Below, piece by piece: positions 1 to 46,147 of a DNA stretch of 46,147 nucleotides. Each line of letters starts with the position of its first letter. Position 1 is the first letter of the stretch. Both the position numbers and the translations under genes were made by a program. The notes beneath the pieces are model-generated. The model ran no database searches, was not told the origin of the DNA, and was given only the letters and a program-made list of their open reading frames with translations. Source of the stretch: a virus; the IMG/VR virus record IMGVR_UViG_3300045135_001080, positions 1-46,147 of that record. One strand, written 5' to 3'.

Positions 1-317
1 TAAATGTACAAGTAACAGATAATGGAAATATTATTGATATACTAGCTTTATCGAGCGGTGAGCTGGCAAGAGTTAATACTGCGACTCTTCTAGCTATTCG
101 AAAGCTAATGAGTAGTATATCTAAGTCCAAACTTAACATACTATTCCTGGATGAAGTAATCAATGTACTAGACGATTCAGGCAGAGAAAAACTAGTAGAA
201 GTATTGCTAGGAGAAGAAGAGCTAAATACTTATGTAGTAAGTCATGGCTGGACTCACCCTCTGCTAGAAAAGATAGAGATTGCTAAGAAAGGCAGTATAA
301 GCGTACTAGAAAAATAA
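1..317 (+). CDS. Rad50/SMC-type recombination ATPase, C-terminal fragment (partial)
   Basis: The reading frame is open from position 3, so the gene starts left of the window and only its last 104 residues are seen. The fragment carries an ABC signature-like stretch (LSSGE, near positions 51-65), then a hydrophobic Walker B strand ending in acidic residues (NILFLDE) followed by a D-loop (NVLDD), then a switch-histidine-like VSHG. This order is that of the C-terminal ATPase lobe of Rad50/SbcC/T4 gp46 proteins, which work with an Mre11-type nuclease in DNA end processing and phage recombination. The internal ATG at 108 lies between the signature and Walker B and is not the gene start. Just downstream are a Holliday-junction-type nuclease and a 5'-3' exonuclease, which fits a recombination and replication operon. 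Assignment beyond the ABC/SMC family is inference. Confidence 0.85.
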   Translation, partial: NVQVTDNGNIIDILALSSGELARVNTATLLAIRKLMSSISKSKLNILFLDEVINVLDDSGREKLVEVLLGEEELNTYVVSHGWTHPLLEKIEIAKKGSISVLEK

Positions 318-318
318 T

Positions 319-765
319 ATGGTTGATTCAAGAGCAAAAGGTGCTCGTGGAGAGTATCTCGTCAGAGATATGCTTCGCGAGTATACAGGTCTTAAGTTTG
401 AGAGAGTACCCGCTTCGGGGGCTCTCGAATACTTAAAAGGGGATTTATATGTCCCTAATGAAAAGAACAAGTTCTGCATAGAAGTAAAAAACTACTCAGA
501 CTCTCCTTTAACAGATAAAATGTTTACTGCAGAAAAAACAAACAATCTGATTAGGTGGTGGACTAAAGTAGAACTGCAAGCAGAGAATGGCGGACAAGAA
601 CCTATGCTATTCTTCAAGTATAATAGGTCTAAGATATTTGTTGTTACTCGAATTAAACCGGAGAAATGCTTAAAATATTTCTTTATTTCTTGGTTAAATT
701 GTTATATAATAATAGCTGAAGAATGGTTAGAACAAGAAGAAATAGAATTTTTAGGAACATACTAG
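319..765 (+). CDS. Hjc-like PD-(D/E)XK nuclease (putative Holliday junction resolvase)
   Basis: The 148-residue protein starts with an ATG one base after the preceding stop. Its N-terminal half has the layout of archaeal Hjc and related endonucleases: RAKGARGE with Glu12, then Gly-Asp at 41-42, then a beta strand with Glu55-Val-Lys57. E12, D42, E55 and K57 would form the metal-binding PD-(D/E)XK site. Enzymes of this family cut branched DNA such as Holliday junctions, and phages use them to resolve recombination or replication intermediates before packaging. The position between a Rad50-like ATPase and a FEN-type exonuclease supports a DNA-processing role. The C-terminal third (about residues 100-148) is not recognised. 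A different substrate within the same nuclease fold is possible. Confidence 0.75.
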   Translation: MVDSRAKGARGEYLVRDMLREYTGLKFERVPASGALEYLKGDLYVPNEKNKFCIEVKNYSDSPLTDKMFTAEKTNNLIRWWTKVELQAENGGQEPMLFFKYNRSKIFVVTRIKPEKCLKYFFISWLNCYIIIAEEWLEQEEIEFLGTY

Positions 766-1599
766 ATGGCATTTAATTTTTCAGACAAAATAACAGGGTC
801 AGGCAGAAACGCTACTCTCATAGTCGATGCTCTAAACTTAGCTTTCAGATGGAAGCATCAAGGAAGAACGGATTTCTGTGATGACTATGTTAGAACAGTT
901 GAGTCTCTGGCAAGGTCTTACGATTGTAGTAATATAATTATTGCCGCAGATAAAGGATCTTCATCCTATCGTAAAGAGATCTCTCCCGAGTATAAGCAAA
1001 ACCGAAAAGATAAGTACGCAGATCAAACCGAAGAGGAAAAGCAAGCATTTCTAGACTTTTTTGAAGAGTACGAAAACTCTCTGGAAGCACTAGGAGACTT
1101 GTTTCCTGTTCTACGATATGATGGAGTTGAGGCAGACGATCTTGCGGCTCACTTAGTAAAAAATCGTAAGCGCTACGGGCTTGGAGACGTATGGCTTATT
1201 TCCAGTGACCGAGACTGGGATTTGCTTATTGATGAAAGAGTTGCTCGATTCTCTTACGTAACTAGAAAAGAAGTTACGTTGGAGAACTGGCACGAGCATT
1301 ATGATGTAAGCAGAGAAGAGTATATATCTCTCAAGTGTCTTACTGGAGATAAGGGAGATAATGTTGCAGGTATTCCAGGCATTGGACCAAAGCGAGCTGT
1401 AGATTTAATTCGCGAGTACGGGGATGCAATGGATATCTACAACTCGCTTCCTATAGATAGTAGATATAAACATATACAAGCATTGAATGATAGTGGAGAG
1501 CAATTACTAACAAACTATCAATTAATGGACTTATTAACATATTGTGATGATGCAATAGGGTCTGATAACGTATCAGATATAGAGCGGAAATTTGATTAA
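766..1599 (+). CDS. 5'-3' exonuclease / flap endonuclease (T5 D15, T4 RNase H-like)
   Basis: The protein has 277 residues and starts directly after the stop of the nuclease gene. It shows the FEN-family acidic clusters in order: D21 in IVDALN, D62 in AADKG, ExDD at 122-125, D148 and D150 in SSDRD, and the GDKGDN motif at 194-199. A helix-hairpin-helix (IPGIGPKRA, about 203-211) follows, as in T5 D15 exonuclease and the N-terminal domain of DNA polymerase I. Such enzymes remove RNA primers and 5' flaps during replication and degrade DNA from 5' ends. All metal ligands are present, so it should be active. The stop codon overlaps the nrdA start codon (TAATG), which suggests translational coupling. 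Confidence 0.93.
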   Translation: MAFNFSDKITGSGRNATLIVDALNLAFRWKHQGRTDFCDDYVRTVESLARSYDCSNIIIAADKGSSSYRKEISPEYKQNRKDKYADQTEEEKQAFLDFFEEYENSLEALGDLFPVLRYDGVEADDLAAHLVKNRKRYGLGDVWLISSDRDWDLLIDERVARFSYVTRKEVTLENWHEHYDVSREEYISLKCLTGDKGDNVAGIPGIGPKRAVDLIREYGDAMDIYNSLPIDSRYKHIQALNDSGEQLLTNYQLMDLLTYCDDAIGSDNVSDIERKFD

Positions 1600-3374
1600 T
1601 GAAGATTGATATAAATTATAGACGAGATAACTACTTATCTGAGTTTAGTATAAAAACTTTAGAAGATAGGTACATGGTAGATGGGGAGATCTCGCCACAA
1701 GATGCTTTTGCTCGCGCTGCTAAAACTTTTGCAGATGACGAAGCACACGCACAAAGACTCTATGACTACGCTAGCAAGTTGTGGTTTATGTTTTCTACAC
1801 CTATTTTAAGTAACGGAGGAACAAGCCGTGGACTACCTATTAGTTGCTTTCTTAACTACGTGGACGACAGCAGAACTGGTATTACATCTCACTACACTGA
1901 AAATGCTTTTCTTTCGTCAGTAGGCGGGGGCATTGGTGGAAGCTGGGACGGGGTCAGGAGTGTAGGCTCGAAAACGAGCAATGGCTCCGAAAGTACGGGA
2001 GTGATACCGTTTCTAAAAGTAGTAGATGCAGAGATGCTAGCGTTCTCTCAGGGCGTTACTCGACGTGGAAGCTATGCCGCCTACCTTGATATTGGACACC
2101 CAGAGATTGAAGAATTCTTGGATGTTCGTAAGCCTACAGGCGGAGATATTAACCGTAAGTCTATCAATCTACATCACGGCGTGGTGATTAGTGATAAATT
2201 TATGGAAATTATCGAAAATGCTACACGAATTGAAGGCTTTGATGATTCGTGGGATTTGGTTGACCCGCACAGCAAACGTGTTACTAAAACAGTATCAGCA
2301 AAAGCACTTTGGGTAAAACTTATCCAAAATCGTGTTGAAACGGGAGAGCCTTACATTATGTTTGGCGATACTGTTCAAGATGCGTTACCAGAGTTCCAAA
2401 AAGAACTGGGATTAAAGGCGCGTCAATCTAATCTTTGCTCTGAGATTACACTTGCAACGGATGAAGATCGTACTGCCGTATGTTGTTTGTCAAGTGTAAA
2501 TCTGGAAGAATATGACGAGTGGAAAGATAACGCCCAATTTATTCCAGACTTAGTAAGAATGCTAGACAATGTGCTAGATCATTTTATTGAGAAAGCACCT
2601 GATGAGCTAGAAAAAGCAAAGTTTAGTGCCTTTAGAGAAAGAAGTATTGGTCTAGGAGCGATGGGCTTTCATGCGTATCTACAAAGGCAAAACATTCCTT
2701 TTGAAAGTGCTCTTGCAAAGAGTGCTAACATGAGAATGTTTAAGTATATTAAATCGGAGGCAGAAAATGCTACTCGACTTCTTGCGAAAGAGCGTGGAGA
2801 CTGTCCGGACGGAATTGGTTATGGTATTCGCAATGCTCATTTATTGGCTATCGCTCCTAATGCTTCTAGCAGTATCATTTGTGGTAATACTAGTCCTAGC
2901 ATTGAGCCCTACCGCGCTAATGCGTTTACGCAGAAAACTAAAACAGGATCGTCACTACTCAAAAACGAATACCTAGAGCATCATCTAGATGAGATAGGAA
3001 TGAATGATGAGGAAGTTTGGAAGAGTATTCTTACAAATGGAGGAAGTGTACAACATTTGGAGTTTCTAGATGATTACACAAAAGACGTGTTTAAGACTGC
3101 TGTAGAAATAGACCAGCGATGGGTAATTGATATGGCAGCAGATAGGCAAAAGTACATTTGTCAGAGTCAATCTCTCAATGTATTCTTTCCTGGAAACGTG
3201 TCGAAGCAAGAGCTTCATGCAGTACACATGATGGCTTGGAAACAAAAAGTAAAGACTCTTTATTATCTGCGAAGTGAGGCAGTAAAAAGAGCTGAAAACG
3301 TATCAGTAGAGGCACTAAGGCAGTATATATTCGATTCAATCGATGAGAACGCTTGTTTAGCGTGTGAGGGGTAG
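1599..3374 (+). CDS. nrdA: Class Ia ribonucleoside-diphosphate reductase, large (alpha) subunit
   Basis: The 591-residue catalytic subunit reduces ribonucleoside diphosphates to deoxy forms together with NrdB, supplying dNTPs for phage replication. Recognisable elements are FSTPILSNGG (65-74), the redox Cys83 in SCFLN, the active-site NLCSE with N278, C280 and E282, the second redox Cys295 in AVCCLSS, the radical-transfer tyrosine pair in KTLYYL near the C-terminus, and a C-terminal CxxC (586/589) that would pass electrons from thioredoxin or glutaredoxin. The first residues lead straight into the alpha-helical domain, so the regulatory ATP cone of cellular enzymes such as the 761-residue E. 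coli protein is absent and allosteric overall-activity control by dATP is probably lost. No intein or intron interrupts it. It overlaps the upstream exonuclease stop by one base. Confidence 0.96.
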   Translation: MKIDINYRRDNYLSEFSIKTLEDRYMVDGEISPQDAFARAAKTFADDEAHAQRLYDYASKLWFMFSTPILSNGGTSRGLPISCFLNYVDDSRTGITSHYTENAFLSSVGGGIGGSWDGVRSVGSKTSNGSESTGVIPFLKVVDAEMLAFSQGVTRRGSYAAYLDIGHPEIEEFLDVRKPTGGDINRKSINLHHGVVISDKFMEIIENATRIEGFDDSWDLVDPHSKRVTKTVSAKALWVKLIQNRVETGEPYIMFGDTVQDALPEFQKELGLKARQSNLCSEITLATDEDRTAVCCLSSVNLEEYDEWKDNAQFIPDLVRMLDNVLDHFIEKAPDELEKAKFSAFRERSIGLGAMGFHAYLQRQNIPFESALAKSANMRMFKYIKSEAENATRLLAKERGDCPDGIGYGIRNAHLLAIAPNASSSIICGNTSPSIEPYRANAFTQKTKTGSSLLKNEYLEHHLDEIGMNDEEVWKSILTNGGSVQHLEFLDDYTKDVFKTAVEIDQRWVIDMAADRQKYICQSQSLNVFFPGNVSKQELHAVHMMAWKQKVKTLYYLRSEAVKRAENVSVEALRQYIFDSIDENACLACEG

Positions 3375-3375
3375 A

Positions 3376-4338
3376 ATGAGCAATTTATTAGAAGAAAGAG
3401 AATACTATAAGCCTTTTAATTATCCATGGGCTTTTGAGCACTATAAGTCTCAACAACATATGCATTGGCTACCAGATGAGGTGAATTTGGCAGACGATCT
3501 AAAAGACTATCGCGAAAAGCTGTCTCCAGAGAATCGACGACTTGTAAATCAAATCTTTCGATTCTTTACTCAAGCAGATGTAGACGTATGTTGTGGCTAT
3601 GCAAAGCACTATTTGCCTACATTTAAGCAGCCTGAAGTACGTATGATGCTGTCTGCATTTGCGGCAATGGAAGCCGTACATCAAGAAGCATACTCATTAC
3701 TTCTCGAAACACTAGGATTTGATGAGTCTGAATATCAAAAGTTTTATGAACACAAAGAGATGTTAGATAAGCATGAGCATCTTTCAAACTTTGGTATGAG
3801 TACAAAAATGGACATAGCAAAAACTATGGCTATTTACTCAGGCTTTACAGAGGGAGTGCAACTCTTTAGTAGTTTTGCGATTCTTCTTAACTTTCCTCGT
3901 CACAACCTTATGAAAGGTATGGGTCAGATTGTTACTTGGTCTATTCGAGATGAAAGTCTGCATGTAGAAGGTATGAGCCAATTGTTCCGTACTTTTATTC
4001 AGGAAAACCCAGAACTATGGACAGACGAGCTAAAATATGAAATCTATTGCGCTGCTGAGCGAACTGTAGAGCTAGAAGATGCGTTTATTGACCTTTGTTT
4101 TGAAGGTGCAGATGTACCCGATCTAACCCCGCAGGAGGTAAAGGATTATATTCGTTATATTGCAGATCGAAGGTTACTAGGTCTAGGCATGAAGAAGATT
4201 TTCAATAGTGAAAAGAATCCTCTTGAGTGGTTGGATTATATGCTCAACGGGGTTGAACACACTAACTTCTTTGAGAATCGAGCTACTGAGTACTCAAGAG
4301 CGAGTACTACAGGAAACTGGCAAGATATCTTTAAGTAA
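3376..4338 (+). CDS. nrdB: Class Ia ribonucleotide reductase, small (beta, radical-bearing) subunit
   Basis: I start this gene at ATG 3376 because a GAGGGG ribosome-binding site spans the end of nrdA just upstream. A GTG at 3364 would add four residues with no such site. The product has 320 residues. The di-iron ligands expected for an R2 protein are all visible: D68, E99, H102, E159, E193 and H196. Y106 sits at the position of the tyrosyl radical, in the pattern ExxHxxxY, so the enzyme is of the Tyr-radical class Ia type rather than a Mn or Tyr-less variant. The C-terminal tail (NWQDIF) would dock on NrdA. The gene lies one base from nrdA and is followed at once by a strong terminator. Confidence 0.96.
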   Translation: MSNLLEEREYYKPFNYPWAFEHYKSQQHMHWLPDEVNLADDLKDYREKLSPENRRLVNQIFRFFTQADVDVCCGYAKHYLPTFKQPEVRMMLSAFAAMEAVHQEAYSLLLETLGFDESEYQKFYEHKEMLDKHEHLSNFGMSTKMDIAKTMAIYSGFTEGVQLFSSFAILLNFPRHNLMKGMGQIVTWSIRDESLHVEGMSQLFRTFIQENPELWTDELKYEIYCAAERTVELEDAFIDLCFEGADVPDLTPQEVKDYIRYIADRRLLGLGMKKIFNSEKNPLEWLDYMLNGVEHTNFFENRATEYSRASTTGNWQDIFK

Positions 4339-4369
4339 TAAAAAGCCCTCCAAGTGAGGGCTTTTTATT
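4337..4369. terminator. Bidirectional intrinsic terminator between convergent operons
   Basis: A perfect 14-bp stem (4337-4350 with 4356-4369) closes a 5-base loop. The stem has a GCCCTC/GAGGGC core flanked by A5 and T5 runs, so each strand gives a hairpin followed by a U-run. It begins inside the nrdB stop codon and lies 14 bases beyond the end of the last - strand gene, so it serves both the + strand replication operon and the - strand late operon. Confidence 0.95.
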
Positions 4370-4382
4370 GGGCTAAGTAATG

Positions 4383-4670
4383 CTACGCACCTCCGCCATC
4401 AATAACTCTATCAGTTGTTACATTTATAAAAGATAGGTTACCATTTCCATCTGTGCTCAATACTTTATTCGCGGTATCATCACTAGTAGGAAGAGTAAAA
4501 GTAGTAACAAAACTAGTTAAATTTAAGTCATACTCTTGTTTTGCATCTAATTGAGTCTGTATAGCACTAGTAACTCCATCCGTATGGTTAAGTTCCGCAG
4601 TACTTGCAGTAATACCATCTAGTATATTAATAACTTGTGCGCTATCTGCTAAATTTCTGGCGTTACTCAT
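4383..4670 (-). CDS. Short tail-fibre stem protein, orphan paralogue of the fibre at 43168-44502
   Basis: The 95-residue protein is the last gene of the late operon. Its first residues (NARNLADSAQVINILD) match the N-terminus of the 444-residue propeller fibre at 43168-44502 (RSRDLADSGVVINALD). Both then have a QTQLD-KQ segment, an LTSFVTTFTLPT segment and a VLSTDGNGNLSF strand typical of phage fibre stems. It ends with VIDGGGA, like the VIDGGTV end of the 1344-residue fibre at 11028-15062. It carries no receptor-binding domain. It may be a short trimeric collar fibre or the stump of a fibre that lost its distal domain. The similarity is seen directly; the role is inference. Confidence 0.75.
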   Translation of the reverse strand: MSNARNLADSAQVINILDGITASTAELNHTDGVTSAIQTQLDAKQEYDLNLTSFVTTFTLPTSDDTANKVLSTDGNGNLSFINVTTDRVIDGGGA

Positions 4671-4686
4671 TTTTTATCTCTACGAT

Positions 4687-5004
4687 TTATACTACGAAAG
4701 AATCGTACCATGAACCTGCTTGCTCGGCTACTTGAGCATCCGTTAGAGTTGTCTCATTCATCTCATCGTCCATAGAAACCATGGGAAATGCAGCATGAAT
4801 AGCTGCTTGACGCGCTAAAAACTCTTCTTTTGATAAAGTAACAATGCTATCAGGAATATAATAGTCTCTATCAGCTTCTGCCTCTACCAAGCCTACCATA
4901 GTATTATCAATAGGGGAAAGCCAATGCCCTCCATCCATAATAAACTCAGGAGCTTTTTTTCCATTCTTGCTTACTTTATGTAACTTATACTCTACTAAAA
5001 CCAT
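4687..5004 (-). CDS. Small conserved phage protein of unknown function
   Basis: The 105-residue protein starts at an ATG preceded by an AGGAGA ribosome-binding site. It has a central DGGHW motif, then YYIPD and a helical stretch rich in Asp and Glu, and ends with SWYDSFVV. There is no signal peptide, membrane segment or catalytic motif. I recognise the general pattern (GGHW, TMVG, YYIPD) as recurring in small proteins encoded beside tail-fibre genes of marine phages, but I know of no assigned function. It sits between the 2OG oxygenase and the short fibre stem, so a role with fibres is possible. Confidence 0.7.
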   Translation of the reverse strand: MVLVEYKLHKVSKNGKKAPEFIMDGGHWLSPIDNTMVGLVEAEADRDYYIPDSIVTLSKEEFLARQAAIHAAFPMVSMDDEMNETTLTDAQVAEQAGSWYDSFVV

Positions 5005-5013
5005 TAGGTTCTC

Positions 5014-6240
5014 CTATTTAAAACGACCTGAACCATGTATCCAAATTACCATTACCCATCGCTCTCCGTATGTAACAGGAGACACTCTATGAAGCATGTA
5101 ACTAGGAAACATTGTTATAGATCCTTGCTCGTCAATACACTTTATTAGCGTACCATTATTTAATTCTAGCTCGCCACCCAAGTACCCGTCTCTATTAGTT
5201 AAAGGAATAGAGACAGAAATTTTACGGCTAGATGCAGTTTCTGGGCCTATATCTACGTGCCAATCATAATGGCCATTTTCTTCGGCTTTGTACTGTAAGA
5301 GTTCGATTCCATGAATCATACCCAATAAATCAAACTTAAAATAGTTAGCATTTGCTTCTGCAACCGCTTTACCTATTCTATCAAATATCCAATGATTGGA
5401 AGTGTCCTCTAGTGCTATTTCAAACTTATTTACGGAACGAACAGAGGTGTCTAATTTACCGTCATTTTCGGATCCTACAGTAGCTTTACTAGAGTATAAA
5501 GTGTCTGATAATGCTATTATTTTTCTACATTCTTCCTCAGTAAAAGTCATAGCGGGGTTAAAGCCGGTATGAAAAGTTATTGGCCCTGGTGAGATAGAGT
5601 CACATTTAGATATCATATATCCGTTAGGTTGAGTAAATATTTTATTACCCGAGCTAGCGGCTTCTTTTTTACTTCCTAATTGTTTTCTACCGTCAAACTT
5701 ATGATCTTTATAAGGCCCGTTCTTATCTACATAGTGAAAAAATACTTGAACTTGCCAAACTCCTTTAAAGGGAGGCCTCCAATGAGGAAGTTCATTTCCT
5801 CGGTACATCACTAGATCACCCGTATTTATAAGCAAAGGTAATCCTACTAAATCTTCCTCATCTTTTGCAAAGTATATAGGCCAAACACTAGTATTAGGCT
5901 CAAATCCCAGAGTCATTGTTCCTGAGATTTCACATGATGGGCGGTCTGAATGCCTTTCTAGCACTTCTCCCGGCCTGTAAATTCTTGCATAAGTATAAGC
6001 GGGGTCTAGACTAACTCCCAACTGCTTCGATAAAGTTTCTGTCAATTCTTCTAATAGTTTATCAAATACCGGATCGCCGTATACTGAGTCAGATAAAGGA
6101 CATTGAGGATCTTTTTCTAGATTTCCGGCTCTGTGCAGTCCAAACATTCTGTCTGTTAAGTTTTTGCAAGTTTGTTCATCTATGACATTTGACAAGTATA
6201 CATATCGATTTTTTTCAAAATAATCCGCAATTGCTGTCAA
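5014..6240 (-). CDS. Tandem double-domain 2-oxoglutarate/Fe(II)-dependent oxygenase
   Basis: The 408-residue protein contains two separate jelly-roll oxygenase domains. The first (about 1-185) has the iron triad H97-x-D99 and H153, set in LERHSDRP and NELPHWRP. The second (about 215-408) has H328-x-D330, H384 and R394, set in YDWHVDIG and SYMLHRVS...GERW, and resembles PKHD/PiuC-type hydroxylases; R394 would bind the carboxylate of 2-oxoglutarate. A polar linker (about 186-215) joins them. Enzymes of this superfamily hydroxylate protein side chains, lipids or nucleobases using O2. They are frequent in marine phage genomes, but their substrates are mostly unknown. The gene lies at the end of the fibre cluster, so modification of a virion protein is one option and host-directed modification another. 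Both sets of iron ligands look intact. Confidence 0.92.
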   Translation of the reverse strand: MTAIADYFEKNRYVYLSNVIDEQTCKNLTDRMFGLHRAGNLEKDPQCPLSDSVYGDPVFDKLLEELTETLSKQLGVSLDPAYTYARIYRPGEVLERHSDRPSCEISGTMTLGFEPNTSVWPIYFAKDEEDLVGLPLLINTGDLVMYRGNELPHWRPPFKGVWQVQVFFHYVDKNGPYKDHKFDGRKQLGSKKEAASSGNKIFTQPNGYMISKCDSISPGPITFHTGFNPAMTFTEEECRKIIALSDTLYSSKATVGSENDGKLDTSVRSVNKFEIALEDTSNHWIFDRIGKAVAEANANYFKFDLLGMIHGIELLQYKAEENGHYDWHVDIGPETASSRKISVSIPLTNRDGYLGGELELNNGTLIKCIDEQGSITMFPSYMLHRVSPVTYGERWVMVIWIHGSGRFK

Positions 6241-6241
6241 T

Positions 6242-7156
6242 TTAGTCTTCCTTTTTCTCTAATTGTGCAACTTTCTTATCATACCCCAAACCCTGCGTAT
6301 ACTCATGTTTGAAGCCCATGCGATTCATCTTAGCTTCATCAACTTTACAGTTGTCAATTAGGTTAGAGACAACATGATCTACGAAGTCATGCAAGCCATT
6401 CGTATCCCAACTCTCGGAAACAGCTTCTTCCGCTACGTATTCACGAATCATACGCTGAATCTTTCCAGGGTTTACACCAATCTGTTCCATATATTCTTGT
6501 TCGCCTTTTGTAATATTTCCGCTTTGGCGAACATCTCGAATACACTGAACTAGACTTCTCTTTAAGTGTGATTTAGATTCTTCTTTTTCTACATCTTCTT
6601 CTGAAAAGTCCGAAACCTTGCTTTTTAACTGCTCATATAATTCATTAAGAGCTAGTACATCTTTCATTGCACCTTCAATATAGAGCGAACCCTCTGCCAT
6701 ACCTTCTCGAAGTTGAGCAAGTTTTACTTTTCCTTCGACTTCGTCCCAATATTCTAAGTTTGGATCACTAAGTTTCTCTTCAAGTTTACGAATTTTCACT
6801 TCATTCTTTACTTGTCGCCATTTAGCTTCATTCAGTGCATTCTTTTTGCTTGTTACTTCTGCAGCAATTTGTCGCATATTCTTAAGAGGACTGTGGTAAG
6901 ATAAATTAATATGCTTCCACGTCCACTCAGTATGACTACGATTCCATATATTTTGCAGCTCTTGAGTATTTTGAAGTGCGGTATCTACTAACTGAGAATT
7001 TTCAGCTAGACTTCTGCCCCCAAAGCTTTCTGTCTTTGCGAGAGTACCTCGACCAAATACTGCTGCTACTGGTACCTTATACTCACTACCGTCTGTAAGT
7101 GTAATATCTTTGCGAATTTCTTCAAATATCGCTAGTTCTTTTGTATCGTCTGACAT
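6242..7156 (-). CDS. Coiled-coil phage protein of unknown function with its own promoter
   Basis: The 304-residue, highly charged protein has no membrane segment or signal peptide. A long helical stretch with heptad-like Leu, Ile and Ala spacing covers roughly residues 95-190 (KKNALNEAKWRQVKNEVKIR and beyond). It is followed by a second helical region with QCIRDVRQSG and VDHVVSNLIDNC. The N-terminus holds a short beta-rich part (YKVPVAAVFGRGTL). I do not recognise the family. The gene is the first after a near-perfect promoter at 7201-7229, so it is transcribed independently of the fibre genes upstream. It ends two bases before the 2OG oxygenase gene starts and is probably cotranslated with it. 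A scaffold, assembly or regulatory role cannot be told apart from sequence. Confidence 0.8.
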   Translation of the reverse strand: MSDDTKELAIFEEIRKDITLTDGSEYKVPVAAVFGRGTLAKTESFGGRSLAENSQLVDTALQNTQELQNIWNRSHTEWTWKHINLSYHSPLKNMRQIAAEVTSKKNALNEAKWRQVKNEVKIRKLEEKLSDPNLEYWDEVEGKVKLAQLREGMAEGSLYIEGAMKDVLALNELYEQLKSKVSDFSEEDVEKEESKSHLKRSLVQCIRDVRQSGNITKGEQEYMEQIGVNPGKIQRMIREYVAEEAVSESWDTNGLHDFVDHVVSNLIDNCKVDEAKMNRMGFKHEYTQGLGYDKKVAQLEKKED

Positions 7157-7200
7157 TGTCCTGCCTTTTATCTAGTGAATTTATTTTTGCTAGTGTTGTT

Positions 7201-7229
7201 ATTATATAATATGAAAACAAAAAAGTCAA
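7201..7229 (-). promoter_or_regulatory. Sigma-70-type late promoter P4
   Basis: On the - strand, TTGACT (7229-7224) and TATAAT (7206-7201) are separated by exactly 17 bases. The site lies in the 86-base gap between the propeller fibre (7243-8304) and the coiled-coil gene, whose ATG is 45 bases downstream of the -10 box. The bases after TTGACT (TTTTTGTT) are identical to those of promoter P2 at 34245-34273. Confidence 0.88.
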
Positions 7230-7242
7230 GTAATATTTTTTC

Positions 7243-8304
7243 CTAGTTTTGCTGTCCTACTGGAGCTTTTAATGGAAGTAAAAGATCTCCTACGTCCGTG
7301 GCATTTGCATCAGAAGAAAAAGAAAACTTTTCTATAATATTTTGATGAGTAGGATTTAAAAATCCTCCATGAGAATAGCCACTCTCTGTGGAAGAAGTTC
7401 CTGCATTGTTTTTAACCGCGTTCGCTAAATCTCCTACATCAGTAGCATTTGCATCTGCTGCAAAGGGGAACTTTTGAATAGTATTGGTCAAAGAAGGACT
7501 AGCGAGTCCTCCTGAGTAATATCCGTTTTCACTAGAACTTTGACCGGCACCAACAGAAACGATACTCAGTAAATCTGCTACATCAGTAGCATTTTCATCT
7601 GCTGCAAAAGGAAACTTTTGAATAACATTTGATCTCCCTGGGGCCTCCCCTCCACTATGATATCCATTTTCAGTAGAGTTTTGACCTACTCCATTCTCAA
7701 CGAAGTTGATCAAATTTCCTACGTCAGTAGCATTTGCATCTGCTGCAAAAGAAAACTTTTGAATAATATTGCTTCTAGGAGGAGAGAATCCTCCTGATGC
7801 GTACCCATATTCAAGAGAAGATTGCCCCGCTAAATAGTTCATAGTAGTTATTAAATCACCTACATCGGTAGCATTTGCATCTGCTGCAAAGGGAAACTTT
7901 TCTATAACATTAGTTCTTGAAGGAGTCGACCCTCCTGCTACATAGCCATTAGTAGGAGAAGTTTGTCCCGAAGTTTCATGTTTTGCTGCTGTAAGATCCC
8001 CTACATCAGTAGCATTTGCATCTGCTGTAAAGGAGTACTTTTGAATAACATTAGAAAGAGCATAAGATGTTGGAGCTCCTTCTCGGCCTGCAGAAGAATA
8101 CCCAAAGCTGCTACCTTGAAATGCATCAGCAGCAACGGCTTCAGCAGCTTCGAAATAACTTAGAGCACTCCAAGCTGTGGAACCGTCACCGACCTTAAAC
8201 TTGCCCGTGTCAGTTTCATAGGCAAATTCTCCTATCGCTAGCGTCGGATCTGCAGCGGTTAGGTCTGCTGCCAGTCCTCTCTTTAATTGTATTGTATTTG
8301 CCAT
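7243..8304 (-). CDS. Tail fibre / receptor-binding protein with a six-repeat beta-propeller
   Basis: The 353-residue protein begins with an Mtd-N-like attachment module (MANTIQLKRG to about residue 51, including ETDTGKFKVGDGSTAW). From about residue 62 to the end run six repeats of some 48 residues. Each has a GYxSGG turn, an N-x-I-x-KF-x-F strand, an ADANATDVGDL segment and a GQSS turn. Six equal blades of this kind suggest a six-bladed beta-propeller of kelch-like architecture, a shape suited to receptor binding at a fibre tip. Paralogues with the same repeat are at 9706-10767 and 43168-44502. The DNA repeats are also clear at about 145-base spacing. The fold is inferred from repeat number and length; the fibre role is inferred from the N-terminal module and context. 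Confidence 0.87.
   Translation of the reverse strand: MANTIQLKRGLAADLTAADPTLAIGEFAYETDTGKFKVGDGSTAWSALSYFEAAEAVAADAFQGSSFGYSSAGREGAPTSYALSNVIQKYSFTADANATDVGDLTAAKHETSGQTSPTNGYVAGGSTPSRTNVIEKFPFAADANATDVGDLITTMNYLAGQSSLEYGYASGGFSPPRSNIIQKFSFAADANATDVGNLINFVENGVGQNSTENGYHSGGEAPGRSNVIQKFPFAADENATDVADLLSIVSVGAGQSSSENGYYSGGLASPSLTNTIQKFPFAADANATDVGDLANAVKNNAGTSSTESGYSHGGFLNPTHQNIIEKFSFSSDANATDVGDLLLPLKAPVGQQN
8152..8304 (-). repeat. N-terminal fibre attachment module, copy A
   Basis: This covers about 51 codons from the start of the fibre gene. Codons and upstream bases (GGAAAAAATCATGGC) closely match copies B (9544-9696) and C (10615-10767), which indicates recent duplication or gene conversion. 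Confidence 0.8.
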
Positions 8305-8316
8305 GATTTTTTCCTA

Positions 8317-9696
8317 TTAAGCGTATAAACTGTAGATGTATGCTTTGCCTGAAATAATACCACCAGCATCGTCTTCACCATAAGCACCGACAATAGCATA
8401 GTTATTTGATATAGATACTGATTGGCTAAAGTACTCATCATCACTTGTACCATAAGGATTTGGATTATCAATTGTATATACTAAAGCACCTGTAGTGACA
8501 TTGAAGATATATGCTTTACCTGAAGTAGTACCACCAGCATCGTCTTCTTTATAAGCGCCTACGATAGCGTAGTTGCCTGATATCGCTACTGAGTAACCAA
8601 AATTGTCAGTCTGACTTGTACCATAAGCATTTGGATTATCTAATGTATGTAATAATGCTCCAGTAGTAACATTGAAGATGTATGCTTTACCTGATTCAGT
8701 ACCACTAGCATCGTCTTCACTCTCAGCACCTACGATAGCGTAGTCACCATCTATGGCAGTAGAAATACCGAATCTATCTCCCGCACTTGTACCATAAGCA
8801 TTTGGGTTATTCAATGTATGAACTAATGAACCAGTAGTAACATTGAATATATATGCTTTACCTGAGCTAAGGCCTCCAGCATCGTCTTCTGAAGCAGAGC
8901 CGAGGATAGCGTAGTCGCCTGATATAGATGCAGCAGCAAGATAATCATTCAGACTTGTACTATAAGCATTTGGATTATCAATTGTACTGACTAATGCACC
9001 AGTAGTAACATTGAAGATATATGCTTTACCTGAGCCAGTACCGCCAGCATCGTCTTCAGCATTGGCATTTACGATAGCGTAGTTGCCTGATATAGCTACT
9101 GAATTTCCAAATTGGTCACTCTGACTTGTACTATAAGCATTTGGATTATCTAATGTATGTACTAATGCACCAGTAGTAACATTGAAGATATATGCTTTAC
9201 CTGAGCCAGTACCGCCAGCATCGTCTTCCTGGGGAGCACCTACAATAGCGTAGTTGCCTGATATCGCTACTGCTCGGCTAAATTGGTCACTTGCACTTGT
9301 ACCATAAGCAGTTGGATTATTCAATGTATGTAGTAAAGCACCAGTAGTGACATTGTAGATATATGCTTTACCTGATTGAGTACCACCTGCATCGCCTTCA
9401 CCATAAGCACCTACGATAGCGTAGTTACCTGATACAGACACTGACCAACCAAAATAATCCATCGCACTTGTATCATAAGCATTTGGATTATCAAGTGTAA
9501 ATGCTAATGCTGGAGAAAATACCGCCGGTGCTGCAGCGGGTGCAAAGTAACCTAAAGCACTCCAAGCGTCGGATCCATTGCCTATCTTAAATTTACCTGT
9601 GTCAGTTTCAACGCCTACTTGCCCTGCTGCCAGCGTCGGATCTGCGGCAGTCCACTCCGCTTCTGTACCTCTTTTATGTTGTATTGTATTCGCCAT
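8317..9696 (-). CDS. Tail fibre / adhesin with a seven-repeat FG-GAP-like beta-propeller
   Basis: The 459-residue protein has the same N-terminal module as its neighbours (MANTIQHKRG...NGSDAWSALGYF). From about residue 62 seven repeats of about 57 residues follow. Each reads TLDNPNAYGTS, a DxFG turn, VAISGNYAIVGA, an EDDAGG acidic loop, then SGKAYIFNVTTGAL. The pattern resembles the FG-GAP/integrin-alpha type of beta-propeller, and the acidic EDDAGG loop is a plausible calcium site. The register suggests ring closure: the N-terminal segment (ALAFTLDNPNAY) supplies the strand that the last repeat lacks, since that repeat stops at SGKAYIYSLYA. It is probably a receptor-binding head on a short stem. 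It lies between two six-repeat propeller fibres. Confidence 0.86.
   Translation of the reverse strand: MANTIQHKRGTEAEWTAADPTLAAGQVGVETDTGKFKIGNGSDAWSALGYFAPAAAPAVFSPALAFTLDNPNAYDTSAMDYFGWSVSVSGNYAIVGAYGEGDAGGTQSGKAYIYNVTTGALLHTLNNPTAYGTSASDQFSRAVAISGNYAIVGAPQEDDAGGTGSGKAYIFNVTTGALVHTLDNPNAYSTSQSDQFGNSVAISGNYAIVNANAEDDAGGTGSGKAYIFNVTTGALVSTIDNPNAYSTSLNDYLAAASISGDYAILGSASEDDAGGLSSGKAYIFNVTTGSLVHTLNNPNAYGTSAGDRFGISTAIDGDYAIVGAESEDDASGTESGKAYIFNVTTGALLHTLDNPNAYGTSQTDNFGYSVAISGNYAIVGAYKEDDAGGTTSGKAYIFNVTTGALVYTIDNPNPYGTSDDEYFSQSVSISNNYAIVGAYGEDDAGGIISGKAYIYSLYA
9544..9696 (-). repeat. N-terminal fibre attachment module, copy B
   Basis: This covers about 51 codons with the same upstream ribosome-binding site region (GGAAAAAATCATGGC) as copies A and C. 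The similarity stops where the distal propeller begins, so the module is a conserved cassette boundary. Confidence 0.8.
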
Positions 9697-9705
9697 GATT
9701 TTTTC

Positions 9706-10767
9706 CTAGTATTGTTGGCCTGTTGTGGATCTTATTGTGCCCAATAAGTCCGCAGAATCTGTAGCATTTCCATCCGACACAAAAGAAAACTTTTGAATAT
9801 TATTAAGCTCAATAACATCGGTTGTACCTCCTGCAGTATAGCCATTACTAGTGGAGGATTGACCACTAGAAGATCGTTGTGCTATACTTAAATCTCCAAC
9901 ATCTGTAGCGTTTCCATCTGCTGCAAAAGGAAACTTTTGTATAGTATTTATATTAACCGGTCCAGTAGTCCCTCCAGAAGCATATCCGCTTTCAGAAGAA
10001 GACTGACCTGAAGGCTCGTCTATACCTGCAGTCAAATCTCCAACATCAGTAGCATTTCCATCTGCTGCAAAAGAAAATTTTTCTATTGTATTTAATCTTC
10101 CTACAGGGTTAAAGCCTCCAGAAGTATATCCATTTTCAGTAGAGGATTGTCCTGCACCATTTATTTTTATAGATAGTAAGTCTCCAACATCTGTAGCATT
10201 TCCATCTGCTGCAAAAGAAAATTTTTCTATTGTATTTACGTATGTTGGAGTAGATCCTCCCGAAGAATACCCATTAGTAGTGGAAGATTGACCTACAGTG
10301 CTGTTTACAGCTAGGGCTAAGTCTCCAACATCAGTAGCATTTCCATCTGCTGCAAAAGAAAACTTGTCTATTGTATTAAGCTTAGTAGGGTTACTTCCTC
10401 CAGAAGTATATCCGTTTGCATCTGAAGATTGTCCTGAGACAAACCCCCTCGCAACGGTTAAATCTCCCACATCAGTGCTATTAGCGTCTGTGGTAAAAGA
10501 AAATTTTTGAATTGTATTTGTATAAACATTTGGAGGAAGAAACCAACCTCCAGAAGCATACCCGTAATTCTCTCCCGGAAAATGAGACCCCGCAGCAACG
10601 GCTTCAGCAGCTTCAAAGTAACCTAAAGCACTCCAAGCAGTTGAGCCGTCGCCAAGTTTTAATTTGCCAGTATCAGTTTCATAGCCGAACTCTCCCGCAG
10701 CCAGCGTAGGGTCTGCGGAAGTCCATTCTGCTGCTGTACCTCTTTTATGCTGTATGGTGTTCGCCAT
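9706..10767 (-). CDS. Tail fibre / receptor-binding protein with a six-repeat beta-propeller
   Basis: The 353-residue protein is a close paralogue of the fibre at 7243-8304 and has exactly the same length. The N-terminal attachment module (1-51) is followed by six repeats of about 48 residues with the pattern GYxSGG, NTI-x-KFSF, ADGNATDVGDL, GQSS. The repeats within this gene are more alike to each other (ADGNATDVGDL) than to those of 7243-8304 (ADANATDVGDL), which suggests homogenisation within each gene after duplication. The variable bases fall mainly between the GG turn and the N-x-I strand and after GDL, where a propeller's top-face loops would lie. A receptor-binding function is inference. 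Confidence 0.87.
   Translation of the reverse strand: MANTIQHKRGTAAEWTSADPTLAAGEFGYETDTGKLKLGDGSTAWSALGYFEAAEAVAAGSHFPGENYGYASGGWFLPPNVYTNTIQKFSFTTDANSTDVGDLTVARGFVSGQSSDANGYTSGGSNPTKLNTIDKFSFAADGNATDVGDLALAVNSTVGQSSTTNGYSSGGSTPTYVNTIEKFSFAADGNATDVGDLLSIKINGAGQSSTENGYTSGGFNPVGRLNTIEKFSFAADGNATDVGDLTAGIDEPSGQSSSESGYASGGTTGPVNINTIQKFPFAADGNATDVGDLSIAQRSSSGQSSTSNGYTAGGTTDVIELNNIQKFSFVSDGNATDSADLLGTIRSTTGQQY
10615..10767 (-). repeat. N-terminal fibre attachment module, copy C
   Basis: This is the third near-identical copy of the 51-codon module and its upstream GGAAAAAATCATGGC. The adjoining gene is a six-repeat propeller. Confidence 0.8.
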
Positions 10768-10779
10768 GATTTTTTCCTA

Positions 10780-11028
10780 TTACTCTTCTTCTGTTGAAGG
10801 ATCCGTCCAATCGGGGTTGAGAGCAAATGCTCCATCTGCATACGTATATTTATTACCTGCCCAATCTTCTGGAATTGTTACGCCTTCGACCATTGTTGCG
10901 TTCTCGCTGTTAAGATCTGCCACAATAAAGTTAGGAGTTTCAATGTTTGTAGCAGTAAAAGTTACTGCTGCATCGTCTTCAAATACATACTTTGATAGGT
11001 TAGTTGCGTTTTCAATAATTGTTTTCAT
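10780..11028 (-). CDS. Small protein of the fibre cluster, unknown function
   Basis: The 82-residue acidic protein starts at an ATG overlapping the stop of the 1344-residue fibre gene by one base, so it is probably translationally coupled to it. Visible features are a beta-strand-rich middle (VTFTATNIETPNFIVADL) and a C-terminus rich in W, Y, P and Glu (PDWTDPSTEEE). The C-terminal part (PEDWAGNKYTYADGAF) resembles short fibre-associated proteins of other phages, but I cannot assign it. There is no membrane segment. It may be a fibre chaperone or cap, which is inference from position only. Confidence 0.7.
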   Translation of the reverse strand: MKTIIENATNLSKYVFEDDAAVTFTATNIETPNFIVADLNSENATMVEGVTIPEDWAGNKYTYADGAFALNPDWTDPSTEEE

Positions 11029-14000
11029 TATACGGTTCCTCCGTCGATGACACTATCTGTGCCGAGTTTAGTTGAAAGTGATGTTGTTACTGTTCCTGCG
11101 AAGTCAGCATCGTCATTGAGAGACGCTGCAAGTTCATTCAGTGTGTTGAGTGCTTCTGGAGCAGTATCAACGAGATTGCTTACCGCTGTGTCAACATAAG
11201 ATGTACTTGCATAACTGCTGAGATCCACTGCAGGGCCTTCCTTGCCAATCAATAGCTTAGTTGCACTTGCTGCGACACCTGCGAACACTCTTGGAGTATC
11301 TGGAGTGAGCCCTAGCGTACCATCGGCTTGTACATAGTATGCTTGACCTGGAGTGAGTCCAGACTGAGCATCGTCAACCGACCCCGCAGTTTGAATTGTA
11401 GCTGTCGCAGCATCTGCATATGCTGCATCTGCAATACCAGCGTAGTTTTCTGCTGTGAGGTTTGTTGCAGGTGAGGGAGTCGTGTCAAAAGTTCTTACTC
11501 CTAAGTAAAGATCCCCACTAGCTCGATAAGCTAAAACTACTTTTTCAGCAATAGTATCAAACGCTATAGAATGTACTGTTGACGCTTCAGTAAAAGTTAC
11601 TGGAGTATCAAAAGTTATACTTGAGCCGCTTATAGTACCCGAAAATACTTGACTGCCTGTACTAGTTTGACCTGTAAATACTATTTTATTATTAACTGAG
11701 TCAAAAGTCCCTGGAGAAGCAACAGGATAAAAAGCAGACGACAAAAATACTATTTCATTCCCAAAAGATATGCTAGTGCCTGAAACTGTACCTACTTTGG
11801 CAGCACCATAAGAATTAGAGTCATTTCGATATATAGCTACAACTTTATTTAAGTTTGTATCAAATACACTAGCGCTCCACGAAGTATTAGCATTACTTAT
11901 TGATGTTATAGCTCCAAAAGAGATACTTGTACCTGATACAGTCCCTACTATGGCTCTAAACTGCCAACCGCCATCTGACCCGCTAAACATAATAACTATT
12001 TTATTATTTAGAGAGTCAAAATACATGCCTCTGGGAATATTGGCACTATAGGTACTAGCAGTTGTAGTGCTGCCTAGAGTTACACTTGTTCCGGATATAC
12101 TTAATACAACTACTTTTAGATCTCCGTGACCATATGCTACAACTGGTTTGCCAACACTTGCATCATAAGTAACTCTAACAGCTTGAACTAGACTACCATT
12201 ACTAGAGTTTAGAACTGTCTCAGATCCAAAACTTATACTATCTCCAGAAATAGAACCTAGTTTTACACCTACAATATAAGAGGAGGACCTATATACTACA
12301 ACTAGTTTACTTTGACTTTCATCATAAGCAAGATCAAAAAGTAGTGCGTCATTAATATTCGCTATATCTAATAGAGTGGGAGTACCAAAAGAAATATTTG
12401 AACCAGAGACTGTTCCAACAACAGCAGTCATTGGGTATCCGTATATTATTATTACTTTACCTATGCTAGGAATATATAAACTTCTCGAAGCATCGGATCT
12501 AAAGTCATTGACTATATTTTCTGTGCCCAATATTACCGTAGTTTCGGCAACAACACTCACAGTACCATCAGCATTCAATACTACTGTACTACCATCAGAA
12601 AGCGAACCAGAAGCTACTGCTTCAAATGAACCACCTCCACCTCCTAGTAGAGATGTAGTATCTGTAAGATCAGATACATCTGAAGGGACTGTAGGCTGAT
12701 CACTTAGGTCGGTATACGAACCACTAGTTGCTACAGTTGCTAGGTCTGCTGAGTTAGCTTTCGCTGCAAGTGATGTTGTTACTGTTCCCGCGAAGTCAGC
12801 ATCGTCATTGAGAGACGCTGCGAGTTCATTTAGTGTATTAAGTGCATCTGGAGCAGTGTCAACAAGATTGCTTACCGCTGTGTCAACATAAGTTTCTGTT
12901 GCTAGGCCAGTAGGAGTACCTGTAAGATCGCTATAAGCGCCTGTAGTTGCTACTGTAGCTAGTTGTAGGTCAGTCTTTTTCTGTGTACTATTATAAGATT
13001 CTGTTACTAGTAAGTCTGTGGCAGAAGTTGCTATTCCTACAGGATAGTCAGTTAGTGTAGTAGTTAAAGCTCCTACAGCAGTAGCGTAATACTTTAAATT
13101 AGGAGTTAATCCACTCTGATTTGTATTTATTCCCCCTACTATCGAAATAACTGCCGGATTATTTGCAGTTACAGTTTCGGTTGAAATGCCTATAAAATCT
13201 CCGATATTTGTTACTGATAGATCGGCAAAATCAAGTTTTCTTAGAGATAACCCCTCTACATAAACTATTCCGCTTCCACAAGTAGCAAACGAGTCACGAG
13301 CCATTCTGCCCATGTCATAAGAACCTGAAACCGCTTCATCAAATATTAACTCTATATTATAGTTATTTTGAGCAGTTCTTTCTAGCGAATACATAAAGGC
13401 TTGCTCATAAACAGATTGAGACAGTATATAAGTTTTACCGTTTATGAATCTAGCATCGACAATATCATTAGTGCCCCATGTAATAGCATTTCCATCAACA
13501 TCTGAAGTTACTGGAAAATTAGATCCTTTTGTTACGACTCCTCCAGATTCGGAATACTCTACCCAGGCGGTATGATCAGAGTAATTAATTCCAATTACAA
13601 TATTAGCATCTGAATTATATACTAGTTTTTGTAGAGAACTTGAACTTGTTGCTATGGCAGTCCATGTCTCCGTGCTAGTATTGAAAACTAGATCACGGTT
13701 TATTGGATTATACCCATCATACCACTCACCGATTACTTTATCTGTACCCCAAGCTGCAAGCGCTCTAATGCTATAGGATTTCTCATTCCTGAGAGTAAAC
13801 CCAAGCGAGTAGTTAGTAATAGATATAGTAGAGCCATTCCAAACTGCTTTGTGCAATCCTCCATACCTAGCTGAATAATTCTCCCCCAGCCAAGCTACCC
13901 ATATTTCGTTCGTTTCATAGTTATAAACAGCATGATGCTTTCTGGCATACTGTCCTGCGCCTGAAATGCCTTGATAGGATATTGCATTTCCTATAACCGT

Positions 14001-15062
14001 AAAATACTGATATTTTACTTGATTGGCTGTAGTGCTTACCACAACACCTATTTCATCGATAGGGTTCCAAAAAAGATCAATGCCCTCGCTAGAGGTAGTG
14101 GTGGAGAACGTATACTGTGTTCCAGTTGTTACAGTGTTATCAGCTCCTACTGTAGCAATATAAACCACAGGGTATCCTGAATTGTTTCTATACGCTAAAA
14201 CATATTTTGTATCGGATATTTTAGCAACACTTACATTGTCATATAGTTTAGTTGCGGCTCCTGAAGGTTGAACGGGTGAAGAGTGCAGTGTTTGAGCTTG
14301 TGTAGTAATTCCTGAAACTGTGCCCGAAGTAGATAGAGCTACCAAGTCTCCTGCAGTAAGATCAGTTGTCGAAGTAAAAGAAGCAGTGCCTCCCGAGCCT
14401 CCGCCAGAAGCAGCATCGATAAATGTATACGTTCCGTCGCCATCTGCTGAAAGAAGTTGACCTGCTGTACCATCAGTGATGCTGAGATCGGTGAGTGCAG
14501 ATGGAATGGTAGGAGTACCAGTAAGATCGCTATAAGCGCCACTAGTCGCAACAGTTGCTAGGTCTGCGGTATTTGCTTTCGCTGCCAAAGAAGTCGTAAC
14601 TGTTCCTGCGAAGTCAGCGTCATCGCCTAATGCTGCTGCGAGTTCATTCAGAGTGTCGAGTGCAGCAGGTGCAGTGTCTACGAGATTGCTTACTGCTGTA
14701 GTAACATAAGTTTCTGTTGCCAATCCAGTAATTGAAGGAATAGAAGGCTGATCGCTCAAATCATTGTAGGAGCCCGAAGTAGCTACAGTAGCGAGATCTG
14801 CGCTCTGAATAGCAGAGTCTGCCAAAGCGCCTTGAGCTGCAGTAGCAAAATCAGTTGAATCTAAGCCATCCAAAGTTGCGGCATCTACAGAAGACGTATC
14901 TGCAAAGTATGACAAAGTATTCCAAGTAGAAGAACCATTACCGATTTTCATTTTTCTGGTATCAGTTTCGTACCCTTGCTCACCAACTGCTAAGACTGGA
15001 TTTGCCGAGGCCCAGTTTGCTGCAGTATCTCGTCTAATTTGTATTCTATCGGCCATTTGCAT
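11028..15062 (-). CDS. Large multidomain tail fibre, 1344 residues
   Basis: An Mtd-N-like module (MADRIQIRRD...GNGSSTWNTLSYF, about 3-55) is followed by three copies of a helical stem block with the core AVSNLVDTAP and TLNELAA-LxDDADFAGTVTTSL (near residues 110-165, 720-770 and 1290-1335). Between them lie two large beta domains. The first (about 235-700) has scattered kelch-like strands. The second (about 815-1200) has at least six repeats of TVSGTSISFG followed by an FDSxNNKIVxxY strand. Each beta domain ends in a block containing QSGLTPxxxYY and an LLV/LLIGK end. The protein therefore alternates stem and beta domains, like beads on a rod. It ends in VIDGGTV without a chaperone domain. Its start overlaps the preceding 75-residue gene by 17 bases. 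Confidence 0.87.
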   Translation of the reverse strand: MQMADRIQIRRDTAANWASANPVLAVGEQGYETDTRKMKIGNGSSTWNTLSYFADTSSVDAATLDGLDSTDFATAAQGALADSAIQSADLATVATSGSYNDLSDQPSIPSITGLATETYVTTAVSNLVDTAPAALDTLNELAAALGDDADFAGTVTTSLAAKANTADLATVATSGAYSDLTGTPTIPSALTDLSITDGTAGQLLSADGDGTYTFIDAASGGGSGGTASFTSTTDLTAGDLVALSTSGTVSGITTQAQTLHSSPVQPSGAATKLYDNVSVAKISDTKYVLAYRNNSGYPVVYIATVGADNTVTTGTQYTFSTTTSSEGIDLFWNPIDEIGVVVSTTANQVKYQYFTVIGNAISYQGISGAGQYARKHHAVYNYETNEIWVAWLGENYSARYGGLHKAVWNGSTISITNYSLGFTLRNEKSYSIRALAAWGTDKVIGEWYDGYNPINRDLVFNTSTETWTAIATSSSSLQKLVYNSDANIVIGINYSDHTAWVEYSESGGVVTKGSNFPVTSDVDGNAITWGTNDIVDARFINGKTYILSQSVYEQAFMYSLERTAQNNYNIELIFDEAVSGSYDMGRMARDSFATCGSGIVYVEGLSLRKLDFADLSVTNIGDFIGISTETVTANNPAVISIVGGINTNQSGLTPNLKYYATAVGALTTTLTDYPVGIATSATDLLVTESYNSTQKKTDLQLATVATTGAYSDLTGTPTGLATETYVDTAVSNLVDTAPDALNTLNELAASLNDDADFAGTVTTSLAAKANSADLATVATSGSYTDLSDQPTVPSDVSDLTDTTSLLGGGGGSFEAVASGSLSDGSTVVLNADGTVSVVAETTVILGTENIVNDFRSDASRSLYIPSIGKVIIIYGYPMTAVVGTVSGSNISFGTPTLLDIANINDALLFDLAYDESQSKLVVVYRSSSYIVGVKLGSISGDSISFGSETVLNSSNGSLVQAVRVTYDASVGKPVVAYGHGDLKVVVLSISGTSVTLGSTTTASTYSANIPRGMYFDSLNNKIVIMFSGSDGGWQFRAIVGTVSGTSISFGAITSISNANTSWSASVFDTNLNKVVAIYRNDSNSYGAAKVGTVSGTSISFGNEIVFLSSAFYPVASPGTFDSVNNKIVFTGQTSTGSQVFSGTISGSSITFDTPVTFTEASTVHSIAFDTIAEKVVLAYRASGDLYLGVRTFDTTPSPATNLTAENYAGIADAAYADAATATIQTAGSVDDAQSGLTPGQAYYVQADGTLGLTPDTPRVFAGVAASATKLLIGKEGPAVDLSSYASTSYVDTAVSNLVDTAPEALNTLNELAASLNDDADFAGTVTTSLSTKLGTDSVIDGGTV

Positions 15063-15273
15063 TTCCTCCAGTATATCCAGCTAATGTAGAGTATACGCTT
15101 GTTGCATTTCCTGCATCAATGTTGTTTAAAAATATGTTTAAGAAAGCCCCATCAATACCTGTATCAGTATTTGAAGCATTTATAATTCTATCAGCAGTAC
15201 TTAGTACGTCTACGCTCAGTGCGAAACCTGCCTGACTTACTCCTGTGTATTTCTGTTGTGAATAAAGTGACAT
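15046..15273 (-). CDS. Small hypothetical protein in the fibre operon
   Basis: The 75-residue protein lies two bases after the 412-residue fibre and overlaps the next fibre gene by 17 bases. It begins MSLYSQQKYTGVSQAGFALS and ends in a Gly/Asn-rich tail (GYTGGNANGR). There is no signal peptide, membrane helix or known motif. The Ser/Thr/Gly/Asn-rich composition and tight spacing fit a minor virion protein. I do not recognise it. Confidence 0.65.
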   Translation of the reverse strand: MSLYSQQKYTGVSQAGFALSVDVLSTADRIINASNTDTGIDGAFLNIFLNNIDAGNATSVYSTLAGYTGGNANGR

Positions 15274-15275
15274 TA

Positions 15276-16514
15276 TTATCTCTCAGTAAATATCCATCCT
15301 CTTGAAGCATTATAGTAAACTATATTAAAGGCTGCTCCGTTTACGTCAATATTCATATCTCCTGCTGTGCCATCTATCTTTTCGCCATTAGTTGCTACAA
15401 TTATATTGTTTGTTGCAGCATTGTTCCATCCATCTATTATAGCTATTTCGTCTCCTAAAACAGGGCTAGCAGGTAGTGTCATTGTTAAAGAAGAGGTGCT
15501 AGTGTCAACAATGATCTTATCCCCCGCTTGGAGTGTGGCATTCGCTGTTTTTTCTTGAAACCTTGTACTTGTGGGGTCTCCCCAATATATGTCTGTGCCA
15601 TCAGACTTAAGAATTTGGTCTTCTGTACCTACTGAAAGCGTTGAAGTTTCAGAGGAAGAATTTCCATATATAATACTACCACGAGACAAAGAGTCTAAAA
15701 GATTTAGTTCGACCCCGCTCGCGGTAACTTGAGTATTTCCTAAAGTAAAGTCTCCGTTTACTGTTAAGGAATCTACTCCCTCAGACCCAAAAGTGTGAAT
15801 CTGTAAAATATCTCCAGCACTAGCACCTTGTGCTAAAATTAAAGTAGACCCACTAGTAGCATTATACTGAGAAGGATCTAAAAGAGTGCCGTTTAAATAT
15901 ACGTCTAAGTTATCTACGTAGCTTAGAGTATTTCCGTTGGAGTCTCCTCCAGAAAAAAGTGTTTGAGATGCAGTAGCAATATATCTATACTTAGTATACT
16001 GTAAAGATTGTACTTGCTCAAGAACTACTCCTCCATAGGAAATAATTTCTAGAACATCTCCAGTAGCAGAACCTTCTGCCAGAGTTATAGAAGTACCATT
16101 AGTTGCAGTATAATCTAAGCTAAGAAGAAGCTTAACCCCGTTTAAGTATACGTCTACAAAGCCGGGATCATAAGTTGCTGCAAATATTGTTTGATTATTC
16201 GTAGCAGAGTAAACTTGTCGAGTATAGGCAACTCCTCCGCCAGAACCAACGCTTACAAAGCTAAAAGTTCCATTACCATCAGTGCTTAACAGTTGTCCGT
16301 TGGTGCCATCACCACTAACATCTGTTAAATCAAGTAAACTTGTAGCCCCACTTGCTCCGGCACCTACTTCAACAACGGAAGCAGTGCCATTATCTTTCTT
16401 TATATAGACTTTGCCATCAAATGTGTTGATAGCAACTTCGCCTAAAGCCAACTGCTCAGCAGTTGGAACGTTCCCCGCTACCGAGGAACGTTTCAGTTTA
16501 ATAGTTTGTGCCAT
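15276..16514 (-). CDS. Tail fibre protein with repeated beta-sandwich modules
   Basis: The 412-residue protein begins with an attachment module (MAQTIKLKRS, ALGEVAINTFDGKVYIK, about 1-45) related to those of the other fibres. A stem repeat (LLDLTDVSGDGTNGQLLSTD) follows. Then come two copies (about 95-170 and 175-255) of a beta module with DVYLNGVKL / DVYLNGTLLDPSQY, TSITLAEGSATGDVLEI and a closing YGG or FG; a third copy is in the J-like fusion at 19435-26466. The C-terminal part (about 315-412) contains VDTSTSSLTMTLPASPVLGD and WNNAATNNIIVATNGEKI, a beta-prism-like domain seen in many phage fibres, and ends in WIFTER. A strong AAGGAGG ribosome-binding site precedes the start. Confidence 0.85.
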   Translation of the reverse strand: MAQTIKLKRSSVAGNVPTAEQLALGEVAINTFDGKVYIKKDNGTASVVEVGAGASGATSLLDLTDVSGDGTNGQLLSTDGNGTFSFVSVGSGGGVAYTRQVYSATNNQTIFAATYDPGFVDVYLNGVKLLLSLDYTATNGTSITLAEGSATGDVLEIISYGGVVLEQVQSLQYTKYRYIATASQTLFSGGDSNGNTLSYVDNLDVYLNGTLLDPSQYNATSGSTLILAQGASAGDILQIHTFGSEGVDSLTVNGDFTLGNTQVTASGVELNLLDSLSRGSIIYGNSSSETSTLSVGTEDQILKSDGTDIYWGDPTSTRFQEKTANATLQAGDKIIVDTSTSSLTMTLPASPVLGDEIAIIDGWNNAATNNIIVATNGEKIDGTAGDMNIDVNGAAFNIVYYNASRGWIFTER

Positions 16515-16534
16515 ACGGCGCCTCCTTTAACAGT

Positions 16535-16548
16535 TGCGTATATACGCA
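16535..16548. other. Perfect 14-base palindrome upstream of a fibre gene
   Basis: TGCGTATATACGCA reads the same on both strands. It lies in the 50-base gap between two fibre genes, 21 bases upstream of the ATG at 16514. It could be a dimeric protein-binding site or a small hairpin near the ribosome-binding site. No promoter boxes are evident beside it. Confidence 0.45.
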
Positions 16549-16564
16549 GGAGTATAAAGTATTC

Positions 16565-18643
16565 TTAAAAAACTCCGCCGTCTAGGGAAGCCCACGCAAA
16601 GTCTGTACCATCACTAACAAGTGTTTGACCATCAGTACCAATAGGTAATTTTGCTAGAGTATTGTCAGCAGACGCATATAGAATATCACCACGAGTGTAT
16701 GAAGTCTGGTTAGTACCCCCATAAGCTTCTCCAACTGCAGTACCGTTCCAAGTACCTGTAGTAATAGTACCTAAAGTAGTAATTGAAGCCTGACCTACAT
16801 AGGTAGAGGCAATATCAATTGCGTCCGCAGAAACCGTGATTCTGTCGGCAGTACCAGCTACATCTATAACACCACTTGTGTGAGTTAAGCCATTACCAGC
16901 AACAGAACTTGCAAGGGAAACTGCGTCTGCACTAACCGTAATACCGTCGCCTGCAACAACATTAAATACAGTACCATCTTGAGTTAAGCCATCACCTGCA
17001 GTAAAGGCACCTGCACCAGAGAATTGTACCCAATTTTGGCCAGTAAAGTCGGTAGTTGAGTAGCTTTCTTGAACCCAGCCAGTATTACTATAAACAGCTC
17101 CTTCTAAAACTAGTACAGAAGCTCCTTGTAGCTCTGCAAATGTATCAGAGTCTTCAGAACGCGTTAATGTATAGGTAGCTCCATCATCTGCATAAACATA
17201 GATTCCGTTCTCTGAATCAGTAGACTGTCCGGTCAACAAAATACGGTAGCCGCTGTCTGCAGAAACTAAAGGATCGTGGCTGTCAATTACTAGGGTATTC
17301 GTAGAGCCTGTTAGAGAAATGTCAGAAGTAGCTAGTAAGTTTACAGCTTCTTTGAATGAAAGACCTGTTATTGCGTTGTCTACATAGGCTTTGTTTGCAG
17401 CATCAGTACTATCAACAGGCTCCGCAACTCCAGAAATACGAGCACCATTTACAGCGACCGTACCAGTACCGTCTGGGTTAAGTGAAATATTGCCATTAGA
17501 GTCAGTAGAACTAATCTCATTGCCATTTATGTTTAAGTTATCTACTGTTAACTCAGTGACGCCTGCTAGAGAAGTACTAGAAGCTCCGAGCTCTAGTTCA
17601 GTAGTACCAATAGTAACACTAGAATTTGTAAGTTTCGCATTCGCAATTGCGCCATCGCTAATACTTACTACTCCGGTATTAATAGTAATTCCGGCACCTG
17701 CAGTAAAGTGAGCACGTACTTCAGTAGCTGAAGGACCTGTGTAAGTAATAACACCTGTAGCAGAGTTGTAAGAAAGAGACCCGTCTCCACCAGCATCAGT
17801 AGCGCTTATAGCAGCACGAGCATTAGCGTTTGTGTATTGAGTAATATCACTAGAAATGGTGACTTTATCATTTGAGACTGAAGTGGTAATACCTGTACCA
17901 CCTTCAAAAGTGAGGGTATCGCCAGTAGTAAAGGTGTCAGTACCTGTATCGCCAGCAATGGAGAAAGAACCTGAAGGAATCGCGCCCCAAGAAAGCTGGC
18001 CTGCGCCGTCTGTTTTTAGGTATTCTCCCGCACTTCCATCAGCTTGTGGCCAGCTTTGGCCATCGAGTACAACACTTCCAGTAGTATCTGGAGTAATTGT
18101 AATATTTCCCCCACTTACGGATGTAATAGTATTGCCGTTTACATCAAGGTTTCCACCAAGTTGAGGAGTTGTATCATCAAGTACACTTTCAATTTCAAAA
18201 CCAGTTGCTTGAACTACCTGAGTCCAAGAAGTTTGATTTGTACCGTCAGTAGTAAGGAAGTACCCTGAAGTACCTGCAGTTTGTGGCCAGTTAACGCCAT
18301 CAAGTACAACATTACCTGTACCATTTGGAGTAATAATTAAATTGCCATTAGGATCAGTAGTGGTAATACTATTGCCATTAAATGTTAAATTATCAACATT
18401 TAATACGTCTAATTTGCTATCACCATCTACAATGAGAGCACTACCTGCAGTTACCGTACCCGCAGTATGATCTAGTAAGTCTGTAAAAAACTTACCACCA
18501 ATAGCATCTACATCGCCCGTACTACCTCCAGGGCGTCCAATAAATAGTTTATTACTAACACTGGAATACGCGAGTTCGCCATTTTGTAGTTCTGTTGGCG
18601 CCAGATTGCTGGTACTTCGTTTTATCGTTATTACTTGAGCCAT
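16565..18643 (-). CDS. Tail fibre protein, 692 residues
   Basis: The N-terminus (MAQVITIKRS, LQNGELAYSSVSNKLFIGRPGG) is the attachment module common to this cluster. Two copies of a stem unit follow, with ITITPDTTGSVVLDGQSWPQ and a YLKTDGAGQLSW strand, then repeated segments with NISLNPDGTGTVAVNG. A conserved block near residues 400-550 contains AANKAYVDNAITGLSFKEAVN, YRILLTGQSTD, NGIYVYADDGATYTLTR and GLTQDGTVFNV, which is a fibre shaft block found in many marine myo- and siphoviruses. The C-terminus (AYGGTNQTSYTRGDILYA, LPIGTDGQTLVSDGTDFAW) is a typical fibre tip repeat and ends in LDGGVF. No S74 chaperone is present. Confidence 0.87.
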   Translation of the reverse strand: MAQVITIKRSTSNLAPTELQNGELAYSSVSNKLFIGRPGGSTGDVDAIGGKFFTDLLDHTAGTVTAGSALIVDGDSKLDVLNVDNLTFNGNSITTTDPNGNLIITPNGTGNVVLDGVNWPQTAGTSGYFLTTDGTNQTSWTQVVQATGFEIESVLDDTTPQLGGNLDVNGNTITSVSGGNITITPDTTGSVVLDGQSWPQADGSAGEYLKTDGAGQLSWGAIPSGSFSIAGDTGTDTFTTGDTLTFEGGTGITTSVSNDKVTISSDITQYTNANARAAISATDAGGDGSLSYNSATGVITYTGPSATEVRAHFTAGAGITINTGVVSISDGAIANAKLTNSSVTIGTTELELGASSTSLAGVTELTVDNLNINGNEISSTDSNGNISLNPDGTGTVAVNGARISGVAEPVDSTDAANKAYVDNAITGLSFKEAVNLLATSDISLTGSTNTLVIDSHDPLVSADSGYRILLTGQSTDSENGIYVYADDGATYTLTRSEDSDTFAELQGASVLVLEGAVYSNTGWVQESYSTTDFTGQNWVQFSGAGAFTAGDGLTQDGTVFNVVAGDGITVSADAVSLASSVAGNGLTHTSGVIDVAGTADRITVSADAIDIASTYVGQASITTLGTITTGTWNGTAVGEAYGGTNQTSYTRGDILYASADNTLAKLPIGTDGQTLVSDGTDFAWASLDGGVF

Positions 18644-18662
18644 AATTTATATCTCTTAGCTT

Positions 18663-19025
18663 TTAAAAAGCCCCTGCGTCTAGAGTATCTGAGTCTCCAC
18701 CCGCTGATCCAACTAAAATTGGAACCCATTCAAAAACACCTACAGAGGTTTCTCTGTAAACATTAAAAGTTTCTGTTGCTGTATTATACCAAGTGTCCCC
18801 TTCATTCAAATTTGTATTGGGAACACTTGATTGGCTGAAAGAATTATCTGCCAATTGTTGAATGGCTTCTTCTATATTATCTGCCGTTACATTTCCGTAA
18901 CCTGCAAAATATATTTGAGAAGCCTGAGTAATCGCTGGAACCGCCGCAGTTTCAATAGTTAGTTCAGTAGTCTTACTAGTTACTTCTAGTCCAGAATTTG
19001 CTGTAATTTCTAGTGTGATTGCCAT
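18663..19025 (-). CDS. Short fibre/baseplate-associated protein
   Basis: The 120-residue protein has an N-terminal beta-rich part (ITLEITANSGLEVTSKTTEL), a helix (DNIEEAIQQLADN), and a C-terminal module (NLNEGDTWYNTATETFNVYR) that is widespread as a short beta hairpin at the ends of phage fibre stems. It ends in DTLDAGAF, like the LDGGVF end of the next fibre. Its start overlaps the preceding stop by one base. It is probably a short fibre or a linking adaptor; the assignment rests on shared motifs and position. Confidence 0.75.
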   Translation of the reverse strand: MAITLEITANSGLEVTSKTTELTIETAAVPAITQASQIYFAGYGNVTADNIEEAIQQLADNSFSQSSVPNTNLNEGDTWYNTATETFNVYRETSVGVFEWVPILVGSAGGDSDTLDAGAF

Positions 19026-19363
19026 TACCGAGTAATCTCTCTAGTAACCGTTACTTGACCCTGCAACAAGCGAGTTACAAAAGCGTCTCCACTTGTATAT
19101 ATCTCTAAGTCATATAGGTATACGCCCGCAGGGATCTCTGCAGTTGCTGAGTTAGACATTTCCATTTTAATAATGCCTGTAGTAGGGTTAGGTATTATGC
19201 ATACAAAAGAAGCAGTAGGATTTTCAGAGTCTCGTGTCTTTCTTAGTTGCGCGCGAGCAGAATACCCTGTTAAATCTTTTACAGCGCCATCTTCCTTCAT
19301 TGTCATATCTAGAACAAAATCAGCTCCCTGATCTAGATTAAAATTGTAAGTAGCTGCACTCAT
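19025..19363 (-). CDS. BppU-like/Ig-like small baseplate or fibre-adaptor protein
   Basis: The 112-residue protein is predicted to be a single beta sandwich: YNFNLDQGADFVLDMTM, LTGYSARAQLRK, GIIKMEMSNSATAEIPAGVY, YDLEIY and a final TRLLQGQVTVTREITR. This pattern, with an acidic QGADF start and a closing RLLxGxVTV, is common in small proteins encoded directly after the J-like gene of marine siphoviruses and podoviruses, and it resembles the N-terminal fold of baseplate upper proteins. It is the first gene after promoter P3 and would be made in good amount. A role in fixing the fibres that follow to the tail is inference. Confidence 0.75.
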   Translation of the reverse strand: MSAATYNFNLDQGADFVLDMTMKEDGAVKDLTGYSARAQLRKTRDSENPTASFVCIIPNPTTGIIKMEMSNSATAEIPAGVYLYDLEIYTSGDAFVTRLLQGQVTVTREITR

Positions 19364-19383
19364 CTGAAATTCTCCATGTTGAA

Positions 19384-19412
19384 ATTATAGCAAAGGAAAC
19401 ATTTTAAGTCAA
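19384..19412 (-). promoter_or_regulatory. Sigma-70-type late promoter P3
   Basis: TTGACT (19412-19407) and TATAAT (19389-19384) are separated by exactly 17 bases on the - strand. The site lies in the 71-base gap after the J-like gene, and its transcript would begin with the adaptor gene at 19363, which has a GGAGA ribosome-binding site. The preceding bases (TTTC) are close to those before P2. Confidence 0.88.
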
Positions 19413-19434
19413 GAAATATTTTTGGTTAGGTTAC

Positions 19435-22400
19435 TTAGGTATTCTTTAGCTCTTCTATCTCTTCTTTTAACTCTTTAATTGCTTCTACTAATAAACCTAC
19501 TAAGTTGCCGTAAGCTAGCGTTAGTTTTCCATCATGCTCTCCTACTGCCATAGGAAGTACTGATTGAACATCTTGAGCAATAAGACCTGTTCGAACTTCT
19601 TCTCTGCCTATAAAATTATAAGTATATCCCGTTAAACTTTGTACCTTACTTAAAGCATTTGGTATTACTTCTAAATTCTCTTTTAGTGTTAGATCTGAAG
19701 TTTCTTGAAGCAACTGACAGGTAACACTTCCATCTACTACAACATTTCCATTGAACTTTCCAGTACCATCACTTTGTAAAGTAATGCCCGTATTTCCATA
19801 ACCTCCGCCTATGTATGTACTACCATAAAGTGCGCTTAGTCCATTTGCAGAAAAAGTTCCGTCAACATCAAGAGTGCCATTAAAAGAGCCATTACCTGTA
19901 TTTGTAAAAGTAGACCCAGTACTTCCGTAACCTCCACCAACTTCAATAGTTCCTGCAGTTACATCACCTGTAAAAGTAGCATTAGTACCATCAGTACCAT
20001 TCTCAAGTACTTTACTAGTACCATTACTCGCAAATACATCACCTGTAAGAGATGTAGCTTCTGCCCCAGTTACAACTCCATTGAGAGTTACATTTGATGA
20101 TCCATCAATAGATACTGACCCAGAAAGGTCTCCTCCCAAAGTTATAGTACGAGCTATAGCCCACTTACTTGCAGTAGCTGCATTACCTGTAAGGTCTCCA
20201 GTTACGTTGCCTGTATGTATTCCAGTAGTATTACCTGTAAGGTCTCCAGTCACGTCACCTGTAAAAGTAGCATTAGTACCATCAGTACCGTTTTCAAGTA
20301 CTTTACTAGTACCATTACTTGCAAATACATCGCCTGTAAGAGATGTAGCTTCTGCTCCAGTTACAACGCCGTTAAGAGTTACATTTGAGGACCCATCAAT
20401 AGATACTGACCCAGAAAGGTCTCCTCCCAAAGTTATAGTACGAGCTATAGCCCACTTACTTGCAGTAGCTGCATTACCTGTAAGGTCTCCAGTTACATTA
20501 CCAGTTACATCGCCTGTAAGGTCTCCAGTTACATTACCAGTTACATCACCTGTAAGATCTCCAGTCACGTCACCTGTGAAAGTAGCATTAGTACCATCAG
20601 TACCGTTTTCAAGTACTTTACTAGTACCATTACTTGCAAATACATCACCTGTAAGAGATGTAGCAGTAGCACCTGCTACAGTCGTATTTAAAGTTACATT
20701 TGACGACCCATCAAGAACTACAGATCCTGAAGCATCTCCACTAAGAGTTATAGTACGTGGAGTAGCCCATTTAGTAGCTGTGTCTGCATTACCTGTAAGG
20801 TCTCCAGTTACATTACCAGTTACATTGCCTGTAAGGTCTCCAGTTACATTACCAGTTACATCTCCTGTAAGGTCTCCAGTTACATTACCAGTTACATTGC
20901 CTGTAAGGTCTCCAGTCACGTCACCTGTAAAAGTAGCATTAGTACCATCAGTACCGTTTTCAAGTACTTTACTAGTACCATTACTCGCAAATACATCACC
21001 TGTAAGAGATGTAGCAGTAGCACCTGCTACAGTCGTATTTAAAGTTACATTTGACGACCCATCAAGAACTACAGATCCTGAAGCATCTCCACTAAGAGTT
21101 ATAGTACGTGGAGTAGCCCATTTAGTAGCTGTGTCTGCATTACCTGTGAGGTCTCCAGTTACATTACCAGTTACATTACCTGTAAGATCTCCAGTTACAT
21201 TACCAGTTACATTACCAGTAAGATCCCCAATAAAAGTACCTGTTACAGTGCCGTCTGGAGCAACTCTAAAGTTTAAGCCACTATTGTCTCCGCCGTATAT
21301 TAGGCCGTCTGGGCCTGCAATATCTAGCCAAGCATCGTTATCAACACCCCAATTTGCAGTATCTGATTTAATAAACGAAGCGGCAGTACCATTCTTAGTG
21401 CCTGCAAAAATTCCCCGCGTAGTTGCATCTGTGCCTGTGGATATAAAAGTGCCTGCTATACAGGAATAATTATCTGCACTCGCTACATATAGTGCCGTAT
21501 CCCATCCGGTAGCTCCTATATCTACTCCACCCTCAACTAGACTTACAGTATGCGTGCCATCATTAAAAGTACTTGGAGTTAGCGTTGTTAGCCCTACAGA
21601 ATCGTCCTGAATATTTGAACCATCAATAGTACTAAAACTGAACGACCCCGCTCCATTTGTAGTGAGCACTTGGCCATTTGTGCCATCAGCAGTTACATCC
21701 GTTAAGTCCAGTAGAGTACTGTCTATAAAACTGAATGACCCCGCTCCGTCTGTGCTAAGTACTTGACCGTCAGTGCCATCTGAAGCTACGTCTGTTAGGC
21801 CAAGTAGTGAAGTTACTCCGCTCGCACTTGTGAAGGTAAATGACCCCGCCCCGTCTGTAGTAAGTACTTGACCATCTATACCATCTGAGCCTACGTCTGA
21901 AAGATCAAGTAGACTTGCAGGAGGTACATAGCTAACTCCGTTTGAAACTATGCTTACTATATCATCTGCTTCTGTGCCGTTTGCTAAAACTACACTTGTT
22001 CCGTTTGTGGCTGTATACTCTGACGGATCTAGTAATACACCATTTAGATATACTTCTAAAAAGTCTACCTCATAACTTACTGTAAAAAGGGTTTGGCCTG
22101 CGGTGGCTGTAAAAGAAGTTCTCTCATACTCTGTGCCTCCACCGCTGCCTCCAGTAACCGTGGAAAAGCTGAAGGTGCCTGCCCCATCTGTAGTAAGTAC
22201 TTGACCCTCGGTACCGTCAGCAGTTACGTCAGACAGGCTTAATAAACTATTTGGCCCATTTTTTACAGATAAAACTCGAATAGATTTTTGTCGTTGTTTA
22301 TCTGTATTTGCCTCATCTGAGCCTTCTGCAATAGTTACTGTAAAATCTAAAGGTACCGCAGAAAAATCTGAAACTTTATCTAATGTAATTTCGTAACCTG

Positions 22401-25400
22401 TAGCGCCTACATTTGCACTAGAAAATACTGTTTCAGCAGTTTGTGAAATTTCTGCATTATTAAATCCTGTGCCGGTTATTTTAAATTTCGGCTCTGCAAA
22501 GCCTTCTGCAGTCGCCGTAAGAACAATATTCGTATAGTCAGTTACTAAGGTCTCTTCTCCGTCGAAACTAAGAATACTTGGCGACATACTAAGGTCTGCA
22601 ATTCTAAGCTTGGTTTCCGTGTCTACAGAAACTATTAGATTTACAGGAAATACTTGGAATACTTCATTATTATTTTGAACAGCTGCAAAGGCTGCATCAG
22701 TAATTTTATCAAAAGTAAATGGTTGTCTCTTAATTATCGACCCCGCAGCTACTTCAGAATCAAAACTTCTATCCAAAACCATAGAAGTATCTGAGTTTAT
22801 AAATTGAACAAAAGCTCCTTGAGTGGAAGAAAAATATACTAAATCTCCAATATTGAACTCAGAGCTAAAGCTAGTGCCAGTTCCACTAACTATTGTAGAT
22901 TTTGCAGGCACGCTTACAGTGCCTGTTTTAGTTACAAAACTTCCCTCTCCTGAAACACTGCCATCTCCTGCATCATAAAAGTAGCTAACACCTAAAGAAT
23001 TTGTTTCTATTTGAGTATCATTGTACTTAATTAATTTTAAAGGATCATTTACATCACTTGCGTCAAAAAAGATATAATGCCTTTTAATTTGAGCCTCTAC
23101 TTCGTCCATAGCAGAGTAATCTAAAGAAGCAACCCCGCTACAGTCTTGAGAGTAACGAGTTGCAGCTCCTCCTTCAAAAATATATTCTTTTGCGGGCTGT
23201 GCTACAGGAGAAAACTTGTATTTAGAAGTATTCTCTAAACTAAAAGTACCTGTACTATTAATAAATATAGGAGTGCTTATTGTGCCGCCCAAAGCAATTC
23301 CATAACCTCTGGGAACTGTAGGCGGTTCCTGTACTTCTTCTACTACAAACTTTGTCTTAACTAAGTCCGATCTATTTCCATAGATACTAATAGTAGCAAT
23401 TCCTACTTCATAGGTTCCGAGAGGCAGAACTTCGGGCCCTATAGAAGTTAAATCTGAACTTATTATTAAAGGATTAGTAGCATTTGATAGGTTATGATGC
23501 ACTTCATAGTACTTAATAAATTCGTAGTTACTATTATCGGAATTTTTTGGAGACTCCCATGATAAGCTAACTTTATTTTGCAGCTCTCCGGACTTTGTTA
23601 CTATTAAATTAGTAGGGGGTGGTACTACAGGGGAAGCACTTAATAGAGTATCTACATAAGGCTGAGAAAAGTCTTTTTCAATGTCATCAAACTTTTCATT
23701 GTAATGCTCTACTGCTGAAATATTGTAAGTTAGTTCATCATTCTTTTGAATGTTAAGAATCTTATATAGCTTCTTAGAACCTTCTATCTCTTCCCCAGAA
23801 GAAGCAGTCTCCTTTAGCGCCCATACGGTTTCTGCGTTAGGGGCGGCAGAGAATGCAGTGGAAACTGTTAAAGTATCAGTAGTTTGATTAGACTCTTGTA
23901 TCTCCTGACTCTCTACTCTAGTATAAGGAGACCAAGAGGTTACTACAGCCTCTCCTGAATCATCTACTAAGTTTGCGGCCTCTTCTTCGGTGTAAGAGCC
24001 TACTATTAGCTCTCCCTTAGTATACCCAACTCCTCCTATTATGGCATCATCTTGAGCCAAAAATACTCCTGGCTCTTCTATTAAAATACTCAACTCATAA
24101 GTATTACCGCTTAGAGTGACTTCTCGGTCTAATGGTATTTCGGACGAAGTTAATACTCCAGTGGAGGATACTCTACCAGAATAAGCAGTATTATATCTAT
24201 CTGCGTCCTGTATATTTATTATGTCGCCAGGAGCTAAGAAAGACGCATTTATAGAAGTACTAAAACTTGCCACTTCTTTTTGATTGATAGCTGTCCACAG
24301 CTTCCATCTACCGTATCTAGTAGCTTGTCCTAGCGAAGTTGTTCCGAATGCTACCGCTTCTGAGGAAATTATTTTTCCTGTTTTTACAATATTTTGACGG
24401 TCTTCTACTATTAAAGGTTCTAGTACATAGTCATTTTCAGGGTTATTCCAAGTTACAACTATTTGATTAGTTCTTAATTTCTCTGAAGTTCCTTGATACG
24501 AGAATTCCCCATTTATAATATTACCTTTTGTAAACGTGTAAATAGGATCTTTTGCCTGGTCTAAGACAGGAGTTATATTTCCTTCAGACCAATAAAGCAT
24601 TGCTCTGAATATTGTAGCAAAATCTTTCAGTATTTTATAAGCGTCAGTAGCTTTAGAGACATATACATTAGAAGTAAATCTCGGCTCAAGCCCACCCTTG
24701 CCATCAGGAACTAACTCATCGCAATACCTGGCTATTCTGTACAAGGTATATTTATCTATATCACTAGTATCTAACCAGTTTCCAAGTCCGTACCTTGCGT
24801 TAGTAATTAAGTCTAAAAATACCCAAGCAGGATTATTTGAATATACAAGATTTTGCCTAAAATTTCCGTCCCAATCTTGATAAGAAGACTCTATATTACC
24901 TGTGGTAACATTTCTATTATAGGTAGCTATACCTTCTAAAGATTCGTCCCTTGTAACATAATTGGAGGGAACAGCTATTAATTTACCTTTACAAACATAT
25001 GATCTTGTAGGAGTATCCGGAAAATTCTTAGAACTTACTCTAACTTGAGCATAAGAAGTCCAAGGGTAACTGAACTCCTCCCTAATTATACAGGTAGAGT
25101 TCTGCAGCGTAGACTGAAGTTGTGCATTATAACCTACTTTATCATAAGTAAAGTCTGACCTAACCGACCTATCATCTTTAGTTACTTTAGTTATTTTTAA
25201 ACGAAAAGTTTTAAAAGGCTTGTACTTATCTAAGCTAAAAGTTTCAGTGGTAAAGGTAAGAGCTCTTTGGTTTCCTTTATGTACAATATAGCCTCCCCCA
25301 TCAACCATATTGATAGGAGTTTCAAAGCCGCTGCCTTTGTCTAACTCTATTTGTACTAAATAAGCTTGTACTCCGGCACTTAACTCTCCGGTTTCTTCTT

Positions 25401-26466
25401 TTACTACAACTAAGGAAGGATATGTAAAGCCGAGTCTTAGCTCGTTTACTTGAGGTGCGGTAGCATTTGATAATCCTAAAGAAGAAGCAGTTTTAATTAT
25501 AGTAGTGCCTACTTCAGTGCTGGGCCATGTAGTAGAGTAATGATTGTTATCTACGTTAAAAGGCTCATTCAATGTAGTAGTTATAGCAGTAGCTCCAGAG
25601 CCCCCATAAGGATCTTCTATGGGTTCTTGTATAGGTAGTCCTGTTCTAAATTGATAACTAAACTTCTCGTATTTACTACTTTCATCTATAAAAGTAGTAG
25701 TAGCAAGATCTGGAACAAAATTTAAAGAACCTATATTACAATTAAATGTACCACTCAAACTAGTTGTACTTTCGAGCTGTATCCTAGAATTGCTAGAATC
25801 TATATTTTGTAAGTTGCTAATTGCAAGGCTGAAATCAATTATTACTTTATATTCTGTTGAAGCATCTGCCGTATCTACAAAATTAGGACTTAAAGTTTTG
25901 GTGATAGGAGTTGCAATAGCAACAGTATCAGAAGTAATATCTGTAATATATCCTTCAAAATAAACAAGATTATCTCGTTCTAGCCTAAGGATAGGTTGAT
26001 TCGGGCCCCTTTGTATAGATCCGTTAGAGCTTACTACACTATCTTTTAAGTAGTCTGAAGAAAAGAAAGCTGTAGGAACTGTTATTTCTATTTCATCAAA
26101 TTCTGTAGTAGCTGTTTTAACTGCAGAACCTGCTCCAATAGAATCAAATTCTACTACTCTTAAGTACCTGCTATCTTGCGCTCCTGGAGTGTTACTTTGT
26201 ATAATTAAAGTACCTGGGTGCTCTATATCAACAACTGAAGTACCATTAAAAGTAAAAATAGCACTAGTTTGAGATAGTGGGAGTCTAGCATAAGCAGAAT
26301 CTACAGCAGTATCTTGATTTAGATAAATTGAGTTAGAACCTCTTTCCAAGCCGTAGATAGGTCCCTCACAGATAATATCTGTAACAGATAGTATCTGTTC
26401 TTTAGAAGTGACAGAAGCCGCAAGGTTAGTTATTTCGTTTGTGTTTAAATTAGTTATAGCAGGCAT
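19435..26466 (-). CDS. Lambda J-like tail tip protein fused to a tail fibre with S74 chaperone
   Basis: The 2343-residue protein begins like lambda gpJ and its relatives (SVTDIICEGPIYGLERGSNS, about 27-46). The J base, with SYPWTSYAQVRVSSKNFPDT and WVFLDLITNARYGLGNWLD, extends to about residue 930. A fibronectin-III-like domain lies near 942-1052 (NLIVTKSGELQNKVSLSWES). Stem repeats of the type LLDLTDVxxDGTxGQVLTTDGAGSF occur about five times between 1408 and 1640, with a DFLEVYLNGVLLDPSEY beta module among them. A GNVTGDLTG repeat region covers about 1745-2168. The end (2257-2343) is an S74 intramolecular chaperone, starting SDLTLKENLE and including TGLIAQDVQSVLP, followed by a coiled coil. 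In this family the chaperone trimerises the fibre and then cuts itself off at the Ser. It is the central host-recognition protein at the tail tip. Confidence 0.94.
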   Translation of the reverse strand: MPAITNLNTNEITNLAASVTSKEQILSVTDIICEGPIYGLERGSNSIYLNQDTAVDSAYARLPLSQTSAIFTFNGTSVVDIEHPGTLIIQSNTPGAQDSRYLRVVEFDSIGAGSAVKTATTEFDEIEITVPTAFFSSDYLKDSVVSSNGSIQRGPNQPILRLERDNLVYFEGYITDITSDTVAIATPITKTLSPNFVDTADASTEYKVIIDFSLAISNLQNIDSSNSRIQLESTTSLSGTFNCNIGSLNFVPDLATTTFIDESSKYEKFSYQFRTGLPIQEPIEDPYGGSGATAITTTLNEPFNVDNNHYSTTWPSTEVGTTIIKTASSLGLSNATAPQVNELRLGFTYPSLVVVKEETGELSAGVQAYLVQIELDKGSGFETPINMVDGGGYIVHKGNQRALTFTTETFSLDKYKPFKTFRLKITKVTKDDRSVRSDFTYDKVGYNAQLQSTLQNSTCIIREEFSYPWTSYAQVRVSSKNFPDTPTRSYVCKGKLIAVPSNYVTRDESLEGIATYNRNVTTGNIESSYQDWDGNFRQNLVYSNNPAWVFLDLITNARYGLGNWLDTSDIDKYTLYRIARYCDELVPDGKGGLEPRFTSNVYVSKATDAYKILKDFATIFRAMLYWSEGNITPVLDQAKDPIYTFTKGNIINGEFSYQGTSEKLRTNQIVVTWNNPENDYVLEPLIVEDRQNIVKTGKIISSEAVAFGTTSLGQATRYGRWKLWTAINQKEVASFSTSINASFLAPGDIINIQDADRYNTAYSGRVSSTGVLTSSEIPLDREVTLSGNTYELSILIEEPGVFLAQDDAIIGGVGYTKGELIVGSYTEEEAANLVDDSGEAVVTSWSPYTRVESQEIQESNQTTDTLTVSTAFSAAPNAETVWALKETASSGEEIEGSKKLYKILNIQKNDELTYNISAVEHYNEKFDDIEKDFSQPYVDTLLSASPVVPPPTNLIVTKSGELQNKVSLSWESPKNSDNSNYEFIKYYEVHHNLSNATNPLIISSDLTSIGPEVLPLGTYEVGIATISIYGNRSDLVKTKFVVEEVQEPPTVPRGYGIALGGTISTPIFINSTGTFSLENTSKYKFSPVAQPAKEYIFEGGAATRYSQDCSGVASLDYSAMDEVEAQIKRHYIFFDASDVNDPLKLIKYNDTQIETNSLGVSYFYDAGDGSVSGEGSFVTKTGTVSVPAKSTIVSGTGTSFSSEFNIGDLVYFSSTQGAFVQFINSDTSMVLDRSFDSEVAAGSIIKRQPFTFDKITDAAFAAVQNNNEVFQVFPVNLIVSVDTETKLRIADLSMSPSILSFDGEETLVTDYTNIVLTATAEGFAEPKFKITGTGFNNAEISQTAETVFSSANVGATGYEITLDKVSDFSAVPLDFTVTIAEGSDEANTDKQRQKSIRVLSVKNGPNSLLSLSDVTADGTEGQVLTTDGAGTFSFSTVTGGSGGGTEYERTSFTATAGQTLFTVSYEVDFLEVYLNGVLLDPSEYTATNGTSVVLANGTEADDIVSIVSNGVSYVPPASLLDLSDVGSDGIDGQVLTTDGAGSFTFTSASGVTSLLGLTDVASDGTDGQVLSTDGAGSFSFIDSTLLDLTDVTADGTNGQVLTTNGAGSFSFSTIDGSNIQDDSVGLTTLTPSTFNDGTHTVSLVEGGVDIGATGWDTALYVASADNYSCIAGTFISTGTDATTRGIFAGTKNGTAASFIKSDTANWGVDNDAWLDIAGPDGLIYGGDNSGLNFRVAPDGTVTGTFIGDLTGNVTGNVTGDLTGNVTGNVTGDLTGNADTATKWATPRTITLSGDASGSVVLDGSSNVTLNTTVAGATATSLTGDVFASNGTSKVLENGTDGTNATFTGDVTGDLTGNVTGNVTGDLTGDVTGNVTGDLTGNVTGNVTGDLTGNADTATKWATPRTITLSGDASGSVVLDGSSNVTLNTTVAGATATSLTGDVFASNGTSKVLENGTDGTNATFTGDVTGDLTGDVTGNVTGDLTGDVTGNVTGDLTGNAATASKWAIARTITLGGDLSGSVSIDGSSNVTLNGVVTGAEATSLTGDVFASNGTSKVLENGTDGTNATFTGDVTGDLTGNTTGIHTGNVTGDLTGNAATASKWAIARTITLGGDLSGSVSIDGSSNVTLNGVVTGAEATSLTGDVFASNGTSKVLENGTDGTNATFTGDVTAGTIEVGGGYGSTGSTFTNTGNGSFNGTLDVDGTFSANGLSALYGSTYIGGGYGNTGITLQSDGTGKFNGNVVVDGSVTCQLLQETSDLTLKENLEVIPNALSKVQSLTGYTYNFIGREEVRTGLIAQDVQSVLPMAVGEHDGKLTLAYGNLVGLLVEAIKELKEEIEELKNT
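19438..19698 (-). other. Peptidase S74 (endosialidase-type) chaperone domain of the J-like fibre
   Basis: These are the last 87 codons. The conserved Ser-Asp start (SDLTLKEN, predicted cut before Ser2257), the GLIAQDV motif and a terminal EAIKELKEEIEELKN coiled coil are visible. It is the only S74 domain in the window although there are at least eight fibre genes, so the other fibres must trimerise without one or with help in trans. Confidence 0.85.
19961..21230 (-). repeat. Tandem coding repeats in the J-like fibre stem
   Basis: Four copies of a long unit begin at 19961, 20252, 20567 and 20918 on the + strand scale, spaced 291, 315 and 351 bases. They are nearly identical over most of their length. 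The units differ mainly in how many short GNVTGDLTG steps they contain (24 to 36 bases each). All spacings are multiples of three, so copy number can change by recombination or slippage without breaking the frame. Confidence 0.93.
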
Positions 26467-26476
26467 TTTATTTTCC

Positions 26477-27190
26477 TTAGTTTATTCTTTCACCATCCAA
26501 GAATTCTAGTTCCCATCCTGTTGTGATATCTACTTTTGTTCCTTCTTTATTTACTGAGTAGTCTCCAGAGGCATCTACCATATTTCCATTAGTATCTATA
26601 GTAGTTGAAGCATTCGCAGAGGTTGAGTACACAGCTACGGATATTGGCTGACCTGGCACTCTTAATTTACCATACAGTATTGGAATAGGATCTCCTTCTA
26701 TTACTAAGGAAGCGTCTCCATTGTACAAATATGCTTCTTTTTCTTCGTCGTCTTCGGAAGGGTCAGGGGCTAAGAGTTGTTGTATTCCTGCTAAAGCCAA
26801 GTTAGTACCTACTGCTGTCAATGTGCTTCCTAGCAGTTTTGCCCCCTTTCCAGCGCTTGCAGCATTTCCTGTCATAACTCCGGCAACTACTAGTACAGCC
26901 GCTAACAGTATTTTTCCTATTCCCTTCTTGCCGGAACCTGCAGGTATAATGGTTAAATTAACATCTCCTGAAGATATAGGAAGTTTTAAATCTTTTTTCT
27001 GAATAGGTACTCCAGCGGTTCTTATATCTATGCCGACACCTTCCTGGTAAGATTCTAGAAGGAATTCCTTAAATCCGGGGCGATTACAATCTATACAATT
27101 TATAATATCTGCATATTTTTCAGCATTCATATAAAAGCTTTCGCCAAATTTATCTTTAAGAACTCCGTGTAAGTATACTGTACGATGCAT
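26477..27190 (-). CDS. Lambda I-like tail assembly protein (TAPI)
   Basis: The 237-residue protein begins MHRTVYLHGVLKDKFGESFY, the usual start of the phage tail assembly protein I family. Its N-terminal domain (about 1-85) has the ubiquitin-like fold described for this family. A hydrophobic, Gly/Ala-rich segment (about 92-115, IGKILLAAVLVVAGVMTG) looks membrane-seeking. The C-terminal part (about 155-237) has YLYNGDASLVIEGDPIPILYG, a strand shared with I-family proteins. In lambda, gpI is needed with gpJ, L and K to build the tail tip initiator. The order L-K-I-J is kept here. The gene begins eight bases after the K-like gene. Confidence 0.88.
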   Translation of the reverse strand: MHRTVYLHGVLKDKFGESFYMNAEKYADIINCIDCNRPGFKEFLLESYQEGVGIDIRTAGVPIQKKDLKLPISSGDVNLTIIPAGSGKKGIGKILLAAVLVVAGVMTGNAASAGKGAKLLGSTLTAVGTNLALAGIQQLLAPDPSEDDEEKEAYLYNGDASLVIEGDPIPILYGKLRVPGQPISVAVYSTSANASTTIDTNGNMVDASGDYSVNKEGTKVDITTGWELEFLDGERIN

Positions 27191-27198
27191 ATTTCTCT

Positions 27199-27528
27199 CT
27201 ATTGTGGCTCTAATAAGTGCATTTCCATGCTCGGGTAAGAAAAAATGTAATACGGGATTTGCACTGCATTACATTGAAGTATATCATATTCGCTAGGATT
27301 GCAGCTAATATTAACATGACTGTGAACAATTCCTACTACTTCCTTTGAGTAGTAAATATTTAAATATTCGTCTGTATCCATTATGAAGTCTTGATCATCT
27401 TTTGCTATATTTGTTATAGGAAAGTACTCTATTACCCCAAAATTATTAACTATTACTCCGCAGGCTTCTTGTGGAGCACTTTTTTTAAAATGATCTTTTA
27501 TTTCTTTCGTAGGTAGTTCTAATATCAT
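27199..27528 (-). CDS. Lambda K-like tail tip protein, JAB/MPN metallopeptidase domain only
   Basis: The 109-residue protein has the complete JAMM metal site: E21 in QEACG and HSH at 69-71 followed after seven residues by S79 and D82 (H-x-H-x7-S-x2-D). Lambda gpK joins such a JAB domain to an NlpC/P60 peptidoglycan hydrolase domain; here the protein ends after the JAB domain, so the wall hydrolase half is missing. The JAB domain lies next to the ubiquitin-like I protein, the pairing noted in the comparative literature as resembling ubiquitin/deubiquitinase modules. It overlaps the L-like stop by four bases. A Zn-dependent processing role in tail tip assembly is an inference from the intact site. 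Confidence 0.88.
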   Translation of the reverse strand: MILELPTKEIKDHFKKSAPQEACGVIVNNFGVIEYFPITNIAKDDQDFIMDTDEYLNIYYSKEVVGIVHSHVNISCNPSEYDILQCNAVQIPYYIFSYPSMEMHLLEPQ

Positions 27529-28628
27529 CTAAATTTTTCACTTCCAGGAAAGGCTCCAAAAGGAAGCACTTTAGAAGTATTTTTTTCTATTGAAGCAAAA
27601 GAGTCTGTGCTATCTGGAACAAATTGAAACCTTGACTTACAAGAGTTTAAAAGTTTACCGCATATATCTCCTTTAACCCACAGTCTAGAAGAGTTAGAAG
27701 GCTCGTCATTAGTATTAGAGGCAGCTTTTCTCCATATAGTATTATTATGCTCTACGTAAGAACTTTTTTCCGGAGTACTCTTAGTGTATGTATAAGAGCC
27801 AGCAATATCCCACACAGTATAAGGTCTAACAATAGTCCAGTTTAAATTAGAACTAGAAGGTTCTGAATTTGAATTACTGTAATCACATCTCCAATATAAG
27901 TTATTGTGTAGGACTAAAGTGTCTGGAGTATAGTTTGTACTATTAGACCAAGCGCCTGGAGAAGCAGCCACTAAGTCGGATTCTAACACTATCGGCTCAT
28001 CGTCTATTGTAAAATAAGCTTTGTATTCAGTAGTGCCTATTCGAATTGTACTGTCAGACTTCCAATTACAACCGCCTCTTCCTGTTCCCGCACCTTGATA
28101 AATCCAAGAACAATATTTACCTACAACTGTTCTACTAGGGATTTGAATACCTTCTAAATCAAAAGAAGATGCCAGCTCAAAAGTTACCGATGTTTTAGTT
28201 TCTTCTGCTACTCTATCTATTATGAATTTTTCAGTAGGAAACTCTATTGGAGGTGATGCGTCTCCAACTTCTCCAAATAAATATTTTTTAAGTGTAAGTC
28301 TTCTAACTATCGTTTTACCTACTAAATCATCGTTTGCAAGGCCTCCTAAAGAAGAAGAAAACGTAGCTAAAACATTTGCTATAGTAATTGTAGGGCGAGG
28401 AGACGGCCCCTCTCCATTTTTTTCCAAACCTTCTATTTCTATAGGGAGCGCGACATAATCACGCACAGTATAAGGATCTTGCTTGTCCCTAAAAGATACT
28501 GTGGATAAATCTTTCTCTAACCCTGGGTGAAAATAAACTGAAACTGTAGGAGTAACCTTTAACTCAAAAAGTTCTACTAAGGCGCTTCCAGGATCTTGAA
28601 GTTGTACTGCTTGTATTAATTCGCTCAT
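27525..28628 (-). CDS. Lambda L-like minor tail protein with inserted carbohydrate-binding-type repeats
   Basis: The 367-residue protein matches the minor tail protein L family in its first 190 residues (LFELKVTPTVSVYFHP, RDYVALPIEIEG, LASSFDLEGIQIPSRTVVGKYCSW). Lambda gpL coordinates an iron-sulfur cluster through four cysteines in its C-terminal domain. Here the equivalent pairs are C173/C187 (KYCSWIYQG...GGCNWKS) and C323/C330 (CGKLLNSCKSRF), but some 135 residues separate them, far more than expected. The insert holds two similar units (about 226-264 and 273-317) with the pattern W-x-Y-x-V-x-NNLYW-x-P-x-W, the signature of CBM5/12-type sugar-binding modules. It ends with the family's PFGAFPG-type tail. 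Confidence 0.88.
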   Translation of the reverse strand: MSELIQAVQLQDPGSALVELFELKVTPTVSVYFHPGLEKDLSTVSFRDKQDPYTVRDYVALPIEIEGLEKNGEGPSPRPTITIANVLATFSSSLGGLANDDLVGKTIVRRLTLKKYLFGEVGDASPPIEFPTEKFIIDRVAEETKTSVTFELASSFDLEGIQIPSRTVVGKYCSWIYQGAGTGRGGCNWKSDSTIRIGTTEYKAYFTIDDEPIVLESDLVAASPGAWSNSTNYTPDTLVLHNNLYWRCDYSNSNSEPSSSNLNWTIVRPYTVWDIAGSYTYTKSTPEKSSYVEHNNTIWRKAASNTNDEPSNSSRLWVKGDICGKLLNSCKSRFQFVPDSTDSFASIEKNTSKVLPFGAFPGSEKFR

Positions 28629-29008
28629 GCTTCATATACTCGTCTAAAAGTTGCGGAACAGGAATAGAACCTATCATAATCATAAGAAATAGAGTAATTA
28701 TCACATACAACTTTGATTGTAGTTTCGTCCTCCGTTCCATTAGTATCAGGAATCGTAAAAGAAAAAGCAGTGACTCCTTTTAAAGAGTCAAAATATCCTA
28801 CTATGTCATCTATTTCTTCTTTAGTTCTAGTTTTAAAACTAACGGAATAATTTTCCGTTAAAGAATTAATACCGTTTGCTAGTCTTTGCTCATATCCGTC
28901 TCCAAAACTAGCTAGTAATACTTTTGGCGTAGTTGATCGAGCCATAGATTTATCCGGTACTATGTCTCTGCTGCCAAAAGTAGCGGTAGTTGTAAATCCT
29001 GTTGCCAT
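28625..29008 (-). CDS. Lambda M-like distal tail / minor tail protein
   Basis: The 127-residue protein has the gpM/distal-tail pattern: a Gly-Asp-Gly-Tyr-Glu-Gln-Arg motif (SFGDGYEQR), a central NYSVSFKTRT strand, an alpha helix with FDSLKGVTAFSFT, and a closing YDRFYSCSATFRRVYE strand. In lambda, gpM joins the tail tip complex next to the tube. The start overlaps the tape measure stop by one base and its stop overlaps the L-like start by four, so M, L and K form one translationally coupled block. Confidence 0.9.
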   Translation of the reverse strand: MATGFTTTATFGSRDIVPDKSMARSTTPKVLLASFGDGYEQRLANGINSLTENYSVSFKTRTKEEIDDIVGYFDSLKGVTAFSFTIPDTNGTEDETTIKVVCDNYSISYDYDRFYSCSATFRRVYEA

Positions 29009-32000
29009 TATGCTACTCCATATGGGCTAAGTATACCGCCCGAACGCTTTTGATTTTGAAGCTCTCGCTGCACTGCTTGCGCAATAGCTTTTCCAAGCTG
29101 TTTGTTGTCCTGGTCACTCATTCCAGAAGTTGTAGTTGCACCTGAAGAGTCTATATTTACTGTAATATTATTATTTTGACCTTGAGACCCCTTCATATCT
29201 ACTGGAATAGACTTTCCATTAGGAAGAGGTACAATTGCTTCATTATAACGTCCTTCTCCTACTAATCCTAAAGTAGGGTTAGTAACTACCCCTCCGTTTG
29301 CATAAGCTCGGAAGCCTCCTTTTACCATGCCTCCGTTTGCAAATCCAAATATCCCTAGAGCTCCTTTCAAGAGTCCTCCTAAAAAGGGTAGTATTTTTCC
29401 TAGTAAAGGCATAATACTACTAAATAACCCTAAAAGTCCTTTAAACACTGGATTCTGAGGACTGAACAGATTTTTCATAAAGCTCATTAATCCAGAAAAC
29501 ATTCCTCCATTTGCTTGATTATTTCCAAGAGTAGCAGAGTTTTTGCCAAACATACTGCCCAATTTTTGAGCATTACTGGCCGGGCCAAATCTTGCTTGAG
29601 TATCTACTACTCCTGCTAAGTTTTTGGGCATAAACATTGAGCCCAGCTTTCGAGCGTTAGTAATAGGTAATTGCCTTTGAGAAGGTGACGGAATACTAGT
29701 TAAAGTCTCATATTCTCCTTTAATTACGGGCTCTCTTTGGTCTTGCTTCTGTAGGGCCCCAAATAAATTCTCAAAAAAGTCTGCTTTAGGCTCTTTCTTC
29801 TCAAGACCCCCTAAAATTTCTGTTATAGCCCCTAGCGCTGTTTCTTCTTTACTAGTACCTTCGCCCGCTCCTGAGGCGGATATAGCTGCCGCACCTTCTG
29901 CAAATGCTGCTCGAATTGCATTTGCAACAGTAGTAGCACCGTCTTTTAGTGTTGAAGCTACTTTAATTGATCCTTGCTGAGCCGCACTTAAAATAGGGTT
30001 ACTCTGCTTATTAGAAAAGAATCCTTGAACACCTTCTATCAAATTTCTTGCAAGCATATCACTTATAGCTTTTGCAAATGATTCTGCTATACCTTGTACA
30101 GCTTTTAACATTGCAGTTTTAAAGGACGATACTTTATTTGTAATTAAATCCGAAAATACATTAGAAAGACCAGAGTGCAAGTCTCTAACAATAGTATCTG
30201 TAATAACCGCCATATCTGTTAGGTTTTCTCGAGCAAAATCTAACTTATCCAGTTCATCTATAATTCCTTCTATAGCAGCCTGCTGCTGAGAATCTAGAAG
30301 TTCGAAACCTGCCCCAAGATTTTGCGAAATTAAACCCCGCTGAGCCGCAGTAGCAGATGCGAGGCTTTCTAATGCTTCTCTCTCCCCTTTCTCTAGGTCT
30401 GTTGCTTTAGCCCGTTTTCTGAGCTCTATTTCAGATACTCGCAATTTAGCATCGAGTAATACGTGCTCCATTGCTATCATTTGACGTTTTATATCAAACT
30501 CACTATTTGTTTGCTCTATCTTTGCTTCTACCATACTCAGTTCTAACTGATAGGTATCTTCTGCAACTCTTTGCTCTTCCCTTAAGAATGCGAAAGGGTT
30601 ACTTCGCTGAACATCTCTTTCTCTTCTTCCCATGCGCAGTTTGGCTACAGTTTGCTCTACATTTATTAACTCTTTTTGAGTATTTACTTGCTGATTCAAA
30701 ACTCCCAGGTAATCTTTTGCTTGCGTCATTAACTCTGTATCTAAACGAATTTGTCGAAGTTGAAGCTCAAGTCCTAAGGTATCTTGCAAAAACTCAAACT
30801 GCTGAGCTTGAGTACTAAGTCTTTGTTCCTCTAAGTATATTTCATTCTTCAAGAGTGAAATTGTTCTTTCATTTTGATCATTTTGTTCTTTAGTTAAGCC
30901 CCTTACATTTTCTAGATCTTTAATTTGAGACTTTTTATCTGCAATAGATACTTCTGTTTTTTGAATTGCATAACTAGTTTTTAAAATATCTTTATAAGTA
31001 CTACTTGAGTTTCTTAAGCTGATTTCTTGAGCTATATCTAATGCCAGATTAGCGGACTTAAGCCTAAATGATCTGCTTTCAGCATCTATAATTATCTTTC
31101 TATTACTCTCTAAAAGATCTTTTCTCTTTTGTTGCTCTACATTTAACCCAGCTTCTCCCTCTACAAGTTTATCCGACATATCTGTATAATTAGCTAGTTC
31201 TATATTTATAGCCTGTATAGCTTTTGCTCCTTGAGATAGTGGAGACATAGATTGCAGCCAAGAAGAAGTTACGCTATCTGCTTCTAAGCTTAGCTGTTTT
31301 ATCTCTTGGATATCTTTTCCAAGTTCTATAATACCCAACCTTGCAGCATTTATAGCTTCTATGTCAAAGGTGCCGGTTTCTAGCCCTTCCTTAATTAGCC
31401 TTTGAAAGTCTACTACTGCTTTTGATCGTCCTTGATAATCTCCCAAAACTGAAGCTGCAGCGGTAGATAGTTGAGTTTCAATTAACTTTGCCCCTGCTTT
31501 TGTATCTTCAATTACTTTCTCTAAATCTTCTAGTCTTTGATCGGAAGCAGGTATAGCTAAAAATCCAAATACATTTCCTTGCCGGGCACTAGTCTCAAGT
31601 TGGTTTACTAAATTATCTCTTTCTTTTTTTAGACTGCTTAAAGCATTGTTTTGAGTTTGATAATCTTTTAAAGCCTGAGTAAAGTCTGAAACAGAAGTCA
31701 TCTCTAAGTTTCTTCCTAGATTTGCAACTACATCCTGACCTCTTCCTACTCCCGCTAATTTTTTCTGAGTAGCTAAAAAATCTTTATATTCTTTATTTAG
31801 CTCGGCAAATCTATCTCTCGTATTTTCTAGCTCTTTTGCCGTTTGTGCTGCGGCTTTCTCTGCTTCTGTAAGAGATCTTTCAAAAAATCCAAATTTATCT
31901 GCAAGTATTTGAATACCTGTAACAGCGAGTCCTATCCATCCTAGTGCGGACAAAACTTTAGTGCCCCAAGTAAGTAGCCAAGCAGAAGCTACTTTAATTT

Positions 32001-33324
32001 TTGCCATTGCACCAGTGTACAGAGCAACTATTGCAGCGGTATTAACTTTTGTACTACTAACTTTTCCTGCCTCTGCAAGCTCCATTTGTTTCATAGCCAA
32101 CTGAAAATCGTTAACTATTTTAATATCCATACCCTTAAAGATTCCAGAGGTAATTTTAGTATGAGTTTTATACTGAGTTTCGGCTGCTGTAAGAGCCCTT
32201 TTAAGAGTGGCACGAGCTTGAGGAGTCATTGCTCCTCCCCCTGCAAATTGTTCTAGTATTTTTGACTGGCTTCCTGCGGCAACGGCAGCGGCCGACTGCT
32301 CTCTTACAGCAGCAGTAGTGGCTTTTATTGTTAGTTGTGTCTTTTGATAAGCGGCTCTGGCCGTATCTGCAGCAAGTTTTTGCTCCGCCGCACTCTCCCT
32401 TGCACCTTTTGCAATTTCCGAAAAATTAACGCCCATAGCAGCTAAAGGGCCTTTTAGCAACAGTAAGAAAGATGCAATTGCTAAACTTGGAGTTTCTGTG
32501 AGAACTTTTGCTAAAGGCCCTACAATTTGATCTGCGAGTAACTTCGCACTAATTAAAATATCATCGAAGGCTTTTGCTAATTGATTATACTGATTTACCG
32601 CACCTTCTGGAGTTACTGCAGCAACTCGATTGGCCTCTTCTAAAACTTTATTTACTACCGCCTGGCTCTTTTCAAATTGGCTAAGATCTTCGGCGCTTTT
32701 ACCTATCAGTCTACCGTAGTCTTCTTGAGCATCTTTCAGTCGAAGAATAATACCCAATTCGTCAAGTAATTCTGGCTCCGCTTTTGTTACACCTCGAACA
32801 AGACGATTAAAAGAATCTGTTACATCACGGCCAAGAGTTACGGACAAGTCATTAGCAGCTTTACCAAGCTGTTTTAATTGGTCAGGACTAAGACCTGCAG
32901 CAGTACCGATGGCTGCGGCTTGAGAGGCATCTTGGAAGGCAATTTGTGCATTAGTAGCAGATACAATATCATTTGCTAATACTTTCATTGCTAAGCCAGT
33001 ATTTGCAGCGTAGGCCGCTTGACTAGCTTCTAGTACTTTGAGATCTCCCGCAGATTTTAGAAAGTTGAAAGCGGCAGAGATAGCAAATATTTGTGCGGCA
33101 AGAGCAGCATAAGCACCAACAAGCCCTCCCATACCTTGAGACATTTTAGAGAAGTTTTTGGATGCATTAGAAGAAGCGCCTGCAACACCTTTGATATTTC
33201 TATCAGCTTTAACAGATGCGTCACTTACTTTATCTAGCTTTTTACCTAGTTTTTCAGCATCGACAGACACTTTTTGCATCTTGCCGTCTATTATTACATC
33301 TATTTTTATCTTATTTTTTGCCAT
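29008..33324 (-). CDS. Tail tape measure protein
   Basis: The 1438-residue protein is the longest in the tail-assembly block upstream of the J-like gene and lies directly after the frameshifted tail chaperones, the normal place of a tape measure. The N-terminal region is Lys-rich and helical, followed by hydrophobic segments near residues 67-90 (GGLVGAYAALAAQIFAISAA), 275-300 and 455-475. Long coiled-coil stretches fill about 500-1100. A Gly-rich hydrophobic region near 1330-1370 (PLLGKILPFLGGLLKGALG) and a C-terminal NITVNIDSSGATTTSG...GKAIAQAVQRELQNQ segment are typical of lambda H-like proteins. No peptidase or lysozyme domain is visible. At the usual 0.15 nm per residue the tail would be roughly 210 nm long; this is an estimate. 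Confidence 0.94.
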   Translation of the reverse strand: MAKNKIKIDVIIDGKMQKVSVDAEKLGKKLDKVSDASVKADRNIKGVAGASSNASKNFSKMSQGMGGLVGAYAALAAQIFAISAAFNFLKSAGDLKVLEASQAAYAANTGLAMKVLANDIVSATNAQIAFQDASQAAAIGTAAGLSPDQLKQLGKAANDLSVTLGRDVTDSFNRLVRGVTKAEPELLDELGIILRLKDAQEDYGRLIGKSAEDLSQFEKSQAVVNKVLEEANRVAAVTPEGAVNQYNQLAKAFDDILISAKLLADQIVGPLAKVLTETPSLAIASFLLLLKGPLAAMGVNFSEIAKGARESAAEQKLAADTARAAYQKTQLTIKATTAAVREQSAAAVAAGSQSKILEQFAGGGAMTPQARATLKRALTAAETQYKTHTKITSGIFKGMDIKIVNDFQLAMKQMELAEAGKVSSTKVNTAAIVALYTGAMAKIKVASAWLLTWGTKVLSALGWIGLAVTGIQILADKFGFFERSLTEAEKAAAQTAKELENTRDRFAELNKEYKDFLATQKKLAGVGRGQDVVANLGRNLEMTSVSDFTQALKDYQTQNNALSSLKKERDNLVNQLETSARQGNVFGFLAIPASDQRLEDLEKVIEDTKAGAKLIETQLSTAAASVLGDYQGRSKAVVDFQRLIKEGLETGTFDIEAINAARLGIIELGKDIQEIKQLSLEADSVTSSWLQSMSPLSQGAKAIQAINIELANYTDMSDKLVEGEAGLNVEQQKRKDLLESNRKIIIDAESRSFRLKSANLALDIAQEISLRNSSSTYKDILKTSYAIQKTEVSIADKKSQIKDLENVRGLTKEQNDQNERTISLLKNEIYLEEQRLSTQAQQFEFLQDTLGLELQLRQIRLDTELMTQAKDYLGVLNQQVNTQKELINVEQTVAKLRMGRRERDVQRSNPFAFLREEQRVAEDTYQLELSMVEAKIEQTNSEFDIKRQMIAMEHVLLDAKLRVSEIELRKRAKATDLEKGEREALESLASATAAQRGLISQNLGAGFELLDSQQQAAIEGIIDELDKLDFARENLTDMAVITDTIVRDLHSGLSNVFSDLITNKVSSFKTAMLKAVQGIAESFAKAISDMLARNLIEGVQGFFSNKQSNPILSAAQQGSIKVASTLKDGATTVANAIRAAFAEGAAAISASGAGEGTSKEETALGAITEILGGLEKKEPKADFFENLFGALQKQDQREPVIKGEYETLTSIPSPSQRQLPITNARKLGSMFMPKNLAGVVDTQARFGPASNAQKLGSMFGKNSATLGNNQANGGMFSGLMSFMKNLFSPQNPVFKGLLGLFSSIMPLLGKILPFLGGLLKGALGIFGFANGGMVKGGFRAYANGGVVTNPTLGLVGEGRYNEAIVPLPNGKSIPVDMKGSQGQNNNITVNIDSSGATTTSGMSDQDNKQLGKAIAQAVQRELQNQKRSGGILSPYGVA

Positions 33325-34177
33325 TAGCCAGTTACATTATGGGTGTAGTTCTTACCACCGCTTTTAGCTTTACGCTCTTGCTCTTTTCTACGCTTCTCGG
33401 ATTCTTCTGCTCTATAATTCATAAGTATTCTTTCATAGAGTTTCATGAAATATATAGTAGTTTTTTGATCTTCTATGCCATATATCTGAAAAAGCTGCTG
33501 ACAGTGAGACCAGTCTTTTCCCATATAACTACCAGACATTCCTTCCCAAACATCTGATAATAAATTAAACATAAAAAATGCCACTTGTACCTCGCTCGGA
33601 AAATCCGACTCGGTAAGTGGCATCTTTTGGGGATCAGGCTCAGTACCTAATTGCTCGCATATCTCTAAATATTGATCCATAGAGACTGGTGAAGATTGTT
33701 CTTTCACATAGCGAGCAAGTAAATCCTGAATTCGGGCTACTTGCTCCCAGTAAAATTTTCAAGATTTGAAACAGTGTCTGTGATCCAAGAGTCAAAGCTA
33801 TTAGAGTTACGCATTAATAGCTCTGCATTATCTTGGGTAAAAGGCAATTCATCATCAGGATTCTGCTTCGAAATATCCACCAAAAGAAACTCTTCTAAGT
33901 ATGAAAATTTCAAGCCAGACCAACCTTTAATGACTGCACTGACATATTCTTCTAGAAACTTATCTTCATCCAGGGTCTCTTCTGGCTGATGAGTACGCTT
34001 ATTGAATTTTGTACTAACACACTTTTTGCGTAGTTTTAGTAGTTCGTCCCTGCCTAAGTAACAAATATCTAGCTTGAATCCTTTGTACCCAGGAAAGTCA
34101 ATTGATACTGTTTTGCTTGGAGTTAATAAACTAGCTAGTGAAACTGGGTCTGCTTTAGCGGTTACTGAATCTGTCAT
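33324..34177 (-). CDS. Tail assembly chaperone GT fusion made by -1 ribosomal frameshift
   Basis: Ribosomes that slip back one base at 33752-33758 would join 142 residues of the G protein to 142 residues encoded by the T frame, giving a 284-residue product read from 34177-33752 and then 33752-33324. The T frame is open back to the slippery site: its codons before the GTG at 33707 read YWEQVARIQDLLARYV, which is coding-like, and a stop lies just upstream of the site. The T part (MDQYLEICEQLG, FFMFNLLSDVWEG, then a charged KRRKEQERKAKSGG tail) has no good start of its own. In lambda, G and GT in a fixed ratio chaperone the tape measure during tail assembly. The stop overlaps the tape measure start by one base. 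Confidence 0.9.
33737..34177 (-). CDS. Tail assembly chaperone G-like protein
   Basis: The 146-residue zero-frame product lies between the tail tube and the tape measure, the position of lambda gpG. It starts MTDSVTAKADPVSLASLLTP, has a FPGYKGFKLDICYLGRDEL strand region and a helical acidic C-terminal half (DNAELLMRNSNSFDSWITDT). The last five codons follow the slippery site, so most ribosomes are expected to stop here. It is the first gene after promoter P2, which allows expression apart from the head and tube genes. Confidence 0.9.
   Translation of the reverse strand: MTDSVTAKADPVSLASLLTPSKTVSIDFPGYKGFKLDICYLGRDELLKLRKKCVSTKFNKRTHQPEETLDEDKFLEEYVSAVIKGWSGLKFSYLEEFLLVDISKQNPDDELPFTQDNAELLMRNSNSFDSWITDTVSNLENFTGSK
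33752..33758 (-). other. Programmed -1 frameshift slippery heptamer A-AAT-TTT
   Basis: In the G frame the codons read GAA AAT TTT ACT. The heptamer A AAT TTT has the canonical X XXY YYZ form, so both tRNAs can re-pair after a -1 slip and the next codon becomes TAC. The zero-frame stop is five codons downstream and the -1 frame is closed immediately upstream, leaving only this short overlap. Confidence 0.9.
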
Positions 34178-34207
34178 TTTATATCCTTTTATTGTTTTTA
34201 TGAAAAC

Positions 34208-34233
34208 AAGCGGGGGTTTTTACACCCCCACTT
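34208..34233 (-). terminator. GC-rich hairpin at the 5' end of the tail-chaperone transcript
   Basis: A 10-bp stem (AAGTGGGGGT with ACCCCCGCTT, one T-G wobble) encloses a 6-base loop and is followed by GTTTTC. It lies between promoter P2, whose start should be near 34238, and the G-like gene. It may terminate transcripts arriving from the tail tube gene, or, as the first bases of the P2 transcript, protect its 5' end. The U-run is short, so terminator strength is uncertain. Confidence 0.65.
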
Positions 34234-34244
34234 TTATTGTTATT

Positions 34245-34273
34245 AGTATAGAAGATCTTAACAAAAAAGTCAA
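34245..34273 (-). promoter_or_regulatory. Sigma-70-type late promoter P2
   Basis: TTGACT (34273-34268) and TATACT (34250-34245) are separated by 17 bases. The site lies in the 118-base gap between tail tube and tail chaperone genes. The eight bases after TTGACT match promoter P4. Confidence 0.87.
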
Positions 34274-34295
34274 GAACTATTTTTCTATGCTAATA

Positions 34296-35447
34296 TTATG
34301 CACCTTTATAAGTAATTTCTAGCTCATCTGTTAGTTCGATGCTGCTTGGTAGTGCGTTGAATGTAGTTTCAAGCGCAATAACATCTTCAATTGAATGAGT
34401 AGGAATATCAATATGTGCTGTAGGAGTCTGCAACGTAAGGAAGGGAGCAGTAGTTCCACCAACTTTAAACGTTAGATCAAATGAGTTAGTAACAACATTT
34501 GTAATAGATTTCATATCCTCGAAGAAATCAGTAGATTTGTCTGTTGCCGCAGTGTCTCGCAACAAGTAACAAGTAAAGTTACCTGAAATATTTCGACCGC
34601 CAGTAACATGTCCGATTGGAATGTTTACAATTCCTAGCTCTTCTGGAATAATATAAGTAATATTATTACTAATTGTAACACTACCACCTGTCAGAGTCAA
34701 ATCATAAGAAGCTTCTAGCTCGTCTACTGAATCTCCATCTGGGTCTTGATTAAGTATGACATTTCCACTTATATCTAGGCCAGTAGGTCTAATAGTTAGT
34801 TGAGTCAAACGATTACGAATAAAGTTATCAGTAGCCGTGATCTTCTCATAGATAGTAGCAGTAGGTAGTCCAGTAGCAGTGTCATCAACTACTTCTGCAG
34901 CAAATCCAGACCACTCAATACTTGCAATACCATCAATCTCAAAGTTCAAAGTAGCTTCGTTTACAACAGCACCTGTTAGCTTATATACTTTCTTATTGTC
35001 ATTACCTACAACAAAGTACATGTTTGCGGTACCAAGAACTGACTTATTAGAGTTTGCAAAACTAATATTTAGATCTGTAGTATCCGACGTAAAGCCTGTA
35101 AAGCTGCTTGAGGAGTACGCTGCATCGCCTACCATGAGTGCCCAAAGTACTTCTTCTACTGCATGATGATTTAGTGCCGTGTCTGCAGCACCTGCACCTG
35201 TACCTGCAGAAATAAAGGGACGTACATATGTAGTAAAGTTCCACTCAGCCGGAGCCAGTGAATCGTTAAACGCACGGCGGCCTCGCTTACTGTTGCGGTT
35301 TGAATCTTCCATCTCTGAAAGTGTAATTTCTGATACGTTAGTAGCCTGCGAAAAGCTGAAGCCGTCTAGTACAGGAAGTTCCCATACATTCGAACCAATT
35401 TCGATATAGACTTTAGTATCACGACTAAAATATAATTGTTGTGCCAT
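34296..35447 (-). CDS. Major tail tube protein
   Basis: The 383-residue protein has the start of a tail tube family (MAQQLYFSRDTKVYIEIGSN, then WELPVLDGFSFSQATNVSEI) seen in marine phages. The SQATNVSEITLSEM stretch corresponds to the strand following the tube hairpin. A long mostly beta structure follows, with a threonine- and valine-rich C-terminal region (about 200-383) that may form an outer domain, since minimal tube proteins have only 150-250 residues. Its place just upstream of the tail chaperones and downstream of the tail terminator supports the call. The ATG is preceded by AGGAGA. Confidence 0.88.
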   Translation of the reverse strand: MAQQLYFSRDTKVYIEIGSNVWELPVLDGFSFSQATNVSEITLSEMEDSNRNSKRGRRAFNDSLAPAEWNFTTYVRPFISAGTGAGAADTALNHHAVEEVLWALMVGDAAYSSSSFTGFTSDTTDLNISFANSNKSVLGTANMYFVVGNDNKKVYKLTGAVVNEATLNFEIDGIASIEWSGFAAEVVDDTATGLPTATIYEKITATDNFIRNRLTQLTIRPTGLDISGNVILNQDPDGDSVDELEASYDLTLTGGSVTISNNITYIIPEELGIVNIPIGHVTGGRNISGNFTCYLLRDTAATDKSTDFFEDMKSITNVVTNSFDLTFKVGGTTAPFLTLQTPTAHIDIPTHSIEDVIALETTFNALPSSIELTDELEITYKGA

Positions 35448-35507
35448 TAGTTTCTCCTATAATCTTGAAAAGACTTGGACTTGAACATTTGTTCTTGCCA
35501 GTATTTT

Positions 35508-35960
35508 CTAGTATCGAACCTCTATAGTCATTTCTCCGACTCCATATGGTTCAAGTACACCCTCATCAGTATCTATACTAATGACTGTGATTTGATGCGT
35601 ATACTGAGTTACGCCCTTTCTATCCAAGTATTCTAGTCTAGAGTTATCCTCTAGAACTACTTCTACATCTTCGATCAATTTATCGAGGTCTTCTACGGCG
35701 TCTTCTGAGTTTACATAACATCTAAGTGTTACACTCATAAATCTGTCTTTGTACCCCCCGCCTTGATACTCTCTAGTTTCCGACCCCGCATTTAAGTGAA
35801 CGGCCGGAAACTCTTCTATTTCGTCCCAAAACTTTAACCTAGGATGAACATTATTAAATAAATTTGTAAGGTATTCTCCATTTCCATCAATACCTTTTAC
35901 TTTGTCTACTAGCGCATTTACAATGGCCTGCCTTCTAGTGGAGTAGGTTCTTGTAGCCAT
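35508..35960 (-). CDS. Tail terminator/completion protein (gpU-like)
   Basis: The 150-residue protein has an N-terminal helix (RRQAIVNALVDKVKGID), a FPAVHLNAGSETREYQGGGY segment, a strand-rich middle (SVTLRCYVNSEDAVEDLDKL), and a closing YGVGEMTIEVRY strand. This helix-then-sheet pattern with a DLIEDVE-type helix matches the tail terminator family, which caps the tube and joins it to the head. Its place right before the tail tube gene fits. The start overlaps the preceding stop by one base. Confidence 0.82.
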   Translation of the reverse strand: MATRTYSTRRQAIVNALVDKVKGIDGNGEYLTNLFNNVHPRLKFWDEIEEFPAVHLNAGSETREYQGGGYKDRFMSVTLRCYVNSEDAVEDLDKLIEDVEVVLEDNSRLEYLDRKGVTQYTHQITVISIDTDEGVLEPYGVGEMTIEVRY

Positions 35961-37231
35961 TATTGTCTCCTAGTATAAAGTCTTCCAGTTAGCATCTCTG
36001 CTGCAATTTCTCGTATAGATCTTTCAATTAATTTTCTGGGATCTCTTTCAGGGCTTCCTTGCCGAAACCCTGGCTCAAATGTTTGATATGGATACAATTG
36101 ATAGGTATATCCAATAGAAGGGAATCCTTTAGGAGTTTTGCTTACGTCTGTAATTTCTACACTACTTGCAAAACGCCCTGTTCTAAAGTTAAGTGCCGGA
36201 TCCCCCATATTTTTTGCTACTACAGTATTAATTTTAGCATTTAAAGCAGCATATAGTTTTACTTGTGAAAATCCAGTATCTTTTGTTTTTCTTGCCGCTT
36301 TAGCTCGTGTAGCTACTGTAACTATTGTAGCTCTAGATTTCTTAGGTCGTTTTAGTGCTACTTTTGTGCCTCCACCGCTACCTTTTGTGGAAGTTTTTGA
36401 CTTACTCTTTTTTTGTTTCTTTTTAGGATCTAATAAATCTACTAACTGTTTTTCTATATCTTGCTTCATTGAGGGAGAGCCTTTAATTTGAGTAATATCT
36501 ATTCTCTTAAATACTTCCTCAGCTACATTCCCTCCTATAATTACATCTCTAAAAATTTCTCCTACTTGACCCGCTAATCTACCTTTAAATTGATTTATAT
36601 CTTTTGGCTCAAACTCTAGCTCTAAAGATCCTCTTGCTCCCGATAAAATATTTACATCTTTAGAATACGATGCTTTTACATTTAATCCTTTTGCTATAGA
36701 GTTTTCTAAATCCGATAAAAGTTCTGGAAAAGTTTTTTCATTTACTTCTGTTATTTTATCTATATTTAGTACAGTTTGATAAAGGGCTTTAATTGCTGGC
36801 CTTCTAGGATCTTCTGCTGTCATTGCTTTAAGAACCCCCGCCATAGAAGCTCTTAGTACAGACATATTTTTGTGGCCTAGCTCTTGTCCTTCTGCTAGTT
36901 CTGGAAAAAGTTTTTTCATTGTATAGGCTTGTTGCTTAAAACTAGCTCTACCAAACTCTCCTTTCCTATTTCTGACAGAAGCTGCTGTTCTTAGCGCACT
37001 TCCTGCTTGAAAAGTTTGTCCTTCAAAATCAAATCTTGAAAACTCTCCCCCAGACTTTGCAGCTTTATTTGCAGCACTAACAAACTCTTCAAATCTTTTC
37101 CTATATTCTTCAGATAGTTCAAACTTTTGACGTATATTTTTATTTTGATCTATAGCCCTGCGAAAATACTTTGCTCTTATATACTTGCCACTAAGCATTA
37201 TATTTACTAAATCATTAAGATTATCAGCCAT
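35960..37231 (-). CDS. Neck / minor head-tail protein (tentative)
   Basis: The 423-residue basic protein occupies the slot usually held by a head closure or gp10-like neck protein, between connector and tail terminator, but is much longer than the usual 100-200 residues. A helical N-terminal half (about 10-270) is followed by a Lys/Ser/Gly-rich linker (about 272-300, DPKKKQKKSKSKTSTKGS). The C-terminal part (about 315-423) has a conserved-looking LNFRTGRFASSVEI and GYTYQLYPYQTFEPGFRQGS, which resembles HK97 gp10-like neck proteins. The N-terminal half is not recognised. Both ends overlap their neighbours by one base. A neck role is inference. Confidence 0.7.
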   Translation of the reverse strand: MADNLNDLVNIMLSGKYIRAKYFRRAIDQNKNIRQKFELSEEYRKRFEEFVSAANKAAKSGGEFSRFDFEGQTFQAGSALRTAASVRNRKGEFGRASFKQQAYTMKKLFPELAEGQELGHKNMSVLRASMAGVLKAMTAEDPRRPAIKALYQTVLNIDKITEVNEKTFPELLSDLENSIAKGLNVKASYSKDVNILSGARGSLELEFEPKDINQFKGRLAGQVGEIFRDVIIGGNVAEEVFKRIDITQIKGSPSMKQDIEKQLVDLLDPKKKQKKSKSKTSTKGSGGGTKVALKRPKKSRATIVTVATRAKAARKTKDTGFSQVKLYAALNAKINTVVAKNMGDPALNFRTGRFASSVEITDVSKTPKGFPSIGYTYQLYPYQTFEPGFRQGSPERDPRKLIERSIREIAAEMLTGRLYTRRQ

Positions 37232-37821
37232 TAGAAGTTTTTATATAAGTCTAGTACACGCTTGATATGGTCTGGAAAAGCAACATTATTACGCTGACTA
37301 GTGCTTGCTTGATTCTGTACTGTAGCACCTGCAAGAGTGCGGCGCTCTTTGTGCTCATCTTTAATATAGTAAGTAATCAAATCAATTACAGCAAGTTGCA
37401 AGTCTGCAGGAACAGTTTCATACCCAGCAGTATATACTACGCGAACAGCCCCTGGCCCCTTTGACCAGTTTCGATAGTTTCTTCCCCCAGTAGTGCGCAT
37501 AATACTATCAGTACTACTATCAAAATAAAATTCATGTGAAGCCTCTGTAAGAGTTACATAGCTATCTTGATAAGAGTCTCGCTCTTCTACAGATACTATA
37601 GTATTTACAGGGCTCTCTGTAAGTTGAACTAAATGAGTGTCCCAATTAATATTAATAACTTCTGTTTTATTAGTAGAGTAGTAATCTACAATACTATTTC
37701 CACAATAAGTTTTTATTAATTGACTTACGGACGGAATCAAAGCTTCGATACGCAAATCTTCTTTCGGAGATTGAATACCTTCAGCTTCTTTATACTCTTC
37801 TAAAGTAATTAAATTTGCCAT
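37231..37821 (-). CDS. Head-tail connector protein (HK97 gp6-like)
   Basis: The 196-residue protein starts MANLITLEEYKEAEGI and has an ALIPSVSQLIKTYCGNSIVD helix, a beta middle (INWDTHLVQLTESPVNTIVS), and a VVYTAGYETVPADLQLAVID helix that is diagnostic of the gp6-like connector family, which stacks below the portal. A further 50 residues with ERRTLAGATVQNQ extend it. Its place is after the capsid gene and its terminator, as in HK97-type genomes. Confidence 0.9.
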   Translation of the reverse strand: MANLITLEEYKEAEGIQSPKEDLRIEALIPSVSQLIKTYCGNSIVDYYSTNKTEVININWDTHLVQLTESPVNTIVSVEERDSYQDSYVTLTEASHEFYFDSSTDSIMRTTGGRNYRNWSKGPGAVRVVYTAGYETVPADLQLAVIDLITYYIKDEHKERRTLAGATVQNQASTSQRNNVAFPDHIKRVLDLYKNF

Positions 37822-37830
37822 AAGTCAATA

Positions 37831-37864
37831 AATAAAAACTTGGGGGAGCGAACTCCCCCGAGTT
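37831..37864 (-). terminator. Intrinsic terminator after the capsid gene
   Basis: On the - strand a hairpin (AACT, one C-A mismatch, then GGGGGAG-TTCG-CTCCCCC and AGTT) is followed by TTTTTATTT. It lies 13 bases after the capsid stop and just before the connector gene. It would let most transcripts end after the capsid gene, with read-through into the connector and tail genes. Confidence 0.88.
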
Positions 37865-37876
37865 ATTGTACAAAGA

Positions 37877-39250
37877 TTAAGCCGCAGTAACGATCTTAAC
37901 CGCTGAACGATTGCCCGCTGAATCAGCAACAAGCTCCTCGAAACCGAGAGACTGAGTTGCAACGATAACGCGACGCTGATTACCAACTTCGTAATCCTGC
38001 TCTACTGCAACACCACGTAGACGTGGGATAGCGTAGTTGCGCGTGTTAACAGCAAATGCCGCAGGTACTGGAGTGCTACCATCACCTTCTGCAGCGAAGC
38101 TGTCAGAAACGATAACAGGTGAGCCATAGACTGCACCGATTGCACCAGTAATCTTAGTAGCAACGTCAGAACCTACATCAGTGATATCGGCAAAACCTGA
38201 ATCTTCGATAAGCTCGTAGTAACGTGCCTGAGAAACGATATACGCAACGTCACTTGGGTTAATACCATACTTACCCATGTCTTTACGTGCTGCAAGTAGC
38301 TTAGCTGCAGTAAGAGCCTCACCATCGGAGATGTCGAGAGCGTCTGCATTAGCAGTTGCGTAGCCAGTAAGACCAGTGATTGAACCAGCACCATTAATGA
38401 TAGCACCATCAACCGCACGAGCGTGTGCACGAGCAACTGAATCAACAAGCATAGGCATCAGGTTGACGAGAACTTCTTCGTCTACATGGTTGTCCATGAA
38501 AGTCTGAGAGATCAGACGATAAGCGTTGAGAATAACCTGTGAAGGCTTGTAAGTGTTGTCAGAGGCATCACGATTCTCAAGGTTACCAGCAGCTGCAGCA
38601 CCAGTTTGGAAAGTTGCAGCTTCAACATCAGGCTGAATAGGTAGTACAGTTGCTGCACCATTTACCTGAATTTCACGGAATAGACCTGCAGTACGGAGGT
38701 TAAGAGTAACTTCCTTCTCGATCATACGTGAAACTTCTTGATCGATATCGCCTGCGTTAGTAGCATAATCAATGCCAGCCTTCTGCATTACGCCTTGTGC
38801 AAAGTTAGTGTTCATACCTTTGCCAGTCATAACACCTAGAAGATGTGCGTGCATGAAGTCCTGGCCCCACTTAGAGAGGTCGCCAGTTGCGCCGCGGTCA
38901 GAGAAAGTACGCTTAGAGTCACGCAGTTTAGCAAGCTCTTCGCTCTTCTCTTCGAGTTCTTTCTTGAAAGAATTAAGAACTTCGTTGTAGTTAGCATCTT
39001 TCTCAGCAAGCTTTTCTTCGAGGTCTTTTTCAAGACGCTCTGCGCCAGACTCAACAGCAGTAACTACTGCAGCCTTGACTTGCTCTTCCTGAGCTACTTT
39101 AGCCTCTGCTTCTGCAGTAGCTTTTTCTTGTTCAGCTTTTTCAGCTGCTTTCTGCTCGGCTTGCTTCATTGCGATATTAGCAGCAGTTTGCTCCGCTACT
39201 TTTTTAGCAAAAGCTTCCAAGTCGATTTCTGGAGTATTAACTTCAGACAT
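37877..39250 (-). CDS. Major capsid protein with delta domain, from an internal start
   Basis: An ATG at 39250 (Met206 of the fusion) begins MSEVNTPEIDLEAFAKKVAE and is preceded by AGGAG six bases upstream, in the sequence CAACAGGAGATCAAAATG. Translation from here gives a 457-residue protein with an N-terminal coiled-coil scaffold part and the HK97-type capsid fold, close in form to a normal HK97-type capsid precursor. Because hundreds of capsid subunits but few proteases are needed, initiation here would solve the stoichiometry. The internal start is inferred from the ribosome-binding site and domain boundary. Confidence 0.75.
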   Translation of the reverse strand: MSEVNTPEIDLEAFAKKVAEQTAANIAMKQAEQKAAEKAEQEKATAEAEAKVAQEEQVKAAVVTAVESGAERLEKDLEEKLAEKDANYNEVLNSFKKELEEKSEELAKLRDSKRTFSDRGATGDLSKWGQDFMHAHLLGVMTGKGMNTNFAQGVMQKAGIDYATNAGDIDQEVSRMIEKEVTLNLRTAGLFREIQVNGAATVLPIQPDVEAATFQTGAAAAGNLENRDASDNTYKPSQVILNAYRLISQTFMDNHVDEEVLVNLMPMLVDSVARAHARAVDGAIINGAGSITGLTGYATANADALDISDGEALTAAKLLAARKDMGKYGINPSDVAYIVSQARYYELIEDSGFADITDVGSDVATKITGAIGAVYGSPVIVSDSFAAEGDGSTPVPAAFAVNTRNYAIPRLRGVAVEQDYEVGNQRRVIVATQSLGFEELVADSAGNRSAVKIVTAA

Positions 39251-39865
39251 TTTGATCTCCTGTTGTGCGGGTAATTCCGCCTTTTCCGGTGTGTCACTAG
39301 CTACGCTAGAGGTATTGACCTCGTCCTTAGCCAGAGTCTGACCGGCTAGATCTACACGATTTGTGAAAGTTTTCTTGAATTCTTCGTACTCTGACATAGA
39401 GTCAAAAGACTTCGCCAAAGAAAAAGTAGCTGCCTGATTGCAAGGAACGGAAACAACCGAAACTTCAAACAACTCAGCGTCCTTAATCATCAATCCGTCG
39501 GTTTCCTGGATATAATCAGCGTCCTTGACTCGGAAACCGACTGAAAAGGCTCCAAGAACACCGTCTTTTACGAGTTCGCAAACTGCTGAGGGAGCAGATT
39601 TGCTAATTTTTGCTTCAAGTTCCAATCCGTTAGGGCCTACTTTCAACCCCGTAGCGCGACCGATTGGCTTGTCATAATCATGATTAAAAAGAATAATAGG
39701 ATTCTTTTCAAAGTTTGCAAGACCTCCTTTTGTCCATGCCTCATGAGAGATAGAGTCCCCCGCACGATCAAAATCGGCAGTACTTGCCATGCCACGAATC
39801 ATTACGCTGCCGTCTTCTGCTGCGTGAGATTTGAATGTGGAGGTTAAATTAAATATCTTTTCCAT
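37877..39865 (-). CDS. Prohead protease - scaffold - major capsid protein fusion
   Basis: The 662-residue open frame joins functions that HK97 encodes in separate genes. Residues 1-165 are an S78/U35-type prohead protease, with GMASTADFDRAGD, catalytic H62 in LFNHDYDKPIGR, S108 in GAFSVGF, and ELFEVSVVSVP at 131-141. Residues about 215-345 are a charged, Ala/Glu/Lys-rich coiled coil typical of the delta/scaffold domain. Residues about 370-662 are an HK97-fold capsid protein (QDFMHAHLLGVMTGKG, NAYRLISQTFMDNH, KDMGKYGINPSDVAYIVS, SQSLGFEELV-type end). No stop or frameshift separates them. A strong ribosome-binding site before M206 suggests that the capsid part is also made alone. The ATG start overlaps the preceding gene by 17 bases. 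Confidence 0.95.
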   Translation of the reverse strand: MEKIFNLTSTFKSHAAEDGSVMIRGMASTADFDRAGDSISHEAWTKGGLANFEKNPIILFNHDYDKPIGRATGLKVGPNGLELEAKISKSAPSAVCELVKDGVLGAFSVGFRVKDADYIQETDGLMIKDAELFEVSVVSVPCNQAATFSLAKSFDSMSEYEEFKKTFTNRVDLAGQTLAKDEVNTSSVASDTPEKAELPAQQEIKMSEVNTPEIDLEAFAKKVAEQTAANIAMKQAEQKAAEKAEQEKATAEAEAKVAQEEQVKAAVVTAVESGAERLEKDLEEKLAEKDANYNEVLNSFKKELEEKSEELAKLRDSKRTFSDRGATGDLSKWGQDFMHAHLLGVMTGKGMNTNFAQGVMQKAGIDYATNAGDIDQEVSRMIEKEVTLNLRTAGLFREIQVNGAATVLPIQPDVEAATFQTGAAAAGNLENRDASDNTYKPSQVILNAYRLISQTFMDNHVDEEVLVNLMPMLVDSVARAHARAVDGAIINGAGSITGLTGYATANADALDISDGEALTAAKLLAARKDMGKYGINPSDVAYIVSQARYYELIEDSGFADITDVGSDVATKITGAIGAVYGSPVIVSDSFAAEGDGSTPVPAAFAVNTRNYAIPRLRGVAVEQDYEVGNQRRVIVATQSLGFEELVADSAGNRSAVKIVTAA
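39251..39261 (-). promoter_or_regulatory. Internal ribosome-binding site for the nested capsid protein
   Basis: AGGAG (39261-39257) lies six bases before the in-frame ATG at 39250-39248. It falls in the low-complexity linker between protease and scaffold domains, where amino-acid constraints are weak. Confidence 0.78.
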
Positions 39866-40208
39866 CTTCTTTTACCTCTGCTTTCGCAGGCTCTGCCTTA
39901 ATTGGTGCAGGCTTGGGTACTTCAATCTTTACTGGCTGTGGTTTTGGTACTTCGATTTTTGGCTTTTCTATCTTTACTTTTGGAAGCTCCGGTTTCGGCT
40001 TCATCGACATTCGAGATAGTTCTGGCTCTGCTTTCTCTAGCATCGTAAGTGCTCTAGAGTAGCTACGAAATACATTTCTAATACCTGAAAAAGGTATAGG
40101 CTTATCCTTTGAATCAATGTATTCTTGCTGACTAAGTACTTTTCCTTTCTCTGCAAAATACATTGCTAAATCTTGTAGTGCTTTTTTACGCTGTCTAACG
40201 TTAGACAT
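39849..40208 (-). CDS. Small head-gene-cluster protein with K/P-rich tail
   Basis: The 119-residue protein has a helical N-terminal part (about 1-70: RQRKKALQDLAMYFAEKGKV, FSGIRNVFRSYSRALTMLEK) and a long Lys-Pro-rich tail (about 71-112) of repeated KPxxxKVEVPKP-like steps that should be extended and unfolded. It lies directly after the portal gene (no gap) and overlaps the protease-capsid start by 17 bases. I do not recognise a function. A role in head assembly, perhaps as a scaffold or portal-associated factor, is suggested only by its position. Confidence 0.75.
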   Translation of the reverse strand: MSNVRQRKKALQDLAMYFAEKGKVLSQQEYIDSKDKPIPFSGIRNVFRSYSRALTMLEKAEPELSRMSMKPKPELPKVKIEKPKIEVPKPQPVKIEVPKPAPIKAEPAKAEVKEDGKDI

Positions 40209-41402
40209 TTACTCTTCTCCTTCTGTAGGTCTGCCGCCCAGGTCTGGGTTGGCAGCACTTCCTGCAATATTAGCAGGAACTCTTAAATCACTATGTCCAT
40301 CTATATCTTCGAATCCTAGGCTATCTCGTGCTTCATTTGGCGTAATAATTCCTGCATTTACTAGAGCAGAATAGTATTGCGCGGAGTCGCGCAGTTCTGG
40401 TTGCAGGGCAGGAATATTAGTAATATCCTCTGAAAGCTCGTAGCCAAAGAAACGCTCAAGAGCAAAGTTCAATTTTTTGACTATAGGTAGTACAGTTTCC
40501 AAATAATACAAACGCATATTTGGACGAAGATTTGCATTGTTTCCAGAATCTAGTAAGATTGGTGGAATGCCAAGCGCCTTCAAAATAGTTTTTTCAGTCT
40601 CTTCAGTGGCGCTTTGAAAGTCAAGCTCTTTGAAGTTTACATTTGAAATCTTATCTACTTCAATACCGCCATCGAGAATTAGAGGTCGTCGGCCTCCTGC
40701 ATCTGGCTTATATCGAGCCTGCCAAGACATGAGCATACGCTCTTTAATTTTCTCTGACAAAGTGTTAGGGCTCTTAAGTACGAGTCCGGGGACAGCTCCA
40801 TTTTTAAAGAAGTTATCCTGGAATTTTCTCATGCTCGTCATCAATTGCATTGTTCGCAATGCTGGGCTCAGTCGTGGGACCCCGCGATAGATTGAATAGA
40901 ACGAATTTTCTTTTACATGAATAATCTCACTAGGAGAATAGTTAATTCGCTCATTAAAAGTAAATTTTTCAATGTAAGTAGTATCGCTAGCGTGAATAAC
41001 CATCTTATCTGCGGGCAGATGATAAAGGTGTACGCCATCGAAATAAATAAAAATGTTTCCGTCTAGAATCAGATCAATAATGCAGTTTCTACGGAAAGTA
41101 TTTATATCTTGAAAAGGATTAGGCTCAGAGTTTAAAAGAAGGTCTACTCTGGATCGCTTAATTCCTTTTTGTACCGCAGTGCCTTTTGTAGCCATTCCTA
41201 CAATAGTGCCAATTTCAGCAGCATCATCTACAATCATATTTACACCACGATTTACTATTTCTAGTTCTTCATAGGCGCGCTCATATGAGTAGGTAGGCTC
41301 ACGAGTAGGCTCGATCTTATTGTCGTAGTATGGCTGAGCAGGGTTTAGTTTTTCTTCTAAATCGTCTGCCTTCCTGCCAATTATTGCATCATACCACGCC
41401 AT
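40209..41402 (-). CDS. Portal protein (HK97 family)
   Basis: The 397-residue protein has the HK97 portal pattern: an AYEELEIVNRGVNMIVDDAAEI helix region, LLLNSEPNPFQDINTFRRNC, a wing region with IFIYFDGVHLYHLP, FYSIYRGVPRLSPALRTM, and a crown/stem end (LNFALERFFGYELSEDI, LVNAGIITPNEARDSLGFED). The last motif, NAGIITPNEAR, is characteristic of the family. Portals form the dodecameric DNA channel at one head vertex and bind the terminase. The start overlaps the HNH gene by 14 bases. The gene lies in the order TerL-HNH-portal-protease/capsid. Confidence 0.94.
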   Translation of the reverse strand: MAWYDAIIGRKADDLEEKLNPAQPYYDNKIEPTREPTYSYERAYEELEIVNRGVNMIVDDAAEIGTIVGMATKGTAVQKGIKRSRVDLLLNSEPNPFQDINTFRRNCIIDLILDGNIFIYFDGVHLYHLPADKMVIHASDTTYIEKFTFNERINYSPSEIIHVKENSFYSIYRGVPRLSPALRTMQLMTSMRKFQDNFFKNGAVPGLVLKSPNTLSEKIKERMLMSWQARYKPDAGGRRPLILDGGIEVDKISNVNFKELDFQSATEETEKTILKALGIPPILLDSGNNANLRPNMRLYYLETVLPIVKKLNFALERFFGYELSEDITNIPALQPELRDSAQYYSALVNAGIITPNEARDSLGFEDIDGHSDLRVPANIAGSAANPDLGGRPTEGEE

Positions 41403-41772
41403 GTTTAGTTCTCTGTATCTCTACCCAATTCTCTTGTTTCTGTGCTGTTGCTAGAGAAGGATCTTTTCCGTAAATTGAGTGCAACTCTAAATGATGATCG
41501 TGGCACAATGTTACTGTATAGTCATATAGTTCTGCGTGTTTTTCTTCTATGAATTCATCTCGCCAAACTATTATATATTCATCTGTGTAGTGTTCCGGAC
41601 GAATAGCCTGTTTTTCTTTCAGCCATTTAGAAAGCAGAGGACTTAAACTATAAAAGTGGTGAAAGTCTAGCTTTTCTGTGCTGTTACAAATGTAACATGC
41701 ACTTCCTTTTTGATACTGAGACTTTGCTTTGTCTCGAATATACTTAACTTTGTCTCTTTTTAGCTGTGCCAT
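41389..41772 (-). CDS. HNH endonuclease-like protein between terminase and portal
   Basis: I start this 127-residue protein at the ATG at 41772. An in-frame TTG at 41829 is excluded because it is the -35 box of promoter P1. The fold signature is a zinc/HNH arrangement: C26-x-x-C29, LDFHH with H38-H39, then C90-HDHH-LELHSIYG ending with H94 and H98. In HK97-type phages an HNH protein encoded beside the terminase is needed for DNA packaging and supports terminase cutting at cos sites. The conserved place between TerL and portal argues for this role rather than a homing endonuclease, but the distinction rests on context. Confidence 0.82.
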   Translation of the reverse strand: MAQLKRDKVKYIRDKAKSQYQKGSACYICNSTEKLDFHHFYSLSPLLSKWLKEKQAIRPEHYTDEYIIVWRDEFIEEKHAELYDYTVTLCHDHHLELHSIYGKDPSLATAQKQENWVEIQRTKHGVV

Positions 41773-41800
41773 ATGTTTGCTTTTCCACTTTAATATCGAA

Positions 41801-41829
41801 ATTATAGCTAACTTGAGGTTTCTTGTCAA
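41801..41829 (-). promoter_or_regulatory. Consensus sigma-70 promoter P1 for the head gene unit
   Basis: The - strand has TTGACA (41829-41824), exactly 17 bases, then TATAAT (41806-41801): both hexamers match the consensus perfectly. It lies after the TerL stop and 28 bases before the HNH ATG. Transcription from here would cover HNH, portal, K/P-rich protein and protease-capsid up to the terminator at 37831-37864. Confidence 0.92.
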
Positions 41830-41852
41830 ACACTATTTTTGGTCATGTATTA

Positions 41853-43157
41853 TTAAAAGCTAGTCTGCGAAGTTTCAAACGAATATAACCCATATCTAAG
41901 TGCATCTGCCATGTGCGATGCTTTATTGTGCTTCGGCTTCTCTTTTAGTAGATTGGGGTTAGGATCCCATTGGTACTGATCTAGGCAAGAAAGAGTTTCT
42001 GCACATCTCTGATCTACAATCAAATTATTATTATCAACTATTGCTGCAACGTGCCCTATGCCATCAATAATAGATTTTTTAGCGTTTATAGTGCTAATAT
42101 CATAATTCTGTGCAAAATCAAATCGAGTTTGTGCTGCTGCAGAATCTATGTAAATATAATCTATATTGTACCTCTGAATATGCTCTCGAATTTCTTCTGC
42201 GTGTTTCTCAGTAGTTTTCTCTGAGTCGTAGTATTCATTTAAAACATAGTATTTACCAGAGTCCCAATCATACGCAATTACACAGAAAGCTGTAGGGTCT
42301 CGAAAGCCTACATCGAGCCCCCCTATAATATCCATGCCTGTAGTATCTAGCTCAGAAAGATCCGCAACACATTCTTCTGCATTAAAGTTCCAAATCTGTC
42401 CTTCATATGTATTAAAGTCAGCTTCGTATTCTTGTTTAAATTCTGACTCGCTCATTGACTTTTTAGCTTCGTCTACGTCGTGTTGGCTCATACGAGGGTT
42501 ATCTTTATAAGTAGCTTTTATACTACACCACTCAGGAAACTCATCTGAGAAACCTCGATCAAAGAATTTTGCAAACCAATTGTTTTTACCTCGTGGAGTA
42601 GAGATAAAAATTGCCTTTGAATTATCTTTATCTAGCGTAGGACGAAGAGAGACGTTAAAAGCTTCTTCTCCGTCTGTAAGTGCGGCTTCGTCAAAAATAA
42701 TAAGATCGTAAGAACGTCCTACAGAAGAGTCTACTTGATTTACTGAACCCATTCGCACAGTTGATCCATTCGAAATTTCAATAACCTTATCTTTTGCGTT
42801 ATCTCGGGTAACTTCTAAGTCAAAGTGTTTGATGAGGTTTCTTTGCAGATCAAAAGAAATTTGGGAAAGGGAGTAGTTGGGGGACATAATAAGTATGTTC
42901 GACCCCGGAACGAGTGAGATCAACTGCCCTATAATATTTGCAATGTAAGTTTTGCCCTGCCGCCTAGAAAGAGCGGCAGATACAAAACGATACTTTGGAT
43001 TATTAATTGCATTTATAAGCGCTACTTGTGATGGTAGAGGATCAATTCCCAGTAATTCCAAATAAGGACTTACAGGTAGTTTGATAAACCTGTGATCAGA
43101 TTGTAGGTCTTGTATTTCTGTAGAAGGAACGTCCCTTCGACTAACTTGTACTGCCAT
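41853..43157 (-). CDS. terL: Terminase large subunit
   Basis: The 434-residue packaging motor has an ATPase domain with a Walker A variant (SRRQGKTY, 64-71), Walker B LIIFDE (152-157) and the coupling motif ISTPRG (185-190). The RNase H-like nuclease domain follows, with catalytic acids D282 (GGLDVGF), D338 (YIYIDSA) and D418 (HMADALRYG). All parts are present and the length is typical. It cuts concatemeric DNA and pumps it into the prohead through the portal. No small terminase subunit is evident next to it or elsewhere in the window; the gene upstream is a fibre gene. TerS may lie beyond the right end. Confidence 0.95.
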   Translation of the reverse strand: MAVQVSRRDVPSTEIQDLQSDHRFIKLPVSPYLELLGIDPLPSQVALINAINNPKYRFVSAALSRRQGKTYIANIIGQLISLVPGSNILIMSPNYSLSQISFDLQRNLIKHFDLEVTRDNAKDKVIEISNGSTVRMGSVNQVDSSVGRSYDLIIFDEAALTDGEEAFNVSLRPTLDKDNSKAIFISTPRGKNNWFAKFFDRGFSDEFPEWCSIKATYKDNPRMSQHDVDEAKKSMSESEFKQEYEADFNTYEGQIWNFNAEECVADLSELDTTGMDIIGGLDVGFRDPTAFCVIAYDWDSGKYYVLNEYYDSEKTTEKHAEEIREHIQRYNIDYIYIDSAAAQTRFDFAQNYDISTINAKKSIIDGIGHVAAIVDNNNLIVDQRCAETLSCLDQYQWDPNPNLLKEKPKHNKASHMADALRYGLYSFETSQTSF

Positions 43158-43167
43158 TTTTAATCCT

Positions 43168-44502
43168 TTAAATATGAGTTCCAGCTGACGCCGATCTTGC
43201 AGATATCAGGTTTCCTTCGTCAGTAGCATTTGTATCTGAAGAAAAAGAAAATCTTTCTATAATATTACTTGAAAGGACAGAGGCATTTCTACCTCCAGAA
43301 CCATATCCATGGGTTGTGGAGGACTGCCCTGCAATACCGTACCTAGAAACTGTTAAATTTGCAATATCTGTAGCATTTTCATCCGTTGCAAAAGGAAATT
43401 TCTGTATATGATCTCTATATACACCAGAATATGTCCCGCCCGAGTGATACCCATTAGTTTCAGAGGACTGTCCAGCTCCAAATCCTCCAAATATTGCAAG
43501 GTCTCCTACGTCAGTAGCATTTGCATCTGTTGCAAAAGGAAATTTTTCTATAATATTGATAGTACCTGGAGCCCCTCCGGAAATGTACCCATGTGTAGTG
43601 GATGACTGTGCAGAAGAATAACCTCTTGTAGTAGGAGATAAGTCGGCTACATCAGTAGCATTTGCATCTGTTGCAAAAGGAAACTTTTGTATGTCGATAT
43701 GGTATGTAGGTCCGTAGCCTCCAGACTGGTACCCATCTGTTTCAGAAGACTGGCCTGCACCTCCTTCCATCAGTCGAGTTAAGTTACCTACATCAGTAGC
43801 ACTTCCATCAGAAGCAAAAGGAAACTTATCTATCACATTAGAATATCGAGGTGACAGAGAGGGAGCACGACCTCCAGAAGCATAAGAATTTTCTTTAGAG
43901 TTATTACCAGAAACGTAGTACCTTCGTACACTTAAGCTTCCTACAGTACTTGAAGTAGTTGGAGAATTCGCAAAAGGAAATTTGAATACGTTATCTTGAG
44001 TAAATAAACCGGTGGGCGGATTTATAAAGCCCCCACTATTATACCCGTGGCTGCTGCCCTGAAAAACCCAAGAAGAGGGAGAAGGAGAGGGAGAAGGAGA
44101 GGGAGAAGGAGAGGGAGAAGTTCCTGCATCCACAAAAGAAAGAGTTCCCGCCCCATCTGTAGCTAGTACTTGGCCTGAAGTGCCATCAATAATCGGAAGA
44201 GTAAAAGTAGTTACAAAATCTGTAAGATTAAGATCATAATCTTGTACAGTAACACCAATATCAGATGAAGTAAGAGCATTAGGATCTGAGCCATCTACAA
44301 AAGAAAGACTTCCGGCTCCATCTGTAGACAATACCTGCCCGTTGCTTCCGTCTGTCGTTGGAAGCGTGAACGCAGTTACAAAACTTGTAAGATTTGTATC
44401 AAAAGCCTGCTTTCCGTCTAACTGGGTTTGTACGTTAGACGTAACAGAGTCTAGCGCGTTAATTACTACACCACTATCCGCTAAATCTCTAGACCTTGCC
44501 AT
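43168..44502 (-). CDS. Tail fibre / adhesin with a six-repeat beta-propeller and Ser-Pro hinge
   Basis: The 444-residue protein lies upstream of terL, far from the other fibres. The N-terminal stem (about 1-128) begins RSRDLADSGVVINALDSVTS and holds two copies of LTSFVTxFTLP...GQVLSTDGAGSLSF; it is paralogous to the orphan stem at 4383-4670. A (Ser-Pro)6 hinge follows near residues 129-141. The rest (about 143-444) is a six-repeat propeller of the same family as those at 7243-8304 and 9706-10767: GYxSGG, IxKFPFATDANATDVGDL, GQSS. So the same head sits on a different stem here. It may be a head or collar fibre rather than a tail tip fibre, given its neighbours; this is inference. Confidence 0.87.
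   Translation of the reverse strand: MARSRDLADSGVVINALDSVTSNVQTQLDGKQAFDTNLTSFVTAFTLPTTDGSNGQVLSTDGAGSLSFVDGSDPNALTSSDIGVTVQDYDLNLTDFVTTFTLPIIDGTSGQVLATDGAGTLSFVDAGTSPSPSPSPSPSPSPSSWVFQGSSHGYNSGGFINPPTGLFTQDNVFKFPFANSPTTSSTVGSLSVRRYYVSGNNSKENSYASGGRAPSLSPRYSNVIDKFPFASDGSATDVGNLTRLMEGGAGQSSETDGYQSGGYGPTYHIDIQKFPFATDANATDVADLSPTTRGYSSAQSSTTHGYISGGAPGTINIIEKFPFATDANATDVGDLAIFGGFGAGQSSETNGYHSGGTYSGVYRDHIQKFPFATDENATDIANLTVSRYGIAGQSSTTHGYGSGGRNASVLSSNIIERFSFSSDTNATDEGNLISARSASAGTHI
44074..44120 (-). repeat. 12-base tandem repeat encoding a Ser-Pro hinge
   Basis: About four copies of a 12-base purine-rich unit (GAAGGAGAGGGA on the + strand) encode alternating Ser and Pro. The unit is a multiple of three, so slippage would lengthen or shorten the hinge between stem and propeller without a frameshift. 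Confidence 0.88.
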
Positions 44503-44505
44503 TTA

Positions 44506-44847
44506 CTATTCCTTCTTTCCGCTATTTGCGTACAGCCCAAACCAAGCAGCGCCTGCTCCTACAATTACTGAAATTAACCCTGCTTGCTCCATTGTAGGCG
44601 CTTCAAGAGCCATAAACCAGGTTGAGCTAGAGTAGAGTAAGTAAATATATGTACTGATAAAGATTCTGGGAAAAATACGCCAAGAGTCAATTGCAGCAGC
44701 TAAGTCTTTGATTTTTTGAAAACGAGCTTCTGGTGCTGCGGGTGCAGGCTCTGCTGCAGCTGCGTCTTCTAACTCATCTATACGTTCTAGAAGAGCGTTA
44801 TATTTATCTAAGTCTACTTGTACTTCATTTCGTGTTTTGTCTTCCAA
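44506..44847 (-). CDS. Putative holin-like small membrane protein
   Basis: The 113-residue protein has a charged N-terminal part with a short coiled coil (about 8-28, VDLDKYNALLERIDELEDAA) and an Ala/Pro/Glu linker. Two hydrophobic segments follow, near residues 58-78 (FPRIFISTYIYLLYSSSTWF) and 87-106 (EQAGLISVIVGAGAAWFGLY), and a short basic end (NSGKKE). Two membrane helices, small size and a charged tail fit a holin of the class seen in many marine phages; the motif GAGAAWFGLYANSG recurs there. No endolysin is found in the window, so function is not supported by a neighbour. It could instead be a virion membrane-interacting protein. Confidence 0.65.
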   Translation of the reverse strand: MEDKTRNEVQVDLDKYNALLERIDELEDAAAAEPAPAAPEARFQKIKDLAAAIDSWRIFPRIFISTYIYLLYSSSTWFMALEAPTMEQAGLISVIVGAGAAWFGLYANSGKKE

Positions 44848-44859
44848 AATATTCTCCTA

Positions 44860-45558
44860 TTAAATTGGGTCTAATATTAAATCAAATGAGCCAGTGGCTG
44901 GAAAGTTATTGCCGGAGGTTGTTGCTCGAAGGTCTATATCCATTTTAGGGGGCAGATAGAAAGGTACTGAGTATGTCTGAGTAAAAGTTGTTTGATAAAG
45001 CTCTATTTGCGCTCTAATCCTAAAAGCTGCTCCAAAATCTCTAATAAAGAGTTGGAACTCAGCGTCTCCGCCCTTACCAATACCGGCAGTAAACTGTGTT
45101 AAATACGCGCGAGTATTTGCAGGAACAGTATAAACACACATAAGTGTTTGAGAAGTTTCTGCTTCCATGTGTCCAACTACTGTTCCTGAACCTGATACGG
45201 TATGAGCTGTAATTGTGCCCGCGTTTACAGCACTATCACTATAAATCATACGGTAAATACGCTTAAAAGTATTTTGCGTAGCAACTGCAGTTGTACCTGT
45301 CAGTGTGACTGTTTCTTCTTGAAGTATATAATTGTTATCAAGTCCATATACAGTTAAAGACCCTGTATCGGCAGCAGAACTTTTAAGATAGAGAATTTGA
45401 GAAGAGTCTAAAGCACTCCAAGGGTAATCGCCTCCTTCGGTCCAAACAGTTTGAGTACCAGAAGTAAGATTAGGGTTTGCCCCAAATTTATGTTCAAATG
45501 TATAATCTCTTTCAGCTTTACGAGCAATATCTAAAGAGTAGCTTCCTATCATTACCAT
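44860..45558 (-). CDS. Conserved beta-rich phage structural protein
   Basis: The 232-residue protein belongs by pattern to a group common in marine phages: GLDNNYILQEETVTLTGTTA, then TQNTFKRIYRMIY, AGTITAHT, a TLMCVYTVPANTRAYLTQF stretch, and a closing LPPKMDIDLRATTSG. It is mostly beta and has no signal peptide or membrane segment. Such proteins are usually annotated as virion structural proteins of unknown position. It overlaps the preceding basic protein by seven bases. A head decoration or fibre role cannot be decided from the sequence. Confidence 0.75.
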   Translation of the reverse strand: MVMIGSYSLDIARKAERDYTFEHKFGANPNLTSGTQTVWTEGGDYPWSALDSSQILYLKSSAADTGSLTVYGLDNNYILQEETVTLTGTTAVATQNTFKRIYRMIYSDSAVNAGTITAHTVSGSGTVVGHMEAETSQTLMCVYTVPANTRAYLTQFTAGIGKGGDAEFQLFIRDFGAAFRIRAQIELYQTTFTQTYSVPFYLPPKMDIDLRATTSGNNFPATGSFDLILDPI

Positions 45559-45881
45559 TTCACCTTATCGGCCCAATAAGCTGCGCTCATCTTACCCTTT
45601 GCAATATTTTTTGCATGTCGAGCTTTAAAAGAAGCACGCTTCTTTTTCATTGCTTCTGACTCGCCTTTCTTTGGCTTACCAGCAGTTTTAGCACCTTGCT
45701 GTCCAAAACGAATAGTTTTGACTTTTGTGCCAACCTTTGCTACAACGATATGGGATTTCTTCGGGTGCCCAGGAGTACGCTTTGGTTTATTATAACCAGA
45801 TACACCTGCTCTCTTAATGCGAGAATCTTTTTTCTTAACGCTTTTTCTTTTTGCCGCCACGTTTTTTCTTCTTGTACCCAC
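45552..45881 (-). CDS. Small very basic conserved phage protein
   Basis: The 109-residue protein is rich in Lys and Arg (MGTRRKNVAAKRKSVKKKDS) and has a conserved-looking middle (SGYNKPKRTPGHPKKSHIVV) and C-terminus (SFKARHAKNIAKGKMSAAYW). The latter, with KARHxKNIxKGKMSAAYWAxKxKW, recurs in small phage proteins of unknown function. Its high charge suggests nucleic-acid binding or packaging with the genome. It overlaps the preceding 49-residue gene by 47 bases and the next gene by seven, so the three are probably cotranslated. Confidence 0.8.
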   Translation of the reverse strand: MGTRRKNVAAKRKSVKKKDSRIKRAGVSGYNKPKRTPGHPKKSHIVVAKVGTKVKTIRFGQQGAKTAGKPKKGESEAMKKKRASFKARHAKNIAKGKMSAAYWADKVKW

Positions 45882-45984
45882 TTGCGTAGATAGCTCGAGC
45901 TTGTTTTTCAGCTTCTTTCTTAGTCGTGTAAACCTTTCCAGATTTACCCCACTTATATCCGCCTTTAACCTTTCTTACGGGCAT
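45835..45984 (-). CDS. 49-residue basic protein, MPVRKVKGGYKWGKSGKVY type
   Basis: This short frame reads MPVRKVKGGYKWGKSGKVYT, then TKKEAEKQARAIYASGY and a Lys/Arg/Gly tail. It recalls a small protein found in many phages, in which a basic GGYKWG...AEKQARAIYASGY core is kept while the tail varies. The AAGAGATAAA stretch upstream gives a moderate ribosome-binding site. The gene overlaps the following basic protein gene by 47 bases in another frame. Its function is unknown; the charge suggests DNA or RNA contact. Confidence 0.85.
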   Translation of the reverse strand: MPVRKVKGGYKWGKSGKVYTTKKEAEKQARAIYASGYKKKKRGGKKKKR

Positions 45985-46005
45985 ATTTTATCTCTTGCTT
46001 TCAGT

Positions 46006-46147
46006 TCAGGGCTGCTCGCTTTCGCTTTCTTGCAGCCATGCTTCAAGCTCTGCCTTTTCGATAACGCCATCGTTATCTAGGTCGGCCTCTAGGATAGTCT
46101 CCTCCACAATTGCACCTGTGAGTTTTGGCTCGGGGCCAGGTTTTGAA
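46006..46147 (-). CDS. EF-hand protein, C-terminal part (partial)
   Basis: The frame is open to the right window edge, so only the last 46 residues are seen. They contain a textbook EF-hand calcium loop, DLDNDGVIEKAE, with D at 1, 3 and 5, G at 6, I at 8 and E at 12, followed by a helix (LEAWLQESESEQP). The preceding TILEA gives the entering helix. No other gene overlaps it and it ends 21 bases before the 49-residue gene. A single EF-hand at the end of a phage protein suggests a calcium-stabilised virion or lysis-related protein, but the rest of the protein is out of view. Confidence 0.8.
   Translation of the reverse strand, partial: SKPGPEPKLTGAIVEETILEADLDNDGVIEKAELEAWLQESESEQP

Follow-up and report, generated by a model that had tools for sequence, protein, structure and literature searches.

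The phage under study is known from metagenomic DNA only, here as a stretch of 46,147 nucleotides (IMG/VR record IMGVR_UViG_3300045135_001080, positions 1 to 46,147; hereafter the window). Its tail genes raise the question of what a lambda-type tail-tip hub protein is doing with two modules of a carbohydrate-binding type lodged between its two conserved cysteine pairs, and whether such modules would bind sugar at all. The hub gene and its neighbors are laid out as follows, in window positions:

28625..29008, minus strand: M homologue (distal tail protein), upstream of L; Pfam Phage_min_tail, 9.5e-22
27525..28628, minus strand: tail-tip hub protein L homologue; ORF with an ATG start, 367 aa
27199..27528, minus strand: K-like protein of 109 aa with a JAB domain only; Pfam Prok-JAB, 2e-9
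26477..27190, minus strand: I-like tail assembly protein; PHROG 32, 2e-33
19435..26466, minus strand: J-like central fiber protein, 2343 aa; Pfam Phage-tail_3, 6e-22, and Peptidase_S74, 2.8e-11

The ORF at 27525-28628 is a lambda-type L, and this identity is secure. It matched Phage_tail_L (PF05100) in Pfam at 3.8e-27 over residues 56-187 (95.4 bits against a cut-off of 25), PHROG 18 (minor tail protein) at 1.1e-41, and lambda gpL (8iyk_L) by phmmer at 2.6e-13, while its structural model matched 8iyk_L in Foldseek at 2.6e-9. The lambda gene order M-L-K-I-J was present around it, with a 1438-aa protein occupying the tape-measure position before M. The Phage_tail_L match, the phmmer match to lambda gpL, and this gene order uphold the initial annotation, which had called the ORF a tail tip protein L. 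No NlpC/P60 domain match was obtained in Pfam for the 109-aa K-like protein. The J-like protein consists in part of long GDLTGNVTGNVTGD-type repeat runs, which are followed by the C-terminal S74 chaperone domain.

Other genes of the window were also noted. Four adjacent minus-strand genes between 7243 and 15062 encode proteins with an Mtd_N domain (Major tropism determinant N-terminal; 2e-12 to 9e-18), with lengths of 353, 459, 353, and 1344 aa, and the 459-aa protein carries seven FG-GAP_2 repeats. Together they could possibly serve as interchangeable receptor-binding tips; the ORFs scanned included no reverse transcriptase. Genes for the large and small chains of ribonucleotide reductase (1.1e-114 and 1.3e-75) lie at 1599-4338 on the plus strand, opposite to the tail genes.

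Within L, we distinguished the following parts:

28113..28628, minus strand: N-terminal domain, equivalent to HDI of lambda gpL (residues 1-172); lambda L alignment, modelled strands 17-154
28068..28112, minus strand: first cysteine pair, C173...C187; both invariant in the 26-sequence alignment
27666..27986, minus strand: insert that follows the conserved DDEP motif and precedes DICGK (residues ~215-321); comparison with L proteins lacking the insert
27828..27956, minus strand: CBM5/12-fold module 1 (residues 225-267); relatives' profile 3.8e-9, own profile versus ChiA1 (1ed7) 1.2e-5
27672..27821, minus strand: CBM5/12-fold module 2 (residues 270-319); relatives' profile 2.3e-9, own profile versus ChiA1 (1ed7) 7.9e-7
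27639..27662, minus strand: second cysteine pair, C323...C330 (CGKLLNSC; CxxxxxxC spacing); invariant in the 26-sequence alignment

The cysteines of L fall at residues 173, 187, 248, 323, and 330. Across the 26 aligned proteins, which are 38-88% identical to the window L, C173, C187, C323, and C330 were invariant (26/26), and in the same alignment C248 was not. The two pairs proposed at the outset, C173/C187 and C323/C330, were thus confirmed, as was the gap of about 135 residues claimed to separate them, there being 135 residues between C187 and C323. Lambda gpL (8iyk chain L) and T1 gp36 (9l9p chain J) have the hub fold, the gene position, and the four-cysteine pattern in common with the window L, but both lack the insert, with few residues leading from the DxxP motif to the second cysteine pair. 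The lambda-type L proteins of cultured phages show the same arrangement, in which the DxxP motif is followed by a few residues and then the second pair (S-H1: YFDLNDNPTNAANDQCGKRYTSC), whereas in the window L a TIDDEP motif is followed by about 106 residues and then DICGKLLNSC. The shared motif and the long stretch after it thus place the insertion precisely in the loop that separates the cysteine pairs. The bounds of the insert were taken from comparison with the L proteins of S-H1, KBS-S-2A, SSU5, V1VFA, and H4907 and with those of loci L062-L064.

The insert comprises two similar units. Profiles from which the window sequence and its near copies had been left out placed unit 1 at 225-267 and unit 2 at 268/270-319; among all ORFs of the window, these unit profiles from relatives found the L ORF at 4e-16 and 6e-17 and no other ORF below E=0.3. 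Local alignment of unit 1 against unit 2 scored 78, compared with 27.6 +/- 5.4 for shuffled sequences, of which 0/5000 scored as high. A chance repeat is therefore ruled out by the shuffles together with the independent profiles, which likewise bear out the two units that had first been noted at about 226-264 and 273-317.

The assignment of these units to CBM5/12 does not come from the window sequence alone, which against CBM_5_12 in Pfam gave E=0.22 and 12 bits, below the 26.2 cut-off. The family was matched in 14 of 26 relatives (best 5.6e-8), and three of the nine relatives scanned singly exceeded the curated cut-off (L037, 33.1 bits; L039, 29.7; L042, 28.6). Compared with the CBMs of Vibrio chitin deacetylases, the module profiles gave 0.013 for module 1 and 1.3e-6 for module 2. 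When the insert was modelled alone (model mdcb2dc0082d0; mean pLDDT 90, pTM 0.80), its top Foldseek matches were again Vibrio chitin deacetylases, at 4.3e-4 over ~100 columns; it also matched the chitin-binding domain of Streptomyces ChiC (2d49) with an rmsd of 1.2 Å over 43 columns (TMt 0.72) and, in a comparison with viral models, proteins labelled CBM5/12 or ChiA1-BD. Judged by profiles and predicted structure, the modules are therefore CBM5/12 by both descent and fold, and the CBM5/12-like character first suggested for the insert is supported by the unit profiles, by Pfam in the relatives, and by the model with its Foldseek matches. Superposition of both modules together on the deacetylases gave an rmsd of ~10 Å, and so the placing of one module relative to the other differs between the two. 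ChiA1 (1ed7), ChiC (2d49), and the CBMs of Vibrio chitin oligosaccharide deacetylase have the fold and core residues in common with the window modules, and the Vibrio deacetylases, like the window L, carry several CBM-like stretches in a row; those domains, however, sit in enzymes, whereas the window modules sit in a tail hub and are without the ligand aromatics.

We then examined how the insert is distributed. A scan of viral contigs yielded 51 loci, a set biased toward insert-bearing proteins because two of the search patterns came from the insert. One group of relatives, of 331-347 aa, has one module and another group has two. Module 2, which adjoins the second cysteine pair, was present in every complete insert-bearing relative, and module 1 was absent in ~40% of distinct relatives. 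Still longer insertions occur in L047/L048 and in L050-L052; in L050-L052, as seen at L050:1030-2523 and L052:86-1579 with ~85-90 residues, a second insertion lies within the first cysteine pair as well. In a tree built without the insert columns, the insert-bearing clade stood apart from four insert-less proteins with support of 99/98, and module number changed at least once on the tree, where the two-module label of L047 and L050-L052 is less certain. On this tree, two modules look ancestral. No module turned up elsewhere than in L, either in the window or in the loci fetched.

Among cultured phages, 853 records of the collection had the L domain and none had the insert. A tblastn search with the insert plus C-terminus over 50,697 cultured-phage records returned one match at E=0.5 (S-H1), to a protein without the insert, which rules out that the insert is widespread in cultured phages. 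The cultured Synechococcus phage S-CBS4 has a 465-aa L (gp036; L053:1962-3359) with a long, unrelated insert between the cysteine pairs, for which Pfam gave no CBM match. A prophage host was sought through genome contigs and was not fixed, as only two insert-bearing matches were obtained, both in metagenome-assembled bins, one labelled Euryarchaeota (L060:6001-7215) and one Porticoccaceae (L061:6001-7071); the two contigs are probably phage contigs.

As a CBM5/12 fold alone is not proof of sugar binding, the ligand residues were considered separately, with 28 modules aligned with ChiA1 and ChiB. The core positions W656, Y662, V668, Y675, P689, and W696 (ChiA1 numbers) were mostly retained (W656 aromatic in 27 modules, V668 in 23, and Y675 as W/Y/F, P689, and W696 in all). 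The position of ChiA1 W687, a surface aromatic that binds chitin, was aromatic in 0/28 modules. ChiB W479 and Y481 are considered important for contact with chitin (PMC3257281); the Y481 position was likewise aromatic in 0/28, and the W479 position was Tyr only in window module 1 (Y250) and its near copy. As the modules retain the fold core but lack the ligand aromatics, they should not be presumed to bind chitin or cellulose. The chitin/cellulose-type ligand implied by the initial annotation was accordingly not borne out, the stacking aromatics of ChiA1 and ChiB being absent from nearly all modules, and the case for a chitin-binding adhesin is lowered. From these alignments, chitin would be an unlikely ligand by the known mode, while other sugars are possible.

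The same annotation had called the tail tip near the tube exit an unusual adhesin position. An insert does occur at that position, which is less unusual than claimed, as the hubs of RcGTA and roseophage R4C also have an insertion in the same split Fe-S domain. In RcGTA hub g13 (Rcc01696), an ion-binding domain (143-167 and 250-263) is split by an oligosaccharide-binding domain (168-249), a name that reflects its resemblance to the LKA1 tailspike insertion (PMC7296036). The R4C hub (vBDshSR4C_014) has an RcGTA-like layout, in which segments 142-161 and 244-266 flank an inserted domain, likewise called oligosaccharide-binding, at 162-243 (PMC10276861). The C-terminal region of gpL has also been described as hypervariable (PMC13243795). 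The window L resembles these hubs in having a domain inserted between two Fe-S segments (215-321, between C187 and C323). The inserted domains themselves differ: that of RcGTA was likened to the LKA1 gp49 insertion and a T4 hub domain, not to CBM5/12, and RcGTA and R4C have a single inserted domain where the window group has one or two tandem modules. The A1 profile search returned no RcGTA or R4C hub at E<=1, and the best structural matches of the insert were CBM5/12, so that homology with the RcGTA domain was not supported. According to PMC10688798 and PMC7291167, sugar-binding modules are also inserted in a tail-tip core protein in the "evolved" Dit of Gram-positive siphophages, but there the core protein is Dit and not an Fe-S hub, and the CBMs are of other types. 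The architectural idea is therefore already known from the RcGTA and R4C hub layouts; what is new here is the CBM5/12 fold, the tandem and variable number of modules, and the phage group. We found no report of CBM5/12 modules in an L-type hub in the literature searched, a body of work that leaves most subscription journals outside its scope.

Taking these observations together, we hold with moderate confidence that the protein is a lambda-L-type hub with acquired, surface-exposed accessory glycan-binding modules, and not the primary receptor-binding protein. An ancestor of the phage group would have acquired two tandem CBM5/12-fold modules in the short loop between the cysteine pairs. By analogy with lambda, we infer an L trimer at the tip, whose three copies would expose six modules around the outside. 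There the modules would most likely serve as accessory binders, with low affinity for sugars of the host surface (capsule, LPS, or other exopolysaccharide). They might thereby steady the tip while J, or separate fiber proteins such as the four with Mtd_N domains, locates the main receptor. Support for an accessory glycan-binding role comes from the RcGTA and R4C hubs, which have sugar-binding-type domains at the same place.

The modules could instead be structural, that is, CBM5/12-fold beta knobs acting as spacers or as docking sites for side fibers or J, without a sugar ligand. The loss of the ligand aromatics makes this a real alternative, all the more with the core residues mostly kept, and it would fit with module 2 lying beside the second cysteine pair in every complete relative. 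Foldseek with the insert also matched phage tail-fiber and baseplate chains (9rkv and 8fqc), and for phage Milano (8fqc), the garland proteins have been described as belonging to a connected receptor-binding protein chain (PMC10811340). A fixed contact would, however, sit oddly with a module number ranging from one to two and with the extra insertions of L047 and L050-L052, and the insertions in RcGTA and R4C were read as sugar binding by their authors. We therefore regard a purely structural role as possible but unlikely.

A different concern is the Fe-S site itself. The argument for a predicted cluster comes from the invariance of the cysteines and the RcGTA and R4C precedent, by which the cysteines of the window L would hold an Fe-S cluster. 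The insertion is long, and confidence in the full-length model was low around the first cysteine pair (pLDDT <50 at 157-191), as might be expected had the insert disrupted the site and left the cysteines as relics or disulfides. This is nevertheless quite improbable, given four cysteines that do not vary across proteins as little as 38% and at most 88% identical to the query, and given RcGTA and R4C hubs that coordinate a cluster across an insertion of 80 residues.

A role for the modules as the main receptor-binding site, with a chitin-like or GlcNAc polymer as ligand, is highly improbable. Their fold is that of chitin-binding domains, and Y250 of window module 1 occupies the position of ChiB W479, but the ligand aromatics are otherwise absent, and J with its S74 chaperone and the four Mtd_N proteins are available for the role; the latter are better receptor-binding candidates than the L modules. 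Finally, sugar binding by the modules could itself be the sensing step, with a pull on them being transmitted to the cluster domain and promoting hub opening for DNA release. We consider this proposal highly improbable; if true, it would assign a signalling role to the Fe-S cluster of L-type hubs, which is so far unexplained.

CBM5/12-fold modules join the list of Fe-S-loop insertions in tail hubs, beside the unrelated domain of RcGTA and R4C. This suggests that the Fe-S loop may be a general site at which phages display surface modules while the cluster is kept. The cysteines stay invariant while the insert that they flank changes, which supports the idea that the cluster acts as a staple tolerating insertions. 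As one- and two-module versions occur naturally, the roles of both the cluster and the modules are testable.
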